From: Phycisphaerae bacterium
GTDB lineage: Bacteria; Planctomycetota; Phycisphaerae; UBA1845; UTPLA1
Assembly: GCA_023150615.1 (NCBI GenBank)
Contig: JAKLKO010000006.1
Span: 1-64,000, forward strand
DNA: 64,000 nucleotides
Reading direction: 5' to 3'
Shown here: positions 1 to 64,000 of the stretch, in pieces
Position numbering within the stretch: position 1 is the first letter of the stretch
Layout of the letters: every line of letters begins with the position of its first letter
The notes under the pieces: generated by a model
What the model was told of the DNA's origin: nothing
What the model saw: the letters and a program-made list of their open reading frames with translations, nothing else
Database searches by the model: none
Translations under genes and position numbers: made by a program

Positions 1-77
1 CGCGCGCGGCGGAGCCGCCGGCGGCGCGCGCTCCGGCGGACCACAAGGAGCCGGACCGGCCGCAGGCGGAAGGATGA
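1..77 (+). CDS. C-terminal tail of an upstream gene (partial)
   Basis: The reading frame starting at base 3 is open to a TGA at 75-77 and encodes about 24 residues rich in Ala, Pro, Arg and Glu. The TGA ends one base before the ATG of the next gene, the same tight spacing used by the following genes, so I take it as the last part of another member of the same operon. Nothing about its function can be read from this tail. Composition alone does not prove that it is coding. Confidence 0.45.
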   Translation, partial: RAAEPPAARAPADHKEPDRPQAEG

Positions 78-78
78 G

Positions 79-687
79 ATGGGACTGTTCGACTGGTTGA
101 CGAAGCGACAGAAGCCGCTTTCGGCGATGACGCGGAGCGAGCTGCGCCGGCAGGAGCTGCTGCTTCAGAAGGAGCGCGACCGCCTTCTGGCGCGCGTGAC
201 GGAGATCGCAGCGAAGAAGCAGGTGATTTTCGAGCGCGGCGCGAAGGAGAAGACGCCCGAGGTTCGTCGGGCCCTGGCGTCCGAGTTCGAGCTGCACACG
301 ACCGAGCAGTTGATGCTCTCGCGGCAGCTCAACATCCGCAGCAAGGAGGCGATCACGGTTTCGCGCCTGCGGATGCTCAAGGAGAACTCCGAGCGTGCGG
401 AGCGCGTCGGCAGCAAGCTGGGCCTGATCGGCGAGAAGGACCTGCTCGCGCTGGAGAAGCTCATCGAGAGCGACGCCATCACCGCCGAGATGTATCAGGA
501 TCGGCTCGATTCCATGCTTGCGGTCGGAGCGGAGGAGGCCGCGGCCGGCCTGACGCCGGCGGGCCAGCAGGTACTGGACGTGTGGGAGCAGATGGACACC
601 GGGCTGATGAAGGACTCGGGCGAGGCGTTTGACGAGGCGGATCGGCGCGTGCGCGAGCAGCACCGCGCGGCAGCCGAGGGCGTCTAG
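79..687 (+). CDS. ESCRT-III (Snf7/CHMP)-like coiled-coil protein A
   Basis: A 202-residue, almost wholly helical charged protein. It opens with a short hydrophobic/basic segment (MGLFDWLTKR), like the membrane-inserting N-terminus of CHMP proteins. A basic helical hairpin follows at about residues 19-108, then a shorter helix (about 119-150, LEKLIESDAITAEMYQDRLD) that resembles the alpha-4 region of CHMP6-type subunits, and an acidic C-terminus. This length and charge order (basic first half, acidic second half) is usual for ESCRT-III subunits. PspA/Vipp1 proteins are also ESCRT-III relatives, but they lack the neighbouring MIT-AAA ATPase. GGAAGG at 68-73 can serve as ribosome binding site. 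The gene lies 12 bases upstream of a second ESCRT-III-like gene and in one operon with a Vps4-like ATPase. The family assignment is inference from pattern and context; a generic coiled-coil protein is the alternative. Confidence 0.6.
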   Translation: MGLFDWLTKRQKPLSAMTRSELRRQELLLQKERDRLLARVTEIAAKKQVIFERGAKEKTPEVRRALASEFELHTTEQLMLSRQLNIRSKEAITVSRLRMLKENSERAERVGSKLGLIGEKDLLALEKLIESDAITAEMYQDRLDSMLAVGAEEAAAGLTPAGQQVLDVWEQMDTGLMKDSGEAFDEADRRVREQHRAAAEGV

Positions 688-699
688 GCAGGGAGCGTC

Positions 700-1308
700 A
701 TGTCACTGTTCAAGAGCTCCGAAGAGCGGCGCATCGAGCGCGACATCAAGATACGGCAGGGCATCCGGCGCATCGAAAAGGCCATCGCCGAGCAGAACAA
801 GTTCACCGACGAGTTCGTGCGCAACGCGCGTCGCGCCAAGCAGATCGGCGACGCGGCGCAGTACGCGTTCATCCGCAACTCGCTCAAGAAGACCGCGACG
901 ATCCGCAAGATGCTCGAGCGGCAATTGCTCGCGGTCAAGAACGCCCTGCTCATCAAGCGTCAGGCCGAGGCCAGCAGCGACTTCGCCACGGCCATGAGCA
1001 CGATGGCCCGTGAGATCAGCCGCATGTTCGGCGAGACGGACCTGAACCGCACGCAACTCGAGTGGGAGAAGGCCATGGCGCAGAGCCAAAGCATGGAGGA
1101 GCGCATGACCATGTTCCTCGAATCGGTCGAGGACATGGCCGCGGCGGACACCGCGGCGACTCCCGCGGAGGTCGTCACCGACGAGGAGATCGACGCGATG
1201 ATCGAGGCCGAGGCCGAGGCCGAGCACGTGCGCGAGAAGGAGAAGCTGGAAGGGCTCCGTGCCGAGCTGGACGCCCTGAAGGGGACGGGTCAGAAAGAGG
1301 CCAAGTAG
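700..1308 (+). CDS. ESCRT-III (CHMP2-like) protein B with MIM1-like tail
   Basis: A 202-residue helical protein. After a short N-terminus (MSLFKSSEE) there is a basic hairpin (about residues 9-90), then a segment rich in Met and Ser (about 93-147) containing LNRTQLEWEKAMAQ and SMEERMTMFLESVED. The segment strongly recalls CHMP2/Vps2, where the EFEKQ and KEEMMND helices lie at this point. An acidic stretch (DEEIDAMIEAEAEAE, 161-175) precedes the last helix, where L186, L190, L193 and K194 fit most of the MIM1 pattern (D/E)xxLxxRLxxL(K/R) that binds MIT domains. The expected Arg is Glu here. The stop codon TAG (1306-1308) overlaps the GTG start of the ATPase gene by one base, so the two should be translationally coupled. 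Predicted role: filament subunit of a membrane-remodelling polymer disassembled by the ATPase. Family assignment is inference. Confidence 0.65.
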   Translation: MSLFKSSEERRIERDIKIRQGIRRIEKAIAEQNKFTDEFVRNARRAKQIGDAAQYAFIRNSLKKTATIRKMLERQLLAVKNALLIKRQAEASSDFATAMSTMAREISRMFGETDLNRTQLEWEKAMAQSQSMEERMTMFLESVEDMAAADTAATPAEVVTDEEIDAMIEAEAEAEHVREKEKLEGLRAELDALKGTGQKEAK

Positions 1309-2414
1309 TGCACGTCAGCTACACGACCTTCGAGCGATTGAAGGACCGCGGCGTCTCGGCCTACCGCGGCGGCGACTACGCGGCCGCACGGAGTTATCTG
1401 ATCCAGGCGGCCGACGCGATGATCCAGCTTGCCGAATCAGCGCCAAGCGACGCGCTGCGGCGGCAGCGGGAGTCGCTGGCGCGCGAGATGATCGAACTGG
1501 CGAAATCCTGCGATCAGCGCAAGGCGGGGGACCGTCCCGCGCGTGCCCGAGAGCAGGACGACAGCTCGGCCGATGCGACGGACTGGATCGTGCGCGACAA
1601 GCCCAACGTCCGCTTCAGCGACATCGCCGGTCTGGAGGACGTCAAGCAGGAAATCCGCCTGAAGATGATCTACCCGTACACGCATCCGGAGCTGGCACAG
1701 CGCTACGGCATCTCAGTCGGCGGTGGACTGCTGCTCTACGGTCCGCCAGGCACGGGCAAGACGATGATCGCCAAGGCCATGGCGGCCGAGATCGACGCGA
1801 CGATGTTCGTGATCTCGCCGGCGCAGATCCTGAGCAAGTGGGTCGGCGAGGCGGAGCAGAACGTCCGCAAGCTGTTCGACGCCGCGAAATCGGAGCCGCG
1901 GGCGATCATCTTCATGGACGAGATCGAGGCGCTCGTGCCGCGCCGCCGGGAATCGCACAGCACCGTCATGACGCGCGTCGTGCCGCAGATCCTGCAGGAG
2001 CTGGAGGGCTTTGACCGGCAGGCAGTGCGGCCGCTGCTGTTCGCCGGGGCAACGAATGAACCGTGGGCGCTCGATCCAGCCGTGATGCGGCCGGGACGCT
2101 TTGACGCGAAGGTCTATGTACCCCTGCCGGATGCACCCGCGCGGCACCGGCTGCTGGAGCTGTACCTGGCGAACCGGCCGCTCGCCGCCGACGTCGATTT
2201 CGCCGATCTGGTCGAACGCCTCGACGGCTTCAGCGGCGCGGACATCCGGGCCGTCGCCGATCGCGCGGCTACGATTCCCTTTATGAACGCCGTCGGTGGC
2301 GAAACTCCGCAGCCGGTGACGCGCGCGGACGTGCTGCGGGCGATCGAAGAGGTCGGTCCGTCGGTGCGCAAGGCCGATCTGGCGCGATTCGAGTCGTTCG
2401 CCGCGGAGAACTGA
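1308..2414 (+). CDS. Vps4-like AAA ATPase with N-terminal MIT-like domain
   Basis: Starts at GTG 1308, overlapping the preceding TAG and preceded by AAAGAGG; 368 residues, close to Vps4 length. Residues 6-70 form a three-helix MIT-like domain (FERLKDRGVSAYRGGDYAAA, then helices with LIQAADAMIQLAE and LAREMIELAK). An acidic linker (71-95) leads to a single AAA domain of the Vps4/katanin/spastin (meiotic) clade: DKPNVRFSDIAGLEDVK, Walker A GPPGTGKT 145-152, pore loop SKWVGEAE 176-183, Walker B IIFMDEIE 200-207, sensor 1 ATN 248-250, arginine-finger region RPGRFD 261-266, FSGADI 308-313. The C-terminal helix (KADLARFESF, 355-364) matches the last helix of Vps4. Known Vps4 hexamers unfold ESCRT-III subunits bound through MIT-MIM contacts; here the putative substrates are the two genes just upstream. 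The AAA call is certain; the MIT call is strong. Confidence 0.9.
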   Translation: MHVSYTTFERLKDRGVSAYRGGDYAAARSYLIQAADAMIQLAESAPSDALRRQRESLAREMIELAKSCDQRKAGDRPARAREQDDSSADATDWIVRDKPNVRFSDIAGLEDVKQEIRLKMIYPYTHPELAQRYGISVGGGLLLYGPPGTGKTMIAKAMAAEIDATMFVISPAQILSKWVGEAEQNVRKLFDAAKSEPRAIIFMDEIEALVPRRRESHSTVMTRVVPQILQELEGFDRQAVRPLLFAGATNEPWALDPAVMRPGRFDAKVYVPLPDAPARHRLLELYLANRPLAADVDFADLVERLDGFSGADIRAVADRAATIPFMNAVGGETPQPVTRADVLRAIEEVGPSVRKADLARFESFAAEN

Positions 2415-2434
2415 TCCGCTCGGAGTGCGGTCGC

Positions 2435-4192
2435 ATGGTGGAACGAAGTCTCGCGATGGCGCTGTCGTCGACCGGCACGGTCGCCGTATTCGGTCCGCTG
2501 GATCGACTGCTCGATGGCGGTCGGTCCGGGCCGGGCGTGCCGAGCAACGCCGCCGCGGCGATCTGGAGCGCCGACGGGTCGGTCGCGGTGATCGGGCCGG
2601 GCGAGCCGGTGGATCGCGGGATGGCGCGCGATGCGCTCGTCTTCCTCGCCGCACCGTTTCCGCTGAGATTCCGCATCCCCGCGCTGCGCGCTGGCGATCG
2701 CTTTGAGGTCGAGGCCGACGTCGAATTCGACGCGACGTTGATCCGCGAGCGCGCGGAATTGTCCGCCTTCCGGCAATTCTGCATGGCGTCGGGGTCGGTC
2801 ACGGCGTCGGCGCTGGCGGTGCGCTTCGAGGAGCACGTCGCGGCGGTGCTGCGCGAGTACGTCGCCGCGCGGCCGGTTGAGTCCGTTGTCGGCAGCGCCG
2901 ACGACGCGGAACTCGATCGAGCGCTGGCGGCACGGTTGCAACCGGAGTTGTTTGCGATCGGGCTGGCGCTGGGGCGCGGCGTACGAACGGCGTTCCGCAG
3001 CGCGGCGTGGGAAGCGCTGCGTCGCGACGAGCAGTCGGCGGCCCTCCGCGAGCGGCAGGCCTCGGCGCAGGCGCGGATCCGCGAAGCGCTGGCCGCGGCC
3101 CGCGAATCGCACCTGGCGCACCTCGAGTCGCTCCTTAAGCGGATGCAGACGCTCTCGCAGGAGCAGGGCGGCGTTCGGCTGGCCGAACTCATCCGCGCGT
3201 TCGACCTCGCCGACCGCGGCGCGCTCTACGAGGGACTGCTCCGCCTCGCGCCGGCGGAGACCGTGACGCAGTTCATCGCGGCCGTTGCCGGTCACGAGCT
3301 GCTGTTCATCGATCCGGCCCGCCCGGAGTCGATCGCGAAGCGCGTGTCGTTCGGCCCAGAGGCTGGTCCGCTGCGGTCGATCCGCTGCGACGCCGACGGC
3401 ACGCTCCTGCTGGGGGCGGCGAACGGCGTGCACCGGTTGCGGCTGGCCGGCGGGCCACGACAGCTCTACATCTTCAAGCCGCCGAGTCCGCTGCGCGGCG
3501 GCGTCAACGCGGCGGTCGAGCGCGGGAGCCGACTGTATGCGACGCACTCCGAGGTCGGCCTGATCGATTGGCCGCTCGATCGGCCGAACGCGCCGGAGTT
3601 TCCGCTGTCCGACCTGACGCAGCGCGTGACGACGGTCCGTAACGTGCAGCTCGATGGGGACGGCCGGTTGTGGCTGGCCGTTGGCCCGAGCGTGGTGAAC
3701 TGGGCGCCCGATTCGCCGCTGGGGGCGGTGCAACTGTTGACCGGCGAGACGGTCGAGTCGCTGCTCGTCACGGCCGACGACGTGCTGGCCGGCCTGTCGA
3801 ACGGTTCGATCCTGCGCTTCCTGCGGGCCGATCCATCCGTACGGGAGGTGGTGCGGCCGGCGACGCGCGACGGCGTGCACGCACTGGCGGCGGTCTCGAC
3901 GGGCGGCGTGCCGCGCGTGCTGGTGGTGGATGGCCGACCGATGGCAGAGTTGCTCGTGCTCAGCGATGCGTACCAGGTTGCGTTCACCGCGCCGGAGCCG
4001 CTGCGCTGGGGCTGGTCGGCCGACGACTGCGTGGTGGCCGCGAACGAGCGCCGAGACCGGCTTTACGTCTGGCAGACGCGCGATCCGGCCCGGTCGCCGG
4101 CGGTCTGTCCGATCGGTCGGCTGAGCGGGCACTCGGTCCAGGATGTGCTGCTGATTCCCCGCGGTCGGATCGTCGAACCGGAGGCAATCTGA
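2435..4192 (+). CDS. SPFH-like/coiled-coil/beta-propeller protein of the ESCRT-like operon
   Basis: 585 residues, 20 bases after the ATPase gene, so probably co-transcribed. Three parts are visible. Residues about 66-190 have the strand and helix pattern of SPFH/band-7 (stomatin, prohibitin) domains, including VEADVEFDATLI and ELFAIGLALGRGVRTAF. Residues 190-250 are a charged coiled coil. About 295-575 consists of repeating beta-rich units (SIRCDADGTLLLGAANGV, NVQLDGDGRLWLAVGPSV, SLLVTADDVLAGLSNGSI) typical of a seven-bladed WD40/YVTN-like propeller. No signal peptide or clear membrane segment is seen. Flotillin-type SPFH proteins mark membrane domains, so a membrane-scaffold or adaptor role next to ESCRT-like proteins is plausible but is inference. 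The propeller part is more certain than the SPFH part. Confidence 0.6.
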   Translation: MVERSLAMALSSTGTVAVFGPLDRLLDGGRSGPGVPSNAAAAIWSADGSVAVIGPGEPVDRGMARDALVFLAAPFPLRFRIPALRAGDRFEVEADVEFDATLIRERAELSAFRQFCMASGSVTASALAVRFEEHVAAVLREYVAARPVESVVGSADDAELDRALAARLQPELFAIGLALGRGVRTAFRSAAWEALRRDEQSAALRERQASAQARIREALAAARESHLAHLESLLKRMQTLSQEQGGVRLAELIRAFDLADRGALYEGLLRLAPAETVTQFIAAVAGHELLFIDPARPESIAKRVSFGPEAGPLRSIRCDADGTLLLGAANGVHRLRLAGGPRQLYIFKPPSPLRGGVNAAVERGSRLYATHSEVGLIDWPLDRPNAPEFPLSDLTQRVTTVRNVQLDGDGRLWLAVGPSVVNWAPDSPLGAVQLLTGETVESLLVTADDVLAGLSNGSILRFLRADPSVREVVRPATRDGVHALAAVSTGGVPRVLVVDGRPMAELLVLSDAYQVAFTAPEPLRWGWSADDCVVAANERRDRLYVWQTRDPARSPAVCPIGRLSGHSVQDVLLIPRGRIVEPEAI

Positions 4193-4206
4193 TCCGCGCG
4201 GGGCCG

Positions 4207-4629
4207 TCAGTTGTGCGACAGCGTGCGGATAAAGTCGATCGAAAAGAACGCCGTCAGCAGGCCGGTTACGACGGCGATCAGCGTCGCAATGACCCCCACG
4301 AGCGTCGTGCCGCGCAGGATCCCCTCGCTGTACGTCGCGATGATCAGCGGCCGTGCCAGCACGAGCATCGGCAACAGGATGCACGCCACCGATGGCCAAA
4401 TGCTGATCGAGTGCGCGTAGCTGTAGATCCACACCCAGCGGCTGACCTCGCGCTCCTGCCCTTCGCCCAGACGGATGAAATGCCCGCGGACGTAGTAGCG
4501 GCCATCCTCGATCCGGCCGTTCGCCGCATCGCCCTTGATGTACGCGTAGACGACCGTATAGCTGAGGAAATTGGCCAGTCCGAGGAGGATCAGCGTGATG
4601 CAGAGGCGGGTTCGAGCGCGGCGCGTCAT
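4207..4629 (-). CDS. Small integral membrane protein, unknown function
   Basis: 140 residues with three hydrophobic segments: about 9-30 (LCITLILLGLANFLSYTVVY), about 75-96 and about 105-130. Between the first two lies a polar loop with YYVRGHFIRLGEGQEREVS. I recognise no family. It starts 15 bases after the thiG stop and probably shares its transcript, but nothing ties it to thiamine. It converges with the ESCRT-like operon, the two stops being 14 bases apart with no obvious terminator between them. Confidence 0.7.
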   Translation of the reverse strand: MTRRARTRLCITLILLGLANFLSYTVVYAYIKGDAANGRIEDGRYYVRGHFIRLGEGQEREVSRWVWIYSYAHSISIWPSVACILLPMLVLARPLIIATYSEGILRGTTLVGVIATLIAVVTGLLTAFFSIDFIRTLSHN

Positions 4630-4644
4630 GGGGGTTCCGATCGG

Positions 4645-5460
4645 TTAATAGACGATGGTGCCCTCGACCGGCGACGAAGCGCTGGCGTAGAGCTTCTTCG
4701 GGATCCGACCGGCGCGACAGGCGAGGTATCCCGCTTCGATCGCGTGCGACATCGCCCGCGCCATGGATAGCGGGTCCTTCGCGCTGGCCACGCCGGTGTT
4801 GAGCAGCACGCCGTCCGCGCCCAGCTCCATCGCGATGGATACGTCGCTGGCCGTACCGACGCCCGCGTCGACGATGACCGGATAGTCGGGGTCTTCGTTC
4901 TTCAGCGATTCGAGGATGATGCGGATGTTGCTCGGATTGAGCACGCCCTGGCCGGAACCGATCGGCGAGCCGGCCGGCATCACGCTGGCGGCGCCAGCGT
5001 CCTTGAGCCGTCGGGCCATGACGGGATCGTCAGAGGTATAGACGAGCGTGTGGAAGCCATCGGCGCGGAGGGCCTGGAGCGCTTCGAGCGTGCCGATCGG
5101 GTCGGGCAGCAGGGTGCGCTTGTCGGCGAGGACCTCGAGCTTGACCCACGTTGCGCCGGGGTTGTGGAGCTGTTCGAGGATCTCGCGTCCAAGCCGCGCG
5201 ACGCGGACCGCATCCTCGGCCGAGAAGCAGCCGGCCGTGTTCGGCAGGATGGTGTAACGCCGCGTATCGAGGAAGTCGAGCAGGCTGCGGTTCTGGGCGT
5301 CGTAGAGGCGTTCGCGTCGGACGGCGACGGTGACGACCTCGCATCCGCTGGCGTCGAGGCAGTCGCGCATGAGTTCGTACGAGGCGTACTTGCCGGTTCC
5401 GACAAAGAGCCGCGAGCGAAACGTCTTGTCCGCGATGCGAAGGGGCGGGAGTTCGAGCAT
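4645..5460 (-). CDS. thiG: Thiazole synthase ThiG
   Basis: 271 residues, full length for ThiG. The protein forms the thiazole phosphate of thiamine from 1-deoxyxylulose 5-phosphate, dehydroglycine and ThiS-thiocarboxylate in the cytoplasm. The N-terminus carries the family motif RLFVGTGKY (18-25), the Schiff-base lysine is in WVKLEV (K107), and the phosphate-binding part near the C-terminus reads [11 protein letters not shown] and [13 protein letters not shown]. It follows thiS by 15 bases, the standard thiS-thiG pair. No TPP riboswitch was seen upstream. Assignment is secure. Confidence 0.97.
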
Positions 5461-5475
5461 GATGCGCTTCGTGCC

Positions 5476-5676
5476 TCAGCCGCCGCCGACGAGCGTGACG
5501 ATCTCGACGCGGTCGCCTTCGGCGAGAGGCGTCCGCGCGAAGTCCGGGCGCTTGATGAGCTGCTTGTTCAGCTCGACGGCGAACGGCGGGATCGGCCGGC
5601 GGCGGTCCAGTAGCGCTTCGAGCGTAGCCACGCCGAGATCGACCCGTTCTTCCTGTCCGTTGATGATCAGCTTCAT
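5476..5676 (-). CDS. thiS: Sulfur carrier protein ThiS
   Basis: 66 residues starting MKLIINGQEE, a ubiquitin-like beta-grasp protein that ends in the required Gly-Gly (VTLVGGG), whose last Gly is adenylated and converted to the thiocarboxylate used by ThiG. The C-terminus has one Gly beyond the canonical pair, so the last residue still is Gly. I chose the ATG at 5676 because ThiS homologues begin there; an in-frame ATG at 5709 would add 11 residues. A -10-like TATGAT on the minus strand near 5722-5717 would place the mRNA start close to 5711, so the longer, almost leaderless form cannot be excluded. Confidence 0.92.
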   Translation of the reverse strand: MKLIINGQEERVDLGVATLEALLDRRRPIPPFAVELNKQLIKRPDFARTPLAEGDRVEIVTLVGGG

Positions 5677-5739
5677 GTTCCGTCGGGCGGTGATTGTCGC
5701 ACGAATCACCCGGGAATCATAGGCCCGCCCCGGCGCGAG

Positions 5740-6030
5740 TTATCGCGGCAGGACCTGCGCGCGGCCGACGAGAAGATAGACGATAACGATCGCGGTGAGG
5801 GCGAGGGCGATGCCTATCTTTGCCTGCGTGCGCTGGGCGCGTTCGGCCAGGGAGAGATCGCGGTGCTTGCGCTGCGACAAGAGCACGAGTCCGCCGAGGG
5901 TCATCGCGAGGACGGAGCCGTACATCACGATGGGCAGGACGGCGTCGTGGAACGCGGCACGGAACAGGAGCATCGCCACCGCCAGCAGGAGCATCAGCAG
6001 GCCGAGCCAGGCGGCGATCAGGGCGAGCAT
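5740..6030 (-). CDS. Small membrane protein, unknown function
   Basis: 96 residues with three hydrophobic helices (about 3-24, 32-52 and 71-90) separated by a charged loop (QRKHRDLSLAERAQRTQAK). The ATG lies 10 bases after the speB stop, which suggests the polyamine genes and this one form one transcript. Family not recognised. Confidence 0.7.
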   Translation of the reverse strand: MLALIAAWLGLLMLLLAVAMLLFRAAFHDAVLPIVMYGSVLAMTLGGLVLLSQRKHRDLSLAERAQRTQAKIGIALALTAIVIVYLLVGRAQVLPR

Positions 6031-6040
6031 GCTGCGTCGC

Positions 6041-6919
6041 TCACTTCCGCGCGCCGGTTTCGATGAACGCGATCAGCTTGTAGATCAGCTTGGCGGCGAG
6101 GAACTCGGTCTGCATCGAGCCGGGCAGCGGCATGACCTCGACCACGTCGCAGCCGACGACCCGGTGCGCGAGCGTCACGGCGCGGAGCAGGTCGGTTACC
6201 TGGTACCAGTCGAGTCCGCCGGGTTCGGGCGTGCCGGTGCCGGGGGCGCAGGCCGGGTCAAACCCGTCGATGTCGATCGTGACGTAGACGGGCGATTCGA
6301 GCAGGTCGACGGCCTCCTCGATCCAGTCGAGCCGCACGCGACAATCGCGGGCGGTGATGGGGCGGTAGCGGTGGACCTGCATGAATCGGTGCTCTTCGGC
6401 CGAGTAGTTGCGGATGCCGACAGCGACGAGCGACGCGCCGGCGTCGAGGACGCGCCGCATGGCGCTGGCGTGCGAGTACTTCGTGCCCTCGTACGCGTCG
6501 CGCAGGTCGGCGTGCGCGTCGATCTGGAGCACGCTCAGCTTGCGATGCTTCGTGCGGACGGCGCGGACGAGCGCGCTCGTCACGGAGTGTTCACCGCCGA
6601 GGCCGATCAGGAACTTGCCCGCGGCGACCACGGGCCGTGCGGCGCTGAACACGGCGCTGTGCTGCGCCTCGGGTCCGGCCATCTCCGGCGCCACGGGGGG
6701 CAGCGTCGCAATCCCCGCGCGATGAAACTCGCCGCCGAGCTGCTCGTCGAAAAGCTCGACCTGCTGGCTGGCGGAGATGATCGCGCGCGGCCCGTTGCGC
6801 GTGCCGACCTGGAAGCTGGTCGTCGAGTCGTAGGGGATCGGCAGGACGGCGTAGCGGCTGCGCCGCGGATCGGAGTAGCGCGGCGGCAGTCCGAGGAAGT
6901 TGTCGGGCGCGGCGGTCAT
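6041..6919 (-). CDS. speB: Agmatinase family ureohydrolase (SpeB-like)
   Basis: 292 residues, usual length. Agmatinase hydrolyses agmatine to putrescine and urea at a binuclear Mn centre. The Mn-binding motifs are present: GGEHSVT, QIDAHADLRD (DAHxD) and DIDGFDPACAPGTGTPEPGG (DxDxxDP). The start ATG 6919 overlaps the TGA of the upstream deoxyhypusine-synthase-like gene (ATGA, four bases), so translation is probably coupled. I preferred this start because the upstream extension in the same frame is Arg/Ala-rich and lies inside the previous gene. Agmatinase and other ureohydrolases such as guanidinobutyrase or formiminoglutamase are hard to separate by eye; the polyamine-type neighbour favours agmatinase. 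Confidence 0.88.
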   Translation of the reverse strand: MTAAPDNFLGLPPRYSDPRRSRYAVLPIPYDSTTSFQVGTRNGPRAIISASQQVELFDEQLGGEFHRAGIATLPPVAPEMAGPEAQHSAVFSAARPVVAAGKFLIGLGGEHSVTSALVRAVRTKHRKLSVLQIDAHADLRDAYEGTKYSHASAMRRVLDAGASLVAVGIRNYSAEEHRFMQVHRYRPITARDCRVRLDWIEEAVDLLESPVYVTIDIDGFDPACAPGTGTPEPGGLDWYQVTDLLRAVTLAHRVVGCDVVEVMPLPGSMQTEFLAAKLIYKLIAFIETGARK

Positions 6920-8115
6920 CGCGCGGCCGCTCCCGCGGCGTCGCGCAGCTTCAATCCGGCGGACCGCAGCTCGGCGAGCAGTTGCCGGTTGCGCCGGGCG
7001 TCCGCGGTGAGGGATCGGACGTAGGCGTCGATCTGGCGATAGAGCCGGCGCGGCCTGCGCGGCCTGTTGCGGATCAGCACGTACTGAGCCAGCAGGGGCA
7101 GCGTCAGCGACGCGCACGAGTAGACGACGACGTTGTTGCGATGGGCGTCCTTGATTTTGCCCCAGCTTCGCGCTTCCTGCGGCGTCGCGCCGCTGAGTCC
7201 GCCCCAGTGCGGCGCATCGACCGTCAGTTGGATGAAGTAATCGTGCCCGCCGCCCGACCTGTCGTAGAGAATCTGGTGCAGGGTCGGCTGCGTCTGGAGG
7301 TAGAAGTTCTTGGGCGAGCCGCCGCCGACCTCGATGACGCCGTTTTCGCTGGCGCCGCGGACGATGGCCGCCGTCTCGATCACGTCGGCGAGCGGATCGA
7401 GCATCAACGGCTGCCCGAAGATCCGCGGGATGATCAGGTTCATTCCGATCGAACTGTCGCCCGGCGAGCTGGTGTAGACCGGCACGTCGTAGCGATGAGC
7501 CGTCACGACGAGCGACTTGTCGGGCGCGACGGCGTCGCGCGCCGCGGCGCGACCCAGCTCCCAGTGGAGCTTCGCGGTCGACATCGGCCGGCTCGTATCC
7601 ACGTGCCGCAGCGCGCGGAGGATGATCTTGTCGGTCGCCTGGAGCGTGCCGCGCTCCTCGATGTAGGTGTCGTAGATCCGCGCGACGCCGACGTCGGCCA
7701 GCTCATTGTCATCGACGGCCCAGTGGCCCTGCCGGACCGGAAAGCCGTAGGCGCGGTGCAGGTCGTGATAGAGATTCGCGCCGGTGGCGATGATCCAATC
7801 GACGAAACCGGCCTTGATGAGCGAGTTGAGAGCGCCCTGCATGCCGATGGGCGTCATCGCGCCGGTGAGCGTCAGCCCAACGGTGGCGCCGGCCTTGAGC
7901 ATCCGCGAGTAGAGTTCGCACGCCTCGGCGAGGCGCCGTGCGTTGAAGCCGCTGCGGCCGAAGCAGCGGTCGATCATGTCGGCGACGTCTTCGTTTCCTT
8001 CGAGGCGTAGGGGTTCGATCTGCGGGCCGGACATCATCTCGCGGCAACGTCGGGCGCGCGAATCTTGGGTCGGACGGCGGTCGCGACCGTTTCGGGGAGG
8101 CTTGTGCTTGGCCAT
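6916..8115 (-). CDS. Deoxyhypusine synthase-family protein (probable homospermidine-type aminobutyltransferase)
   Basis: 399 residues from ATG 8115, which has an excellent ribosome binding site (GGAGGAC, five bases upstream). The fold motifs of deoxyhypusine synthase are kept: GLTLTGAMTPIG (80-91), IIATGANLYHDLH, VYTSSPGDSSIG (213-224), GGGSPKNF (264-271), and the active-site lysine of human DHS (in SWGK) at K320. Bacteria lack hypusinated eIF5A. Bacterial members beside speB are thought to transfer an aminobutyl group from spermidine to putrescine, giving homospermidine, or to act in related polyamine steps. The overlap with speB makes a putrescine-linked role likely. Substrate is inference; family is secure. 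Confidence 0.9.
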   Translation of the reverse strand: MAKHKPPRNGRDRRPTQDSRARRCREMMSGPQIEPLRLEGNEDVADMIDRCFGRSGFNARRLAEACELYSRMLKAGATVGLTLTGAMTPIGMQGALNSLIKAGFVDWIIATGANLYHDLHRAYGFPVRQGHWAVDDNELADVGVARIYDTYIEERGTLQATDKIILRALRHVDTSRPMSTAKLHWELGRAAARDAVAPDKSLVVTAHRYDVPVYTSSPGDSSIGMNLIIPRIFGQPLMLDPLADVIETAAIVRGASENGVIEVGGGSPKNFYLQTQPTLHQILYDRSGGGHDYFIQLTVDAPHWGGLSGATPQEARSWGKIKDAHRNNVVVYSCASLTLPLLAQYVLIRNRPRRPRRLYRQIDAYVRSLTADARRNRQLLAELRSAGLKLRDAAGAAAR

Positions 8116-8151
8116 GCGTCCTCCTGCACCGTCGGAACAAAACGGGCCGCG

Positions 8152-8157
8152 ATTATA
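8152..8157 (-). promoter_or_regulatory. -10 box (TATAAT) for the DHS-like/speB operon
   Basis: On the minus strand a perfect TATAAT reads from 8157 to 8152, 36 bases before the ATG at 8115, which leaves a leader of about 30 bases containing the GGAGGAC ribosome binding site. No good -35 box is visible. It places the palindrome at 8232-8262 outside the operon's mRNA. Confidence 0.55.
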
Positions 8158-8225
8158 CGGGTGGCGTGCGAGGGGTGCATGGTGTCCGCGCGCGGGCCCC
8201 GGGGCGGCCATCGTGTCGACGGCGT

Positions 8226-8262
8226 AAAAACGGAACCGGCCGCCATTGCGGCGGCCGGTTCC
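8226..8262 (-). terminator. Intrinsic terminator, minus strand
   Basis: Perfect 13-bp inverted repeat (8232-8244 with 8250-8262; loop ATTGC) followed on the minus strand by G and five T (8230-8226). It is an excellent Rho-independent terminator, yet no minus-strand gene precedes it: the neighbour at 8651 is on the plus strand. It therefore points to a non-coding minus-strand transcript. Confidence 0.7.
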
Positions 8263-8418
8263 ACGGCGCGGTGTAAGGAAGGCGTTGGTTTAGCCTGTTG
8301 TTCGCGATGCCGCGTCCGGAAGGGTCCGCCGTCCGCGGCGTCGCGAACGTTGAGGTACTGAGCAACCCGCGTGCCAGGAATCTGCAACCGCCGTCATCGC
8401 GTCAAACCGACGATCCGT
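8263..8418. ncRNA. Candidate structured ncRNA between two opposed terminators
   Basis: The gene-free stretch between two intrinsic terminators that point outward. It contains a long hairpin, 8300-8314 with 8334-8348 (GTTCGCGA / TCGCGAAC and GCCGCG / CGCGGC around one wobble pair), and on the minus strand short flanking complements (GGTT..CCT with AGG..AACC) that could form a closing stem. I compared it by eye with SRP RNA, 6S RNA and tmRNA and found no convincing match. The strand is undecided because both terminators have five-T tracts. The rest of 8463-8650 holds only a TTGGGGG/CCCCCAA-rich short hairpin and the leader of the next gene. Confidence 0.35.
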
Positions 8419-8462
8419 GCGGTTCTCGGGGGAGCCGCGTGGCCCGAGAACCGCGGCTTTTT
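8419..8462 (+). terminator. Intrinsic terminator, plus strand
   Basis: A 12-bp perfect stem (8419-8430 with 8443-8454; arms GCGGTTCTCGGG and CCCGAGAACCGC) followed by GGC and five T on the plus strand. No plus-strand gene lies upstream (the operon before it is on the minus strand), so it would end a non-coding RNA from the region 8263-8418 or act as an attenuator in a long leader of the carbonic anhydrase gene. Confidence 0.7.
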
Positions 8463-8650
8463 CCCAAGGCCAACCCCCAAAGTTGGGGAAAAACCCCCGA
8501 TTTTCCGCACGTCGAGATAATGTTGACGGTCGATTGCAGATGGGGGCCGATTGAGCGTTGCGGTTCGGCGGATGAAGATGCGAGGGGTGAAATACCCCCG
8601 TCGTTGCCACGGTCGCGACTCGAGCGGTCGTGACAGGAGACCGCGTTGAT

Positions 8651-9403
8651 ATGAAACACGTTTTCATGCTGTTTGTGTCGGGGGTTGCGGTCGTCGCCCC
8701 AGGATCCCTGCTGCACGGAGGCGAACCGACGGCGGGTGCGCCGCGTCCGGACGAGGTGATGCGGCTGCTGCAAGCCGGCAACGCGCGATTCTCCGGAGGT
8801 CAGCCCGCACATCCACGCGTCGGGCCGGAACGCCGGATGGAGACAGTCACGGCCGGACAGCATCCGATCGCGACGATCGTGTCGTGCTCCGATTCGCGCG
8901 TTCCCGTGGAGTTGATCTTCGACGAGGGGATCGGCGACCTGTTCGTCATTCGCGTCGCTGGCAACGTGTGCGGTACGGACGAGACGGGATCGATCGAGTA
9001 CGGGATCGAGCATCTCGGCACGCCGCTTCTGGTGGTGATGGGCCACCGCGAGTGCGGTGCGGTGACGGCGGTGTGCCGTCAGACGCATACGGAAGGGAGC
9101 ATTCCGATGCTGCTGGCGCACATCCGGCCGGCGGTGGAGCGGACGCGGGTGCGGCGGCCGGAGCTTCGCGGCCCGGATCTGGTCAACGCGGCGATCCGGG
9201 AGAACGTGTGGCACGGCATTGAGGACGTGCTGACGCACAGCGAGATCGCGCGGGGGCGCGTGGCGTCGGGAAAGCTCATGATCGTCGGCGCCATCTACGA
9301 TTTGCGGACGGCGCGGGTGGCGTGGCTGGGGGTGCATCCGGAGCAGGCGCGGTTTCTGGCCGCGGCGTCGAGCGATGCGGCGACACAGCCCGCCGGTCCA
9401 TAG
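8651..9403 (+). CDS. Beta-class carbonic anhydrase with signal peptide
   Basis: 250 residues from ATG 8651, with AGGAGA ten bases upstream. Carbonic anhydrase interconverts CO2 and bicarbonate. The zinc ligands of the beta class are all present: C79 and D81 in SCSDSR, H132 and C135 in GHRECGAV. The first 23 residues (MKHVFMLFVSGVAVVAPGSLLHG) look like a signal peptide, so the enzyme should act in the periplasm, unlike most bacterial beta-CAs. It converges with mgtE with nine bases between stops. Confidence 0.93.
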   Translation: MKHVFMLFVSGVAVVAPGSLLHGGEPTAGAPRPDEVMRLLQAGNARFSGGQPAHPRVGPERRMETVTAGQHPIATIVSCSDSRVPVELIFDEGIGDLFVIRVAGNVCGTDETGSIEYGIEHLGTPLLVVMGHRECGAVTAVCRQTHTEGSIPMLLAHIRPAVERTRVRRPELRGPDLVNAAIRENVWHGIEDVLTHSEIARGRVASGKLMIVGAIYDLRTARVAWLGVHPEQARFLAAASSDAATQPAGP

Positions 9404-9412
9404 CGATGGGCG

Positions 9413-10801
9413 TTACGTCAGTTGACCGCGCAGGAGAATCATCGCGGTGCAGAAGTAGATCACGATGCCGCTGACGTCGACGAGCGTGGCGACGAAGGGC
9501 GTGGACGAGACCGCGGGGTCCAATCCGACGCGCTTCAGCAGGATCGGCAGCATCGAGCCGGCAATCGTGCCGAACATCACGACACCGACCAGACTGAGAC
9601 CGACCGTGAGCGCGACGGAGAGGTACTGACCGGACATCAGCGCGGCATCGCTGCGGACCTTTCCATAGAGAAACACGACGCCGAACGCGGAGAGACCGAG
9701 GATCGAGCCGAGCATCAGACCGGACGCAAGTTCGCGGCGCAGCACGCGCCACCAGTCGGCCGCGGATAACTCGCGCAGGGCGAGCGCGCGGATGACCAGG
9801 GATGCGGCCTGGGAGCCGGAGTTGCCCCCGCTGCTGATGATGAGCGGGATGAATAGCGCCAGCATGACGACGGCCTCGAGCGCGCGCTGAAACCGGGCCA
9901 TCGCGGTCACCGTGAGCAGTTCGCCGAGGAAGAGCAGGACGAGCCAGATCGATCGCTTGCGAACCATGGTGAAGGGGTCGACCACGAGATAGGGTTCCTC
10001 GAGGACCTGCACGGCGGCCATCTTCTGAACGTCCTCGGTTTCCTCCTGCTCGGCGACGTCGAGCACGTCGTCCACCGTCACGATGCCGACGAGCGTGCCG
10101 GCCGAGTCGACCACGGGCAGGGCGCTGCGGTCGTACTTCTTGAACGCGCGGACGGCCTCCTCCTGGTCGTCGTTGACGCTCAGGGTGATGAACTGCTCGT
10201 TCATGATGTCGGAGACGCGGGCGTTGGGATCGGCGAGTACGAGTTCGCGGAGGCGAATGTCGTCGATGAGACGGCCGCGCTCGTCGGTGACGTAGACAAC
10301 GTTGAGCGTCTCCTTGTCGTGGCCGACGCGACGCATGTGCTCGAAGACCTGGGCAATGGACCAGTCGCGCCGGACGGCGACGTAGTCCGGCGTCATGCGG
10401 CGACCGATGGACTGTTCCGGGTAACCGAGGAGGGTGACGGCGACTTTCCGCTCGTCCGGCGTGAGCTGATTGATCAGCCGCTGGGCGACTTCGCCGGGCA
10501 GCTCCTGAAGCAGCGCCGTACGGTCGTCCGGCGCCATCTCGTTGAGGACGGCGGCGACCTGCTCGTGGCCAAGGGCCCTGATCAGCGCCTCCTGCATCTC
10601 GACCGGCAGGTACTCGAAGACGTCGGCGGCCTGCTCGGTGGGCAGGAGCCGGAAGAGGACGGCGATGGTCTCCGGGGGCAGGTCGGAAAAGAGGTCGGCG
10701 ATGTCGGCGGGGGCGAGATCGGCGAGCAGGTCGCGGAGCGCGGCGAAGTTCCGCGCGGAGATCAACTCCTCCAGTTCGGGTAGCACCAACTCGCCGAGCA
10801 T
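9413..10801 (-). CDS. mgtE: MgtE magnesium transporter
   Basis: 462 residues, full length. Order: cytoplasmic superhelical N-domain of LxxLxxxDxAxxF repeats (about 1-130), two CBS domains (about 135-255, including DYVAVRRDWSIAQVFEHM and VVDSAGTLVGIVTVDDVLDV), the connecting plug helix, and five membrane helices (about 280-460) with PLIISSGGNSGSQAA in the pore region. MgtE is a Mg2+-gated channel in the inner membrane. AGGAG lies seven bases before the ATG at 10801. No magnesium riboswitch (M-box/ykoK) was recognised in the 119 bases upstream. Confidence 0.96.
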   Translation of the reverse strand: MLGELVLPELEELISARNFAALRDLLADLAPADIADLFSDLPPETIAVLFRLLPTEQAADVFEYLPVEMQEALIRALGHEQVAAVLNEMAPDDRTALLQELPGEVAQRLINQLTPDERKVAVTLLGYPEQSIGRRMTPDYVAVRRDWSIAQVFEHMRRVGHDKETLNVVYVTDERGRLIDDIRLRELVLADPNARVSDIMNEQFITLSVNDDQEEAVRAFKKYDRSALPVVDSAGTLVGIVTVDDVLDVAEQEETEDVQKMAAVQVLEEPYLVVDPFTMVRKRSIWLVLLFLGELLTVTAMARFQRALEAVVMLALFIPLIISSGGNSGSQAASLVIRALALRELSAADWWRVLRRELASGLMLGSILGLSAFGVVFLYGKVRSDAALMSGQYLSVALTVGLSLVGVVMFGTIAGSMLPILLKRVGLDPAVSSTPFVATLVDVSGIVIYFCTAMILLRGQLT

Positions 10802-10920
10802 GGTCTCGCTCCTCCGCGGACGTTCGTGGCGGCGATCGACATGGAATCGGGCATTGTACCTTCGAGACTTGGAAGGGCCGCGCCAAAAAAGCGAAATTGT
10901 CGCGTCGGACCGGGCGGCGA

Positions 10921-11463
10921 TCAGCGCGTGTGATGCACGGCGCCGCCCGGCGCGGCGTCGGCGTAGCGAAACGTGCCGCGCTGGCGGTCCTTGATGACGC
11001 CGGGGAAGCGCAGCGCCTGATTGTGCATGACGACCCAGACGCCGGGCGGAAGCAGTCGGCAGGCGAGCAGCGCCTCGGTGACGTTTTGAAAGGCGTCGGT
11101 GTCGCGAAATTCGAACGGCCGCATCGCGCCGGTGAAGACGACGGGTTTGTCGAGCGGGTGCAGGTTGGCGTGCAGGAACTCGCCGGTGACCGAGAGGGTG
11201 TCGGTGCCGTGGACGACGATGACGGCGTCGCAGCGGCCAAGCTCGCGCCGGACGGCGTCGAGGATCTGCCGGCGGTCGTCGTCGGTCAACTCGAGCGAGT
11301 CCTTCGACAGGATCCGCTCGTGGTGAGTCTGGAGCGAAGGCAGTCGGAGACGGACAAGGATGTCCTGGAGGACGGAATGGACGTTCCGGAGCGAGCCGTC
11401 CGTTTCGTCGAATGTCTTTTCGATCGTGCCGCCGGTGGAGAGGATCGAGACGTGCGTGATCAC
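10921..11463 (-). CDS. Short single-domain asparaginase-like protein
   Basis: 180 residues, about half of a normal type I/II L-asparaginase, and not obviously truncated: it has a clean start and stop. The N-terminal catalytic motifs are present, ILSTGGTIEKTFDE (nucleophile Thr in TGGT) and VVHGTDTLSVTG (second Thr in HGTDT, with Asp), followed by KPVVFTGAMRP. The usual C-terminal domain is absent. Such mini-asparaginases occur in several bacterial groups; whether they hydrolyse asparagine is uncertain. Confidence 0.85.
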   Translation of the reverse strand: MITHVSILSTGGTIEKTFDETDGSLRNVHSVLQDILVRLRLPSLQTHHERILSKDSLELTDDDRRQILDAVRRELGRCDAVIVVHGTDTLSVTGEFLHANLHPLDKPVVFTGAMRPFEFRDTDAFQNVTEALLACRLLPPGVWVVMHNQALRFPGVIKDRQRGTFRYADAAPGGAVHHTR

Positions 11464-11588
11464 GAGCGGCTCCCGGAGGCCGATCGACGGCGATGCGAGC
11501 GCTGCGTGGTCGGTTGACAGGCGCGGCGTCGAGTTCCTAGCATGGTCCCCGGGATTGCCCGAGTCGGCGGCTCCGCGGGACGGCGTTC

Positions 11589-12971
11589 ATGAGAATCCAC
11601 GAAAGTCTCCTCGATTGCATCGGCCAGACGCCGCTGGTTCGGCTGCGTCGCGTCACGGCGGGCCTCAAGTGCACCGTCGCGGGCAAGGTCGAATACCTGA
11701 ATCCCGGCGGCTCTGTCAAGGACCGGCCGGCGCTGCGGATGCTGGAGGAAGCGGAGAAGGCCGGTCTTCTCAAGCCGGGCGGGACGATCATCGAGCCGAC
11801 GTCGGGCAACACCGGCGCGGCGCTGGCGATGGCCGCGGCGATCAAGGGCTATCGCTGCATCCTCGTCATGCCGGACAAGATGGCGCCGGAGAAGTTCGCG
11901 CTTTTGCGCGGCTACGGCGCGGAGGTCGTGACGGTTCCCACCGTCGGGGCGAACTCGCCTGAGAGCTACTACAGCGTGGCGAACCGGCTGACGGAGGAGA
12001 TTCACGGCGCGTTCCAGCCCAACCAGTTCGCCAACCCGAACAACCCGCAGGCCCATTACGACACCACGGGTCCTGAAATCTGGGAGCAGACGGAGGGCAA
12101 GATCGACGTGTTCGTGGCGGGGATGGGCACGGGTGGGACGATCACGGGCGTTGCGCGGTACCTGAAGGAGAAGAACCCGAACATCAAGGTCGTCGGGGCC
12201 GATCCCGAGGGGTCGATCTACACGCCGGGGTCGATGCCCAAGCCGTACCAGGTGGAGGGGATCGGCGAGGACTTCCTGCCGCGGACGATTGACCTGAAGC
12301 TGGTTGATCGGGCCATCAACGTGTCGGATCGTGACGCGTTTCTGATGACACGTCGACTGGCGCGCGAGGAGGGGCTGCTGGTCGGCGGCTCGTGCGGCGC
12401 GGCGGTGTGCGCAGCGCTGGAGTACGCGCGGGACCTGCCGGCGGGCACGCTGGTCGTCGTGCTGCTGCCGGACACCGGCCGTGCGTATTTGAGCAAGATC
12501 TACAACGATGAGTGGATGCAGGCACAGGGGTACCTGGCCGTTCCGGGGGTGGACCTGACCGTAGGGGACGTGCTGGACCACAAGGGGGACCTTCCGCCGA
12601 TGATCACCATCCAGGCGAGCGAGCCGGTGATCAAGGCGGTGGAGAAGTTCCGCAAGTACGAGATCTCGCAGTTGCCGGTGGTGAACTTCAAGGGAGAGAT
12701 CATCGGGGGGCTGATGGACACGACGGTGATGCAGTTGATTTTCGATCACGTCGACATCGCGCAGAAGCGCGTGGCGGACGTGATGAACCGGGCCTTCCCG
12801 CGGTTGGAGCGCAGCGCGCCGATCGACAAAGCGTACCGGGTGCTGTCGCTGGGTTCGTCGGCGGTGCTGGTAACGGACGGGGACGTGCCAGTGGGGGTCG
12901 TCACAAAGGCGGACATCATCAACTACCTGAGCAACCTTCACGCGCGGGGCGCGAACGGAAAGCCGGCGTAG
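11589..12971 (+). CDS. Cystathionine beta-synthase with CBS-domain pair
   Basis: 460 residues. The PLP-binding fold type II catalytic core (about 1-320) has the Schiff-base lysine in GGSVKDRP (K44), EPTSGNTGAALA and the phosphate-binding loop GMGTGGTITG; two CBS domains fill about 335-460. The core-plus-CBS layout and LLPDTGRAYLSKIYNDEWM favour cystathionine beta-synthase over O-acetylserine sulfhydrylase. It would condense homocysteine and serine into cystathionine, which the next gene, 87 bases downstream, then cleaves to cysteine: the reverse transsulfuration route. No clear ribosome binding site precedes the ATG. Confidence 0.92.
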   Translation: MRIHESLLDCIGQTPLVRLRRVTAGLKCTVAGKVEYLNPGGSVKDRPALRMLEEAEKAGLLKPGGTIIEPTSGNTGAALAMAAAIKGYRCILVMPDKMAPEKFALLRGYGAEVVTVPTVGANSPESYYSVANRLTEEIHGAFQPNQFANPNNPQAHYDTTGPEIWEQTEGKIDVFVAGMGTGGTITGVARYLKEKNPNIKVVGADPEGSIYTPGSMPKPYQVEGIGEDFLPRTIDLKLVDRAINVSDRDAFLMTRRLAREEGLLVGGSCGAAVCAALEYARDLPAGTLVVVLLPDTGRAYLSKIYNDEWMQAQGYLAVPGVDLTVGDVLDHKGDLPPMITIQASEPVIKAVEKFRKYEISQLPVVNFKGEIIGGLMDTTVMQLIFDHVDIAQKRVADVMNRAFPRLERSAPIDKAYRVLSLGSSAVLVTDGDVPVGVVTKADIINYLSNLHARGANGKPA

Positions 12972-13058
12972 GCGGCGTACGCGAGGCAGCGCTGCGTCGC
13001 GGGCGGCGATGCGCGGGGTTATCATGCGCGTTTTGGCGGCGCAGCCGGGAGTCATGCG

Positions 13059-14261
13059 ATGCAGTTTTCGACGAAGGCCATCCACATCGGACAGGAAGCC
13101 GATCCGACGACCGGGGCGACGATCGTCCCGATTTTCCAAACGAGCACGTATACGCAGGAGGGCGTCGGTCGGCACAAGGGCTACGAGTACGCCCGCACGG
13201 GGAATCCGACGCGGACGGCGCTGCAGGAATGCCTCGCGGCGCTGGAGAACGCGCGGCACGGGCTGTGCTTCGCGTCCGGGCTGGCGGCGACGAGCGCGGT
13301 GATGAACCTGCTGTCGGCCGGCGATCACGTCGTGTGCGGCGACGATGTGTACGGCGGGACGTACCGGCTGTTTCAGCTCGTGCTGACGCGCTACGGTCTG
13401 GCGTTCACCTTCGTCGACATGACCGATCCGGCGCGCGTGGCCGAGGCGATCCGGCCGAATACGAAGATGATCTGGCTGGAGACGCCGACGAACCCGTTGC
13501 TGACGGTTTTTGATATTCCGGCGATCGCGGAGGTGGCGCGCTCGCGCGGTCTCGTGTGCGTCGTGGACAACACTTTTGCGAGTCCGTACCTGCAAAACCC
13601 GCTCGATCTCGGCGCGGACATCGTGGTGCACAGCACCACGAAGTACATCGGCGGGCACAGCGATGTGGTGGGCGGGGCGGTGCTGCTGAACGATGACAAG
13701 ATGCACGACACGCTGAGATATCATCAGAACGCGGTCGGCGGCGTGCCGGGGGCGTTCGATTGCTGGCTCGTGCTCCGCGGCGTCAAGACGCTGTCGGTGC
13801 GGATGCGGCAACATTGCGACAACGCGATGAAGATCGCGCAGCACCTCCAGTCGCATCCGGCCGTCGAGCGCGTTCGATATCCGGGATTGCCCGACCATCC
13901 GCAGCATGCGCTGGCGCGGCGGCAGATGCGCGGCTTCGGCGGAATGGTCTCGTTCACGATCCGGGGCGAGACCGCCGCGGCGCACCGGCTGCTCGGGCGG
14001 ACGAAGCTGTTCGCGCTGGCCGAAAGCCTCGGCGGCGTCGAGAGCCTGATCGGTCATCCGGCCACGATGACGCACGCGAGCATCCCGAAGGCGGAGCGCG
14101 ATGCGCGAGGCGTGACAGATGGGCTGATCCGGCTGTCGGTCGGCATCGAGGACGCGGATGACCTGATCGCCGACCTGGATCAGGGGCTGGCGTACGCGGT
14201 GGGAAACAGCGGCGGGAGTCGGGCGGTCGAGTCGGGTCGCGCGGCAGCCGCGGTGCAGTAG
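13059..14261 (+). CDS. Cystathionine gamma-lyase/gamma-synthase family enzyme
   Basis: 400 residues, fold type I PLP enzyme of the Cys/Met metabolism family. Schiff-base lysine K195 in HSTTKYIGGHSD; further family motifs EYARTGNPTR, FASGLAAT, DDVYGGTYR and ETPTNP. Next to cystathionine beta-synthase the lyase reaction (cystathionine to cysteine, 2-oxobutyrate and ammonia) is the likely one; gamma-synthase cannot be excluded from sequence alone. The gene converges with ilvC with one base between stops. Confidence 0.92.
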   Translation: MQFSTKAIHIGQEADPTTGATIVPIFQTSTYTQEGVGRHKGYEYARTGNPTRTALQECLAALENARHGLCFASGLAATSAVMNLLSAGDHVVCGDDVYGGTYRLFQLVLTRYGLAFTFVDMTDPARVAEAIRPNTKMIWLETPTNPLLTVFDIPAIAEVARSRGLVCVVDNTFASPYLQNPLDLGADIVVHSTTKYIGGHSDVVGGAVLLNDDKMHDTLRYHQNAVGGVPGAFDCWLVLRGVKTLSVRMRQHCDNAMKIAQHLQSHPAVERVRYPGLPDHPQHALARRQMRGFGGMVSFTIRGETAAAHRLLGRTKLFALAESLGGVESLIGHPATMTHASIPKAERDARGVTDGLIRLSVGIEDADDLIADLDQGLAYAVGNSGGSRAVESGRAAAAVQ

Positions 14262-14262
14262 G

Positions 14263-15267
14263 TTATTTCAGTTGCGGCGCCGCCGGCGCGCCGGTGATCC
14301 AGCCACGGACGATGCCGCCGGCGGCCTCGACCGCGCTTGCTTGCTCAGCCTCGGCGAGTTTCGCCATTGTTGACATGCCCCTTTCGGCTTCGGCGCGCCA
14401 CTCCGCAGCGAATCGCCCGGATCGAATCTCGTCGAGTACGGCCCGCATCGCGGCGCGGACCTCGGCACTGACGATCCGCGGCCCGCGCGTCAGACCGCCG
14501 TATTCGGCGGTGTTGGAGATTCGGCGCCGCATGCCCGCGAGGCCCTCGTCGCAGACGAGGTCGACGATCTGCCGGACCTCGTGCACGCATTCGAAATACG
14601 CGAGCTCTGGAGGATAGCCGGCGTGGACGAGCGTCTCGAAGCCGGCCTTCATCAACTCGATGACGCCGCCGCAGAGGACGGCCTGCTCGCCGAAGAGGTC
14701 GGCCTCGCATTCCTCCGCAAAAGTCGTCTCGATGATCGCGGCGCGGTCCGCGCCGATTCCGCAGGCCCATGCAACGGCCAGATCGCGCGCGCGGCCGGTG
14801 GCGTTGCGATGAACGGCGATCATCGCGGGGATTCCGCGTCCGTCGGCGAACGCCGATCGCACGAGGCGGCCCGGGCCTTTGGGGGCGACCATGAGGACGT
14901 CGTGGGTCGGCGGCGGGTCGATCCAGCCGAAGCGGATGTTCAGGCCGTGGATAAGACCGATGGCGGATGCCGGTCGGAGCGCAGGCGCGATCTCGGACGA
15001 CCAGGCATTCGGCATGGACTCATCGGGCAGCGCGAGGATGACGAGATCGGCCGCGGCGGCCGCATCGCGGGCGGACGCAGGCTCGAAGCCGTCGCGTTGC
15101 GCGGCGTCAAAGCGCGGGCTGTCAAACCGCTGGCCGACGAGGACGCGATGGCCGGAATCGCGGAGGTTCATCGCGTGGGCGTGACCCTGGTTTCCGTAGC
15201 CGATGACGGCGACGGTCTTGCCGCGCAGGGCAGCGCGGGCGCGATCGTCGGGCTGGATGGTCTTCAT
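14263..15267 (-). CDS. ilvC: Ketol-acid reductoisomerase
   Basis: 334 residues, class I (short) KARI length. It isomerises and reduces acetolactate in valine, leucine and isoleucine synthesis. Rossmann loop VIGYGNQGHAHAMNL (21-35); knotted C-terminal domain with metal-binding acidic residues in FAEECEADLFGEQAVLCGG and the typical SNTAEYG. The usual HGFNI is HGLNI here. No other ilv gene is in the window. Confidence 0.95.
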   Translation of the reverse strand: MKTIQPDDRARAALRGKTVAVIGYGNQGHAHAMNLRDSGHRVLVGQRFDSPRFDAAQRDGFEPASARDAAAAADLVILALPDESMPNAWSSEIAPALRPASAIGLIHGLNIRFGWIDPPPTHDVLMVAPKGPGRLVRSAFADGRGIPAMIAVHRNATGRARDLAVAWACGIGADRAAIIETTFAEECEADLFGEQAVLCGGVIELMKAGFETLVHAGYPPELAYFECVHEVRQIVDLVCDEGLAGMRRRISNTAEYGGLTRGPRIVSAEVRAAMRAVLDEIRSGRFAAEWRAEAERGMSTMAKLAEAEQASAVEAAGGIVRGWITGAPAAPQLK

Positions 15268-15407
15268 GGATTCGGCCCCTTCGTTCGTGACGTTTCGAAA
15301 TCTACGGTTCGTCGGCGGGGCTGTCGAGCGCGCCCCGACGGCGTGGTTGCGAAACGCAATCGGGCTTCATAAGCTAAGGGGTCGCCGAGATGGTCCGCTC
15401 GGCGCTT

Positions 15408-15481
15408 GGTGAGCGTAGCTCAGTTGGCAGAGCACCGGGTTGTGGTCCCGGGAGTCGCGGGTTCAAATCCCGTCGCTCACC
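15408..15481 (+). tRNA. tRNA-His (GTG)
   Basis: Complete cloverleaf: acceptor GTGAGCG/CGCTCAC, D-stem GCTC/GAGC, anticodon stem CCGGG/CCCGG with loop TTGTGGT (anticodon GTG), T-stem GCGGG/CCCGT and loop TTCAAAT. G15408 is the extra G(-1) of histidine tRNAs, opposite C15481. The CCA end is not encoded. Confidence 0.97.
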
Positions 15482-15521
15482 CGTACGTCAATTCGAAGTT
15501 CCTCTTCTGGGCCGCGCGCCG

Positions 15522-17381
15522 GTGGCATCCTCGAGACCGCATAACGCCGCGTCATTCGGGATCGGTGAAGGCACGTGGGCGGAACGTCCGCGGGCCCGAT
15601 GGGGCGAGCGGCTCGGCGTTGCCGTCGGATTGCTGGCGATCTGGGCGGTTCACTTCGCCGTCCTGATCAACAAGCCGGTTCACATCGACGACATGCACTA
15701 CGTCGAGGCGGCGAAGTATGTGCTGGAGCATCCACTCCGGCCGTTCTGCAACACGATCAACTGGAAGCTCGCACCCGACCTGGCGTATCGGGACAACATC
15801 AATCCGCCGCTCTACGTGTACGTTCAGGCGGCGTGGATGTGGTGCTTCGGACCATCGATCCGCGGCCTGCACGTGCTCGCCTCGCTCTTCGTGCTGCTGG
15901 CGGCGGCCGCGACGTACGCGTTGGCGCGTCGGTTCACGGGCCAGCCGATGCTCGCGACGGCGCTGTGCATGCTCAGTCCGACGCTGATCCCCGTGACAAA
16001 CCTGATGCTGGACGTGCCGGCGATGGCGATCGGCATCGCATCGATCGCGGTGTTCATGCGCGGCGTAGCGGCGGCGAACCACCGATGGAGCGCGCTGGGC
16101 GGCGTGCTTGTCGGGCTGGCGACGATGACGAAGTACAACTCCGTCGTGCTGTTGCCGCTGCTCGGGTTGTATGCGCTGTGGCGACGGCGATTCGGCCACG
16201 CGTTCTGGCTGGCGATCCCGGTGGTGTTCCAGGCGCTGTGGGCCTTGCATAACTACGTCTTCTTCGAGAACCACGAGATTCACATCCTGCTGACGATGGG
16301 CTACCGGGAGTTCGAGAAACGCTGGCTGGAAAATGTGCTTTCGGCGGGGATGGTCCCCGGTTGCTCGTTCATCTTCCTGGGCGTGCTCTGGCTGGTGCGG
16401 GCACGTCGGTCGGATGCGTTCTGGCTCGTGCCGGCCGTGTTTCTCGCGCTGTTCCTCGTCCTGGGTCCCCGGCAGATCGATTGGTGGAGCCACCCGGAAT
16501 TCAGCAAGCGGTTGGAGTACTACGTGTTCGTCGGGAACACCGTGCTGCTGGTTGCCTTCGCGCTGATACGAGGGCCGCGGCGGGACGATGTGCATCCTGC
16601 GCACTTGGCTCATCGGCGCGCCGCAGAGACCGCGAGCGAATCACCGGCACCGCGGATGGATGAGCTGTTCCTGTGGTGCTGGGCGGTGGGAGTGATCGGC
16701 TTCCAGGTTCTGTTCGCGTATCACCAGTCGCCGCGCTATCACTTCCTTGCGTTTCCCGCGATTGCGATCTTGTTGATGCGACGGTTGGAGCGGCCGGCCG
16801 GGCCGAGCCTGCGACTTGCGGTTCTGGCGACGTGCGTGTCGATCGTGTTGCAGGTGGCGCTTGGTTTGTTGATCGCCCGCGCCGATCATCTGCACGCCGT
16901 GGCGAATCGCGATCTGCCATCGCTTGTCAAGGCGCGCTTCGGCGCGACATCGCCGCGGATCTTCTGCGTCGGGCATTGGGGACTTCAGTACTACGCGCAG
17001 GAGCAGGGGATCGAGTGTTTCAACGCGGAGGATGTCGTCATCCGCAAGGGCGACTTGTTCATCATGCCGCACCTGCAATCGCGCGAGAACATGACGCGGG
17101 TCTTCTACCGCACAAACGCCAGAGGAATCGCGATCGGTTTGAACGATGCGCTGTTCGAACAGGTCGCGTTGAAGTCGTACCCGAATCCGCTGCCGATGTC
17201 GGCGATCGATCCGGGCGTGACGTTTCTCTACGCGACTGTGCTCCCGGCCGTGCCATATTCGTGGCGGCCCAGAGTGGACTTCATCGAGCGGTTTCTGATC
17301 CTGCGGGCGACGGCCGACTATCAGGGCAAATGGGTGCGTCGGCCGGAGGATGCGCCGCCCCCGCAGTTCATGCCAAGATGA
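15522..17381 (+). CDS. ArnT/PMT-like (GT39 family) membrane glycosyltransferase
   Basis: About 619 residues with some ten to twelve membrane helices and a soluble C-terminal part (about 460-619). The acidic pair in the first periplasmic loop (HIDDMHYVEAAKYVL) and INPPLYVYVQA are the hallmark of GT-C enzymes that take sugars from polyprenyl-phosphate donors. The substrate is unknown. The gene begins about 40 bases after tRNA-His. The frame is open through the tRNA, so the start is uncertain; I use GTG 15522, the first in-frame start candidate after the tRNA, although no ribosome binding site is evident. Confidence 0.82.
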   Translation: MASSRPHNAASFGIGEGTWAERPRARWGERLGVAVGLLAIWAVHFAVLINKPVHIDDMHYVEAAKYVLEHPLRPFCNTINWKLAPDLAYRDNINPPLYVYVQAAWMWCFGPSIRGLHVLASLFVLLAAAATYALARRFTGQPMLATALCMLSPTLIPVTNLMLDVPAMAIGIASIAVFMRGVAAANHRWSALGGVLVGLATMTKYNSVVLLPLLGLYALWRRRFGHAFWLAIPVVFQALWALHNYVFFENHEIHILLTMGYREFEKRWLENVLSAGMVPGCSFIFLGVLWLVRARRSDAFWLVPAVFLALFLVLGPRQIDWWSHPEFSKRLEYYVFVGNTVLLVAFALIRGPRRDDVHPAHLAHRRAAETASESPAPRMDELFLWCWAVGVIGFQVLFAYHQSPRYHFLAFPAIAILLMRRLERPAGPSLRLAVLATCVSIVLQVALGLLIARADHLHAVANRDLPSLVKARFGATSPRIFCVGHWGLQYYAQEQGIECFNAEDVVIRKGDLFIMPHLQSRENMTRVFYRTNARGIAIGLNDALFEQVALKSYPNPLPMSAIDPGVTFLYATVLPAVPYSWRPRVDFIERFLILRATADYQGKWVRRPEDAPPPQFMPR

Positions 17382-17691
17382 CAGGATGGGTGGGACCGGT
17401 TTCGCCACACACTGCCAATTCGGGCGGTGGGCGGTGGGTGTGCCGGTAGTTGCGACCGAGTCATTGTTCTCATAACAAGTTGTAAATAATTGACTTATGG
17501 ACGTACGCCTCGTCTCGCCGGGCGGAGTCTGTCGCTGGCACGTTGGTTGCAAACGTCGTTTCCGACGGGAGAGTTCCGCGCGATGGGTCTGCCCGTAGGG
17601 CGGATCGCCGGCGGCGCGGCCCGGCGGTTGGATGCGGCGTTCCGGTCGGACGGATCGCTGCGAGAATGGACCCTCGGAAGGAGCACAGGTC
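17382..17691 (+). promoter_or_regulatory. groES-groEL upstream region with an AT-rich promoter island
   Basis: About 310 gene-free bases. A sharply AT-rich block at 17461-17500 stands out in the GC-rich background. It contains an inverted repeat TTGTT-CTCAT-AACAA (17464-17478), TGTAAATAA (17481-17489) and TTGACT. TTGTTC (17464-17469) and TAATTG (17487-17492) are 17 bases apart, a possible -35/-10 pair. The HrcA operator CIRCE (TTAGCACTC-N9-GAGTGCTAA) is not present. The rest shows nothing recognisable. Confidence 0.4.
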
Positions 17692-17994
17692 ATGGCGGTG
17701 ACGAAGCTGAAGATTCGACCTCTGGGTGACAAGGTCCTGATCAAGCGATTGGAGGCGGAAAGCAAGACGGCGGGGGGCATCGTGCTGCCGGAGACGGCGA
17801 AGGAAAAGCCGAAGCGCGGCCGAGTGATCGCGGTGGGGGATGGCAAGCTGCTGGATTCGGGGGAGCGCGCCAAGCTACAGGTGAAGACGAACGACGAGGT
17901 TCTGTTTACGAGCTACGCCGGGACGGAGGTGAAGGTGGACGGGGAAGAGTTCGTCATCATGGAGGAGAGCGACATCCTGGCGGTGGTGGAGTAG
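17692..17994 (+). CDS. groES: Co-chaperonin GroES
   Basis: 100 residues, full length. [16 protein letters not shown] begins the beta-barrel, the mobile loop is [12 protein letters not shown] (about 23-34) and DDE-type barrel residues follow ([36 protein letters not shown]). It caps the GroEL ring. AAGGAG lies eight bases before the ATG. groEL follows after 102 bases. Confidence 0.97.
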
Positions 17995-18096
17995 TCCGCC
18001 GTCTCTGAATTTGGAGGATCGCGCGGGCGGGTTTGTGCGTCGCGCGTGACATCAGGCAAGTGCGCCGGGTAACGGCCGATCGGGAGAATCAGAAAC

Positions 18097-19722
<1,626 letters not shown>

Positions 19723-19806
19723 TCGCCGCCGGCGCGTGGCAGCGTCCGCGACATTCGACTCAACCCGTTCGTCGAGGCGCGGTGACGGACGGTCGTAATA
19801 GATGGT

Positions 19807-19845
19807 GAGGGGCGCTGCGGCTCGCGGCGCCCCTCGCGTTTTGTT
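19807..19845 (+). terminator. Intrinsic terminator of groES-groEL
   Basis: Nine-bp stem GAGGGGCGC / GCGCCCCTC (19807-19815 with 19827-19835) followed by GCG and TTTTGTT. It lies 85 bases after the groEL stop. Confidence 0.85.
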
Positions 19846-19942
19846 GGTCGCGCTCGAAGGCGATCTCGCGACGTTCGCACTGGGTTGAGGATCAGGCCCG
19901 AGTCGGACACGCTGATCCCCGACGGGTCGCTGGCGCTCTCCC

Positions 19943-19966
19943 GGCGCGCGGCGCGAAGCGCGCGCC
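19943..19966 (-). terminator. Hairpin after the subtilase gene (possible terminator)
   Basis: GGCGCGCG (19943-19950) pairs with CGCGCGCC (19959-19966) around an eight-base loop. There is no T tract on either strand, so it would need a factor such as Rho. It lies 44 bases past the stop of the minus-strand protease gene. Confidence 0.3.
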
Positions 19967-20009
19967 GTGATATCCGCCTCGTTGCACCCGTTGTCGCCGC
20001 GTTGCTTGA

Positions 20010-23000
20010 TTACAAGCCCAGGATCAAGTTTACGAACGCCGCGTCGTCGGCCGCGTCGAGCGTTCCGTTCGGAACAGCCAGGTCGGCGCAGGGGTCGTAG
20101 AACGGACTGAGCAGCCGGGCGTCGACGTAGCCCTGCACGTCCGCGCCGTCGGTGTCGCCGTCGCCATCCATGTCGCCGAGCAGGGTGCAGGTCGGCACGA
20201 AGGTGCAGTCGAAGCGATCGACCACGAAGTCATCGACGGCCGCCTCGATCAGCGACCCGGTCGCGGCGTCCTCGGCGATGAAGCGGAGCTTGACCTGCGA
20301 CGTCGGCGTCACGAACGAGCTGACCGTAAACTGATGGAAGAACCAGCCGCCGCCGGTCTCCGGCCCGCTCGGTCCGACCGTCTCGACGTTGACCCACGTT
20401 CCGGCCGTTCCGTTGGCGTTGGAGATGTCGACGCGGAAGGTGTCGGCGTTGGGCGCGCCGCCGGTGTTGTTGGAATACCAGCGGTAGTAGCTAATGGTCG
20501 CGTCGCCGCCGGACAGGTCAATCGTCGGCGTCAGCAGCGTGGTCTTTCCGCCATCGACGTCGTTGTCTCCCAATCCGCCGCCGACGGCGCCCTGACCCGT
20601 CACCCAGCAGATCGTGCCGGGCGCGGGCGTGTGATCATCCTCGGGCTGCGCGGCGGTGCCGTTCGGATCGACGCGGACCCAGATGCCGGTGGTGGCGTTG
20701 TCGCCGGTGTCGCCGACGCTCCAACCCTGATTCGTCTCCATGTCATCGGCGAAGACGACGGTGGTCTGTCCGACGAGCGATGAGTAGAAGCTGCCGGGAG
20801 CGCCCGGCGGATTGGTGACGGTGCCGGCGTTCGTGCCGACCGCGCTGAAGTAGAACTCCGGCGTGTCGGTGCAGAGGGCGGCCGGCAGTGTGGCCGTGTA
20901 GTCGTCGCCGCCTTGCGGCGTCATGGCGACGGAAGTAAAGCTGCCGCCGCTGAGGCGATAGTGAAACATGGGGGTTCCGACGAGCGTATCGTTGGTCACG
21001 GTGACCTGCACGTCGATATTGGTCGGCGTGTTCGGGGGGACGCTTGCCGGCGCGCCGTTCGGCAGAAAGATGCTGATGGCCGACGGCACGGCGATATTCG
21101 GCGAGGCGCAGATCGAGAAACTCTGCGGGCCTTGCGGGACGTTGTTGCCGACAACCTGGACCTGCCAGATTCCGGCCTCGGGCGAGTTCACGAGGACCTG
21201 CTCGATGTTGTTCACGTGATCGGCCTGCGACTGGACGGCCGCGGCGCTGGGGTTGGTCGGGTTAAGCGTCCACGGGAACGCCTGCACGGCGGAGGGGCTG
21301 AGGACGACGAGGTCGAGGTCGTTGACGATCGCGGGATTGACGTTGGGCGTTCCCGGCGCATCGTCCCACGCGAGGGTGATCTTTAGCTGAGTGGTGCCGG
21401 GGGCGACGTTGACGCTGGTGTTGACCGTGCCGCCATGTCCGACGCTGTTCTCGAAGAAGTTTCCGGTCCGCATGAAGTCGATCGAGCTCTGGATCCGCAC
21501 CGAGCCGTAGCCGAACTGGTAATCGGGGCCGGTGTTTCCGAGGTCGGCGGCGTTGTGCGCGAGCAGGATCTTGAGGGTGGAGTTTCGCGGGTCGGGCGAG
21601 CCGGGGAACTGCGCGCGGAAGTCCTGCAGAAGCAGGGCGCAGACGCCGGTGACGGTCGGCGCGGCCATCGACGTGCCGCACTGCGCGACATAGGCGGTGT
21701 CGCTGCTGCTCGAGCACGAAGTGACGCCGCCGTCGCCGTTGCTCTGGCAGCCGGGCGCGGCGATGTCGGGCTTGAGTCGGCCGTCGTCGACCGGGCCCCA
21801 ACTGCTGAACGAGGTCATGGAGTCGTTGTTCGAGTTGACGGCGCCGACGGTGATGTGGTTCTTGGCGCACGCGGGCGGCGCGGTGCTGTAATAGTCCCCG
21901 AATCCTTCGATGTCGCAGCGATTGCCCTGGCGTTCGTTTCCGTTGGCCCAGACGACGCGGAAGGGCGCGCCGAGCGACCCGCGGACGATGGAGTCGATAA
22001 GCTGGTCGGTCACGCCGTAGTCGCCTTGGATACTGCACGGGAAGCCGTTGGTCTCGGTGTTGGTGCCGATCGAGTTGTTGCTGATCTGCGCGCCGAAGGT
22101 GTTGATGGCCTGGTTGTAGTCGGTCTGGAGGTCGCCGGGGTTCGTGTAGAGGAACGTCCCGGTGCCGTCGTACTGGAAGCCGTACGACTGGATGGTGACG
22201 CCCGGGGCCATGCCCTTGTAAGTGCCGCCGGACGCGACGCCGCTGCCGCCGACGGTCCCGCAGACGTGGGTCGCGTGGGTGATGGTCCCGGACGAGTCGC
22301 GGACGGAGACGCGGCCGCCGAAGTCCTGGTGTGTGGCGCGGGCCGTGCCGCCGTCATAAACGAGCACGTTGACGCCGGCGCCGGTGAGGTTGTACGGCGC
22401 GCCCTGGACCGTGGCCGCCTGTGTGAGCGCGCGATTGCTGTCGTTGACGATGCTCAGCGGCGGGAGTGGCGGCTCGATCCACTGGAGTTCATCGCGGTCC
22501 GCCAGGGTGGCAACGGCGCTGCGCGGCAGCTCGATCACGAGGGCATTTATGGGAAAAAGCTCCGCGCGCACGACCGCACCGAGCTGCATGGCGACGTTTA
22601 CGGCCTGCTGGAGCGGGACGTCGGGGTGGAAGAGCGCGTAGGCGGCGACGATGTCCTCCGCCGGCGCGGCGCTTTCGGGCGCGGGCTCGGTCTTTCCGAC
22701 GATGGCGTAGGCGGGCCAGTCGTTCGCAAGGATGGCCGGGTGCTGCTTGACGGCGCGATCGATCCGCTCGATGGACTGGATCGCTGCGATGCGGGCGAGC
22801 GTCTCGAGATTGCGGCCGGCGCGCGCGACGGCAAAGAACGCGTTGTCGCCGACGGGCGCGAGCAGTTCGACGCCCGCGCGGGCGAGTTCGTGACGCAGGG
22901 CGTCATCGGCCGGCTTGGCGAAGCGCAGCAGGACGTGCGCGCGACCATCGGCGGCGGCGGCGCGTTGAAGTTCGGCCGGCGTCAGGATGGTCGGGGCAGG

Positions 23001-23150
23001 CGGTGCGCCGGGGACGGACCGCCAGCGGATCTCGGCCGAGGCGGGCACGTGCGCCGCCGCGAGCACGACTGCTGCGAGAGCGGTGATCGCACCGACGCGC
23101 GTGAACAGATCGAAGACAGGGAATGCGCGGGAATTCAGGTTCGAAGTCAA
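20010..23150 (-). CDS. Secreted subtilisin-like (S8) protease with C-terminal dockerin-like module
   Basis: 1046 residues from a TTG start at 23150 that has a strong AAAGGAG six bases upstream. Signal peptide (about 15-39, ending PASA), a propeptide-like region (about 55-235), then a peptidase S8 domain with catalytic D266 (VLVYDGG), H295 (HATHVCGT) and S494 (CGTSMAAP). Beta-sandwich regions follow (about 560-990), including NVAPGTTQLKITLAWDDAPG, seen in the P-domain-like part of such proteases, and a jelly-roll segment. The last 55 residues (GDMDGDGDTDGADVQGYVDA and VPNGTLDAADDAAFVNLILGL) form a two-repeat calcium-binding dockerin-like module. The protein should be exported and anchored or complexed at the surface. 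Confidence 0.93.
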   Translation of the reverse strand: MTSNLNSRAFPVFDLFTRVGAITALAAVVLAAAHVPASAEIRWRSVPGAPPAPTILTPAELQRAAAADGRAHVLLRFAKPADDALRHELARAGVELLAPVGDNAFFAVARAGRNLETLARIAAIQSIERIDRAVKQHPAILANDWPAYAIVGKTEPAPESAAPAEDIVAAYALFHPDVPLQQAVNVAMQLGAVVRAELFPINALVIELPRSAVATLADRDELQWIEPPLPPLSIVNDSNRALTQAATVQGAPYNLTGAGVNVLVYDGGTARATHQDFGGRVSVRDSSGTITHATHVCGTVGGSGVASGGTYKGMAPGVTIQSYGFQYDGTGTFLYTNPGDLQTDYNQAINTFGAQISNNSIGTNTETNGFPCSIQGDYGVTDQLIDSIVRGSLGAPFRVVWANGNERQGNRCDIEGFGDYYSTAPPACAKNHITVGAVNSNNDSMTSFSSWGPVDDGRLKPDIAAPGCQSNGDGGVTSCSSSSDTAYVAQCGTSMAAPTVTGVCALLLQDFRAQFPGSPDPRNSTLKILLAHNAADLGNTGPDYQFGYGSVRIQSSIDFMRTGNFFENSVGHGGTVNTSVNVAPGTTQLKITLAWDDAPGTPNVNPAIVNDLDLVVLSPSAVQAFPWTLNPTNPSAAAVQSQADHVNNIEQVLVNSPEAGIWQVQVVGNNVPQGPQSFSICASPNIAVPSAISIFLPNGAPASVPPNTPTNIDVQVTVTNDTLVGTPMFHYRLSGGSFTSVAMTPQGGDDYTATLPAALCTDTPEFYFSAVGTNAGTVTNPPGAPGSFYSSLVGQTTVVFADDMETNQGWSVGDTGDNATTGIWVRVDPNGTAAQPEDDHTPAPGTICWVTGQGAVGGGLGDNDVDGGKTTLLTPTIDLSGGDATISYYRWYSNNTGGAPNADTFRVDISNANGTAGTWVNVETVGPSGPETGGGWFFHQFTVSSFVTPTSQVKLRFIAEDAATGSLIEAAVDDFVVDRFDCTFVPTCTLLGDMDGDGDTDGADVQGYVDARLLSPFYDPCADLAVPNGTLDAADDAAFVNLILGL

Positions 23151-23318
23151 TGAAACTCCTTTCCCCAGAGCGGGGCTCAGAGCTGATACGCCGTCCGGTC
23201 GCCGAGAGTATCATACCTGATTCGCCGGGTTCGGATCAACGACGGCCGACGGACAAGACGGGTCCTCGGGGTGGATGCACGGCGATCCCCCGGTCAGGGG
23301 TGTGAGCGGAGTGCGAGA

Positions 23319-23861
23319 ATGTCGCGGCGGCGGGCGGAGGCTGGACGGGATTCGAGCGCGGTCAGGTGGGGTCGATCGAACGCAACACCGCGGCGATCGG
23401 CCACCCGGCGATCACGCGCGTCGGCGGACGCGCGACCGCTGTGGACCTGCCCGCGGTGCGGACATCGCTTCGTTACGCGGAACATGGCGCATTCGTGCCG
23501 GGTGGTCGATCTGGATGCGCACTTCGCGGGGCGCGATCCTCGGATTCGGCGTCTGTTCGGAGCATGGCTGCGGTTCGTGAAGCGGTTTGGGCCTGTGACG
23601 GTGATCCCGCAGAAGACGCGGATTTCGTTCCAGGCGCGGGTTCGGTTCGCCGGGGCTGTGATCCGTCGGGACCACGTGCAGTGCGGGTTCTGGCTGAAGC
23701 GAAAGGTGTCGCATCCGCTGATCGACAAGGTGGAGTTGATCCCACCGCGGGACTACGTCTATCGGTTTCGGCTGAAGGACGCGGCACAGTTGGCGGCGCC
23801 GGGACTGCGCGAACTGATCGAGGAGGCGTACCAGGTGGGTTGCCAGAAATACGCTCCATAG
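23319..23861 (+). CDS. DUF5655 family protein with zinc-binding N-terminal motif
   Basis: About 180 residues from ATG 23319. After an Arg/Ser-rich N-terminus of about 25 residues there is WTCPRCGHRFVTRNMAHSC, a CxxC...HxC zinc-finger-like element, then DLDAHFAGRDPRIRRLF and VKRFGPVTVIPQKTRISFQA: the layout of the DUF5655 family as I remember it. The biochemical role of the family is unknown. The start is uncertain because the N-terminal extension is low complexity; the conserved part begins near residue 27. Confidence 0.75.
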   Translation: MSRRRAEAGRDSSAVRWGRSNATPRRSATRRSRASADARPLWTCPRCGHRFVTRNMAHSCRVVDLDAHFAGRDPRIRRLFGAWLRFVKRFGPVTVIPQKTRISFQARVRFAGAVIRRDHVQCGFWLKRKVSHPLIDKVELIPPRDYVYRFRLKDAAQLAAPGLRELIEEAYQVGCQKYAP

Positions 23862-23922
23862 CGGGCACGTCGCCGGGGATGCGCGTGTTCACCGCGCGTC
23901 GGGGATTGCGTCGAGAAGTGGC

Positions 23923-23950
23923 TTGACATTATTTTAGTATTTGCTAAAAT
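23923..23950 (+). promoter_or_regulatory. Promoter with embedded operator for arsR-SRPBCC operon
   Basis: TTGACA (23923-23928), a 16-base spacer and TAAAAT (23945-23950) form a strong sigma-70-type promoter. Inside it is a perfect inverted repeat TTTTAG-N6-CTAAAA (23932-23949), the size and composition expected for an ArsR-family operator, so autorepression is likely. The predicted transcription start, about seven bases after the -10 box, falls on the GTG start codon at 23957. Confidence 0.75.
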
Positions 23951-23956
23951 GACGCC

Positions 23957-24277
23957 GTGTCGTTCGACGCGTCGATCGTGTTCGAGCCGCGCCGGCAGCG
24001 GATTCTGCAACTGCTGTGGCACCGCGAGCGCTCGGCGGGGGAGATCGCCGCGGCGTGCCGCGACGTCACCTTCGGCGCGGTCTCGCAACACCTGCGGCGG
24101 CTCCGCGAAGCGGGGCTGATTGAGCAGCGGCGCGAAGGCCGGCATCGGTTCTATCGCGTGCGAAAGAAGGCGTTCGGCCCGATGGCGGCGGCGCTGGAGG
24201 CGATGTGGGCCGAGCGTCTGGGGGTGCTGAAGCGGCTGGCCGAGAGGGAAGAGCGGCTGGAGCGGCGACGGAACTGA
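23957..24277 (+). CDS. ArsR-family transcriptional regulator
   Basis: 106 residues, a winged-helix DNA-binding protein: RRQRILQLLWHRERSAGEIAAAC (helices 2-3), TFGAVSQHLRRLREAGLIEQRREG (recognition helix) and RHRFYRVRKKA (wing). No metal-binding ELCVCDL-type cysteines are present, so it is not a classic arsenic sensor. The GTG start has no ribosome binding site because the mRNA probably begins at this codon. The next gene, 25 bases downstream, is an AHSA1/SRPBCC protein; this pair is frequent in bacteria. Confidence 0.92.
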   Translation: MSFDASIVFEPRRQRILQLLWHRERSAGEIAAACRDVTFGAVSQHLRRLREAGLIEQRREGRHRFYRVRKKAFGPMAAALEAMWAERLGVLKRLAEREERLERRRN

Positions 24278-24302
24278 GCGAGGACTCGATCGGGAGATCG
24301 CG

Positions 24303-25097
24303 ATGAGCATGAGCGTTGGCGGTGAATCGCTCGAACTGTGCGTACAGATTGCGGCGCGACCGGAGGTCGTGTTTCGGTTCCTGAGCGATGCGACGGGGTT
24401 CGCCGCGTGGATGGGTGACGGCGCGATGATTGAGCCGGTGGTGGGCGGGGCGGTGCGCGTGAAGTACCCGCATGGTCCGGTCGCGGTGGGACGGGTGCTG
24501 GAGTTGACGCCGCCGAGGCGCGCAGTCTATTCGTGGGGGTACGAGAGCGGTCCGTCGGCCGTCAAGCCAGAGTCATCGACCCTGACGATCACGTTGACGG
24601 GAAACGAGGAGGGGACGTTGGTAACGCTTCGCCACGACGGGTTGCCGAGCGAGGCCGAACGGATCGGCCACACCGCCGGCTGGCGGCATTATCTTGCGAT
24701 GATGTCGACGGCGGCCCATCGGGACGCGATGGCGGACCGGCTGGATTCGGTCGTGGACGCGTACGTCTCGGCTTGGGCGGAGCCCGATGCAGCGCGGCGG
24801 CTGACGATTCTGCAGCGGTGTTGGGCGGAGGACGGGCGATTCCGTGACGCATTCGGGTGCGTTGACGGGCGCGAGGCGCTGACGGCTCACATCGGCAACG
24901 CGATCCGAATGACAGGTGGAGCGCGGCTGGAGCGCGCGGGGGCGATTCAGCAGGTGCACTCGTTCGGCCGGTTCGCGTGGCGCGCGGTTCGTCCGGATGG
25001 GACGGTGCTCGCGTCGGGTGTGAATTGTGTCGAGTTCAATGCCGCTGGACAGATTGCGGCGATGGTGGGTTTCTGGGACAGCCCGTCGATGGAGTAG
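24303..25097 (+). CDS. SRPBCC (AHSA1-like) domain fused to a SnoaL/NTF2-like domain
   Basis: 264 residues; ATG 24303 with GGGAG seven bases upstream. Residues about 8-148 form an AHSA1-type SRPBCC ligand-binding fold (FRFLSDATGFAAWMG, GRVLELTPPRRAVYSWGYE, TLVTLRHDGLPSEAERIGHTAGW). Residues about 152-262 resemble a SnoaL-like NTF2 cone (VVDAYVSAWAEPDAARRLTIL, CVDGREALTAHI, FAWRAVRPDGTVLASGVNCVEFN). Both folds hold small hydrophobic ligands. The fusion is unusual; the ligand is unknown. Co-transcribed with the ArsR regulator. Confidence 0.85.
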   Translation: MSMSVGGESLELCVQIAARPEVVFRFLSDATGFAAWMGDGAMIEPVVGGAVRVKYPHGPVAVGRVLELTPPRRAVYSWGYESGPSAVKPESSTLTITLTGNEEGTLVTLRHDGLPSEAERIGHTAGWRHYLAMMSTAAHRDAMADRLDSVVDAYVSAWAEPDAARRLTILQRCWAEDGRFRDAFGCVDGREALTAHIGNAIRMTGGARLERAGAIQQVHSFGRFAWRAVRPDGTVLASGVNCVEFNAAGQIAAMVGFWDSPSME

Positions 25098-25177
25098 GCA
25101 CGGGATCCCAGATTCCGGCCTGTCGGCCGGGTTTCGGCGTACCATTCCGCGCTGGTCGAGCATAGACTGACCGAGGA

Positions 25178-25251
25178 GCACCCGTAGCTCAGATGGACAG
25201 AGCAGCGGATTTCTAATCCGCCGGTCGCAGGTTCGAATCCTGCCGGGTGCG
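25178..25251 (+). tRNA. tRNA-Arg (TCT)
   Basis: Acceptor GCACCCG/CGGGTGC, D-stem GCTC/GAGC, anticodon stem GCGGA/TCCGC with loop TTTCTAA (anticodon TCT), T-stem GCAGG/CCTGC with loop TTCGAAT, discriminator G. CCA is not encoded. Confidence 0.97.
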
Positions 25252-25274
25252 GTTCCGCGATTCCAAGTACGGCG

Positions 25275-25303
25275 TTGAAAAGGACTTTGGTCTCCGGTAT
25301 CCT
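25275..25303 (+). promoter_or_regulatory. Sigma-70-type promoter for the lysyl-endopeptidase-like gene
   Basis: TTGAAA (25275-25280), 17-base spacer, TATCCT (25298-25303). It would give a leader of about 115 bases before the ATG at 25426, which has AAAGGGA as ribosome binding site. Confidence 0.55.
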
Positions 25304-25425
25304 GTCGGACTGGAAGGGAGACGCTTCCACTTCGGTTTGCCCCGTCGCGGGTGTGCGTTTTCCGCCCTCCGCGCGCCAGTCTCCGCGGCAGGGGGGAATG
25401 CGCGGCGAGCTAAAGGGATTCACTT

Positions 25426-28400
25426 ATGACGAGTTTGGGTTGTCGATGTATCCACGGTCTCATTCTGCTCGCGTCGTGGGCGATAGCCGCGACGGCCGTA
25501 GCGGCCGATCCGCCGACGATCGGGAAGTTCCCGGTCGATGGGTCGTTTCGGTACATGCCGAGCGCGCAGGATTTCGCGTTGAAGTCGCTCGACGCGATCC
25601 CGAAGTACTTCATTCCGGCGCTAGATGTTCCCGCGATTCTGCGCGAGGACAGCACGCGCGAGGCGCAGGGAATGGCGCCGCGATTCGCGATTCCGCACGC
25701 GGTGCGTGTGACGCCGGCGCGCGATGGCGCGTGGGAGTCGGTCGGAAACGATCTGCTCGTGTGGCGACTTCGCGTCGTCTCCCCGGGCGCGGTGTCGATC
25801 AACTTCGGATTCACACGCTATCTGATGCCGCCGGGCGGACGCCTGTTCATCTACTCGACGGATCTGAAGGAGGTCGTTCGGCCGTTCACCGATCTGGACA
25901 ACGCCGACCACGGCGAGTTGTGGACGCCGCCGGTGCCCGGTGAGGAGGTCGTCATCGAGCTGACCGTTCCCAAGGACGTGCGGGACCAGGTCGAGCTGAC
26001 CTTGGGATCGATCAACGTGGGGTATCGTCCGTTCGGCATCTCGCCGGAGGCCGCAGAGCGGTCCGGCGCGTGCAACGTGGACGTGGCCTGTCCGGAAGGG
26101 GTGCCGTGGGCGCTGGAGATCCGATCGGTCGCGGTCATTTCGACGGGCGGATCGACGTTCTGCACCGGGTTCATGGTCAACAACACGGCATACGATGCGA
26201 AGCCGTATTTCATGACGGCGAATCATTGCGGCGTGAACTCCGGCAACGCGCCATCGCTGGTGGCGTTCTGGAACTACCAGAATTCGACGTGCCGGCCGCC
26301 GGGCAGTCCGGCGAGCGGCAACCCGGGCGATGGGACGCTGACGCAATTCAACACCGGATCGACATTCCGCGCGTCGTTCTCGACGTCGGACGTTACGCTG
26401 GTCGAGCTGACATCGCAGCCGAACCCGGCATGGATGGTGACCTACGCCGGTTGGGATCGGAGCGGGGCAAACCCCCCGAGCGGCGCCTGCATTCACCATC
26501 CGAGCACGGACGAGAAGCGGATTTCGTTCTACGACGCAACCAGCCTCCATCCATCGCACGGGTCGAGTTGGCCGTGCAGCGCGTTTCCGGGTCCGGGCGA
26601 CAACACGCACATTACGGTGTACTGGTCGCTCGGCGTGACGGAGCCGGGATCGTCGGGTTCGCCGCTGTTCGACGACAACCACCGCGTCATCGGGCAGTTG
26701 CACGGCGGGCCGTCGTCGTGTTCGGCGACAGGCGAGAATCGTTCGGACTGCTACGGGCGGTTTTCGCGGTCGTGGACGGGCGGGGGCACGAACTCGACGC
26801 GTCTGAGCAACTGGCTCGATCCGGGCAGCACGGGCCTGATGAACGTCGACACGATTGATGGTCCGGGCCTGACGGTGACGCCTTCGGGGAACGTGCTGCA
26901 CGTCGGCAACGTGGGCGGCCCGTTCACGAACGACACCGTGGCGTACACGCTAACGAACCCGACACCGAATACGATCAACTACAGCGTGTCGTTGAACGCG
27001 AACTTCGGGATCCTGCTGGATGGCGGGACGGGGCCGGTCAACGGCTCGCTCCCCGGCAACGGCGGGACGGTGAACGTGGTCGTGACGCTCGGCCCGCCGA
27101 TCTACGCGCTGGGCACCGGCGTCTACGTCGAGACGATCGACTTCGACGATCTGACGAACAGTCGGTCGTTGTCGCGGCAGCACACGGTCGAGGTCGGCCA
27201 GACGGCGTTCACGACGGACCCGTCGGATGGCCTGTCGTCGAGCGGCCCGGTCGGCGGACCGTTCCCGGCGACCAAGGTCTATACGCTGACGAGCACGCGG
27301 CCGACGCCGGTGGACATCCAGATCTCGGCGAATCAGCCGTGGATTTCGATCAACGGCGGCGCCGGTCCGGTCAATGTAAACCTGAACGGCACGGGCGCGA
27401 GCACGAACGTGACGATCGGCTACTCGGCGGCGGCGAATTCGCTGCCGAACGGCCTGCATTCCGGCACGGTGACGTTCACGAACCTGACGGGCGGCGCGGG
27501 CGGCACGACGCGTCCGGTCTCGCTGGACGTCGGGCGGTACGTCTATAACTCGACCGACGTTCCGAAGGTCATTCTGGACAATTCGTCGGTATCAAGCGTG
27601 ATCAACGTCACGGACGCGTACTGCATCGGGGATGTGGACGTGCCGATCAACATCACGCACACGTACATCGGCGACCTGACAATCGACCTGCAATCGCCGC
27701 AGGGCACGGTCGTGCGCCTGCACAACCGCAGTGGCGGCACGACGGACAACATCGTCGCGACGTACGACGATTCGACGTTCCCGCCGAGCGGGCCGGGCGC
27801 GCTGGCCGACTTCAACGGCGAGATCGTGACCGGGACGTGGACACTGACGGTCAGCGACCTGGCGGGCGCGGACACCGGCACGCTCAACTCCTGGAGCCTG
27901 CGGATCGCGGCGTCGGGCGCCGCCTGTCCGCCGGTCGCGGCGAACATGAACCTGAATGTTCCGGACACGGTGCCGACCGACATCACGCTGGCGACATCGT
28001 CGACGGTCGGACCCAACTTCGATCACATCATTCTGTCGTTGCCGACGAACGGGAAGCTGTTCGATCCGAACGGCGGGATGATCGCGTCGACGCCGTACAC
28101 GCTGATGGGGCAGCAGAAGGTGGTTCGGTACAAGCCGAATTCGCTTTACTTCGGGCCCGACAGCTTCACGTACAAGGCGAACGACGGTCAGGATTCGGTG
28201 ACCGCGACGGTCAGCCTGACAGTCGGGAGCGAAGAGGTCGTCTATGACTTCCCGCTGAACACCAACCCCGGCTGGACGACGCAGGGCGACTGGGCCTTCG
28301 GCGTTCCGACCGGCGGCGGCACGAGCGGTCGGTTCGATCCGACGAGCGGATACACCGGCACGAACGTGTACGGGTACAACCTCGCCGGCCACTATCCAAA

Positions 28401-28917
28401 TTCGATGCCGTTGTATCACCTGACCACCACGTCGATGAACCTCACCGGCGTGATCAACACGAAGCTGGAGTTCCGCCGCTGGCTCGGCGTCGAGTCATCG
28501 ACGTACGATGACGCGACGGTCGACGTTTCGAACAACGGGTCGACCTGGACGAACCTGTATTCAAATCCGGCGTCGTCGTTCAGCGAGCAGGCCTGGACGT
28601 TGCAGAGCTACAGCATCTCGGGCGTGGCCGACAATCAGGCGAACGTCCAGGTCCGCTGGGGCATGGGACCCACGGACGGCTCCGTGACTTACCAGGGCTG
28701 GAACATCGACGACATCCGAATCAAGGGCATTCGGCCGCCGGTGCCGGGTGACATCGATCTGGATCGCGATTTCGACAGCAACGACATCGGGCTCTTCGTG
28801 GAGGTGCTGCTCGGGCTTGACACGAACCCGACGCACGTGGCCGCGGCGGACGTCGACAACAGTGGCGTCGCCGACGGCGAGGATATCGACAACTATCTGG
28901 ATGCGATTATCCCGTAA
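25426..28917 (+). CDS. Secreted lysyl-endopeptidase-like serine protease, multidomain, dockerin-like C-terminus
   Basis: 1163 residues with a signal peptide (about 1-27, ending VAA). Trypsin-like catalytic domain of the Achromobacter lysyl endopeptidase type, about 215-470: H267 in TANHCG, D322 in SDVTLVEL, S412 in EPGSSGSPLF, with several cysteines for disulfides. Then two Ig-like repeats with related sequence (about 480-590 and 595-710, both with INGGAGPVN/LDGGTGPVN), a proprotein-convertase P-domain (about 715-840, INITHTYIGDLTIDLQSP), a cadherin-like segment (SDSFTYKANDGQDS type, about 845-935), a jelly-roll domain (about 940-1095) and a dockerin-like module (PGDIDLDRDFDSNDIGLF, DVDNSGVADGEDID). 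A large extracellular protease; its substrate preference is inference. Confidence 0.92.
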   Translation: MTSLGCRCIHGLILLASWAIAATAVAADPPTIGKFPVDGSFRYMPSAQDFALKSLDAIPKYFIPALDVPAILREDSTREAQGMAPRFAIPHAVRVTPARDGAWESVGNDLLVWRLRVVSPGAVSINFGFTRYLMPPGGRLFIYSTDLKEVVRPFTDLDNADHGELWTPPVPGEEVVIELTVPKDVRDQVELTLGSINVGYRPFGISPEAAERSGACNVDVACPEGVPWALEIRSVAVISTGGSTFCTGFMVNNTAYDAKPYFMTANHCGVNSGNAPSLVAFWNYQNSTCRPPGSPASGNPGDGTLTQFNTGSTFRASFSTSDVTLVELTSQPNPAWMVTYAGWDRSGANPPSGACIHHPSTDEKRISFYDATSLHPSHGSSWPCSAFPGPGDNTHITVYWSLGVTEPGSSGSPLFDDNHRVIGQLHGGPSSCSATGENRSDCYGRFSRSWTGGGTNSTRLSNWLDPGSTGLMNVDTIDGPGLTVTPSGNVLHVGNVGGPFTNDTVAYTLTNPTPNTINYSVSLNANFGILLDGGTGPVNGSLPGNGGTVNVVVTLGPPIYALGTGVYVETIDFDDLTNSRSLSRQHTVEVGQTAFTTDPSDGLSSSGPVGGPFPATKVYTLTSTRPTPVDIQISANQPWISINGGAGPVNVNLNGTGASTNVTIGYSAAANSLPNGLHSGTVTFTNLTGGAGGTTRPVSLDVGRYVYNSTDVPKVILDNSSVSSVINVTDAYCIGDVDVPINITHTYIGDLTIDLQSPQGTVVRLHNRSGGTTDNIVATYDDSTFPPSGPGALADFNGEIVTGTWTLTVSDLAGADTGTLNSWSLRIAASGAACPPVAANMNLNVPDTVPTDITLATSSTVGPNFDHIILSLPTNGKLFDPNGGMIASTPYTLMGQQKVVRYKPNSLYFGPDSFTYKANDGQDSVTATVSLTVGSEEVVYDFPLNTNPGWTTQGDWAFGVPTGGGTSGRFDPTSGYTGTNVYGYNLAGHYPNSMPLYHLTTTSMNLTGVINTKLEFRRWLGVESSTYDDATVDVSNNGSTWTNLYSNPASSFSEQAWTLQSYSISGVADNQANVQVRWGMGPTDGSVTYQGWNIDDIRIKGIRPPVPGDIDLDRDFDSNDIGLFVEVLLGLDTNPTHVAAADVDNSGVADGEDIDNYLDAIIP

Positions 28918-28947
28918 CAGGATCGCTTCCAGAATCAGATCGTAAGG

Positions 28948-28982
28948 AAGGCCCGCGGCGTGCGAATGTCGCGGGCCTTTCC
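28948..28982 (+). terminator. Intrinsic terminator after the lysyl-endopeptidase-like gene
   Basis: Ten-bp stem AAGGCCCGCG / CGCGGGCCTT (28948-28957 with 28970-28979) with a 12-base loop and a short T run (TTTCC). Confidence 0.75.
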
Positions 28983-29023
28983 GTCTCCCGGAGGCGGCCG
29001 TCACGAGATGCGTCGTCCCCGTT

Positions 29024-29029
29024 CTATAA
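29024..29029 (+). promoter_or_regulatory. -10 box (TATAAT) for the DUF2961 gene
   Basis: Perfect TATAAT at 29024-29029, followed by the ribosome binding site GGCGGAGG and ATG 29050. The transcript would begin near 29036, which rules out the in-frame ATG at 29008 and decides the start of the next gene. No convincing -35 box. Confidence 0.55.
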
Positions 29030-29049
29030 TTGCGGCGGAGGTCGAACGG

Positions 29050-30783
29050 ATGTCGGTCCCAGTCTTCCGCTCGCGGTGGCGCGGCCGCGTCTTCAAACCG
29101 CTGCTCGTGATGATCGTGTCGGCGCCGTCGATCGCGCAGGACGCGGCGTATGGACCGTTGACCGATTGGCGCGGCTGGGCTCGATGGCGGCCGGGAACGC
29201 GCGCGGTCCTCGCCTCGAGCTACGATCGCACCGGGGGCAACGCGGACTATTGCTGGTACGAGTCCCCGCCCGGGTTGCAGTATGCGCCAGGCGTTTGCAC
29301 GGTCCGAACGATTAGTGGTCCCGGCGTCGTACGTCGCTTTTGGATGCCGCACTACACGTCCAACTTTCAATTCCTGGTGCGGCTGTACTTCGATGATGAT
29401 CCGGTGCCGCGCATCGATACCACCAGCGACGAGTTCTTCGCCGGCGGGGTGTCGTACGTCAGCAGTCCGTTCGTGACGACCTGTGCCGGTGGTCAGGTCT
29501 CTTACGAGCCGCTCGCGTTCTCGACGTCGCTGCGGATCGAGACGATAAACCAGGTCCTGCCCGATCAGACGTTGGTGCGCCATTACTACCAGTATCAGCT
29601 CGAGCTGCTGCCGGCGGGGTCGGCCATCTCGACGTACGACGGAACGCTGTCGCCGTCGCAGCAGTCGTCGCGCGACGCGGCGGCGCAGGTCCTGGTCAAC
29701 GTCGGCGCACATCCGGATCCAGCGGGAAGCGGAGCGGCCAGCGCCGTGCAATGGACGGCAACGTCGATCCCGGCCGGTGAATCGCTGCTGCTTGCGGGAC
29801 TCGATGGCCCGGGGCGGGTCCGCCGGTTCCACGTGGCCATGCCGGGAGCGACGGATGCGGAGCTGGACGGGCTGCGCCTGATCGTGACGTATGACGCCGA
29901 GGAGGCGCCGGGCATCGACGCGTCGATCGCCGACTTCTTCGGCGCGGGTCACGACCGGCCGGCGTGGAAGAGCCTGCCGCTGGGAACGGATTCGCCGGAC
30001 GGCTTCTATTGCTACTGGCCGATGCCGTTCCGGCGGTCGATTCGTGTCGAACTTCGCAACGCGACGGCGGCGCCGATCGCGATCGATGGCGCGGTCGTCG
30101 AGCACGAGGCGGGGGCGCTGGGCGCGGAGGAATGCTATCTGCATGCGCACGTGGAGCGGCGGATCCGCGGCGCCGGCGACGTGTATCATCCGCTGCTGTC
30201 GACAACGGGGCGCGGCGTCTACGTTGGCAACCTGCTCTACTGCGAGGAAGCGACGGGTGGCCTGACGATGCTCGAGGGCGACGACGTCGTGACCGTCGAC
30301 GGCGTCGACACGCTGTACGGCACGGGGCTCGAGGACGCGTACAACGGCGGGTACTACTACAACTGGACGAAGGTGCAGTACGACGAGCCGGACGGGCCGC
30401 GGCCGCCGTTTGCGATCCGGCCGCTGTTCGGGGCGTTGCGCGTACATCGCGATTCGCCGGAGGGCTTCGGCCGGGCGGACCAGTACCGCTGGTATATCGC
30501 GGACCGGATTGTCTTTTCACAGTCGATCGAGGTGAAAGTCGAGGATCAGTACGGCGCCGTGGGCTCATCGTGGGCCTCGGTGGCGTTCTGGTACGCGCAG
30601 CCGCGACTGCCGGCCGATGTGAATAATGACGGCTTGCTGAATTCGGGGGATGTCGTACGATTCGCAGAGGTGCTGTTGGCGCAGGACAGCCAGCCGGAGC
30701 ATATCGCAAGGTGCGACCTCAACGGCGACTCGATGACGGACGGGGCGGACATCGCGCCGTTCGTCCGTGAATTTGGTCTTTAG
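29050..30783 (+). CDS. Secreted DUF2961 protein with dockerin-like C-terminus
   Basis: 577 residues with a signal peptide (about 15-29, ending SIAQ). DUF2961 features, as I remember them, are GPGVVRRFWMPHY, LVRLYFDDDPVPRIDTTSDEFF, PFRRSIRVELRN and GLEDAYNGGYYYN in the second jelly-roll half. DUF2961 members have two beta-sandwich folds and some act as glycoside hydrolases (alpha-fructan or D-arabinan type); the target glycan cannot be read here. The last 60 residues (ADVNNDGLLNSGDVVRFAEV and CDLNGDSMTDGADIAPFV) are two dockerin-like calcium loops. Confidence 0.87.
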   Translation: MSVPVFRSRWRGRVFKPLLVMIVSAPSIAQDAAYGPLTDWRGWARWRPGTRAVLASSYDRTGGNADYCWYESPPGLQYAPGVCTVRTISGPGVVRRFWMPHYTSNFQFLVRLYFDDDPVPRIDTTSDEFFAGGVSYVSSPFVTTCAGGQVSYEPLAFSTSLRIETINQVLPDQTLVRHYYQYQLELLPAGSAISTYDGTLSPSQQSSRDAAAQVLVNVGAHPDPAGSGAASAVQWTATSIPAGESLLLAGLDGPGRVRRFHVAMPGATDAELDGLRLIVTYDAEEAPGIDASIADFFGAGHDRPAWKSLPLGTDSPDGFYCYWPMPFRRSIRVELRNATAAPIAIDGAVVEHEAGALGAEECYLHAHVERRIRGAGDVYHPLLSTTGRGVYVGNLLYCEEATGGLTMLEGDDVVTVDGVDTLYGTGLEDAYNGGYYYNWTKVQYDEPDGPRPPFAIRPLFGALRVHRDSPEGFGRADQYRWYIADRIVFSQSIEVKVEDQYGAVGSSWASVAFWYAQPRLPADVNNDGLLNSGDVVRFAEVLLAQDSQPEHIARCDLNGDSMTDGADIAPFVREFGL

Positions 30784-30843
30784 GCACGGTCCGGGTCGCC
30801 GATGGCGGAGATCGTCGGGCCTGTCCCAGCGAGAGCAATACGC

Positions 30844-32316
30844 ATGAACATCCTGATGGTTTCGCCTCGGACTCCGGACACGTTCTGGAGCTTCAACCAC
30901 GTCATGCCGTTCATTTCGCGGCGGACGGCGTTTCCGCCGCTCGGGTTGCTGACCGTGGCGGGCATGCTGCCGCGCGATTGGAGCCTGCGGCTGGTCGATC
31001 TGAACGTGCGATCACTGCGCGATGCGGACATCGCCTGGGCGGACTACGTGTTCATCTCGGGGATGATCGTGCACGCCGAATCGGCGCACCGCGTGATCGC
31101 GCGCTGCATCGCGCTGGGCAAGCCGATCATCGCCGGCGGGCCGCTCTTCTCGACCGGGCGCGAGCGGTTTCCGGAATTGCAGCATGTCGTCATCAACGAG
31201 GCCGAGGACGTGATGCCGGCGCTGGTCGAGGACCTCCGCGCCGGCACGCTGAAGCCGTCCTACCAGAGCGCGGTCCGGCCGGACGTGACGCGGACGCCCA
31301 TTCCGCGCTGGGACCTCCTGCGGCTGAAGGACTACGCGACGATGTCGGTGCAGTTTTCGCGCGGTTGTCCGTTCAACTGCGAGTTCTGCGACATCATCGT
31401 GATGAACGGCCGCGTTCCGAGGACCAAGGCGCCGGCGCAGATGATCGCGGAGATGGAGTCGCTGCTGGCGGCAGGCTGGGACGGGCCGATCTTCATCGTC
31501 GACGACAACTTCATCGGCAATCGCGTGAAGGTGACGGAGTTGCTGCGGGAGATGGTCGCGTGGCGGCGGCGGCGAAACCTGCGGACGGTCTTCACGACGG
31601 AGGCCTCGCTGAACGTGGTGGACCATCCGGAGCTGCTCGAGCTGATGGTCGCCGCGGGTTTCAAGAAACTGTTCGTGGGGATCGAAAGCCCGGTGGAGGA
31701 AAGCCTGCTGGAGTGCGCGAAAGTGCAGAACACGCGGCGCAACATGCTGGAGTCGATCCGCACGATCCAGCAGGCCGGGATGGAAGTCATGGGCGGGTTC
31801 ATTCTCGGCTTCGACCACGATCGCGAGAGCATCTTCGAGGCGCAGCGCCGGTTCATTCAGGAGTCGGGCGTGGTGACGGCGATGGTGGGATTGTTGACGG
31901 CGCTGCCGGGCACGCGACTGTTCAGCCGCCTGAAGGAAGAAGGCCGCTTGCTCGGCCACAGCACCGGGAACAACACCGACGGTGTGCTCAACTTCATTCC
32001 GAAGCTGGACCACGCCACGCTGGTCGAGGGCTACCGCTCGCTGGTCAAGAGCCTGTACACGCCGCGCGAGTACTATCGGCGGATCATCACGTTCCTCGAG
32101 CAGTACCGGCCGTCCGGTCCGCGGGCTCCGGTGGCGGCGCACGAGATTGCGGCGTTCCTGCGTTCACTGTGGGTGATGGGGGTCTGGACGCGCGGGCGTC
32201 GGGAGTACTGGAAGTTCCTGACGCGGACGCTGCTGTCCTATCGTCACGCGTTCAGCGAGGCGATCGGGCTGGCGATCACCGGGCACCACTTCCGCCGGGT
32301 GGCCGCGACGCTGTAG
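30844..32316 (+). CDS. B12-binding radical SAM protein, DUF4070 type
   Basis: 490 residues from ATG 30844. N-terminal cobalamin-binding-like Rossmann domain (about 1-140; it lacks the DxHxxG histidine, as many members do), radical SAM core with C175, C179 and C182 (CPFNCEFC), and the C-terminal DUF4070 region (LNFIPKLDHATLVEGYRSLV, YTPREYYRRIITFLEQYRP). Members with this layout include the hopanoid C-2 methylase HpnP, but many others are uncharacterised; no hopanoid genes are nearby. A lipid or cell-envelope substrate is a guess from relatives. It begins 60 bases after the DUF2961 gene. Confidence 0.88.
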   Translation: MNILMVSPRTPDTFWSFNHVMPFISRRTAFPPLGLLTVAGMLPRDWSLRLVDLNVRSLRDADIAWADYVFISGMIVHAESAHRVIARCIALGKPIIAGGPLFSTGRERFPELQHVVINEAEDVMPALVEDLRAGTLKPSYQSAVRPDVTRTPIPRWDLLRLKDYATMSVQFSRGCPFNCEFCDIIVMNGRVPRTKAPAQMIAEMESLLAAGWDGPIFIVDDNFIGNRVKVTELLREMVAWRRRRNLRTVFTTEASLNVVDHPELLELMVAAGFKKLFVGIESPVEESLLECAKVQNTRRNMLESIRTIQQAGMEVMGGFILGFDHDRESIFEAQRRFIQESGVVTAMVGLLTALPGTRLFSRLKEEGRLLGHSTGNNTDGVLNFIPKLDHATLVEGYRSLVKSLYTPREYYRRIITFLEQYRPSGPRAPVAAHEIAAFLRSLWVMGVWTRGRREYWKFLTRTLLSYRHAFSEAIGLAITGHHFRRVAATL

Positions 32317-32610
32317 GTCCCGCGCGGCGCGGAAGGCGTCGTAAGATTGGCGATTGGGATAACCGAAAAGCCGAAACGCTGAGAACTGAGAAACCGGAAT
32401 CCATCTGGTAGTCGCGAATCGGCTTCCTTGGTGGCTCGGTCCGATCATGGTCGGACTCGGCGTGCTCGCCGGTTCGTTCATTCCTCCTCCGCGGGCGCGC
32501 TCCGATAGAACCTCGCAATCTCGAGGGCCGTCAACCGCATCGGATTGAACTTCGGGCTGGCCACCCGGAGTTTGACCGCCCGCGCGGTCGACCGACTCCG
32601 ACGCGGATGA
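32317..32610. other. Intergenic region between convergent radical-SAM genes
   Basis: 294 bases. The stretch 32342-32410 is less GC-rich than its surroundings and has no recognisable element. On the minus strand 32478-32564 a short frame is open (see next entry). No terminator hairpin with a T tract was found for either gene. Confidence 0.5.
32478..32564 (-). CDS. Possible 28-residue small ORF
   Basis: A GTG-started frame of 28 residues (MASPKFNPMRLTALEIAR, then FYRSAPAEEE) ends at TGA 32480-32478, about 50 bases downstream of the radical SAM/SPASM stop on the same strand. The frame stays open upstream into the end of that gene in another phase. The composition looks protein-like, so it may be a small peptide gene or a remnant of a frameshifted extension. 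No ribosome binding site. Confidence 0.2.
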   Translation of the reverse strand: MASPKFNPMRLTALEIARFYRSAPAEEE

Positions 32611-34701
32611 TCACATCGCCATCGTGCGGTTGGCGGTGGCGGTCGCGTAGGCTTCGTCGATCTCGCGTTGGCGCGATTCGGCGGACTTGGTCACGGCGTC
32701 GGGGTCGGTGGCGATGCCCCGGGCGACCAGGTCGTCCCAGTGCTTCTCGTTGAAGACGCAGCCGGGGTCGCCGGCGTTCAGCTCGCCGAAGTAGGCATCG
32801 GCGCGGGCGCGGCAGCCGCCGCAGTAGTGCTTGAACTCGCAGACCTCGCAGTGGTGCGTGCGGCGGTCGCGGTCGCAGAGCAGCTCCCAGAACTCGTTGT
32901 TTCGGAAGATGTCGATAAAGCTTCGCTCGCGGATGTTGCCCTGCACGCGATGCGGCAGGTAGACGCACGGCGTGATCGTGCCGTTCGGCTCGATGGCGAC
33001 GTAGTCGCGGCCGGCGCCGCAGCCGCCGAGGTACTTGGCGATCACGCGGGCCTTCTCGCCGCCGCCGGAGCCGGCGTGGGAGCAGGCCTGCTTGCCCTCG
33101 GTCGGGGCGTGGGCGACGCAGACGCGGCCGAATTGCGGCGCGGTGCTGATGCAGCCGATCTTGCCGGACTGCATCCAGGTGTTGAGCGTGCGGAGGAGCC
33201 ACTCACGCTGCTGGGGGTTGAGGTCGCCGTCGACCATCTGAAGGCCGCGCCCGACGGGGATGAAGTTGAAGTGCGCGAAGACGCCCGCGCCGATGTCGAC
33301 GCAGAAGCGGATCATGTCTTCGACTTCGTCGAAGTTGCCCTGGTGCACGCACATGGCGATGCCGAGGCGCAGTCCTTCCTGTTCGACGACGTAGCGGGCG
33401 CCGCGGACGGTGCGGTGCCACATGCCGGGGATGCCGCGGAACTCGTCGTGTCGCTGCGGGTGCACCGAGTCGAGCGACATTTCGATGTACTTGCAGCCGC
33501 ACTCGGCGAGCTCGGCCGCGAGCTTTCGGGTCATCGTGCCGCCGTGGGTCGCGAGCGTGGTGTGGATGCCGTACTTGTGGCAGTGCCGCAGCACGGGCAG
33601 CAGGTCGGGCGAGAGCGTCGGCTCGCCGCCGGCGAAGGCGATCATGGGGACGTACTGTTCGGCGATCTGGTCGACGAGGTTGAGCTTCTCCTTCAGCGTC
33701 AGCTCGTCGGGCAGGGCCTTGTGCTCGGCGTCCTGATAGCAGTGCCGGCAGGTGAGGTTGCAGAGGTTCGTGAAGTTCCAGACGATGAACAGCGGGGCGG
33801 TGAAGCGCTGTGGCAGCGTGAGGCCGAATTCGGCGACGCTCCGCGCCGCGATGACGAAGCCGCGGATCGTGCTGGCGTGCTCGCCGATCCGCTCGCGGAA
33901 CGTCTCGGCGGTGACACTGCCGCGCATCTTGTCGATGAACTTGTGCGCCGGCCAGTACTTGACGCGGTGCCAGAGCGGCGATTCGGGATTGTGATAGCTC
34001 TGGATGATCTCCTCGATCATCGTCTTGCCGCTGCTGCGCTTCTTGCTGATGTATCCGAAGAGCCGGCGGGCCGCCCACGTGTCGAGGATGTCCTCGAGCG
34101 GGTGATGGTAGTCGAGATCGACGTAGCGGGCCTTGATTTTGCGGCGCTCCTTGGGCAGGAGCCGCTCCGGAGCGGGCCGACCGCGGAGGAAACGGCTGTT
34201 CGCGGCGTACATCGACGAGTTGACGTAGCCATCGTCGCGGCGGGTTGATGACTTGTTCGGGTTCTGGCTGACCGGCGCGTCGTGGTCGTAGTGCTTGCCG
34301 ATCTTCGCGGCGGTCGAGTTGGACGGGGGCGCGGTGACGCTGTCGTATCGGCCGGCCGCCTTGCCCTTGCCGTTGACGCGGGCGCGGCCGGTCCGCGGGT
34401 CGATTTCGAGGCGGCGTCGATGCGTACGGACATCGCCGCGGGCGAGGGCCTCATCGAGGTCGCTCATGCCGGCGTTCGACAGGCCGACGAACTGCGATGC
34501 GCCGTAGGGCAGATTCTCGGGGTTTGCAAAGACGTTTCCGTAGGCCTGTACGCCGGCTTGGAGGACGCCGCCGATGGTCGTTGAGCCGTTTCCATTCCCG
34601 CCGGAGCAGCCGCCGGAACCGGCGGGCTGTCCGCCCGGGGAGATCGTCAGGATGTTGAGGGGAATCGTGGTGCCTGTGGACGAACGGTTCGGCGCGCTCA
34701 T
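32611..34701 (-). CDS. Radical SAM/SPASM protein with long N-terminal extension
   Basis: 696 residues from ATG 34701, with GGGAGGTGTC just upstream. The radical SAM core begins at about 300 with C314, C318 and C321 (CNLTCRHC), followed by IAFAGGEPTLSPDLLPVLRH. The C-terminus is a SPASM domain with about seven cysteines (GGCGAGRDY, ITPCVYLP, HHCEVCEFKHYCGGCRARAD, DPGC) binding extra Fe-S clusters. Relatives mature RiPP peptides or act in haem and cofactor synthesis. The first 300 residues are unusual: a Gly/Ser/Asn-rich stretch (SPGGQPAGSGGCSGGNGNG, 21-39), a basic low-complexity part, and a helical domain (190-290) that may bind a partner. No precursor peptide was recognised. Enzyme class secure, substrate unknown. 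Confidence 0.88.
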   Translation of the reverse strand: MSAPNRSSTGTTIPLNILTISPGGQPAGSGGCSGGNGNGSTTIGGVLQAGVQAYGNVFANPENLPYGASQFVGLSNAGMSDLDEALARGDVRTHRRRLEIDPRTGRARVNGKGKAAGRYDSVTAPPSNSTAAKIGKHYDHDAPVSQNPNKSSTRRDDGYVNSSMYAANSRFLRGRPAPERLLPKERRKIKARYVDLDYHHPLEDILDTWAARRLFGYISKKRSSGKTMIEEIIQSYHNPESPLWHRVKYWPAHKFIDKMRGSVTAETFRERIGEHASTIRGFVIAARSVAEFGLTLPQRFTAPLFIVWNFTNLCNLTCRHCYQDAEHKALPDELTLKEKLNLVDQIAEQYVPMIAFAGGEPTLSPDLLPVLRHCHKYGIHTTLATHGGTMTRKLAAELAECGCKYIEMSLDSVHPQRHDEFRGIPGMWHRTVRGARYVVEQEGLRLGIAMCVHQGNFDEVEDMIRFCVDIGAGVFAHFNFIPVGRGLQMVDGDLNPQQREWLLRTLNTWMQSGKIGCISTAPQFGRVCVAHAPTEGKQACSHAGSGGGEKARVIAKYLGGCGAGRDYVAIEPNGTITPCVYLPHRVQGNIRERSFIDIFRNNEFWELLCDRDRRTHHCEVCEFKHYCGGCRARADAYFGELNAGDPGCVFNEKHWDDLVARGIATDPDAVTKSAESRQREIDEAYATATANRTMAM

Positions 34702-34920
34702 GACACCTCCCGGCCGGGTCCATAGATAGACCGCCGGACCCGGCCCGACGGTGGTGGTATCCACGAAAGGGCGGCCGGGGTCAAGTTCCAATGCGTTGGG
34801 CGGCCGAGAATTGCGCACGGAAATGGGACGGCGGAGGCGCGCGGCAAGCGATGCGGGGCGGTCCGATGCGAGGGTGCTGGCCGGGCGCACAGCGCGTGAC
34901 GCCGGACTGACCAGCGGATG

Positions 34921-37698
34921 CTACGGGCAACCTGCCGCCAGGATGCACTCGACGAAGAGTGCGAGGTCGCGGCCGTCGATGAGCTCGTCGAGGTTCAGGT
35001 CGGCAGCGCAGAGTTCGTGCGGCGACGGTTCGCTGGCTTGGACGAGGACCGCGACGAACGGCGTGATGTCAAACGGATCGACAAAGGTGTCGGCGTTCAG
35101 GTCGCCCGGCGTGCAAGGGCACGGCACAAGCTGCGTGCGGAAGGCGCTTCGGCCGTACGTGAATGCCACGAGCGTGTCGTTGTTCTGGAAGTCGAGCGTT
35201 TCGACGACGGTGTGGGCCATGCCGGCGTTGACGGGCAGCCAGTTCGCGCCGCCGTCGGTGCTGGCGAAGACGCCGAGTTCAGTCCCGACGAACAGGTGCT
35301 CCGGGTCGCATGGTCGGACTTCGATCCAGTGCACGGGGATGTCCGGGACTCCGGCAAACGAAACGCCGTCGATGGAAGTCCATAGCGAACCGCCGTTAGT
35401 GGTTCGAAAGATGTGATTTCCGCCGAACGTGGAATAGGTGCAGTATGCGACGTTGGGATCGTCCGGATCGACGTTGACGCTGCTGACCCAGGCGCCGGTC
35501 CGAAGCCCGTGCGCGGACGTGAAGACGGTCCACGTCGGCGTGGCGTCGAGGGCGTTGACGGATTTTGCGACGTAACCGTTGTTGAATCCGAGATAGACGA
35601 CGCCGCCGTTCGACGGCGCGATCCCGATGGCGGAGATCTTGTCGGCGGCGGAGAAATTCGGGCCGACGACCTGCCACGAAGCCGCAGCGTTCAACGTGCG
35701 CCACGGTCGGCTGCCGCCGGTCCACAACACGGCGGGGTTGCTCTGGTCCATTGCGACCGGCGTGATGAACAGCCCATCGGTATCGGTGATCCCGTTGACG
35801 GCGGATTGGAAGGAGTTTCCGCCGTCCGTGGACTTCCGGATGGTCGGGAAGCCCTGGATTTCGATGTAGAGCGTCTGGCTGTCCGTCGGGTCGATGGCCA
35901 CGTAGCCGCCGTCGCCGCCGAAGATCAGGCGCCAGTCGTTCGGGGCGCTCGTCGACAGTCCGCGCGAGGTGCCGTTGTCCTGCGCGCCGCCGACGAACAT
36001 GTCGGCGAGCTTCGCGCTATCGCCGTGGTAGAACTGCGTAACGCCGTAGCCGTTGTTGAGCGACTCCCACGCGATTTCGGGCGGGGGAAATGAGCCCGGA
36101 AAGGGACATTCTTCGAGCGTCGTGGCGGCGCGGGCGTTCTGCGTGCGGAAGAGGCCGCCGTCGTTCGTGACGATCATCGTCTGATTCGTAGTCCCGTTGT
36201 AGCCCGGGTGGAAGACGATGTTGTGCTGATCCGGGCGGATGTACGTCGGCGGGGGCGGGTCGAGCAGATAGTAGAACCAGTATCCGGCCATGCCCCAGTT
36301 CTGCCCGCCGTCGTTCGACCGGTACAGATCGATCCCGCCGAGCCAGACGATGTCGGGGTCGACCGGGTCGACGGCGAGGATGTTGTCGTACCAACCCTGC
36401 GAGTAGATGACCGGGGACGCGACGCAGCCGGTGGCGATCGAGACGTAGGACATCAGCCACGGCCCGAACTCGGTCGAGAAGTCCACGCGCCCGCTGAAGG
36501 AGTTTCCGCCGTCGGTGGATTGATAGACGTTGACGAGTTTCCCGACCGCGCCGCCGAGGCCGTTGTCGGCCATGGCGAGATACAATACATCGTTATTGCT
36601 CGGCGCAAGGGCCAGCGACATGCGGCCCTGATTGATGGGAACGGAATACGCCGCCCAGGAGTTGCCGCCATCGACCGTGCGGTAAAGGCCGTCGCGTTCA
36701 AAGCTGCCGAAGGAGGCGAAGAGTACGTCGGGGTTCCGATCGGCACGAATGACCATGTCGGTGCAGCCGGTGGACGTGTTCCCCGCCGTCGGGGGCGTCG
36801 CGATGTAGCGTGTGTTGCTGAGGACGATCGACCAGGTCTGGCCGGCGTCGGTGCTCCGCCAGACGCCGAAGCGCGTGGCGGCGTAGATCCGGTTCGAGTC
36901 GTTGGGGCTGATGACGATCTTGTTGACGTAATGAAACGCCCCGTCGGGCACACCCGAGACGGTTCCGGCGAGTTGGGACCATGTCGCGCCGGCATCGGTT
37001 GACTTGAAGATCCCCAGTCCGCGGATGAACGCGCTGGAGGTGCCGAAGCCCTCGCCCGTTCCCGCGTAGAGCACGTTTGAGTTGTTGGGGTCCATCGCGA
37101 TCGTGGTGACGGCGAGGTTGAGCATGGAGTCGTCGAGCGACGTCCAGTTCGCGCCCGCGTCGGTGGATTTCCATACGCCGCCGGAGACGCCCCCCGCGTA
37201 GTAGACGTCCGGGTTGTCTGGATCGATCACGAAGGCTCGCGTCCGGCCGCCGACATTCCCCGGACCGATCGACGCCCATCCCAGTACGCCGCCGGGCGGT
37301 GGCGCGCCACGCGCGGGCTCGTTCGCGGCGGCGCGCTGCTTGAGCGACGCCAGTGTGTCGCGCAGATGCTCGCCTGGGTACGCCGTCTGCCCCGGGCCGA
37401 GGCGCTGGGCCATGAAGAACTCCATCGCGAGATCGGGACGATCGAACGGATGCCGTGGACCTTGGGCGAGGGCTTGTGCCTTTCGATTGAGGGCGATTCG
37501 CCCGGCTTGAATGAGGCGTTCGTCGGCCGGCGCGCGCGGACAATCCGCGCTGTTCGAGACCCGGGTCCGAGCGGTCGGGGAACAGGCCGTGACCATCGCC
37601 GAAAGAGCGATGGCAGCGAACCCGGCTGTCCGATGAACGGTTCGGCGAATCGTGGTGGGCTTTTCGCGGGGCGGCGGGGAATGGCGAGAATCGAGCAC
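34921..37698 (-). CDS. Exported BNR/sortilin-type beta-propeller protein with dockerin-like C-terminus
   Basis: 925 residues from GTG 37698, with GGAGGG four bases upstream. The N-terminal segment ends in a lipobox (MVTAC), so it is probably a lipoprotein. The body contains many BNR/Asp-box repeats of the VPS10/sortilin type (GVWKSTDAGANWTSL, GIFKSTDAGATWSQL, GVWRSTDAGQTWSIV, NVYQSTDGGNSFSGR, TIRKSTDGGNSFQSA, GVFASTDGGANWLPV), which fold into a ten-bladed or double propeller. Related proteins occur among secreted glycosidase-like or carbohydrate-binding proteins. The last 60 residues (PGDLNADTFVDPFDITPFV, DLNLDELIDGRDLALFVECI) are a dockerin-like pair. Function unknown. Confidence 0.88.
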   Translation of the reverse strand: MLDSRHSPPPREKPTTIRRTVHRTAGFAAIALSAMVTACSPTARTRVSNSADCPRAPADERLIQAGRIALNRKAQALAQGPRHPFDRPDLAMEFFMAQRLGPGQTAYPGEHLRDTLASLKQRAAANEPARGAPPPGGVLGWASIGPGNVGGRTRAFVIDPDNPDVYYAGGVSGGVWKSTDAGANWTSLDDSMLNLAVTTIAMDPNNSNVLYAGTGEGFGTSSAFIRGLGIFKSTDAGATWSQLAGTVSGVPDGAFHYVNKIVISPNDSNRIYAATRFGVWRSTDAGQTWSIVLSNTRYIATPPTAGNTSTGCTDMVIRADRNPDVLFASFGSFERDGLYRTVDGGNSWAAYSVPINQGRMSLALAPSNNDVLYLAMADNGLGGAVGKLVNVYQSTDGGNSFSGRVDFSTEFGPWLMSYVSIATGCVASPVIYSQGWYDNILAVDPVDPDIVWLGGIDLYRSNDGGQNWGMAGYWFYYLLDPPPPTYIRPDQHNIVFHPGYNGTTNQTMIVTNDGGLFRTQNARAATTLEECPFPGSFPPPEIAWESLNNGYGVTQFYHGDSAKLADMFVGGAQDNGTSRGLSTSAPNDWRLIFGGDGGYVAIDPTDSQTLYIEIQGFPTIRKSTDGGNSFQSAVNGITDTDGLFITPVAMDQSNPAVLWTGGSRPWRTLNAAASWQVVGPNFSAADKISAIGIAPSNGGVVYLGFNNGYVAKSVNALDATPTWTVFTSAHGLRTGAWVSSVNVDPDDPNVAYCTYSTFGGNHIFRTTNGGSLWTSIDGVSFAGVPDIPVHWIEVRPCDPEHLFVGTELGVFASTDGGANWLPVNAGMAHTVVETLDFQNNDTLVAFTYGRSAFRTQLVPCPCTPGDLNADTFVDPFDITPFVAVLVQASEPSPHELCAADLNLDELIDGRDLALFVECILAAGCP

Positions 37699-37715
37699 GG
37701 TGCCCTCCAGATGAC

Positions 37716-37721
37716 ATTATC
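37716..37721 (-). promoter_or_regulatory. -10 box for the BNR/dockerin gene
   Basis: GATAAT on the minus strand (37721 to 37716), 18 bases before the GTG start. The leader would be about 11 bases and consist of little more than the ribosome binding site. Confidence 0.45.
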
Positions 37722-37809
37722 TGATTTCGTGGGGGCGGGTACAAGGCGAATTGGGTCGTGGTAGGGACGCGGACGCCGACGAGTCGTCGTGATGCGCAGT
37801 GCGCCGCAG

Positions 37810-38115
37810 TCAGAGCGTTGCCAGCAGGTCGCTCATCTCCCCAGCGGCGTGTGCGTTGCCGATGGCCTGCGCGCGGGCGATGCCGGTCACAAGGGTCTGG
37901 CGTGCGTCATCGGCGCGGCCGGCGGCGATCAGGGTGCGGGCCTTGTGGTGGTACGCCGCCGTGTAGTCGGGGTCGAGAGTGATGACGCGGTCGAACTGGG
38001 CGACGGCATCGTCGCGCTTCTCGGCCTTGGCCAGTTCCATCGCGAGCGCGAAGTTGAGGAACACGTCGTCGGGTTCGCTTGCGAGGAGCTTACGGATCTG
38101 TTCAACGCTCGGCAT
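37810..38115 (-). CDS. Small TPR protein
   Basis: 101 residues from ATG 38115 with AGAGG upstream. Two to three TPR-like helix pairs (NFALAMELAKAEKRDDAVAQFDRVITLDPDYTAAYHHKARTLIAAGR is the central part, written here as pieces of one repeat pair: LAMELAKAEKRDDAV and AYHHKARTLIAAGR). It is a soluble protein-protein interaction module. It lies directly downstream of the two minus-strand ncRNAs, so read-through past their terminators could transcribe it. Confidence 0.85.
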   Translation of the reverse strand: MPSVEQIRKLLASEPDDVFLNFALAMELAKAEKRDDAVAQFDRVITLDPDYTAAYHHKARTLIAAGRADDARQTLVTGIARAQAIGNAHAAGEMSDLLATL

Positions 38116-38209
38116 GCCGCCGCCTCTGGACGATTGCGCAGGATGCGAGGGCGTGTTTTTCGCCGATTCGGCTCGTTGATTCAAGCGGACAGGCGCCGCG
38201 ATCGGCCGG

Positions 38210-38258
38210 AAAACGCAGAAGCACGCGAGCGCCGAACCGATCGGCCGTCGCGTGCTTC
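38210..38258 (-). terminator. Intrinsic terminator of ncRNA copy A
   Basis: Arms GAAGCACGCGA (38218-38228) and TCGCGTGCTTC (38248-38258), 11 bp, with a further inner hairpin (GCCGA/TCGGC). On the minus strand the stem is followed by TGCG and TTTT (38213-38210). Confidence 0.7.
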
Positions 38259-38350
38259 TTTGTGGCAGTGGCTTCGGCACGGCTCCCGACTGCCTGCCTG
38301 CCGTCTCCACTGCCCTTGTAGACCCGGAATGCGTGCGAATCTTACGCGCG
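38210..38350 (-). ncRNA. Structured ncRNA, copy A of a tandem pair
   Basis: Read on the minus strand from about 38345 to the terminator at 38210. The body contains GGGTCTACA, then GGCAGTGG-AGA-CGGC, a variable loop, GCCG-AAG-CCACTGCC, and the terminator stem. GGCAGTGG pairs with CCACTGCC and CGGC with GCCG, leaving a purine internal loop AGA/AAG. A 27-base stretch starting CGGGTCTACA is identical to copy B at 25 positions. It matches no RNA class that I recognise. The 5' end is estimated. Alternatively it is a leader/riboswitch of the TPR gene 95 bases downstream. Confidence 0.6.
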
Positions 38351-38397
38351 ATTTTTCGGATGGGCGTGAGGGTGCGACGGGGAGACCGGGTCGGTGT

Positions 38398-38447
38398 AAA
38401 AAGAAGCGAAGCGCGAGTGCGCCTGCCTCCTCGGTCACTCGCGCTTC
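38398..38447 (-). terminator. Intrinsic terminator of ncRNA copy B
   Basis: 12-bp stem GAAGCGCGAGTG / CACTCGCGCTTC (38408-38419 with 38436-38447). On the minus strand it is followed by GCTTC and TTTTT (38402-38398). It is a textbook Rho-independent terminator and sets the strand of the ncRNA. Confidence 0.8.
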
Positions 38448-38545
38448 GGCTCAAAACAGTGGTTTCGGCGTGTCTCCCGCTAATCCCTAGCCGTCTCCAC
38501 CGCCCCTGTAGACCCGAAATCCCGGCGGACCTTACACCTCAATTT
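38398..38545 (-). ncRNA. Structured ncRNA, copy B of a tandem pair
   Basis: Minus-strand RNA from about 38540 to 38398, 190 bases upstream of copy A and built in the same way: GGGTCTACA, GGCGGTGG-AGA-CGGC, a variable part with a short GCTA/TAGC hairpin, GCCG-AAA-CCACTG, terminator. In the main helix the A-T pair of copy A (CAGTGG/CCACTG) is a G-U pair here (CGGTGG/CCACTG), which keeps the pairing. Its region 38483-38497 has a 15-base perfect complement at 43863-43877 in the transcribed sense of the FG-GAP leader. The 5' end and promoter are not defined. The remaining gap to 38619 holds an AT-rich block with TGTAAATAA. Confidence 0.6.
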
Positions 38546-38619
38546 CAGATTCCGCGCCGATTTCTCTTAACTAGCTGTAAATAAACGTGTTATGTTTCGC
38601 GTCGCCGCGGCCGTTCGGC

Positions 38620-40722
38620 TCAGATCGGAAAGACGATTGCGTTTACGAAGGCCGAAATGTCCAGCCCGTCTGGCTGGCCGGACTGGTCGATGTCGCTGCG
38701 GGCGACGTGATCGGAGTCGAGGTCGAGGCCGAGCAGGACGTCGATGAAGAGGGCGAGATCGGACGTATCGACGTCGCCGTCGGTGTCGAGGTCGCCGGGG
38801 GGCGTCTTGATGAGCGTGAAGGTGTCGGTGATCGCGCCATCGGAGCGGACGTTTCGAAGCGAGGCGACGTTTCCGTCGATGGTCAGGAGGCACGAACCGA
38901 ACGCGATCTCGCTGACGCACATGAGCGGATGCGTACCCGTTCCGCCGAGCGATGCGCCGCCGTGCCCGGCGACGACGTAGACCGCGCCGGCGTGCGAGGC
39001 GAGGTCGATCGGCTTGAGGTAGGCCCCGTTTTCGGCCGGCCGGCCATTGCCGGGGTCGACGATGTGTCCGGCGGCGGTCGTGGGCGTGTCGTACGCGCCA
39101 TCGACGAGGTAGGAGCGTTCGTAGATGTGGGAATGTCCTGTGAGGACGAGATCGACGCCGCCGGCTTCGAGGATCGGCAGGACGTATTGTCGCATGTCGC
39201 GCATGCGTCCGCCGGAGTCGGCGACGTTGTCCGAGTCGTGCGTGCCCTTGCTGTAGGGCGGGTGGTGCCAGAACGCGATGAGCCATCGCTGGTCGGTGGC
39301 GGCGATGTCGCTGGCGAGCCAGGTGAGCATGGCCGAGCCGGGCGTGCGCGAGGAGTGATGCGAGTCGAGGCAGATGAAGTGCGCGTTGGCGAAATCGAAG
39401 GAGTAGTACGCCTCCGTGCCTGAGGGCAGGCCGCCGGCCTGTCCGGCCGCGGGGAGGACGTAGCTCTGGAAGTAGGGGCCGGATTGGGTGCTTGAGAACG
39501 ACGAGGCGCCCTCGTGATTGCCGAGGCTCGGCCAGCAGACGGTGTGGCGAAGGACGGAGGCGTACGGGGCGAAGAAGCGATTCGTGAACTCGAGGTCGGT
39601 TCCGCTGTCGTACGCCATGTCGCCGACGTGAATGAAGAGCTCGGGCGGCGACGCGGCGCTGGCGGCGAGCATGGCGTCGCGGACGGCGGCCTGGTTGGCA
39701 TCGCCGGTCCCGGAATCACCGAGGATCCAGGCGGTCCATTCGGTGGCCGTTCCGGTGGATGGCGACGTTGCGAAATAGTGGTTTGCATCGCCGCCGCCGA
39801 GGACGGTGTCGGCGGTTCCGAAGTCGTAGAAGTACGTCGTGTCGGGGTCGAGGCTCGTGATTGTGACGACGTGGTCGACCGTCGGCGTGTTTTCGACGAC
39901 GGATTGATCGAGCTGCGTCGGCGTGGGTCCGTAACGGACGCGGCTGCTCGTGGCGAAGTCGGTGCGCCAGACGATCGTCATCGATGTGGGCGATCCGGAT
40001 TGCAGATACGGCTGCCGGATCAGGGTCGGCGCGGGCGGTCCGGCGTCATACGTGATCTCGAGATTCGGCCGCAGCGGCGGATTCGTCAGGTATTCGCTGG
40101 TGTAGATGTCGACACCGTCGACGCCGGTGGGCATGACGATCCAGCCGAGGTTCGCAGTCGGGTTTGCCGACCACGCGGCGATGCTCGGTGTCACGTTGAC
40201 GACCTGCGTGCCGCCGGTTCCGGGGGCATAAGCGACCTGTGCGCCGACCTCCGAAGGTTGAACGCCCGGCGTGCCGCCGAAATTGTTCCACGAGACGGAT
40301 TCGTACCAGCCGACGAGGACCTCGTGGATGAGGCCGTAGTGGCCGGTATCGTACACGGCGTACGTCAGAGTCGCCGAGGTGATCTGGGCGCCGACCGGGA
40401 CCTGTCCGGGTCCGTTTCCGAAGATGTTGTCGAAGCGGATGAGGAGCATCTTGACCATGCCGGAGTTCGACGGGTCATCCGCGTCCCAGCCGAGGACGGT
40501 CGCGCCGCCACCGCCGGACGTCGGGAAGGCCTGCGAGACGACGGCGTCCTGCGTTCCGACGTAGCCGTTAAGCCCTTCCTGAAACGTCGCGGTCGCGCCG
40601 TGCGCCGTCGCGCCGATCGCGATGGCCATTGCGAGGGCGATTCGTGCCGTGACCCCGGCTTGCTGGACCGCCGGACCTGATCTCGCCGCGGGACGGCGCG
40701 GTTCATGGTTCGCGGTGCGCAT
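38620..40722 (-). CDS. Exported purple-acid-phosphatase-like metallophosphoesterase with DNRLRE-like and dockerin-like modules
   Basis: 700 residues from ATG 40722 with GAGGAGAGG upstream. Signal peptide about 20-42 (IALAMAIAIGATAHG). Residues about 45-235 resemble a DNRLRE beta-sandwich (TFQEGLNGYVGTQDAVVSQ). A fibronectin III-like domain follows (LIRQPYLQSGSPTSMTIVWRT to TTYFYDFGTAD), then the calcineurin-like phosphatase with metal motifs GDSGTGD, HVGDMAYD, LGNHE, FWHHPPY and GHSHIYER, as in purple acid phosphatases. The C-terminal 55 residues (PGDLDTDGDVDTSDLALFID, SDIDQSGQPDGLDISAFV) are dockerin-like. It probably hydrolyses phosphate esters outside the cell. The ATG lies within the last 20 bases of the upstream TPR gene, so translation is coupled. 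Confidence 0.92.
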   Translation of the reverse strand: MRTANHEPRRPAARSGPAVQQAGVTARIALAMAIAIGATAHGATATFQEGLNGYVGTQDAVVSQAFPTSGGGGATVLGWDADDPSNSGMVKMLLIRFDNIFGNGPGQVPVGAQITSATLTYAVYDTGHYGLIHEVLVGWYESVSWNNFGGTPGVQPSEVGAQVAYAPGTGGTQVVNVTPSIAAWSANPTANLGWIVMPTGVDGVDIYTSEYLTNPPLRPNLEITYDAGPPAPTLIRQPYLQSGSPTSMTIVWRTDFATSSRVRYGPTPTQLDQSVVENTPTVDHVVTITSLDPDTTYFYDFGTADTVLGGGDANHYFATSPSTGTATEWTAWILGDSGTGDANQAAVRDAMLAASAASPPELFIHVGDMAYDSGTDLEFTNRFFAPYASVLRHTVCWPSLGNHEGASSFSSTQSGPYFQSYVLPAAGQAGGLPSGTEAYYSFDFANAHFICLDSHHSSRTPGSAMLTWLASDIAATDQRWLIAFWHHPPYSKGTHDSDNVADSGGRMRDMRQYVLPILEAGGVDLVLTGHSHIYERSYLVDGAYDTPTTAAGHIVDPGNGRPAENGAYLKPIDLASHAGAVYVVAGHGGASLGGTGTHPLMCVSEIAFGSCLLTIDGNVASLRNVRSDGAITDTFTLIKTPPGDLDTDGDVDTSDLALFIDVLLGLDLDSDHVARSDIDQSGQPDGLDISAFVNAIVFPI

Positions 40723-41641
40723 GGTCCTCTCCTCGCACGTGCGCCGATTCGACGCCCGGGTTTTCCGCGGACGATGGTTGGCGGTGTGCTGCGATGAGGC
40801 GTTCGGCCGCTGCCTCGTCCGCTGTCGCTTCGTGCGTTCGGCCGAGGGCGCGATAGACCGTGGCTCGTTCACGCAGGTTCACGGCTGTTGGGCGCCGCAC
40901 GAGGGCGCGTTCGGCCTCAACGAGCGCTGATTGCAGCGCGGTGTGGGCGGCGTCGGCATGCCCCATTGCGGTGAGCACCTCGGCACGGAGCACGAGCCAC
41001 CGCGTCCGCACGCGTGCGGGCCTCGATGCTGCGTCGATGCACCGCAGGGCCGAGTCGAAGCAGCGCCGACGGAGTTCGAGCCGGACCAGGCGTTCGGCGA
41101 GAACGCTCGCCGAGGTCGTCGCGATTCCCTCGCGATAGCCGGCCGCGGCCTCGTCCAGTCGGCTGAGTCGTTCGAGTAGTTCTCCGCGGTCGAGGAAGTA
41201 CTGCGGATCGGGCCGCAATTCGATCGCGCGGGTCAGGTCGTCGATTGCAGCGTCCAATTCGCCTCGCCGCGCGTGGACTTGGGCGCTGGTCGCGAATGCG
41301 ATGGCGTTCGGGCCCTTGATCGCCACACATCGGGTCAGCTCGGCGAGGGCCTCCGAGTCGGCCCCCAACTCGGCGAGCGTCAAGCCGCGTTGCAGCGCCA
41401 ATCCGGGGCAGGTTGGATCGAGGGCGCGGGCGGCCTCGAGATCGAGGAACGCGCCCTTCAGGTCACCGGCCAGGCGTTTCCATTCAGCGCGCAAGACGAG
41501 CAGGTCCGGTCGGTTCGGCGACTGTTCCAACCGGCGCGTCGCGCGGTCGATCTCGTGATGAGGGCCGGGATGCGCCATTGCCGGAACGGTCGCGACGAGC
41601 GCGAGCGACGCGAAGGCGAAGCGGGCGTACCAACCGTTCAT
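40703..41641 (-). CDS. Exported TPR protein paired with the phosphatase
   Basis: 312 residues with a signal peptide (about 8-23, ending AMA). About six TPR-like repeats follow (RPDLLVLRAEWKRLAGDLKGA, LALQRGLTLAELGADSEAL, AFATSAQVHARRGELDAAID, PQYFLDRGELLERLSRLDEA). The stop overlaps the phosphatase start by 20 bases. The pairing suggests that the TPR protein assists the phosphatase, for example as a scaffold in the periplasm; this is inference. Confidence 0.88.
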   Translation of the reverse strand: MNGWYARFAFASLALVATVPAMAHPGPHHEIDRATRRLEQSPNRPDLLVLRAEWKRLAGDLKGAFLDLEAARALDPTCPGLALQRGLTLAELGADSEALAELTRCVAIKGPNAIAFATSAQVHARRGELDAAIDDLTRAIELRPDPQYFLDRGELLERLSRLDEAAAGYREGIATTSASVLAERLVRLELRRRCFDSALRCIDAASRPARVRTRWLVLRAEVLTAMGHADAAHTALQSALVEAERALVRRPTAVNLRERATVYRALGRTHEATADEAAAERLIAAHRQPSSAENPGVESAHVRGEDHAHREP

Positions 41642-41665
41642 ATCGCTCAGTCCCCGGCCGGTTTT

Positions 41666-43480
41666 CTACGGCTCGTCCGCAAGCACCGGAAGCGGCAATC
41701 CGATCTGCCGGAACGTGTCTTCGTACTGGTCGGCGAGATAGTCACGGCGCGGTCCGCCGTGGATATGGTCCCAGGGGAGGATCTCACCGCGCGGCCGTTC
41801 GCGGTGGGCGTACCAGTCCGGGTCGAGGCCGGTTTCATCGAACGCGCGGCGCCAGAGATCGAAATCGAAACACTCGTCCCAGCCGTCGAATCGCGCGCCG
41901 TGCCGCCAGGCGGTCTCGATGGCGGCCGAGAGGCGCCGATCGCCGCGTGCGAAGACGGCTTCGAGGATGGATCGCTCGACGCCGTGTGTCTTGATGCGGA
42001 CGGCCCGTCCGCGTCGCGAGCGGCTGAGGTCGGCGAGCACGCGGCGGGCGCGCTCGAAGTACTCGCGGCGCGGTTGCGCGGCCCACTGGAACGGCGTAAA
42101 GGGCTTCGGCACGAGCCAACTGACGGCGGAGTGGATTTCGGCCGGGCCTTTGCCGATTTCGCGCCGCAGCTCGCTCATCGTGACGCTGAGTTCGTGAATG
42201 CCGCGGATGTCGTCGTCAGACTCGCCGGGGAAGCCGACCATGAAGTAGACCTTCACGCGTCGCCAGCCGGCCTTGTAGGCCTCGCGGAGTCCGTCCATCA
42301 GGTTGCCGTCGGTGACTTTCTTGCGGATGGCGGCGCGCATGCGGTCGCGTGCGGCCTCGGCGGCGATCGTCAGGCCGGACTTGCGGACCGAGTTCGCCAT
42401 CCAGGGGATATGCTGGAGCATTTTGTCGATTCGCAGCGACGGCATCGAGATGTTGACGTGCCGTGAGGCGAAGCGGGCGTTGACGCGCTCGGCCAGTTCG
42501 TGCAGGTTCGGGTAGTCGGCGGTGGAGAGGCTGAGCAGGCCGATTTCCTCGTGACCGGTCGCCCAGTAGGCCTCCTCGGCAATCTCGAGGATTCGGTCGA
42601 CGGATCGCAGTCCGACGGGGCGCTTGGTGTACCCGGCGTGGCAGAAGCGGCAGCGTTGCGGACAGCCGCGCATGATCTCGATGCTGATGCGGTCGTGCAC
42701 GACCTCGACGTACGGGACGAGGGGGCGTACCGGAAACGGCGCGTGCTCGAAGGCGTGCGTCTGGCAGCGCTCGATGGTTGCTGGCAGGCCGTTGCAGCGC
42801 GGCATGACGGCGTCGATCGACCCATCGGCGCAGTAGCGGACGTCGTACAGCGCGGGGGCGTAAATCCACGGGAACGATCGCGCCATGACCTCGATCATGT
42901 CGCGACGGCGGACGCCACTCGCCTTCAGCTCGGCGTACCGCTGGAGGATCGCGGCCATCGATTCCTCGCCGTCTCCGATGACGACGAGGTCGACGAAGTC
43001 GGCGACCGGCTCGGGATTGTCGGCCTGCGGTCCGCCCGCGAGGACCAGCGGGTGTCGATCGTCGCGGTCGGCGCTGCGCAACGGAATCCCGGCGAGGTCG
43101 AGGAGCGTGAGCAGGTTCGTGAAACCCATCTCGTACTGGAGCGAGACGGCCAGGATGTCGGCATCGGCGACGGGCTGCCGCGTGTCCCAGGTAAACAGTG
43201 GGATGCGGCGGTCGCGCATGACCTGCTCGGCGTCGATCCAGGGGCAGTAGACGCGTTCAGCGCAGACGCCCGGCGTGTGGTTGCAGAGCCAGTAGATGAT
43301 CTGGCAGCCGAGGTGCGACATACCGATGCGATAGGCGTCGGGGAACGCGACGGCGACGCGGACGATTGCGGCGTGCCAGTCGCCGGGCCGGGCGAGCTGG
43401 TTGAATTCGCCGCCGATGTACTGTCCGGGCTGCTGGACGTACGGCAGGAGTTCGCGGCTGACACGATCTTTGAGGGACAT
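41666..43480 (-). CDS. TIGR03960-type B12-binding radical SAM protein
   Basis: 604 residues. N-terminal cobalamin-binding-like region (about 35-200: VAVAFPDAYRIGMSHLGCQII, LVLAGGPQADNPEPVADF, VIGDGEES), radical SAM core with C273, C277 and C280 (CPQRCRFC), and a C-terminal part (SWLVPKPFTPFQWAAQ, ILPWDHIHGG) typical of the TIGR03960 family. This protein usually sits beside or is fused to a DUF2344/TIGR03936 protein; here neither neighbour is one. The reaction is unknown; links to tRNA or ribosome-associated methylthiolation have been guessed only from relatives. It lies 25 bases upstream of the TPR gene. Confidence 0.92.
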   Translation of the reverse strand: MSLKDRVSRELLPYVQQPGQYIGGEFNQLARPGDWHAAIVRVAVAFPDAYRIGMSHLGCQIIYWLCNHTPGVCAERVYCPWIDAEQVMRDRRIPLFTWDTRQPVADADILAVSLQYEMGFTNLLTLLDLAGIPLRSADRDDRHPLVLAGGPQADNPEPVADFVDLVVIGDGEESMAAILQRYAELKASGVRRRDMIEVMARSFPWIYAPALYDVRYCADGSIDAVMPRCNGLPATIERCQTHAFEHAPFPVRPLVPYVEVVHDRISIEIMRGCPQRCRFCHAGYTKRPVGLRSVDRILEIAEEAYWATGHEEIGLLSLSTADYPNLHELAERVNARFASRHVNISMPSLRIDKMLQHIPWMANSVRKSGLTIAAEAARDRMRAAIRKKVTDGNLMDGLREAYKAGWRRVKVYFMVGFPGESDDDIRGIHELSVTMSELRREIGKGPAEIHSAVSWLVPKPFTPFQWAAQPRREYFERARRVLADLSRSRRGRAVRIKTHGVERSILEAVFARGDRRLSAAIETAWRHGARFDGWDECFDFDLWRRAFDETGLDPDWYAHRERPRGEILPWDHIHGGPRRDYLADQYEDTFRQIGLPLPVLADEP

Positions 43481-43688
43481 GAGGGCCCTGCGCCGCGTTG
43501 GCGGCTGCCTTCCGGACCGGTGTTCGAGCGTCGTCAGCGGTACTTTAACCGATTGCAGACGGCTTTTCTGCAGAGGTTCGCGCGAGGGGTCGGACCCGGC
43601 GCACCCGGGTCAGGCGCAAAACCTGCCGGTACGGGATCGCGATTCCGCTAAGCCCCTCGCAATGGCCGATTTGGGAAGTATGGCCGCC

Positions 43689-43717
43689 TTGACACCACCC
43701 GGGGCCCGGGATAGCAT
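43689..43717 (+). promoter_or_regulatory. Sigma-70-type promoter upstream of the FG-GAP operon
   Basis: Perfect -35 TTGACA (43689-43694), exactly 17 bases, and TAGCAT (43712-43717). If used, the FG-GAP mRNA has an untranslated leader of about 400 bases. Confidence 0.55.
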
Positions 43718-43843
43718 GTTATGCGGGCTGACGGGTCCTCGCATCGGATGCGGGGAACAGGGCAGCGCAGCATTCGGGTGGCCAGGGATGGCCGGTGCGA
43801 ATGTGAGGGCGCGGCCGCGGATCAGCCCGCGAGATACGTCTCC

Positions 43844-43877
43844 GTCTCCCCCAAGCCTCCAGATCCCTAGCCGTCTC
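43844..43877 (+). promoter_or_regulatory. Possible sRNA pairing site in the FG-GAP leader
   Basis: GTCTCCC (43844-43850) and ATCCCTAGCCGTCTC (43863-43877) occur in the same order as in the plus strand of ncRNA copy B (38472-38478 and 38483-38497). The FG-GAP leader would therefore be complementary to the minus-strand ncRNA over 15 and 7 bases. An alternative is a degenerate third copy of the ncRNA on the minus strand, but the conserved helix partner and a terminator are missing there. Confidence 0.4.
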
Positions 43878-44125
43878 GGTCATCACTGCGCTTGTCGGTC
43901 GTTGCGTGAAGCACTGCGCTGATCGGACCGGCGAGCGCGGGAGTCATGCGGTGTCGCAGTCACCGCGGGCGAGGGTCGATCGGAGACGGGGCATGGGTAT
44001 TCAAGACGCGAGAGCGCCCGGGACTCTTCCGATCGATTCGATCGACCGCGTGGCTGCGAACCGTCGGGTCGCTCCGACGGGTCGGATCGTCGCGGGATGT
44101 TGAGGAAGGGTGGAATACAGGCTCT

Positions 44126-47100
44126 ATGACCACTCGACGTCGATCATTGGCACGCATGGTCACGACCGGACTGGGGCTGGTCGTGCTGGGAACGTTCAGC
44201 GCGGGCATGGACTGCATGGGCGGCGGGACGCTGCCGGGCATTCCGGTCAATACACCGCCGACGGCGGCGATTACGCAGCCGACGTCGAACGTGTTCCTTG
44301 AGAACGGGGAGTCGACCACGGTTCGCTTCACGGCGCAGTCCGCTGAGGAAGACGCGACGCTGCAGGTGTTCCTCGACCGCGACTCAAGCCCGACGAACGG
44401 CAATGAGATATTCCTCGAGATCGGCGGACCGGGCGTGACGACGTTGACGGTGCCGGCCGGAGCGTCCGGCGTGTCCGGACAGGCGACCTTCGATTCGACG
44501 GGCGTCGTGAACGCGACGTACTACGCGTATGCGCGGGTAGACGACGGCGTTCAATCCCAGCCGGTCATCGTGGTGTCGGCCGGCGCGGTGATCGTGGCGG
44601 CGCCCGGCTCGCGGCCGCGGAACACGCGTCCGACGATTCAGATGCTTGAGCCGGTGCCGAACCTCGGGTTGTCGACGGACGACACGGTGACGATTCAGTA
44701 TTCGTACGTCGATCCGGACGGCGGTGAGAACAACGCGCCGGTGACGGTGACGCTGTACGCGGACTACGACCGCAATCCGAACAACGACGTGTTCGGCGAC
44801 CCGGCGGACCCGACGACGAACATCATCATCCTGCCGAATGCGGCGCGCGATCCGAACGATCCGACGTTCGGGAACGATCCGCCGCCGCCGGACGACATCA
44901 ACAACCCGCCGACCGATCCGGACAGTCTCGAGATTCGGACGAATCCGCGAACGCTTCCGGCGACGACGGTCGGGCTTCCCGCGCCGGTGAAGACGTATCG
45001 ATTCTCGATCGACTTCACGCAGCTTCCGCCGCGCGCCGACGGGAAGCCGTACTTCCTCCGCGGGACCATCAACGACGGCGTGAACACGCCGAACCACTCG
45101 TACGCCATCGGCTCGCTGTCGATTACGGCCCCGGCGTCCGGGACGGTGGACCTGGGCGACGTCGGGCGACTGGTCTCTGGGGCGCGCTTCCACGGTTTCA
45201 GCCGCAACGAGTTCCTCGGCACGTCCTTCACGACGGCGGAGGACATCGACGGCGACGGCGTGGACGACTTCGTGATCGTGTCGCGTTACGGAAGCCCGCG
45301 GAACCGGAACCAGAGCGGCGCGGCGTACCTGTTCTTCGGTCGGCGCAAGACGCCGTTCCCGCCGGACCGGAACGAGAACGGTCTGCCGGACGTGCTCGAC
45401 CAGAACGGCGAGATCGTCGATTTCCCCGAGCCACCGCTCTTCATCTATGACCCGGACGTTCAGGGCAACGTCAGTCCGTACGATCCGCGCGTCGTCGGCC
45501 GCTTCGGCGGGACGATCAGCGTCAACAGTATCGGGGCGCTGCTGGCTGGGTCGTTCTATCGCGGGGTGACGTACCTGATGCCGGAAGCGAACGGGCCGAC
45601 GCTGCCGCCGGAGGATCTGCGCGATCCTTCGCACGCGAACCTGGCGACGGCCGGGCTGACGTCGGTGACGCGGGTCAATCTGACCGGACAGGATGGCGAC
45701 GACGAGAATCCGCGGTCCGTTCCGGATTTCATCTTCGGGCTGCCGTTCATCTCGCACCCGCGCGAATTCGTGGACGATGATCCGTGCGATCAGATCGACC
45801 CTTCCTTCTACGGCGACATTGCTCCGAATCCGTTCTCCGATCCCGGCGGGCAGGGCGGCAACGACGACATGTGGCAACGGTTCGATTTTCCGATCGACAC
45901 GGGACTCGTGATCATGGTCGATGGCGAAAACGACCTGGCCAACACGTTTCGGCAGGTCGTGGATGCGGGGGCGGCGGGCCAGTTTGATCCGCGCGGCTAC
46001 GTGGATGACGAGGGAGTGCTCAATAGTCGCGCCACGACGCCGAACGGTGTCCGCTTCCGCGGCGCGTGGTATACGTTGTTCATCGAGAACGGTCCCCAAC
46101 AGCTGGATCCGATGAACGAGTTCGGTGCCGATGTGGCGGTGACGGCGTCGCTCGGGAACGATGCGGAGCCGGACCTGCTCGTCTCGGCCCCCGGCGAGCT
46201 TGGACAAAAGGGCGTCATCTACCTGTTCTTCGCGACGGACTACACGCTCCCCGGGTGGTTCGGGGAGGACGGCGTGCAGTCGCTCGTGGGCTACGTAGCG
46301 ATTGACTGCCAGATCCCGACGCGCGGCTTCGTCGGCGTTCCGTCGTTCGCCACGATCGCCGGTGCGGCGACGGGCGATCGGTTGTCGCGTCCACGGTCGG
46401 CCGGCGACATCAACCAGGACGGCACGATTGACATCATGGCCGGTGCGCCAGGCCGGTCGCGCGACGTCGACGGCGATGGGACTCTGGAACCGGACGTCGG
46501 GTTGTTCTATATCTTCTTCACGCCGTCGGGCGGATTCGGTGAAACCGACCTCGGGACCGAAGACATCCCGCGGATCGAGATCACGGGCGTCCACGCCGGC
46601 GATCGATTCGGCCAGATTCACGACATGGTCGGCGACATCAACGGCGACACGGTTGCGGACATCGCCTTCGCTTCGCCGTCGTACGACGATGACAACAATT
46701 TCAATCCGGATGCGGGCTTCGTCGGAGTGATCTTCGGCGACCGGCCGATCACGGGCGAGAACGGCTTCCTCGCGGAGGAAGTGGGCACGCCGGCGCTGCC
46801 CGGGTTGCGGTTCTACGGACCGACGATCGGGGCCCGCGCGGGTGCGAGCGTCGCCGGGGCGGGCGACTTTAATCGCGATGGATTCGGCGACCTGCTCATC
46901 ACCGCGCCGGGCGAGACGCGGGTCATTGCCGAGTCGTTCACGGACCTGAACGGTAACGGCCTGTTCGACGCCGGCGAGCCGTTCGACGATCGCAACAACA
47001 ACGGCATCCGCGACGTGCAGGTCCGCAAGGGCGTGGGCTACCTGATCTTCGGCGGAACGCACCTGGAAGCGAACGGTCCGTCCTACAATCTGTCGCAAGT

Positions 47101-47320
47101 GACCAGTCCGGAATTGCCGGGCATCGTCTTCATCAGCCCGTATGTCGAGGGCAGTCAGGAAGAGGCTCCGATCGAGACCGCGGCGGGCCTCAACGACATC
47201 GATGGGGATGGATTCGACGACATCATCTTCGGCCTTCCGAAGGCGGACTTCGTGTTCATCCCGACGCAACGGCGCAATGACGCCGGCGAGGCGTATGTGG
47301 TCTACGGGAACGGGTCCTGA
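44126..47320 (+). CDS. Giant exported FG-GAP/integrin-alpha-like repeat protein 1
   Basis: 1064 residues from ATG 44126; AGGAAGGG lies upstream. The N-terminal hydrophobic segment (MVTTGLGLVVLGTFSAGMDC) ends at a Cys, possibly a lipid anchor. Residues about 30-330 are Ig-like beta domains. From about 340 on, FG-GAP repeats with calcium-binding DxDxDGxxD loops recur: FTTAEDIDGDGVDDFVIVSRYG, SLGNDAEPDLLVSAPG, GDINQDGTIDIMAGAPG, GDINGDTVADIAFASPS, GDFNRDGFGDLLITAPG, NDIDGDGFDDIIFGLPK. Together they should form a seven-bladed propeller as in integrin alpha. The stop overlaps the ATG of a paralogue by one base (TGATG). Confidence 0.88.
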   Translation: MTTRRRSLARMVTTGLGLVVLGTFSAGMDCMGGGTLPGIPVNTPPTAAITQPTSNVFLENGESTTVRFTAQSAEEDATLQVFLDRDSSPTNGNEIFLEIGGPGVTTLTVPAGASGVSGQATFDSTGVVNATYYAYARVDDGVQSQPVIVVSAGAVIVAAPGSRPRNTRPTIQMLEPVPNLGLSTDDTVTIQYSYVDPDGGENNAPVTVTLYADYDRNPNNDVFGDPADPTTNIIILPNAARDPNDPTFGNDPPPPDDINNPPTDPDSLEIRTNPRTLPATTVGLPAPVKTYRFSIDFTQLPPRADGKPYFLRGTINDGVNTPNHSYAIGSLSITAPASGTVDLGDVGRLVSGARFHGFSRNEFLGTSFTTAEDIDGDGVDDFVIVSRYGSPRNRNQSGAAYLFFGRRKTPFPPDRNENGLPDVLDQNGEIVDFPEPPLFIYDPDVQGNVSPYDPRVVGRFGGTISVNSIGALLAGSFYRGVTYLMPEANGPTLPPEDLRDPSHANLATAGLTSVTRVNLTGQDGDDENPRSVPDFIFGLPFISHPREFVDDDPCDQIDPSFYGDIAPNPFSDPGGQGGNDDMWQRFDFPIDTGLVIMVDGENDLANTFRQVVDAGAAGQFDPRGYVDDEGVLNSRATTPNGVRFRGAWYTLFIENGPQQLDPMNEFGADVAVTASLGNDAEPDLLVSAPGELGQKGVIYLFFATDYTLPGWFGEDGVQSLVGYVAIDCQIPTRGFVGVPSFATIAGAATGDRLSRPRSAGDINQDGTIDIMAGAPGRSRDVDGDGTLEPDVGLFYIFFTPSGGFGETDLGTEDIPRIEITGVHAGDRFGQIHDMVGDINGDTVADIAFASPSYDDDNNFNPDAGFVGVIFGDRPITGENGFLAEEVGTPALPGLRFYGPTIGARAGASVAGAGDFNRDGFGDLLITAPGETRVIAESFTDLNGNGLFDAGEPFDDRNNNGIRDVQVRKGVGYLIFGGTHLEANGPSYNLSQVTSPELPGIVFISPYVEGSQEEAPIETAAGLNDIDGDGFDDIIFGLPKADFVFIPTQRRNDAGEAYVVYGNGS

Positions 47321-50300
47321 TGTTTGAGGGAGCGCGTCGCATCGAGACCGGCGGCGGCTCGGGCGATGCGACGCGGGAGCAAACGACCGTGAGCACCCAC
47401 CAGCAACAACTTGATCTTCGCGAGCCTCGGTCGCCGATGGCGCGGCCCGTCGGGAATCGATCGCTGCCGACGTTGCTTCGTTCGATCGTCGTCGCTGTCG
47501 CCGCGGTGATGCTGGGCGTCGGTCTGGCCTGCCAGACGGGCGTTCCCGCGCCGGGAACGAATCCCAATCCGGGCGGCGGAAACCCCGCGCCGCAGCCGAT
47601 CCCCGGCGGCGGCGGACAGAACTCTGCGCCGGTGCTCACGTTCCTCTGGCCTGGCACGAACATCACGATCCAGGACGGGACGTCGGTTTTCGTCCAGTAC
47701 CGCGTGCAGGATTCGACCGACACGGTGCGCGTGAGTCTTCTGGTCGATCCGGATGCGAATCCGTCGAACGGCAACGAGATCGTCCTCGCGACCGGCATTC
47801 AGGCGACGCCGCCAATCTTCAACGGCGTGTTCGAGTGGAATACGACGGGCTTCCCGCCCGCGACGTACTTCGTCCGCGGCACGGCGGATGACCAGGTCAA
47901 CGCCGTGGTCCGTGCGTCGGCGATCGGCACGGTGACGATCCTGCCGCGTCCCGGCGATCCGCCGGGCGGCGGCGGTGGTGGTGGCGGTGGCGGGACTCCG
48001 CCGAACGAGGTGCCGCAGATCTTCGTGAGCACGCCGTCGCAGCCGTTGCAGATCGATGCGGGCGCCCAGGTGCGTGTTGATTTCACGTTCATCGATCGCG
48101 ACAACGACAAGACGGTGACGTTTTTCGCCGATCCGGACGCGGCCGACGAGAACGGGAACGAGACGATGATCTTCGGTCCGCAGATCTACACCTCGCCCAC
48201 CGGCACCGATTCGTTCATCTGGGATACGACGGGGATCGCACCGGGGACCTATCGCGTGGTCGGGGAGATCGACGACGGCGTCGCCGGGCCGGGTCGTCCG
48301 GCGCGATCGGCCGCACCGGCGCTGGTCACGATTCTCGATTCGGGAACCGGATTGCCGAGCGTGAAGCCGCAGGTGATCGTCGATGCGGGGTTCATCTCCG
48401 GGGTGATCAATGATACGTTCAATCCGCCGATCGTCGGGCAGGGGGCGTTCGTGCTCCTGCCGCGGGCCAATCGCGGTGTGCGTAACGGCGACGAGGTCGA
48501 AGTGCGGATGGTGCTTCGCAACGCCGAAGTCCAGGAATCGCTGACGATCCTGGTCTATCTCGACACCGACACGGAACCGAGCAACAACAACCTGAGCAAC
48601 CCGAACGGTACGCCGGGCGATCCGTTGCAGCAGCCGTTGATCCTCGTGTCGCAGTTCGCGATCGCGGGGAACGCGTATCCGGAGAATGACTTCTTCGAGC
48701 CGTTGCCCGGCATCGTGCTCGATGAAACGGACCCGACGGATCCCCTGCCGCTCGCGGTGCCGCTGCGATTCCCCATCGATACGTCGGTCGTCCCGGTCCG
48801 AACGGAACGCGACGAGCTGGGCCGGCCGTTGGGATATTTCATCCGCGTCGTGGTGGATGACGGCCACACGGACGTGCAGGGGAATCCCGATCACCGCGTC
48901 AGCGGCTATTCCGATGCGCCGATCTATGTCCAGCGGGCGTCGAGCGGCACGCTCGATCTGCGCGATCTCAACAAATTCGCCGGCGCGACGTTCCACGGCG
49001 TCGCGCCGCTTGATTTCCTCGGCAGCGCTTTCGCTCCGCTGCGCCAGATCGGCGAGGTCCCGGACCTGTTCCTCGACATCGTGTACGGGATCGACACGCC
49101 AGACACGGATGACTTCATGATTGTCGCGCGGTACGGCACGCCGCGAAACCGCATCAACGTCGGTACGGGCTATGCCATCTTCGGGCGTCGAAACATCGCC
49201 CCGTTCGGTCGGTTCGCGGGCGTGAACAGCGTGGCCGGCGTTGACCCGACCCTGCTCGGCGAAATTCGTGGATCCGTCGTGGCGAGCACACTGGCGTGCT
49301 GTAACAACCCGGTTGCGGCGCCGGCCGGGACGATCATCGCCGATCCGGACCATCCGGGCCTGCCGTGGAGTGGGATCACGAGCGTGACGACGATCGGCGA
49401 CGTGACGGGCGACCAGATGCGCGACGTGGTCGTCGGGCTTCCGTACCACTCCGGGTTGTTTGATGCATTCGATCCGGACCCGTGCGACACGGCGGACAAT
49501 CCCGACGAGCCGCTCCCGGACGACTACTACAACGAAGGCGGGTTCCCCGACGCGGATCCCGGCACCGATGAACCTACGAACGACGACATCGGGTGCTACG
49601 ACGAGACGCGCGGCGAGTCGATCTGGCAGGGCTACGTCTTTGCGTTGTCCGGTGCGGCGTTGACGGATAACAACCTGAACGACCTTCAGTTGGTGGGGCA
49701 GCGGGAGTTCCGTGAGCGGCCGCTCGAGTGTGTTCCGGACACGACCATTCCAGTTCCAGACGGGGCGCGCTTTCGAGGGGGGGCGTTCGAGTTTCCGGCG
49801 TCCGTGGGACCGACGCGGCCGGATCATCTACCGATGCACTCGCTTAGCCAGTTCGGCTACACGGTGACCACGGGTTTCGGCTTGCTTGGGAACCCGTTCT
49901 TCGAAAATCTGGTTGTCTCCGCGCCCCTGAATTCCGCTCCGGGCGGGACGATCTTCCCGGGGGCGATCTTCGTCATCCCGGGGACCAACTACCTCGCCTT
50001 GGCGATTGAAGAGGATCCGCTTGGCGAGCCGAATTGTAGTTTCCCCAATATCGTGCACTTCGATCCGCGGACGTGCGACACGGACGACCCGTACGGTCTG
50101 CGGCGGCGCTTCGGTCCGACCGCGGCGCAGATCTTCGGTGCCACGGACCGCGACGGACTCGGCTTTGCCACGGCGGTGCTTGATTTCAACCAGGATGGCG
50201 CGAACGACATCCTGTGCGGAGCTCCCGGGACGGACCTGCCGGCGACGGACGCCGGGACGACTTATGTGCTCTTCGGACAGGCGATCGGCTTCGGCGAGGT

Positions 50301-51045
50301 CAACCTCGCGGTGCACACGAACTTCCCGCGGATCGAGATTCGCGGGCTCGCCAACGGCGACGGTTTCGGCATGGTCCAGGAAGCCGCGGGCGACGTGAAC
50401 GGCGACCGCGTGGCGGACATCATCATCGGCTCGAAGAACTTTGACAACGGCGCGGATGTGAATGCGGGGTTCGCGGGTGTCGTCTTCGGCAGTCCGACGT
50501 TTTCGACCAGCGCCGGGGCGCAGGTCTTCTCCGCGACGCAGATCGGCACGGCCGGCCAACTCAACGGCGTGCGGTTCTTCGGAGCGGCCGCCGGGGCGAT
50601 GGCGGGGGCGTCGGTCGCCGGCGCGGGGGATTTCAACCGCGACAACTACGACGATATCCTGATCGCCTGCCCGGGCGAGAGCCGCACTATCCAGGCCGAG
50701 CAGCCGGGCGGCGGCACGGTGTTGGAGACTCGCCGCGGCGTCGCGTATCTCGTGTTCGGCGGTCCGCACATCGTCAATCAGTCGTTCAACCTGTCGCAGG
50801 TCGGAACGGCGGTGCTGCCAGGCATGATCTTCATCTCACCGTACAAACAGGGCACCGGCGACGAAGCGCCGCTCGAGGTCGTGGCCGGAATCGGCGACGT
50901 GGACGGCGACGGTTTCGACGACATCGCAATCGGTGCGCCCAAGGCTGATCTGGTCTTTCCGCTGATTCCCGCGGCTCGACGCGACAAGGTCGGCGAGGCG
51001 TACATCATTTACGGGAACAACGTCGGGAGTAACACCGTTCCGTAG
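47320..51045 (+). CDS. Giant exported FG-GAP/integrin-alpha-like repeat protein 2
   Basis: 1241 residues, a paralogue of the preceding protein with the same order of parts. A hydrophobic N-terminal segment ends in VGLAC (possible lipoprotein). Pro/Gly-rich linkers (PNPGGGNPAPQPIPGGGG and a poly-Gly run near 216-225) separate Ig-like domains (about 100-560) from FG-GAP repeats (LDFNQDGANDILCGAPG, GDVNGDRVADIIIGSKN, GDFNRDNYDDILIACPG, GDVDGDGFDDIAIGAPK). Both proteins end with VGEAYIIYGN / AGEAYVVYGN. I use ATG 47320 because it overlaps the previous stop; an in-frame ATG at 47437 directly before the signal segment is an alternative. Role: surface adhesion or structure, inferred. Confidence 0.87.
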   Translation: MFEGARRIETGGGSGDATREQTTVSTHQQQLDLREPRSPMARPVGNRSLPTLLRSIVVAVAAVMLGVGLACQTGVPAPGTNPNPGGGNPAPQPIPGGGGQNSAPVLTFLWPGTNITIQDGTSVFVQYRVQDSTDTVRVSLLVDPDANPSNGNEIVLATGIQATPPIFNGVFEWNTTGFPPATYFVRGTADDQVNAVVRASAIGTVTILPRPGDPPGGGGGGGGGGTPPNEVPQIFVSTPSQPLQIDAGAQVRVDFTFIDRDNDKTVTFFADPDAADENGNETMIFGPQIYTSPTGTDSFIWDTTGIAPGTYRVVGEIDDGVAGPGRPARSAAPALVTILDSGTGLPSVKPQVIVDAGFISGVINDTFNPPIVGQGAFVLLPRANRGVRNGDEVEVRMVLRNAEVQESLTILVYLDTDTEPSNNNLSNPNGTPGDPLQQPLILVSQFAIAGNAYPENDFFEPLPGIVLDETDPTDPLPLAVPLRFPIDTSVVPVRTERDELGRPLGYFIRVVVDDGHTDVQGNPDHRVSGYSDAPIYVQRASSGTLDLRDLNKFAGATFHGVAPLDFLGSAFAPLRQIGEVPDLFLDIVYGIDTPDTDDFMIVARYGTPRNRINVGTGYAIFGRRNIAPFGRFAGVNSVAGVDPTLLGEIRGSVVASTLACCNNPVAAPAGTIIADPDHPGLPWSGITSVTTIGDVTGDQMRDVVVGLPYHSGLFDAFDPDPCDTADNPDEPLPDDYYNEGGFPDADPGTDEPTNDDIGCYDETRGESIWQGYVFALSGAALTDNNLNDLQLVGQREFRERPLECVPDTTIPVPDGARFRGGAFEFPASVGPTRPDHLPMHSLSQFGYTVTTGFGLLGNPFFENLVVSAPLNSAPGGTIFPGAIFVIPGTNYLALAIEEDPLGEPNCSFPNIVHFDPRTCDTDDPYGLRRRFGPTAAQIFGATDRDGLGFATAVLDFNQDGANDILCGAPGTDLPATDAGTTYVLFGQAIGFGEVNLAVHTNFPRIEIRGLANGDGFGMVQEAAGDVNGDRVADIIIGSKNFDNGADVNAGFAGVVFGSPTFSTSAGAQVFSATQIGTAGQLNGVRFFGAAAGAMAGASVAGAGDFNRDNYDDILIACPGESRTIQAEQPGGGTVLETRRGVAYLVFGGPHIVNQSFNLSQVGTAVLPGMIFISPYKQGTGDEAPLEVVAGIGDVDGDGFDDIAIGAPKADLVFPLIPAARRDKVGEAYIIYGNNVGSNTVP

Positions 51046-51094
51046 CGATGTCCGTCGGCCGCCGCGTCGGGCGGCCAAACCCACGGGATGGCAC

Positions 51095-51128
51095 GCGGGC
51101 GCACGGCGAGCGGCGCCCGCGTTCGTTT
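51095..51128 (+). terminator. Intrinsic terminator of the FG-GAP operon
   Basis: Eight-bp stem GCGGGCGC / GCGCCCGC (51095-51102 with 51113-51120) followed by GTTCGTTTTC; 50 bases after the stop. Confidence 0.75.
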
Positions 51129-51188
51129 TCCCCGATCATTCGCACACGTAGGGCCGTCGCAGCGACCGGCCTGACACGCCGGCGACGT

Positions 51189-51194
51189 TATAAT
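51189..51194 (+). promoter_or_regulatory. -10 box (TATAAT) of mnmG, probably leaderless
   Basis: Perfect TATAAT eight bases before the ATG at 51202. The mRNA start expected six to seven bases after the box coincides with the start codon, and there is no ribosome binding site. No clear -35 box. Confidence 0.6.
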
Positions 51195-51201
51195 GCGACG
51201 A

Positions 51202-53103
51202 ATGGACGGGCCGTTCGAAGTCATTGTCATCGGCGGAGGGCATGCCGGCGCGGAGGCCGCGTGGGCCGCGGCGCGAATGGGCGTGCCGACGGCGCTGGTA
51301 TCGTTTCAGCGCGAGGCGATCGGCCGGATGTCGTGCAATCCGGCCATTGGCGGCATCGGCAAGGGCCAGATCGTCCGCGAGATCGATGCGCTCGGCGGCC
51401 TGATGGGGGTGGCGACGGACGAGGCGGGAATCCAATTTCGCGTGCTCAATCGGCGGAAAGGGCCGGCCGTGTGGGCGCCGCGAGCGCAGTGCGACCGGGC
51501 GTTGTACGCGCGGGCCGTCCGCGAACGGCTGGAGCGGACGGCGAACCTGGCGATCCTCGAGGGCAGCGTCGATGAGCTGATCGTCGAGTCGGGCTCGCCG
51601 CATCGGATTCGCGGCGTGCGCCTGTCCGACGGGCGCGAATTGCGCTGCACGGCCGTGATCGTCACGACGGGGACGTTTCTGCGGGCGCTGATGCACTGCG
51701 GCGAACAGCAGACGGCCGGCGGACGGATCGGCGAGCCGGCGGCGAACGGATTGAGCGACTGTCTGGCAAGGCTCGGGCTGGAACTGGGACGGTTGAAGAC
51801 GGGTACACCGCCGCGCGTGCACCGCGACAGCGTGGACTACGCGCGGCTGGCCGTTCAGCCGGGCGATGATCCGCCGGCACCGTTTTCGTTCCTGACCGAC
51901 GGCATCGATCAGCGTCAGGTGTCGTGCTGGATTACGTACACCCATCCAGCGACGCACGAGTTGATCCGGCGTAACCTGCACCGCGCGCCGATGTACTCGG
52001 GGCAGATCCGGAGCCGCGGTCCGCGGTACTGCCCGAGCATCGAGGACAAGGTCGTCCGATTCGCGGACAAGGAGCGGCACCAGGTCTTCCTCGAGCCGGA
52101 GGGCTACGACAGCGAACGCATCTACTGCAACGGGATCAGCACATCGTTGCCGCCGGATGTTCAGGACGCGATGGTGCACGCCATCGCCGGGCTGGAGCGC
52201 GCGACGATCGTGCAATGGGGCTATGCGGTCGAATACGACTTCGTCCCGCCGCACCAAATCACGGCGACGCTGGAGACGAAGGGTGTCAGCGGGCTATTCC
52301 TGGCCGGGCAGATCAACGGCACGAGCGGCTACGAGGAAGCGGCGGGCCAGGGGATCGTGGCGGGCCTCAACGCGGCGCGCCGCGTGCAGGGACGGGAGCC
52401 AGTAACGCTGGGCCGCGACGGGAGCTACATCGGGGTGATGATCGACGACCTGGTGACCAAGGGAGTCGATGAGCCCTACCGAATGTTCACGTCGCGGGCC
52501 GAGTATCGCCTGCTGCTTCGCAGCGACAACGCGGACGAGCGCCTGACGCCGCTCGGTTGGGAGGTCGGGCTGGTGGACGAAGCGCGCTGGGCGCGGTTTG
52601 GGCGAAAGCGGGCGATTGCGGACGCATTCGGCGCTTACCTGAGTTCGCGGCGGAGCGGCGATGGCGCGCTGGCGGCGGAGTTGTGCGATCCGGACCGCGA
52701 GCCAATGGACCATCCGCGCGTGCGGGAGTGGCTGCGAGATGTTGCGTCCACGGTCGACGACGGCAACGGCGACGCGGAGCATGCGGGCGTGGTCCGCGAG
52801 GCCGTCATCGCGGCCGTGCATCAGGCGAAGTATGCCGGGTACGTGCGTCGCCAGGAGAGGCAGATCGATCGGTTCCGCCGACTGGAGTCGCAGCGGATTC
52901 CGCCCGGCTTCGAGTTCGCATCGGTTCCCCATCTGCGATACGAGGCGCGCGAGAAGCTCGCCGCGGTCGCACCGCGGAGCATCGGGCAGGCCCTGCGCAT
53001 CAGCGGAATCAGCCCGGCGGATGTCACGATCATCCTGATTCACCTGGAGCGGCAGCGCCGGCAGCGCACGGAGATGCACCGCGGCCTCGACGCCGTGGGC
53101 TGA
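51202..53103 (+). CDS. mnmG: tRNA uridine-5-carboxymethylaminomethyl modification enzyme MnmG (GidA)
   Basis: 633 residues, full length. With MnmE it adds the carboxymethylaminomethyl group to U34 of certain tRNAs. FAD-binding GGGHAG (11-16), family motifs NPAIGGIGKGQIVREIDALGG (split here: NPAIGGIGKGQIV and REIDALGG), TGTFLRALMHCG, GRLKTGTPPR, and C-terminal EYRLLLRSDNADERL and ISPADVTIILIHLE. An in-frame ATG at 51193 lies inside the -10 box, so ATG 51202 is preferred. mnmE is not in the window. Confidence 0.97.
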   Translation: MDGPFEVIVIGGGHAGAEAAWAAARMGVPTALVSFQREAIGRMSCNPAIGGIGKGQIVREIDALGGLMGVATDEAGIQFRVLNRRKGPAVWAPRAQCDRALYARAVRERLERTANLAILEGSVDELIVESGSPHRIRGVRLSDGRELRCTAVIVTTGTFLRALMHCGEQQTAGGRIGEPAANGLSDCLARLGLELGRLKTGTPPRVHRDSVDYARLAVQPGDDPPAPFSFLTDGIDQRQVSCWITYTHPATHELIRRNLHRAPMYSGQIRSRGPRYCPSIEDKVVRFADKERHQVFLEPEGYDSERIYCNGISTSLPPDVQDAMVHAIAGLERATIVQWGYAVEYDFVPPHQITATLETKGVSGLFLAGQINGTSGYEEAAGQGIVAGLNAARRVQGREPVTLGRDGSYIGVMIDDLVTKGVDEPYRMFTSRAEYRLLLRSDNADERLTPLGWEVGLVDEARWARFGRKRAIADAFGAYLSSRRSGDGALAAELCDPDREPMDHPRVREWLRDVASTVDDGNGDAEHAGVVREAVIAAVHQAKYAGYVRRQERQIDRFRRLESQRIPPGFEFASVPHLRYEAREKLAAVAPRSIGQALRISGISPADVTIILIHLERQRRQRTEMHRGLDAVG

Positions 53104-53118
53104 CGGCGCCGGTCCACG

Positions 53119-53463
53119 TCATCGGATGTCAAAGCGTTCCTCGAACGCCTTCTGGTGTGGCGTATCCCTGTCATCAATAACGCGAAGCATTTCGCGTTGG
53201 ACCGGCCCCTGCCATGTGTACTCGCAGCCGAGCGCCGTGCGGTTGCGGATCGACACTTCGGGCAAGGTAATCCGCCACTCCTTGCCGTCGCGGAGCCCCG
53301 TGAAGACGAGCCGGCCGGAGCGGCCGTGGTCGATTGGGTCGGGGGTCGTCATGCTGCCGCTTTGGGCGGGGCTGTCGGATTCGTGCAGGGTGATGACGAA
53401 GACGTTTTCGACGGGTTGGTCGTCAAAACGGACGTCGGTTGGGATATAGGCCTCCAGCGCCAT
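53119..53463 (-). CDS. Small protein, unknown function
   Basis: 114 residues, soluble, mostly beta in appearance (MALEAYIPTDVRFDDQPVEN, VFVITLHESD, GRLVFTGLRDGKEWRITLPE). GGAGAG lies before the ATG at 53463. I do not recognise a family. It converges with mnmG and has no evident partner. Confidence 0.6.
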   Translation of the reverse strand: MALEAYIPTDVRFDDQPVENVFVITLHESDSPAQSGSMTTPDPIDHGRSGRLVFTGLRDGKEWRITLPEVSIRNRTALGCEYTWQGPVQREMLRVIDDRDTPHQKAFEERFDIR

Positions 53464-53607
53464 TCACGCTCTCCGGACGGACGGCCCATTCCAATCGGCG
53501 GGCGGGCCGGTGTAAAGCTCGGCCGGGATCCGCGCGAAACGAGCGCTGGGTCCGGTGTTTGGGGACGAGGTTCGCGCTTGGAAAAAAATGAGAAAGGCAT
53601 TTGATCG

Positions 53608-53699
53608 GCGGGGACGAGGGAGCCTACAGATTGGTTGGAAGCTGTCGTGTCCCCTTTCAACAATCCCGCGGGCCTTCCCCGAGGCCCGCGGGGTTTTTT
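53608..53699 (+). ncRNA. Candidate small RNA with intrinsic terminator
   Basis: A gene-free plus-strand unit: an A-rich block at 53581-53596 with a possible TTGGAA at 53578, then GGGGAC...GTCCCC with inner ACAG/CTGT complements (about 53609-53654), then the terminator at 53665-53699. It could be a 90-base sRNA. Alternatively the terminator serves read-through from mnmG, which would make antisense RNA to the gene at 53119-53463. The rest of 53464-53977 shows only the promoter at 53786. Confidence 0.35.
53665..53699 (+). terminator. Strong intrinsic terminator, plus strand
   Basis: 11-bp perfect stem CCCGCGGGCCT / AGGCCCGCGGG (53665-53675 with 53682-53692), loop TCCCCG, then G and six T. Confidence 0.85.
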
Positions 53700-53785
53700 G
53701 TGCGCCGGGGGGTGACGGCACGGATCGTTCTCGGTCGTTATTCGGCCGTTTCGCGTGTCGGCGAATCAGAAGACTCCGAGGTCGC

Positions 53786-53814
53786 TTGATTGGGCGCATC
53801 GGCTCCGGTATGCT
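53786..53814 (+). promoter_or_regulatory. Sigma-70-type promoter for the thrombospondin-type-3 gene
   Basis: TTGATT (53786-53791), 17-base spacer, TATGCT (53809-53814). Leader of about 155 bases to ATG 53978. Confidence 0.55.
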
Positions 53815-53977
53815 CCAATGTGGCCTCGCACGCGTCGCCGAACGACCGTTCGCAGCCGCCGGGCGGGAAGGGCTTCGGGGGATCGACACGCACAAGCGGC
53901 CGCAAACACACCCGTTGTGGCGCGGATCGGCTTTCCCGGTGTCCGACAGCGAACGCCTCGAATGCAGGGACTCAAGC

Positions 53978-56242
53978 ATGATCCTCTGGGGCAGCTTGCG
54001 CGATCGAGTCCGGAGTCGCCGGTGGACGGTGGGGTTCGCCTTCATCTTCGGCGCGCTGCTGCTGGGCCAGCCGGCGCGGGGCGGTGAGTCGGACTGCAAC
54101 TCCAACGGGGTGGCGGATCCGTCGGACATCGCCGGCCAGACCAGCGCGGACTGCAATTCGAACAATATCCCTGACGAATGCGATCTGGTCAGCGATTTCA
54201 CGTACACGCAGGATACGGATTCTGCGATTCCGGACACGAATCCCGGCGAGGTGTCGTCTTTGCTGGACGTGACGGAATCACGCGTGATCGACAAGCTGCG
54301 CGTGCGGCTTCAGATCAGCCATACATGGAATGGCGATCTACGTTGTGAGCTGAAGCACGTTCCATCCGGTACGACGATCGTCCTGTTCGATCGGATCGGA
54401 GTGCCGGAGGCGAACGGCGGATACGGATTCGACAGTAACGGGTTTGACGTGTTCCTGGCCGACACGTTTCCGCTGAACATCGACGTGGATACGGCGGTCT
54501 TTGGCGGCGATCAGGTTGTCGTCGGCGACTTCGAGCCATTCCCCGGAATGCTGTCGGCGTTCGAGGGGCTGAACGCGCAGGGGATGTGGGAGCTGAAAGT
54601 CATCGACGTAGCGGCAGTAGAGTCCGGCACGCTGTTGTCGTGGTCGTTGGTCATCAGCGAAAAGAACTCCGCGGTGGATTGCGACGCGGACGAGATCCTC
54701 GACGCGTGCGAGCTGGTCGAGAACGACTGCGACGGGAACCAGGTCCCGGACAACTGCCAGACGGATTCGGACGGCGATGGCCGGATCGACCCGTGCGATC
54801 TGTGCGAGGGCTATGACGACGCGCTCGACGATGACTTCGACGGCGTGCCGGACGGGTGCGATGTGTGCCCGGGCTTCGATGACACGCAGAACGCCGACGG
54901 CGACGCCGCGCCGGACGGCTGCGATGGCTGTCCGCAGGATCCGCTGAAGATCGCTCCCGGCGCGTGCGGCTGCGGCCAGCCAGACGTTGATACGGACGGC
55001 GACACGGTACTCGACTGCGACGACGTCTGTCCGGGCGAGGATGATCGATTCGACTGCGACGGCGACATGGTTCCGGACAGTTGCGATACCGAACCGGACT
55101 GCAATCTGAATGGTGTGCCTGACAACTGCGATCTGATGGGCGGTACAAGCCAGGATTGCAACAGCAACAGCATTCCCGACAGTTGCGATATCGCGTCCGG
55201 CACGAGCGAGGACTGCGTCCGCAACGGGATCCCGGACGAGTGCGAACCGGAATTTCTCGCTGCGGCCGGTGCGGACTTCTCGATGCGCCCGAGCGATCCA
55301 CCCAAGACGCTGGGCGGCATTCCGACGGCGGTGAACGGGCTTCCGCCGCATACGTACCAGTGGAGCATCGAGCAGGGGCCCAGCACGAGCGGGATCTCCG
55401 ACCCGACGGTCGCAAATCCGACGTTCTCGCCAACACTTGGCGGGACGTACATCATCAAGGTCGTGGTCCGCGACGCGAGCGTGCCGCCGTGCGAGCGGAT
55501 GGACACGGTCGTGGCGACGGTGCTGGCGCTGAACGTCGATGCGGGGATCGACCGCGCGGCCTGCGTTGGCACACCTTCGACCCCGCTCGGCGGGTTCCCG
55601 ACCGTGACGGGCGGCACGCCGCCCTATTCCTACGAGTGGTTCGTCATCGCCGGTCCGTCCCCGTTCGGGCTGAGCAATCGGCAGTCCTCGAATCCGACGT
55701 TCACACCGACGTTCGAAGATCTCTTCGAGCTGCGCGTCAACGTTACGGACTCGGGCAATCCGACGCTGAGCGGATCGGACACGGTTGTCGTGCGCGGCCT
55801 CGTCGTCCGGGCGAACGCGGGCGTCGATCGCACCATCGAGGTGGACTCGATCACCGACCTCGGCGCGGCGGAGACGGGCAGCACGGGCATTCCGCCGTAT
55901 TCCTATGCATGGTCATTGACGACGAATCCCGGGGGCGCGGGGCAACTGAATTCCACGTCTGCGGCGAATCCGACGTTCAATTCCGCCGCGGCCGGTACGT
56001 TCGTGGCGCAGGTCATCGTGACCGACAGCACGGGATGCATCGGTGTCGACAGCGTCGTCATCATCGTCGTTCCGGAAGGCTCGGACGGGCCTCCGCCCGG
56101 GCCGAATCCCAATCCGTTCCCGGACCTGTGCGGCATGTGCGGCGGGACGGGGCAGGTCATGGGCGTGGCCCTTTTCGGATCGTTTGGCGGACTGCTGGCG
56201 CTGCGTCGTCGCGGATTGTCGGCCTCAATGCGGCGCACTTGA
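53978..56242 (+). CDS. Exported P-domain/thrombospondin-type-3/PKD-like surface protein with C-terminal sorting signal
   Basis: 754 residues from ATG 53978. Signal peptide (about 17-36). A CNSNGVADPSDI-type calcium loop opens the protein, then a proprotein-convertase P-domain (about 65-230, VRLQISHTWNGDLRCELKH). Some fifteen Asp/Cys-rich thrombospondin-type-3-like repeats follow (DCDADEILDACEL, DSDGDGRIDPCDL, DDFDGVPDGCDVCPG), then three PKD/Ig-like domains, two of them with the same GTPPYSYEWFVI / GIPPYSYAWSLT core. The C-terminus (LCGMCGGTGQVMGVALFGSF, then GGLLALRRRG) is a Gly-rich motif, hydrophobic helix and Arg cluster, resembling MYXO-/GlyGly-CTERM sorting signals. Likely cell-surface structural protein. 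Confidence 0.88.
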   Translation: MILWGSLRDRVRSRRWTVGFAFIFGALLLGQPARGGESDCNSNGVADPSDIAGQTSADCNSNNIPDECDLVSDFTYTQDTDSAIPDTNPGEVSSLLDVTESRVIDKLRVRLQISHTWNGDLRCELKHVPSGTTIVLFDRIGVPEANGGYGFDSNGFDVFLADTFPLNIDVDTAVFGGDQVVVGDFEPFPGMLSAFEGLNAQGMWELKVIDVAAVESGTLLSWSLVISEKNSAVDCDADEILDACELVENDCDGNQVPDNCQTDSDGDGRIDPCDLCEGYDDALDDDFDGVPDGCDVCPGFDDTQNADGDAAPDGCDGCPQDPLKIAPGACGCGQPDVDTDGDTVLDCDDVCPGEDDRFDCDGDMVPDSCDTEPDCNLNGVPDNCDLMGGTSQDCNSNSIPDSCDIASGTSEDCVRNGIPDECEPEFLAAAGADFSMRPSDPPKTLGGIPTAVNGLPPHTYQWSIEQGPSTSGISDPTVANPTFSPTLGGTYIIKVVVRDASVPPCERMDTVVATVLALNVDAGIDRAACVGTPSTPLGGFPTVTGGTPPYSYEWFVIAGPSPFGLSNRQSSNPTFTPTFEDLFELRVNVTDSGNPTLSGSDTVVVRGLVVRANAGVDRTIEVDSITDLGAAETGSTGIPPYSYAWSLTTNPGGAGQLNSTSAANPTFNSAAAGTFVAQVIVTDSTGCIGVDSVVIIVVPEGSDGPPPGPNPNPFPDLCGMCGGTGQVMGVALFGSFGGLLALRRRGLSASMRRT

Positions 56243-56283
56243 CCGCGCGCGATCGCACGACTTAAATGAGCGACTTGGCCGAC

Positions 56284-56355
56284 GCCGATGTAGCTCAACG
56301 GTAGAGCACGGCTTTCGTAAAGCCGGGGTTGAGGGTTCGAATCCCTCCATCGGCT
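56284..56355 (+). tRNA. tRNA-Thr (CGT)
   Basis: Acceptor GCCGATG/CATCGGC, D-stem GCTC/GAGC, anticodon stem CGGCT/AGCCG with loop TTCGTAA (anticodon CGT), T-stem GAGGG/CCCTC with loop TTCGAAT, discriminator T. CCA not encoded. Confidence 0.97.
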
Positions 56356-56436
56356 GTTTCCATTCAACACGTCCGGGCGTTGCGCACGCTGCGGGGTCGT
56401 CCGCGCGCGTTGGGCCTTCGTGCGGCCGGTGCATGC

Positions 56437-58026
56437 CTATCGCTGCGTCAACTGGAGTTTGACGAAGTAGAGTCGCTTTGAGTTCCGCTTCTGGTAGGCG
56501 ATGTAGTGGAAGTTCGGATCGATCGGATCGGCGTAGGAGTGGATACGCCAGCCGTCGCCGGCGTTCTGACCGAGGAATACGGGGGCATCCCATGTCGCGC
56601 CGAAGTCGCGCGAGATGCGATATTGCGGCGGCTCGCCGAGCAGGAGATACCAGCGGTCATCGAGGTCAACGCGGAGCTTGGGCCGTGTGTTGGCCCAGTT
56701 CCGCGTGTTGTCGAGCAGTCCGCCGACCCACTGGCTGCCGTTCCACCACTGCCAGTGCAGGTCGTAGGCCGGCGGATTGCCGTTCAGGACGTCGACGTGC
56801 GGGCCGTAGAACGTGCCGGTTCCCGGGCGGTGCTTCAGCACGAGCATGACCGGGCGAGACTCGTTGTCGACATCGAACGCGCGTTCCGTGTTCTGGTCGC
56901 AATCGCCGGTGAAGACGCGGAATTGCGGGTCGTTCCACGTGATGTGCGTTGTGACGGGCACGGACAAAGCGCTGTTGATCGGCGACCACGTCTGCCCACC
57001 GTCGGTGGAGCGGGCGTAGAAGAGGTCGTAGTTCCACTGATGGGAGCCGTTGCCGTCGGAGAACGTGTTCCGTATGTTCCAGACGACATGCAGGGAGCGC
57101 TGACCGGTCGGCTCGCGGCCGAGCACGATATCGCCTTTCGCGAAGATGTTCCCGCCGGGAGGGAATTGGGGTGGCTGAGAGCCCGTCGTCTCGACGAGGA
57201 CGTAGGGGCCGTCGGGGTTTCCGTTCGCGAGGATGCGGTAGTAACTCCGCGGCAGACCGCCCACGGGCTGACCGTCGAGGACGGTGATCGAGGCGCTGTG
57301 ACCGACGAGATGGGTCACGCCGGCGCGGTCGTCGTAGACGCCGCTCAGGTCTTCGAGAAACGCGCGGGCGCCCGGCGCGCCCCAGAGATTGGTGGTACGC
57401 GTGGAGAGGCACTCGATTGGCGACCAGGTGGCGGGGTTGTTGAGATCGCCGATGATGCGGTGTCGCGGCGCGATGCCGTTCGTGCCGTAACAGGCGTCGT
57501 TCTGCGGGACGTAGCTGTTGAGCACGTGCAGGCGGCCGGCCTGATCGCGGAAGATCGCGGGATTCGTATGGTATCCGTCGGTCGCCTCATCGCACTGGTT
57601 GTCCACGAGGACCGAGGGGCCGAAGGTGTTGGTGGTGAGGTCAAACGCGCGGACGTAGATGACGTCGGCGCCGATGTTGTTGATGCGATAGACGAAATAG
57701 AGCCTGTTGCCTACGCGGGTCATCATCGTCACTTCGGGATTCGGCGCGTTTCCGGTGACGTGGCCGTTGCCGGCATCGGTGATCTCGAACTCACCGGAGG
57801 CGATGGGGTTGAGCAACGTCGGTGTTCGCGGCATGGGCGTCATTGGGTTGGGTGTGCCGCAGGTCAGACCCGAGGAGAGCGCGGCGGCGCTCACGATCAG
57901 CGCGGCAATCGCGAGGCGGCGGATTCGCGTTGCGCCGCCGTGGGACGAGGCGGGCGCGGGTCTCGATCCCGACGAGTTCGTGGTCCCCGGTGACGGCCGT
58001 CGAGGGGCGTGTTCGTCTTTGTTCAT
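56437..58026 (-). CDS. Exported BNR_4-type beta-propeller lipoprotein-like protein
   Basis: 529 residues. Low-complexity N-terminus, hydrophobic segment about 37-55 (LAIAALIVSAAALSSGLTC) ending at a Cys followed by GTP, a possible lipid anchor. The rest matches the BNR_4 type: EVTMMTRVGNRLYFVYRIN, GYHTNPAIFRDQAGRLHVL, YARSTDGGQTWSPIN, RPKLRVDLDDRWYLLLGE, YRISRDFGATWDAPVFLG. Such proteins are sialidase-like propellers, often linked to polysaccharide lyase activity in marine bacteria; the catalytic function here is unknown. Confidence 0.82.
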   Translation of the reverse strand: MNKDEHAPRRPSPGTTNSSGSRPAPASSHGGATRIRRLAIAALIVSAAALSSGLTCGTPNPMTPMPRTPTLLNPIASGEFEITDAGNGHVTGNAPNPEVTMMTRVGNRLYFVYRINNIGADVIYVRAFDLTTNTFGPSVLVDNQCDEATDGYHTNPAIFRDQAGRLHVLNSYVPQNDACYGTNGIAPRHRIIGDLNNPATWSPIECLSTRTTNLWGAPGARAFLEDLSGVYDDRAGVTHLVGHSASITVLDGQPVGGLPRSYYRILANGNPDGPYVLVETTGSQPPQFPPGGNIFAKGDIVLGREPTGQRSLHVVWNIRNTFSDGNGSHQWNYDLFYARSTDGGQTWSPINSALSVPVTTHITWNDPQFRVFTGDCDQNTERAFDVDNESRPVMLVLKHRPGTGTFYGPHVDVLNGNPPAYDLHWQWWNGSQWVGGLLDNTRNWANTRPKLRVDLDDRWYLLLGEPPQYRISRDFGATWDAPVFLGQNAGDGWRIHSYADPIDPNFHYIAYQKRNSKRLYFVKLQLTQR

Positions 58027-58087
58027 GACCTAGAGCCATCGGCAGCCCGCCCCGCGCGGGGCGAGCCGGATCGGAACTCAATTCCTC

Positions 58088-58113
58088 TTGACACGGCCTC
58101 CCGGCACTATTAA
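58088..58113 (+). promoter_or_regulatory. Probable promoter of the cobalamin-riboswitch operon
   Basis: Perfect TTGACA (58088-58093) is followed by TATTAA at 58108-58113 with a short 14-base spacer. The placement immediately before the riboswitch supports it; the spacing is suboptimal. Confidence 0.4.
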
Positions 58114-58129
58114 CGTACCATACGTCGGT

Positions 58130-58325
58130 GATCCGTCGTAGGCGGATCGAACAGGGAATACCGGTGTAAATCCGGAGCGGCCCCGCCGCTGTAACCGGGA
58201 ACGAACGCCGCAATCCGCCATTGGTCCGACAATCGTCTGGACCGAGAAGGCGCGGCCAGTAGCACAGCGTGGACGATCGTTCACGCCGGCCCGGAAGCCA
58301 GAAGACCTACCGACCGAGTTCGAAC
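58130..58325 (+). promoter_or_regulatory. Cobalamin (AdoCbl-type) riboswitch
   Basis: The class signatures appear in order on the plus strand: hairpin GATCCG/CGGATC (58129-58146), AACAGGGAATACCGGTG, AAATCCGG, GCGGCCCCGCCGCTGTAACC, GGGAACGA (58151-58204), a variable arm with GGTCCGACAATCGTCTGGACC, and the B12 box GCCAGAAGACCTACC (58297-58311). Ends are approximate. The gene 200 bases downstream is a cobalamin adenosyltransferase, in agreement with the ligand. AdoCbl binding should lower expression. The bases 58326-58524 hold the expression platform and the GGGGAG ribosome binding site; I could not decide between terminator and SD sequestration. Confidence 0.95.
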
Positions 58326-58524
58326 GTCTGTTTCCCTCGCGGGAGGGCGGCAGGTCATGCCATTTCGGCTCCAACACGTCTCCGCTGTTGAACGAATTGC
58401 CGTCATGACGCTGTGGCCGCGCTCCCGTGCGGGACGACGCCGTTAGCGAGCCGTCCGCTGAAGGCGGTGCGCGGCGAATGCCGCCGCGCGGTCCGGCCCG
58501 ATCCGACGGACGGGGAGTTCGGTC

Positions 58525-59088
58525 ATGCCACGCTTGACGAAGATCTACACCCAGACGGGCGACGATGGCACGACCGCGCTTGGCGGCGGACAGCGGGTCG
58601 CGAAGGACTCGCTGCGGATTGACGCCTTCGGCACGGTCGACGAGCTGAACTCTGCGATCGGCCTGGCCTTGTCCGTCGGCGTGGGCGAGGCGATCGAGGG
58701 CACGCTGCGTCGGATTCAGAACGAGCTGTTCCATCTGGGATCGGACCTGTGCTTTCTCGAGGAGGACAAGCGGCGTACAGCGGTGCCGCAGATCGAGTCG
58801 CGGCACGTACGCGCACTGGAGTCGTTGATCGATCAACTGACGGAGCAACTCGGTCCCCTGGAGAATTTCATACTCCCGGGCGGGGCGGAGTCGGCGTCAC
58901 GGTTGCATCTGGCGCGGTGCATCTGTCGCCGTGCGGAGCGGGAGGTGGTGGCGTTGTCGAGGCAGGAGGCGATCGGATCGAGCGTGATTCCGTACCTCAA
59001 TCGGCTGTCCGATGCGCTGTTCGTGATGGCGCGATACGAGAACCGGCGCAGCGGGAAATCGGATTGCGTGTGGGATAGCCGCGCATAG
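58525..59088 (+). CDS. PduO-type ATP:cob(I)alamin adenosyltransferase
   Basis: 187 residues, five-helix bundle enzyme that transfers the 5'-deoxyadenosyl group of ATP to cob(I)alamin. ATP-binding N-terminus [17 protein letters not shown] (6-22), [29 protein letters not shown] and [12 protein letters not shown] (about 132-143). GGGGAG precedes the ATG. It lies directly under a cobalamin riboswitch and 38 bases before a PEP-CTERM gene. Family assignment is secure. Confidence 0.96.
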
Positions 59089-59126
59089 TCGCGCGGCGTG
59101 AAGTCGTGAGTGCGGGAGAGAATACC

Positions 59127-60014
59127 ATGATGTCATGGAGATTGTCAGGTCGATTTGTCTTTATATCTGCGTGTGCCGTGCTGGCGTTGGGGCGTGCGGC
59201 GCTCGCCGGGCCGTGGGCGGCGCAGGTGGTGAGCTATGACGCGGGGAGTACGGCCGTGCCGGGCTTTACGTCGGCGGACGCAGCGCTTGGAGAGCCGTCG
59301 CGGTTCACAAACGATGCGTCGTTCCCGGGCGTGGTCTCGCTCTTCAATCCGGCGTTCCTGCCGAGCCAGATCGTGAGCATCGGCGAGGGCGGGCACCTGA
59401 CGGTTCGCTTTGACGAGCCGGTAAGCGAGAGCGCGTCGCACTTGTACGGCATCGACCTGATCATCTTCGGAAACGCATTCTTCGCCGGCGACTTCTCGAT
59501 GTTCCCGGAGGTGCGGCAGCAGGATCCTGCCACGCTGTTCGACACCGACGCAGGCTGGATCGAGGTCTCCGCGGACGGCGTGAACTTCGTGCGCGTGGCC
59601 GAGTTGGCCGATCGGCTCTTCCCGACGCAGGGGTATCTTGACGGCGGACCGTTCGATGTGCTGCCGGGCGCGTCTCTGACGGACTTTCGCCGGCCGGTCA
59701 ATCCCGCACTGACGCTGGCCGACTTCGACGGGCTCTCGTACGCCGATTCGGTCGCGCTCTACGACGGATCGGGCGGCGGTACGCCGATCGATCTGGCGCA
59801 GACCGGTTTGGCGAGCGTCTCGTATGTGCGGGTCAGCGTGCCGGACGACGGCAATCCCGATACGGCGCACAAGGCGGAGATCGACGCGTTCGCGTCGGTG
59901 CCGGAGCCGGCGACAGCGGCCGTGATGCTTCTCGCGATGGCCCTGATCGGTCCGGCGCGGCGGCGGCGTGCGCGGGGCGAATCCCGCTGTCGGGGTTTTG
60001 GAGCGCGGGCATGA
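59127..60014 (+). CDS. PEP-CTERM cell-surface protein of the B12 operon
   Basis: 295 residues from ATG 59127 with GGGAGAG upstream. Signal peptide about 8-27 (ending ALAG). The beta-rich body contains SIGEGGHLTVRFDEPV and YGIDLIIFGNAFFAG. It resembles a surface-protein family that in Bacteroides, as I remember it, accompanies B12-acquisition genes, and ends with SVRVSVPDD-like strands. The C-terminus is a PEP-CTERM signal: VPEPATAAVMLLAMALIG followed by an Arg cluster. It should be exported, processed by exosortase and displayed at the surface. Riboswitch control suggests a part in binding or uptake of corrinoids (inference). The stop overlaps the next ATG (ATGA). Confidence 0.85.
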   Translation: MMSWRLSGRFVFISACAVLALGRAALAGPWAAQVVSYDAGSTAVPGFTSADAALGEPSRFTNDASFPGVVSLFNPAFLPSQIVSIGEGGHLTVRFDEPVSESASHLYGIDLIIFGNAFFAGDFSMFPEVRQQDPATLFDTDAGWIEVSADGVNFVRVAELADRLFPTQGYLDGGPFDVLPGASLTDFRRPVNPALTLADFDGLSYADSVALYDGSGGGTPIDLAQTGLASVSYVRVSVPDDGNPDTAHKAEIDAFASVPEPATAAVMLLAMALIGPARRRRARGESRCRGFGARA

Positions 60015-61573
60015 GTCGCGAATTGCGTTTGACCTCTGGCAGGGTGCTGCCTCGATTCGGGATCGGCGCGCGGGCGCAACGCATGGCGTTCGTCGCGACA
60101 GCCGTGTTGGTGGGCGCGGTCCCTTCCGATGCGCAGTGGCTCCAGTTCGCCAATGATGGGGCGCGGCGCGCTTCCGCGGCGGTCGGACCGATCGCCGTAC
60201 CGGCGCTGTTGTGGCAGCGGTCCACGGACTTGAGCGGCGGGCCGCTGGTGTACGAAGGGCCTTCCAGCCCGGTGGTCTGGAACGGGCGCGCCTACGCGAA
60301 CGCCCGGCACTACACCGAGGCGGGCTACACGCACAACAAGCTCGTCGCAATCGACGTCGCGACGGGTGAGATTGTGTTTGAGACCCTCGTTTCGAAGGGT
60401 GCGTTCGACTCGTGGTCATCGCCCGCGGTTGATCCGGTGACGGGGATCGTCCTGCTGGCCTCGGGGTCCGCGCTGTTCGCGATCGATGCCGACGACGGCG
60501 GGATTGTCTGGCAGCGGCCGCTTCAGCGCATCGTCGTGAATGCGTCCCCGCTCGTGGCGGACGGGCCGCAACCCGGGCGCGCGTTCATCACGGATTACGA
60601 CCCGTTCGGCGGCGACTCGCTGCTGTATTGCGTCAATCTGTCGCCGTTCGACGCGGCGACAAACCCGTTTCAACCGGGCGCGATCGTCTGGCAGGAGCCG
60701 ATCGGCGGCGCGAGCGGCTCGACGGCGGCGTACGCCGACGGTGTGGTCTACGTGGCCACGGCCGCGGGAATCGACGGCGTTCCAGACGCGGGCATCGTCT
60801 GGGCGTTCGACGTCGATGCTCCGCCTGGCGCGAGGCTGCTCTGGAGCACGGCCGTGGGCGAGGGCTTTTACGGCGGCGTGTGCGTTCGCGACGGGTCCGT
60901 GTATTCCGCCAGCTACGACTTCGCCGGGACGCAGAACAACTCAACGCTGGCAAAGCTCCGCGCGTCCGACGGCGCGGTCATGTGGACGGCGCCGTGCGAA
61001 CGGACGGCGTCGATTCCGGTCGTTTCGGGCGATCGCATCTACTTGTCAGGCGGATTGCCGGGATTCGGTTCGGCGCCGAAGGTGCAGGCATTTCACGATT
61101 CCGGCACATCGGCCGTGAAGTTGTGGGATACGTACGCCGATAGCGGCGGCCAGCTCATCGTCGGCGGCTGGTCGCACCAGATGGCGCTCGCCGGCTCGAT
61201 GCTCTACGTCGGCCGGATTCCGAGCGGCGGGGCGAGCTGGTCGCCGTACACCGACCTCTACCTGCTCGACACATCGCGGACACCGTCGCAGCCGGGGTTT
61301 GTGGCGCAGGTCCGTAGCGGCGTCGGCAGCAGTCCGGCGCTGAGCGGCGGGCGCGTGTACAGCATCGGGACCGCCGGGTTGGCGGCGTTGGCGGAGTGCG
61401 CCGACTTCAGCGGCGATGGTCGGACGAACGGCGCGGACCTGCAGGGCTTCGTCGATGCGCTGTTCTCGGCGCAGCCGACGGCCGAACAGCGCGGACTTGC
61501 GGACATCAGCGGCGACGGCCTGCTCGATGCGGCCGACGCGTCGATGCTGGCGACGAGGCTCCTCGGGTTGTAG
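60011..61573 (+). CDS. Exported PQQ-like beta-propeller with dockerin-like C-terminus (B12 operon)
   Basis: 520 residues; the start overlaps the PEP-CTERM stop by four bases. Signal peptide about 25-41. Seven or eight PQQ-like blades (KLVAIDVATGEIVFETLV, ALFAIDADDGGIVWQRPL, IVWAFDVDAPPGARLLWS, LAKLRASDGAVMWTAPCE). The PQQ-dehydrogenase catalytic residues were not recognised, so binding rather than redox activity is likely. The last 55 residues (CADFSGDGRTNGADLQGFVD, DISGDGLLDAADASML) form a dockerin-like module. Bacteroides BtuG, a surface beta-propeller with very tight B12 binding, is a possible functional analogue; similarity at family level is not shown. Confidence 0.87.
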   Translation: MSRELRLTSGRVLPRFGIGARAQRMAFVATAVLVGAVPSDAQWLQFANDGARRASAAVGPIAVPALLWQRSTDLSGGPLVYEGPSSPVVWNGRAYANARHYTEAGYTHNKLVAIDVATGEIVFETLVSKGAFDSWSSPAVDPVTGIVLLASGSALFAIDADDGGIVWQRPLQRIVVNASPLVADGPQPGRAFITDYDPFGGDSLLYCVNLSPFDAATNPFQPGAIVWQEPIGGASGSTAAYADGVVYVATAAGIDGVPDAGIVWAFDVDAPPGARLLWSTAVGEGFYGGVCVRDGSVYSASYDFAGTQNNSTLAKLRASDGAVMWTAPCERTASIPVVSGDRIYLSGGLPGFGSAPKVQAFHDSGTSAVKLWDTYADSGGQLIVGGWSHQMALAGSMLYVGRIPSGGASWSPYTDLYLLDTSRTPSQPGFVAQVRSGVGSSPALSGGRVYSIGTAGLAALAECADFSGDGRTNGADLQGFVDALFSAQPTAEQRGLADISGDGLLDAADASMLATRLLGL

Positions 61574-61577
61574 TCAA

Positions 61578-62396
61578 ATGCAATCGGCACGTGGCATCAC
61601 GCGGCGGGCTTTCACGCTCATCGAGCTGCTCGTCACGCTCGCGATCATCGCGGCGCTGATCGGCATCCTGCTGCCCTCGCTGACGGCGGCGCGGAACAAT
61701 GGCCGCAGTGCCGTGTGCCTGAGCAATCTGCGGCAGCTCGGAGCGGCGTTCTCGATGTATGCCGCCGACTCCAAGGACCGCTGCATGCCGCTGGCGTACT
61801 GGTCCACGGAGATTATTGGTGACGGGCCGCCGGTCTTCTGGTGGGGGACGGATACGAGCGGCGAAGTGGATCATACGGCCGGTTTTGTCTGGCCGTATCT
61901 CCAGAGCCGGCTGGCCGAGCGGAGCGTCTTCGAGTGTCCGATGCAGCCGTGGAACAGCTATCGAGCGCAGGGCGCGGCCCGCGCCGTGACGAGCACGTAT
62001 GGCTACAACGGGTATTACCTCTCGCCGTCGCACACGCCGGGCTGGGCGTTTCAGATCGGCCACCGGCCGTGGCGGAACCTGAGTCACATCGGCGATACGG
62101 CCCGGATCTTCTCTTTCGGCGATACGCTGATCGACCTGGGCGGCCGGCAGCCGCGGAACACGGCGCTGCTCGATCCGCCGATGCTGTTCGCGTCGGACCA
62201 GTGGTCGCGGAACGCGAATCCGACGACGTCGTTTCGGCACGCGCGCGCCGCGAATCTCATGCACGTCGATGGGCATGCGTCGTCGTATCAGGCGGAGCGA
62301 AACTGGATCCGCTCGACGAACCATGGGATCGGTTCGGTGGGCGAGGAGAACGATCCGCACTATGTGCCCGACTGGCGGGAGTGGCGCGCGCCGTGA
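61578..62396 (+). CDS. Prepilin-type protein (DUF1559/pseudopilin-like)
   Basis: 272 residues. The type IV prepilin cleavage/methylation motif RRAFTLIELLVTLAIIAALIG (read as RRAFTLIELLV and TLAIIAALIG, about 9-29) is followed by LPSLTAARNNGRSAVCLSNLRQLGAA and a long C-terminal domain ending in RHARAANLMHVDGHASSY, typical of planctomycete prepilin-like proteins. It should be processed by prepilin peptidase and inserted in the inner membrane or a pseudopilus. It starts four bases after the propeller gene, so it belongs to the riboswitch operon. Confidence 0.9.
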   Translation: MQSARGITRRAFTLIELLVTLAIIAALIGILLPSLTAARNNGRSAVCLSNLRQLGAAFSMYAADSKDRCMPLAYWSTEIIGDGPPVFWWGTDTSGEVDHTAGFVWPYLQSRLAERSVFECPMQPWNSYRAQGAARAVTSTYGYNGYYLSPSHTPGWAFQIGHRPWRNLSHIGDTARIFSFGDTLIDLGGRQPRNTALLDPPMLFASDQWSRNANPTTSFRHARAANLMHVDGHASSYQAERNWIRSTNHGIGSVGEENDPHYVPDWREWRAP

Positions 62397-62397
62397 C

Positions 62398-62982
62398 TCA
62401 GGCGAACTCGGCGTCGATCCGCTCGAGCAGCAGGTGGATGCAGACGAGGTGCAGCTCCTGGATTCGCGCCGACGACAGCGCGTCGAGCGTCAGGGCGATG
62501 TCGCAGAGCGGCTCGGCGGGACGATGGGACGGGCCGAGCAACCCGAGCGTCTGGACCGACATGGCGCGGGCGCGTTCGAGGGCGCTGAGGATGTTGAGGC
62601 TGTTGCCGCTGGTGGTCAGAACGAGCAGCGCATCGCCGGGAGCGGCGAGCGCTTCGACCTGACGCGAGAAGACTTGTTCGTAGCCGTAGTCATTGGCGAT
62701 GCACGTGATCGCTGTCGGGTCGCTGCTCAGGCAGAGGGCCGCGAGCGGCCGTCGAGCCTTGGAGAAACGCCCCATCAGTTCCTCGGACAGATGCAGTGCT
62801 TCGGCCGCGCTGCCGCCGTTGCCGCAGGTCAGGAGCTTGCGTCCGTTGCGCAGGGTCTGCGCAACGGCGTCGGCGAGTCGGCGGACGATCGGCAGTCTGC
62901 CATCGAGTTCTTCGAGCGCGCGGCGCAAGTCGGCAAGCGATGCTCGCATCGGGTTCGGATCGGAGTTCGATTCGCGGGTCAT
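62398..62982 (-). CDS. gmhA: Sedoheptulose-7-phosphate isomerase-like SIS protein (GmhA)
   Basis: 194 residues from ATG 62982. The SIS fold motifs are LLTCGNGGSAAEALHLSEELMGRF (as CGNGGSAAEALHLSEEL and MGRF), VLTTSGNS and ARIQELHLVCIHLLLERID, characteristic of GmhA, which makes D-glycero-D-manno-heptose 7-phosphate for LPS or glycoprotein heptose. It converges with the prepilin gene with one base between stops. The following glycosyltransferase gene 23 bases upstream on the same strand agrees with a glycan-assembly cluster continuing beyond the window. Confidence 0.9.
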   Translation of the reverse strand: MTRESNSDPNPMRASLADLRRALEELDGRLPIVRRLADAVAQTLRNGRKLLTCGNGGSAAEALHLSEELMGRFSKARRPLAALCLSSDPTAITCIANDYGYEQVFSRQVEALAAPGDALLVLTTSGNSLNILSALERARAMSVQTLGLLGPSHRPAEPLCDIALTLDALSSARIQELHLVCIHLLLERIDAEFA

Positions 62983-63005
62983 CAATGGTCCGCCGTTTCA
63001 GGGGA

Positions 63006-64000
63006 TTATGCGGCCGGCTGCGAGGGTTGTCGCGTGGAGACGGACATGGAGCGCGGGCGGAGATCGCGCGTCGCAGCAGGGGCGAATCCGGTCAGCGGCG
63101 GCGTGCGTTCCAGCCCGATGGCGCGGAGGATCCGCGCGAGCGCGCTCAGCGTTCGAATGCCGCGGTGCTTTGGGTCATGCGATCGGCCGTGCGAGAGTAG
63201 TTGGATGGCGTCGTCGAAGCACCGTTCGCGGAGCGCCGCACGGCCGGCCGCGGCGAACACCTGGCCGAGGCGCCGCCGGGCGCGTTCGGAGTCGAGTTGA
63301 TCCCGTCCGGCCGGGCTGTAGTAGAATCGCTCGAGGACTTCGGCCTTGATCGCGAGGTTCCGGCGCATCGACGACTTGCTGAGTCGATCGTCGTGGAGGC
63401 GGCGCAGGGCGAGGGGTTCGTCGATCAGCCCGAACTCGTGGCGCGTGCTGACGCGCAACCAGAGGTCGTAGTCTTCGCAGACGGGCAGGGCCGGATCGAA
63501 GCCCTCGAACTCCTCGAGCACGGCGCGATTGCAGACGACCGTGGGGACGTGGACAAAGCTGCTTTCGAAGAGTTCCTGTGTTACGCGGCCGGACCGACAG
63601 GGCTTCGTGCGGCCCGGGACGGGGCGACCGTCGACCGCAATCGGCGCCATCGGTCCGTACCAGATCGGGATGTGCGGCTGGCGGTCCATCGCCTGGAGAA
63701 AACGTTCGAGCTTCATCGGGAGCCACTCGTCGTCGCTGTCAAGAAAGGCGATGCGGTCGGCGGCGGCGCGGATGATTCCGGCGTTTCGCGCGGCGGCCGG
63801 CCCGCGATGCGGTTGTGTGAGGATGATCGGTCGCAGGGGATGCGCGCAGGCGACGCCCCGCACGTCTTCCGTCGAGCCATCGTCGACGACGATGGTCTCG
63901 AAGTCGCGGACGGTCTGGCGCGCCAGCGAATCGAGTGCCCAGACGAGCATTCGAGCGCGGTTGTGCGTCGGCACGACCACGGTGGCGAGCGGCTTGCGCA
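63006..64000 (-). CDS. Family 2 glycosyltransferase (5' end one base outside the window)
   Basis: About 331 of 332 codons are present. The frame at the window edge reads [A]TG followed by RKPLATVVVPTHNRARM, the usual N-terminus of GT2 enzymes, so the start codon probably begins at 64001. GT-A fold motifs: VVVPTHNR, VVDDGSTED, RGPAAARNAG, AFLDSDDEW (DXD-like metal site), then CEDYDLWLRVS. It transfers a nucleotide-activated sugar to an unknown acceptor, probably in surface polysaccharide synthesis with the neighbouring gmhA. Confidence 0.93.
   Translation of the reverse strand, partial: RKPLATVVVPTHNRARMLVWALDSLARQTVRDFETIVVDDGSTEDVRGVACAHPLRPIILTQPHRGPAAARNAGIIRAAADRIAFLDSDDEWLPMKLERFLQAMDRQPHIPIWYGPMAPIAVDGRPVPGRTKPCRSGRVTQELFESSFVHVPTVVCNRAVLEEFEGFDPALPVCEDYDLWLRVSTRHEFGLIDEPLALRRLHDDRLSKSSMRRNLAIKAEVLERFYYSPAGRDQLDSERARRRLGQVFAAAGRAALRERCFDDAIQLLSHGRSHDPKHRGIRTLSALARILRAIGLERTPPLTGFAPAATRDLRPRSMSVSTRQPSQPAA

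Follow-up and report, generated by a model that had tools for sequence, protein, structure and literature searches.

Results

Organization of the locus

The stretch of DNA analysed here (the window) comprises 64,000 nucleotides from a bacterium of the class Phycisphaerae, in agreement with the planctomycete origin assumed in a preliminary description of the same DNA. Its 5′ edge coincides with a contig end (G000:C66:1), where the operon of interest is severed. The features of the operon in the window, and those that continue it on contig C6 of the same genome, are as follows:

3-77, + strand: 3′ end of an upstream gene, its last codons (ending in PADHKEPDRPQAEG) and TGA stop, read from the sequence
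79-687, + strand: protein 1, 202 residues, helical (open reading frame, AF2 model and profile comparison)
700-1308, + strand: protein 2, 202 residues, assigned as a divergent ESCRT-III/Snf7 protein from Pfam, PDB profile, profile-profile and fold comparisons
1255-1281, + strand: MIM1-like motif LRAELDALK, residues 186-194 of protein 2, a candidate docking site (pattern in orthologues)
1308-2414, + strand: protein 3, 368 residues, assigned as a Vps4/CdvC-like AAA ATPase from Pfam, NCBIfam and trees
2435-4192, + strand: protein 4, 585 residues, with an SPFH/Band-7-like N-terminal half and a beta-propeller-like C-terminal half (Pfam on orthologues and conserved position)
L135:6994-8043, contig C6: zinc-ribbon Ser/Thr kinase, upstream of the probable winged-helix/hairpin gene; Pfam readily identifies both the kinase and the zinc ribbons
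L135:6562-6960, contig C6: small multi-pass membrane protein, also upstream of the probable winged-helix/hairpin gene

The coordinates of the three reading frames on which the preliminary description was centred (79-687, 700-1308 and 1308-2414) were confirmed from the sequence, and the genes do overlap or nearly touch as it had said: the gaps between the genes for proteins 1 and 2, 2 and 3, and 3 and 4 are 12, −1 and 20 bases, all on the + strand, with the GTG start of protein 3 sharing one base with the TAG stop of the gene for protein 2. Proteins 1 to 4 correspond to real genes rather than chance open reading frames, since in dozens of named contigs from Phycisphaerae, complete chromosomes among them, the orthologous genes keep this order and share one strand. 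The named relatives are Phycisphaerae and metagenome-assembled genomes of other Planctomycetota, and include complete chromosomes such as CP030884, CP070718 and CP054190.

The gene whose last codons open the window is found directly 5′ of protein 1 in these relatives, and its body forms the end of contig C6 (L135 from 8288), which stops within the gene. The conserved order is: membrane protein, kinase, winged-helix/hairpin protein, protein 1, protein 2, ATPase, SPFH/propeller protein. Tens of named contigs from Phycisphaerae show this seven-gene order, which is interrupted by inserts in some. As the operon continues on contig C6, the three genes first described are part of a cluster of at least seven, and the earlier view of a minimal three-gene unit has to be abandoned.

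Protein 2

The sequence of protein 2 begins with M(G/S)LFKS, and its AF2 model (pLDDT 77.7, pTM 0.52) consists of helices at residues 7-49, 52-109, 115-152 and 161-199, the first two of which form a long α1/α2 hairpin. Used as a single query, the copy in the window matches nothing in Pfam, NCBIfam or the PDB, and a six-frame search of its own genome with Pfam Snf7 is likewise empty, because this copy is among the more divergent ones of its family. Snf7 is matched by 17 of the 24 orthologues collected across the phylum (best E-value 2.7e-6), while no other family is matched by more than two; in the first, narrower set the match was seen in 2/14 (best 6e-4). When a profile built from the wide set was compared with PDB sequences, eight chains were retrieved at E≤10, all of them CHMP3, Snf7 or CHMP2A (best 0.0038); with the narrow set CHMP3 also came first (0.038). 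By hhalign, protein 2 aligns with an ESCRT-III alignment at 5e-4, and with CHMP3 alone at 5.5e-5 over residues 1-144, against 0.44-0.52 for the reversed controls and 0.27 for PspA. The reference sequences included CHMP4B, CHMP2A, CHMP1B, VPS4B and E. coli PspA; of the references compared with PDB chains, yeast Vps4 was identical and Snf7 agreed to within a few residues.

Fold comparison points the same way. The top 17 Foldseek matches of the protein 2 model are all ESCRT-III or Vipp1, led by CHMP2A/CHMP3, and include CHMP2A-CHMP3, Snf7, CHMP1B, an Asgard ESCRT-IIIB and Vipp1. With VIA-align, Snf7 (5fd9) is found at Z 9.6 and 2.4 Å over 105 residues, a score tied with those of unrelated helical hairpins; the identity of the protein therefore leans on the agreement of the methods and on no single number. 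Each E-value is modest, and the strength of the assignment lies in the concordance of four approaches (Pfam Snf7, PDB profile, profile-profile and fold comparison), by which, as judged from sequence and model, protein 2 is a divergent ESCRT-III/Snf7 protein, as originally proposed for the product of 700-1308.

Near the C-terminus, a MIM1-like pattern, L..x[LI]..[LI][KR], is present in 70 of the 76 orthologues of the named set, whose rows are related, compared with 1% in composition shuffles. None of 29 orthologues from other classes has the motif in its exact form. Since the rows are related and the other classes differ, LRAELDALK is retained only as a lead, suggestive of a docking site for the N-terminal domain of the ATPase.

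Protein 3

Protein 3 is composed of a MIT/TPR-like N-terminal domain (residues ~8-70), an AAA core (141-273), a lid and a Vps4_C tail (334-367). The Pfam families AAA, AAA_lid_3 and Vps4_C all score above their cut-offs (for Vps4_C, 25.3 bits vs a cut-off of 21.3), and the tail is found in 48/51 orthologues. The NCBIfam model for CdvC scores 221 bits, less than its own cut-off, in an alignment that covers residues 15-364, and two motifs, GEAEQNV and ATN.PW, can be recognized by eye as common to protein 3 and CdvC. Trees of the AAA family were calculated with Vps4, CdvC, Cdc48 D1/D2, FtsH and a TPR-AAA group, leaving out katanin, spastin and PAN; within this sample protein 3, Vps4 and CdvC are split from Cdc48 D1/D2 and FtsH with support values of 98/94, and their grouping is stable with the AAA core alone and upon removal of the TPR-AAA group. 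The nearest neighbour of protein 3 in the tree is the bacterial TPR-AAA family, and protein 3 itself sits on a long branch of its own, outside Vps4+CdvC.

The arginine-finger motif is RPGR(F/L)D in 50 of the 51 orthologues, where the Vps4 and CdvC references have RRF; for this reason we name protein 3 'Vps4-like' and not Vps4 proper. A Cdc48-type assignment was considered, as the best PDB matches are two-domain proteins and TIGR01243 scores 227 bits vs 221 for CdvC, and was set aside on the basis of the trees. On the strength of its sequence, protein 3 is Vps4-like and belongs on the Vps4/CdvC side of the AAA family; the earlier description of the enzyme as a Vps4-type ATPase is borne out by its grouping and by the Vps4_C tail, yet with RPGR in place of RRF.

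The N-terminal domain is less clear-cut. It aligns end to end with the MIT profile (3e-4 over 54 columns; 0.13 reversed), and it covers the MIT region in the alignment with the CdvC model; a profile search of the PDB returns the MIT domain of chitin synthase second, at 0.14. With a wider set of orthologues, the E-values are 6.5e-4 over 59 columns for MIT and 3e-5 over 24 columns for consensus TPR, and Pfam reports a weak, sub-threshold TPR_2 and no MIT. Because the TPR consensus does about equally well over a shorter stretch, and because Pfam prefers the sub-threshold TPR_2, we call this domain MIT-like but unproven: the MIT-like N-terminus of the preliminary description is retained as regards the end-to-end alignment, while a single TPR repeat would fit about as well.

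Protein 1, the upstream protein and protein 4

Protein 1 had also been described as having ESCRT-III features. An identification as ESCRT-III was considered and dropped, as no significant ESCRT-III match was obtained for it in Pfam or in profile comparisons, and a single-sequence search of NCBIfam was also empty. The fold searches with its AF2 model (pLDDT 79.7) are ambiguous: designed bundles come first in Foldseek, with CdvB2 in third place, and BAR domains lead in VIA-align, with ESCRT-III at a Z of about 7. Long helical hairpins match many proteins, and the VIA-align scores of the models of both protein 1 and protein 2 are not decisive. On the basis of the model, protein 1 may be regarded as ESCRT-III-like by architecture only.

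The hairpin of protein 1 is homologous to the C-terminal hairpin of the protein encoded immediately upstream (profile E-value 6e-5 vs 0.05 reversed). The latter protein consists of an N-terminal domain, of a probable winged helix, to judge from its sequence pattern and from Pfam HTH_35 in 2 of 20 members (0.014), and of a C-terminal ESCRT-III-like helical hairpin, which matches protein 1 and gives no direct match to ESCRT-III profiles. At the other end of the cluster, the gene for protein 4 keeps its position after the ATPase in the relatives; Band_7 is matched by 7/27 of the orthologues (best 2.3e-6), and scattered propeller families are matched in the second half.

Distribution of the genes in Planctomycetota

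Protein 2 is present in 67 of 248 sampled Phycisphaerae genomes, and in 56 of 392 genomes sampled across the phylum, other classes included. In the Phycisphaerae sample, 65 of the 248 genomes encode an orthologue of the ATPase. Both are present in 63 genomes, protein 2 only in 4, the ATPase only in 2 and neither in 179, such that 63 of the 69 genomes with either have both (phi = 0.94, uncorrected for genome relatedness). The six genomes with only one of the genes all come from a single family (f10), and the majority of them are assemblies that are fragmented or incomplete; in the f10 genomes that were examined, the ATPase gene is kept, at another site in the genome. Tight co-occurrence of protein 2 and the ATPase agrees with the initial suggestion that the genes act as a set.

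Among 24 genomes of other classes with protein 2, 18 have an ATPase orthologue (E<1e-70) and one more has an adjacent divergent copy; in most of them the ATPase gene immediately follows that of protein 2, in the same orientation, and we therefore consider protein 2 and the ATPase as the core of the system. In one family of planctomycetes with protein 2 (f46) no ATPase could be detected. The neighbourhood survey that had been proposed yields a conserved cluster in Phycisphaerae and a mostly adjacent pair in other classes. Overall, the genes of the operon are spread over many families and several planctomycete classes, with divergence to 42-54% identity.

FtsZ and PspA in the host genomes

FtsZ was found above cut-off in none of the 248 Phycisphaerae genomes, whereas the same search was positive in 13 of 14 control genomes, the exception being Sulfolobus. 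As FtsZ is missing in members of the class both with and without the operon, the latter is not a general replacement for FtsZ, and cell division can proceed without it; it may be one of several solutions to the absence of FtsZ.

No PspA above cut-off was found in the host genome, where the sole weak match, on contig C5, is below cut-off, and proteins 1 and 2 do not match the PspA_IM30 family. PspA occurs in 3 of the 67 genomes with protein 2 and in 24 of the 181 without it (p = 0.06). No sequence similarity of protein 2 to PspA was detected, with the caveat that hhalign sees no relation between ESCRT-III and PspA either.

Discussion

According to published surveys, the pairing of ESCRT-III with Vps4 is found only in archaea and eukaryotes. 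The planctomycete system resembles the archaeal Cdv system (CdvB with CdvC/Vps4) and eukaryotic ESCRT-III/Vps4 in that an ESCRT-III protein is encoded together with an AAA protein of the Vps4 side, which carries a helical N-terminal domain and a Vps4_C tail, in having several ESCRT-III-like subunits, and in its probable winged-helix partner, which recalls the winged helix of CdvB and CHMP7. It differs from both in being bacterial and very divergent in sequence, in the RPGR that replaces RRF, in an N-terminal domain that is MIT-like, and in the linkage of the cluster to an SPFH/propeller protein, a kinase and a small membrane protein. Unlike in CdvB and CHMP7, the putative winged helix is N-terminal to the hairpin and in a separate protein, and no CdvA was found among the conserved genes of the cluster. 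With PspA/Vipp1 (IM30), the accepted bacterial branch of the ESCRT-III superfamily, it shares the broad fold (Vipp1 is among the Foldseek matches) and SPFH partners, but it has no PspA sequence match, no PspA_IM30 domain and a Vps4-like ATPase of its own.

The idea of such an association in bacteria has precedent in the Snf7/AAA+ neighbourhoods described by Ravi et al. 2024 (PMC11237479). These authors reported AAA+ ATPases in the neighbourhoods of bacterial Snf7/PspA genes and proposed ATP-driven membrane remodelling; the likeness to the present case is that of a Snf7-clade protein near an AAA+ ATPase. Their cases of Snf7 with AAA are transporter operons with a transmembrane Snf7 or a double AAA, their bacterial VPS4-like ATPases occur without snf7, with a TPR-6TM gene in its stead, and planctomycetes are absent from the main text. 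The archaeal Meth_adaptin loci (Makarova et al. 2024, PMC10936438) bring together an SPFH protein and components of ESCRT, as observed here. A search of open-access papers, preprints excluded, for ESCRT or CdvB in connection with planctomycetes returned no report of this system.

These results can be interpreted in terms of the cycle of assembly and disassembly that ESCRT-III and Vps4 undergo, which is established for archaea and eukaryotes. Very probably, the operon encodes a vertically inherited bacterial membrane-remodelling machine of the ESCRT-III/Vps4 type with its own disassembly motor. By analogy with the ESCRT-III fold, protein 2 would polymerise through its α1/α2 hairpin on the inner face of the membrane, the short M(G/S)LFKS stretch at its N-terminus would insert into the lipid, and protein 1 and the protein with the winged helix and hairpin would probably be partner or nucleating subunits. 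Considering its AAA family and the conservation of the motif, a hexamer of protein 3 could use its helical N-terminal domain to bind protein 2 by the C-terminal tail and, with ATP, draw subunits out of the polymer, leading to constriction and recycling. The site on the membrane may be determined by the SPFH/propeller protein together with the small membrane protein, and assembly may be under the control of the zinc-ribbon Ser/Thr kinase.

As to the process served, membrane fission at division or budding is our leading guess, favoured because FtsZ is absent, and is offered tentatively; vesicle formation or invagination is possible but somewhat doubtful, and membrane repair rather more doubtful. 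In its complete form, the reading of a true ESCRT-III/Vps4 machine, vertical in Planctomycetota and not lately acquired from archaea, that carries out FtsZ-independent fission at division or budding of internal membranes is one we hold as a possibility with the weight of expectation against it. A response to envelope stress of the PspA/Vipp1 kind, serving membrane repair and not fission, in which protein 2, ESCRT-III by descent, would coat damaged membrane, the SPFH protein would mark the site and the AAA protein would recycle the coat, appears unlikely, although several observations are in keeping with it: the SPFH partner lies downstream, as in PspA loci and in ESCRT loci of archaea (PMC10936438), no PspA above cut-off is present in the host, PspA is found less often in genomes with protein 2 than in those without (at the p of 0.06 given above), and a kinase in the cluster would fit a regulated response. 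What speaks against such a response is that the sequence of protein 2 is like CHMP/Snf7 and not like PspA, and that PspA systems in general have no dedicated Vps4-like ATPase.

The origin and the very identity of the system can also be questioned. That planctomycetes recently acquired a Cdv system from archaea is quite improbable: transfers of VPS4-like ATPases to bacteria do appear in the published survey (PMC11237479), and, of the single-AAA models, that of CdvC is one of the best for protein 3, but this protein forms its own long branch outside Vps4+CdvC, and the genes are found in many families and several classes with divergence to the 42-54% identity noted above. With such spread and divergence, any transfer must be old. 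It is more improbable still that proteins 1 and 2 are unrelated coiled-coil adaptors and that the AAA protein is a Cdc48-like unfoldase with an adaptor domain of the TPR type, active in protein quality control. The retained RPGR motif, the weak match of the N-terminal domain to TPR_2 and the promiscuity of long helical hairpins in structural comparisons would agree with this explanation; against it stand Snf7 in 17 of the 24 orthologues, a PDB profile search that finds ESCRT-III chains only, and the AAA tree together with the Vps4_C tail.

The conserved pair of an ESCRT-III protein and a Vps4-like ATPase in planctomycetes devoid of FtsZ changes the picture of where an ATP-driven ESCRT cycle could have originated, and offers a specific candidate, open to experiment, for the fission or invagination of membranes in these organisms. 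If the reading of a vertically inherited machine is true, ATP-driven ESCRT would extend to the domain Bacteria, and the machine could explain how some planctomycetes without FtsZ divide or shape their internal membranes.

Variation in gene neighbourhood

In other planctomycete classes protein 2, the divergent ESCRT-III/Snf7 protein, is flanked by two AAA genes: directly upstream of it lies an additional one, more distantly related, whose product shares about 31-36% identity with protein 3 (the Vps4/CdvC-like ATPase). In some relatives variable inserts, among them the nucleotidyltransferase-like cl25, separate protein 2 from the ATPase gene. The relatives' loci (L-numbers) are as follows.

L194:1-828, L195:3-644, L200:2-652, L204:3314-4060, second AAA gene, other planctomycete classes
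e.g. L099:6442-7089, L095:3406-4053, cl25 genes, between protein 2 and the ATPase

The full planctomycete cluster was also seen at L087, in a record titled Alphaproteobacteria bacterium (IP29b_bin.190), which is probably a mislabelled MAG. In the window, the following genes, recognized by eye, are not part of the cluster.

4645-8211 (-) and 8630-9403 (+), thiazole synthase-like gene; agmatinase-like gene adjoining a deoxyhypusine-synthase-like gene; carbonic-anhydrase-like gene

Relationships and occurrence of the ATPase

In the tree, a separate bacterial TPR-AAA family of about 460-495 aa (L144, L149 and L150, from genomes G023, G026 and G048) falls on the Vps4/CdvC side together with protein 3. 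This family may correspond to the bacterial VPS4-like ATPases described by Ravi et al. (PMC11237479). In four genomes with protein 2 (G268, G292 and G312 of planctomycete family f46, and G251) no ATPase orthologue was detectable; there, protein 2 would work either with a different motor or in a PspA-like, ATPase-free mode.

Follow-up and report, generated by a model that had tools for sequence, protein, structure and literature searches.

Systems that combine vps4 with ESCRT-III genes have been described as confined to archaea and eukaryotes (PMC10936438, 2024), and bacteria as being without a clear Vps4 (PMC7615534, 2023). No Vps4 is known to act together with PspA (PMC7615534), and the VPS4-like genes that have been reported from bacteria come without snf7 (PMC11237479, 2024). 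Crenarchaeal CdvB, for its part, is without MIM1 (PMC7240154). Here we analysed a stretch of 64,000 nucleotides from a Phycisphaerae bacterium (the window), and our best reading is that it encodes a bacterial ESCRT-III/Vps4-like module, with a genuine MIT domain and a conserved non-canonical MIM1-like hook, of a kind that the literature we found denies to bacteria. No description of a bacterial ESCRT-III/Vps4 pair was found in the literature searched, which included few subscription journals and preprints, and a prior description may exist.

Gene layout of the locus

The module is encoded near the start of the window by the gene of an ESCRT-III-like protein (B) and that of an AAA ATPase, flanked by two conserved neighbours (A and D):

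79 to 687, forward strand: gene A, 202 aa, helical; conserved neighbour upstream of B, matching no known family
700 to 1308, forward strand: gene B, 202 aa, Snf7-type ESCRT-III-like protein; stop codon TAG at 1306-1308
1180 to 1305, forward strand: C-terminal helix region of B, residues 161-202, with a predicted helix at 161-201; it follows a variable linker (149-158)
1246 to 1281, forward strand: MIM1-like hook of B, L183-K194 (L183, L186, L190, L193 and K194, with E189 at the MIM1 Arg position), marked out by conservation, a background test and loss where the ATPase is absent
1308 to 2414, forward strand: Vps4-like MIT-AAA ATPase, 368 aa, GTG start at 1308
1320 to 1523, forward strand: MIT domain, ATPase residues 5-72, three helices, from a profile search of the PDB and a predicted model
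1728 to 2126, forward strand: AAA core, ATPase residues 141-273 (Pfam PF00004, 5.1e-38)
2307 to 2408, forward strand: Vps4_C-type C-terminal oligomerisation segment, ATPase residues 334-367 (Pfam PF09336, 25.3 bits against a cut-off of 21.3)
2435 to 4192, forward strand: gene D, 585 aa, with an N-terminal region of an unmatched family and a C-terminal WD40-type beta-propeller; conserved downstream

A preliminary description of this DNA had reported a one-base overlap between the genes of B and the ATPase, and base 1308 is indeed common to both reading frames. The GTG start at 1308 matches the starts of homologues, and AGAGG, at 1296-1300, could plausibly serve the ATPase as its ribosome-binding site. 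Residues L186, L190, L193 and K194 of B were found where they had been placed, and FERLKDRGVSAYRGGDYAAA in the N-domain of the ATPase starts at F8. ATPases closely related to this one (57-75% identity) were found in about 20 planctomycete MAGs and complete chromosomes, and in most of them A, B and D lie close by.

Gene A lies upstream of B in most of these close loci; its product is highly conserved and helical, starts with MGLFDWLT and has no detected known relative. Its profile found no match in the PDB and no significant match to the profile of B, and gene A as a second ESCRT-III protein is therefore unsupported. Gene D, present in most close loci, has a profile that matches propellers and WD40 proteins in the PDB (E 5e-11). 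Elsewhere in the window, FG-GAP repeat proteins of very large size, 1124 and 1241 aa, are encoded at 43946-47320 and 47320-51045 by two genes that also overlap by one base.

The ATPase carries an N-terminal MIT domain

When a profile of 25 homologues of the N-domain was compared with the whole PDB, the top match was the MIT domain 2mpk (E 4.8e-4, residues 11-69), and 2mpk was again the best match of an enlarged profile of 34 sequences (E 6.2e-4). This entry is the MIT domain of chitin synthase 1, and MIT domains are known from Saprolegnia chitin synthases (PMC8851075). The remaining PDB matches were TPR hairpins or designed bundles, mostly with one hairpin covered. Searched singly against Pfam, N-domain sequences gave weak hits only, namely TPR fragments and, in one member, MIT (PF04212) at a best E of 0.012, below significance.

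We then compared the predicted model of an orthologue (locus L001, ATPase 75% identical) with known structures. The model has three helices at a pLDDT of about 90-95, and Foldseek matched it with probability 1.00 to the MIT domains of SKD1/VPS4B, VPS4A, katanin p60 and archaeal Vps4. VIA aligned it with the MIT domains of katanin (Z 12.3, rmsd 1.2 A over 75 residues) and VPS4A (2jq9; Z 11.8, rmsd 1.3 A over 70), and the top structural matches overall were MIT domains, the best of them at 1.1-1.3 A over about 70 residues. Because TPR and SRP72 segments came next in the VIA list at Z 10-11, sequence evidence is also needed for the identity of the domain. Such evidence came as well from a second planctomycete ATPase adjacent to B, whose N-domain profile matched the full length of the VPS4B MIT (E 1.2e-4) and is homologous to that of the window ATPase (hhalign E 4.5e-9). 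TPR was rejected as the identity of the N-domain, since its matches span a short helical hairpin only, whereas the MIT matches span the whole three-helix domain. The first ~70 residues of the ATPase, previously called MIT-like, are thus a genuine MIT domain on both sequence-profile and predicted-structure grounds.

Further along the protein, Walker A, Walker B, the sensor and the pore loop KWVGE are intact, and Pfam AAA, lid_3 and Vps4_C all score above their cut-offs. The NCBIfam CdvC model covers residues 15-364 at 221 bits, far below its cut-off of 650, in a near tie with the CDC48 D2 model (227 bits), and the arginine-finger motif, RPGRFD, is of the CDC48 type. An N-terminal MIT domain, a single AAA domain and a Vps4_C segment make up the Vps4 layout, and it is by this layout that the ATPase is best called Vps4-like.

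Protein B belongs to the Snf7 branch of ESCRT-III

Taken alone, B from the window falls below the cut-off of the Pfam Snf7 model (PF03357, E 3.3), and the scan of the window's own genome with this model did not match it. The family profile of B gave five matches in the PDB, four of which were ESCRT-III proteins (Snf7 at 0.022 and 0.023, CHMP3 at 0.031 and CHMP2A at 1.1), and a homologue of B at locus L024 (29% identical, E 1e-12) passes the Snf7 cut-off (32.1 against 27.3 bits). For the predicted model of B (pLDDT 76), the top Foldseek matches were CdvB, CdvB2 and CHMP2A-CHMP3, none at E ≤ 0.001, and in VIA, BAR domains stood level with ESCRT-III at Z 8-10; for these reasons it is chiefly the sequence that places B in the Snf7 branch, and the fold is consistent with this. 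PspA/Vipp1 was rejected as the family of B, given that B matches Snf7 and that its own genome, which is 99.6% complete, gave no match to PspA_IM30. The earlier proposal of an ESCRT-III-like B has therefore held: its sequence affiliation as a Snf7-type ESCRT-III protein is well supported, and it may polymerise on membranes.

The C-terminal tail of B is MIM1-like and non-canonical

Conservation in the C-terminal region of B includes an EEID motif at residues 162-165. L186 and K194 never vary among 18 close homologues, where position 190 is L or I, 193 is L or V and 183 is L or M, while positions 184, 191, 192 and 195-198 drift. When tails were tested for L-x3-[LI]-xx-[LV]-K within the last 30 residues, the pattern was present in all 14 distinct close-homologue tails and in 2 of 612 unrelated C-termini, and in 0.6% of shuffles of the window tail, which is more than chance would give. 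All of 29 further loci from the same order, a set that overlaps the 18, fit it too. Loss of the Leu/Lys residues in close homologues that keep the operon had been named beforehand as evidence that would count against the proposal; it was looked for, and the pattern was kept throughout. The looser spacing h-x3-h-xx-h alone occurs in 142 of the 612 background tails, and on that ground the tail of B could be merely a coiled-coil element.

The canonical MIM1 consensus is (D/E)xxLxxRLxxL(K/R). L186, L190 and L193 supply its three leucine-type positions, spaced 4 and 3, and K194, found in 18/18 close homologues, its terminal K/R. The Arg before the second Leu is replaced by E189 in all 18, with Arg appearing only in distant families, and the position three before the first Leu, acidic in the consensus, is L or M (183), again in 18/18. 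The MIM1-like tail of the preliminary description thus stands in its leucine spacing and terminal lysine, and fails in the arginine, which is an invariant glutamate, and in the missing upstream acid. Other planctomycete families have tails of the form D-x-x-I-x-x-G-L-x-x-I, near-canonical MIM1 tails, DDKVGGRLESLR for example, occur in the distant family f26, and a relaxed MIM1 pattern was found in 8 of 66 tails against 0 of 612 in the background. These comparisons indicated that the B tail, as predicted from its sequence, is a conserved helical MIM-like element, MIM1-like yet non-canonical in the window's group.

The tail and the ATPase are retained together

Among 61 genomes of the window's order, B and the window-type ATPase were both present in 48, both absent in 11 and present singly in 2 (Fisher 3e-10, uncorrected for relatedness); six genomes of the order at 90-99% completeness are without both genes. 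In 35 of the 48 genomes the two genes are same-strand neighbours, in 10 they are on different contigs and in 3 they lie apart on one contig, so the link between B and the ATPase is not only physical. Across the phylum, the h-x3-h-xx-h tail is kept in 32/32 genomes with the window ATPase type, defined as a score of at least 437 bits. Two families, f30 and f83, keep B in the absence of this ATPase type (no match over about 304 bits), and their tails resemble EIARELGED, the third hydrophobic residue being lost in 13 of 16, a decay that traces to one or two lineages and not to many independent events, so that the small p-value of this contrast exaggerates its weight. Such decay is the change expected if the window ATPase type reads the tail. 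Co-occurrence in the order and tail decay where the ATPase is absent make functional coupling of B and the ATPase well supported.

In VPS4A, L64D blocks helical MIM1 and V13D blocks MIM2 (PMC11218997). The window ATPase has I62 as the equivalent of L64 in the MIM1 groove, aliphatic in 34/34 sequences, and K12, by ungapped extension of helix 1 beyond the HMM alignment, as the equivalent of V13 in the helix 1/3 groove of MIM2, where K or R stands in 30/34 and a residue that is not hydrophobic in 33/34. The VPS4A sequence used was checked at L6, V13, F39 and L64. An aliphatic I62 together with K/R at K12 favours for the tail the helix 2/3 groove, in which canonical MIM1 binds. As the two genes at L001 are in frame, a fused tail-linker-MIT model was feasible there; it gave a pTM of 0.69 with a helical tail at pLDDT 77-85, although the tail is tethered and a whole-model score proves no interface. 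We infer from these data a direct contact between tail and MIT domain, as the preliminary description had predicted, and the groove in which it would occur.

Distribution of the module and a second ATPase

Of 392 sampled Planctomycetota genomes, 56, from across the phylum, carry B, as do 49 of the 61 genomes of the window's order; since the latter include single-contig genomes, contamination was rejected as its source. Outside the order, many families have a second MIT-AAA ATPase of ~412 aa, with a Vps4-type LSRFEKKI motif, upstream of B (loci L026, L057, L059-L065, L071-L078, L082, L085 and L087-L107), and in some families (f30) it is the sole one. In 21 genomes of the window's order this second ATPase was not found, the best match in each genome being the window ATPase type.

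Two loci bear labels from other phyla. In a MAG labelled Chloroflexi (L024, 4326-6031) the same pair occurs with a 4-base overlap and an ESCRT-III-like protein over the Pfam Snf7 cut-off, so either the system reaches beyond Planctomycetota or the label is wrong. The label of L010, Alphaproteobacteria, is probably a mislabel; in both ESCRT tail and ATPase N-domain it shows no difference from L112 (G414), which belongs to the window's order.

No FtsZ was found in the window's genome (99.6% complete), and none over the family cut-off in the 392 sampled Planctomycetota, including 336 without B. FtsZ replacement as a general function was rejected because FtsZ absence does not track the module, and with FtsZ over the cut-off absent in all 392 genomes, division is not specifically implied.

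Discussion

Sequence, profile and model show the fold of the MIT domain, the membership of B in ESCRT-III, the intact ATPase motifs, the conservation of the tail and the co-occurrence and co-loss of the two genes. We consider it likely that B and the ATPase together make up a bacterial module of the ESCRT-III/Vps4 type, in which an MIT-recruited ATPase would remodel a polymer of ESCRT-III by way of a helical hook that is MIM1-like but non-canonical. Snf7-type B would assemble into filaments on the membrane, and its tail helix, as the hook, would recruit the ATPase by touching the MIT domain. The recruited AAA ring would presumably thread B subunits through its pore and then remodel or disassemble the polymer. 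With the elaborate membranes of planctomycetes and no FtsZ over the cut-off in the sample, membrane remodelling is the cellular role that we would propose, and the module is a concrete candidate for it.

The name MIM1 may be wrong even for such a module, because the tail could lie on the MIT domain in another groove or orientation, as in the type 3, 4 or 7 helical modes. In humans, helical MIMs are bound in several MIT grooves (PMC9477494), the spacing of hydrophobic residues does not by itself determine the groove, and the change from Arg to Glu is invariant in the window's group; the aliphatic I62 (34/34), the K/R at the V13 equivalent (30/34) and the near-canonical tails of f26 argue the other way, leaving this docking a lesser possibility. 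We regard it as unlikely that the tail helix makes an intramolecular or polymer contact, autoinhibitory or filament-stabilising, while the MIT domain recognises some other target, for instance the membrane, gene A or gene D. In B modelled alone the prediction of the helix has moderate confidence, A and D are conserved neighbours, and phosphatidic acid is a ligand of one oomycete MIT domain (PMC8851075). Against this, the tail pattern is kept in 32/32 genomes with the ATPase and lost in a lineage without it, and the tail sits at the extreme C-terminus after a variable linker, where MIMs lie.

More improbable again is that the ATPase, instead of being of Vps4 type, acts as an unfoldase like CDC48, its N-domain a TPR-like adaptor and B a general substrate. 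The slight lead of the CDC48 D2 model over CdvC (227 against 221 bits), the RPGRFD motif in the AAA core and the short TPR models matched by individual N-domains point that way. They are set against a TPR match that covers one helical hairpin where MIT covers the whole three-helix domain, a Vps4_C segment above its cut-off, the Vps4 layout of a single AAA domain behind an N-terminal MIT, and tight co-occurrence with an ESCRT-III protein.

An ESCRT-III/Vps4-like pair that almost all members of one bacterial order possess, and that is scattered across the rest of its phylum, would alter the known distribution of this machinery, and would offer simple bacterial models in which to study the origin of the MIT-MIM code. 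Since crenarchaeal CdvB is without MIM1, a bacterial MIM1-like tail bears directly on whether this docking mode is older than Asgard archaea, passed from one domain to another or has two origins. About evenly balanced, in our judgement, is the broadest claim: that Planctomycetota, a phylum without recognisable canonical FtsZ, possess a full, vertically conserved ESCRT-III/Vps4 machine with MIT-MIM1-type recruitment, known before only in eukaryotes and Asgard archaea, and that many of their families have two different MIT-AAA ATPases acting on one ESCRT-III protein.

Comparison with known systems

Bacterial PspA/Vipp1 (PspA_IM30) shares with B the ESCRT-III superfamily and a helical, membrane-remodelling character, and E. 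coli PspA (4whe) reaches Z 8.6 against the B model, but B matches Snf7 and not PspA_IM30. The VPS4-like AAA+ ATPases of bacteria, described as transfers from archaea (PMC11237479), resemble the window ATPase in kind and host; in those systems snf7 is said to be displaced by an unrelated TPR/6TM gene, whereas here snf7 and the ATPase are paired.

Archaeal Cdv likewise encodes a Snf7-type ESCRT-III protein (CdvB) together with an MIT-AAA ATPase (CdvC), S. islandicus CdvB and CdvB2 are the top Foldseek matches of B, and the CdvC model spans residues 15-364 of the ATPase. The module described here differs in its bacterial host, in that no CdvA was identified, and in an ATPase at 221 bits against the CdvC cut-off of 650; archaeal CdvB, moreover, has a proline-rich MIM2 and is without MIM1 (PMC5840170, PMC7240154), in contrast to the helical leucine tail of B. 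The Vps4 and Vps2/24/46 (CHMP1-3) proteins of eukaryotes and Asgard archaea share with the module the same MIT fold, a helical leucine motif at the C-terminus of ESCRT-III and a Vps4_C segment. From these the window's group departs by a Glu in place of the MIM1 Arg, the lack of the upstream acid, RPGRFD in the AAA core and its bacterial host.
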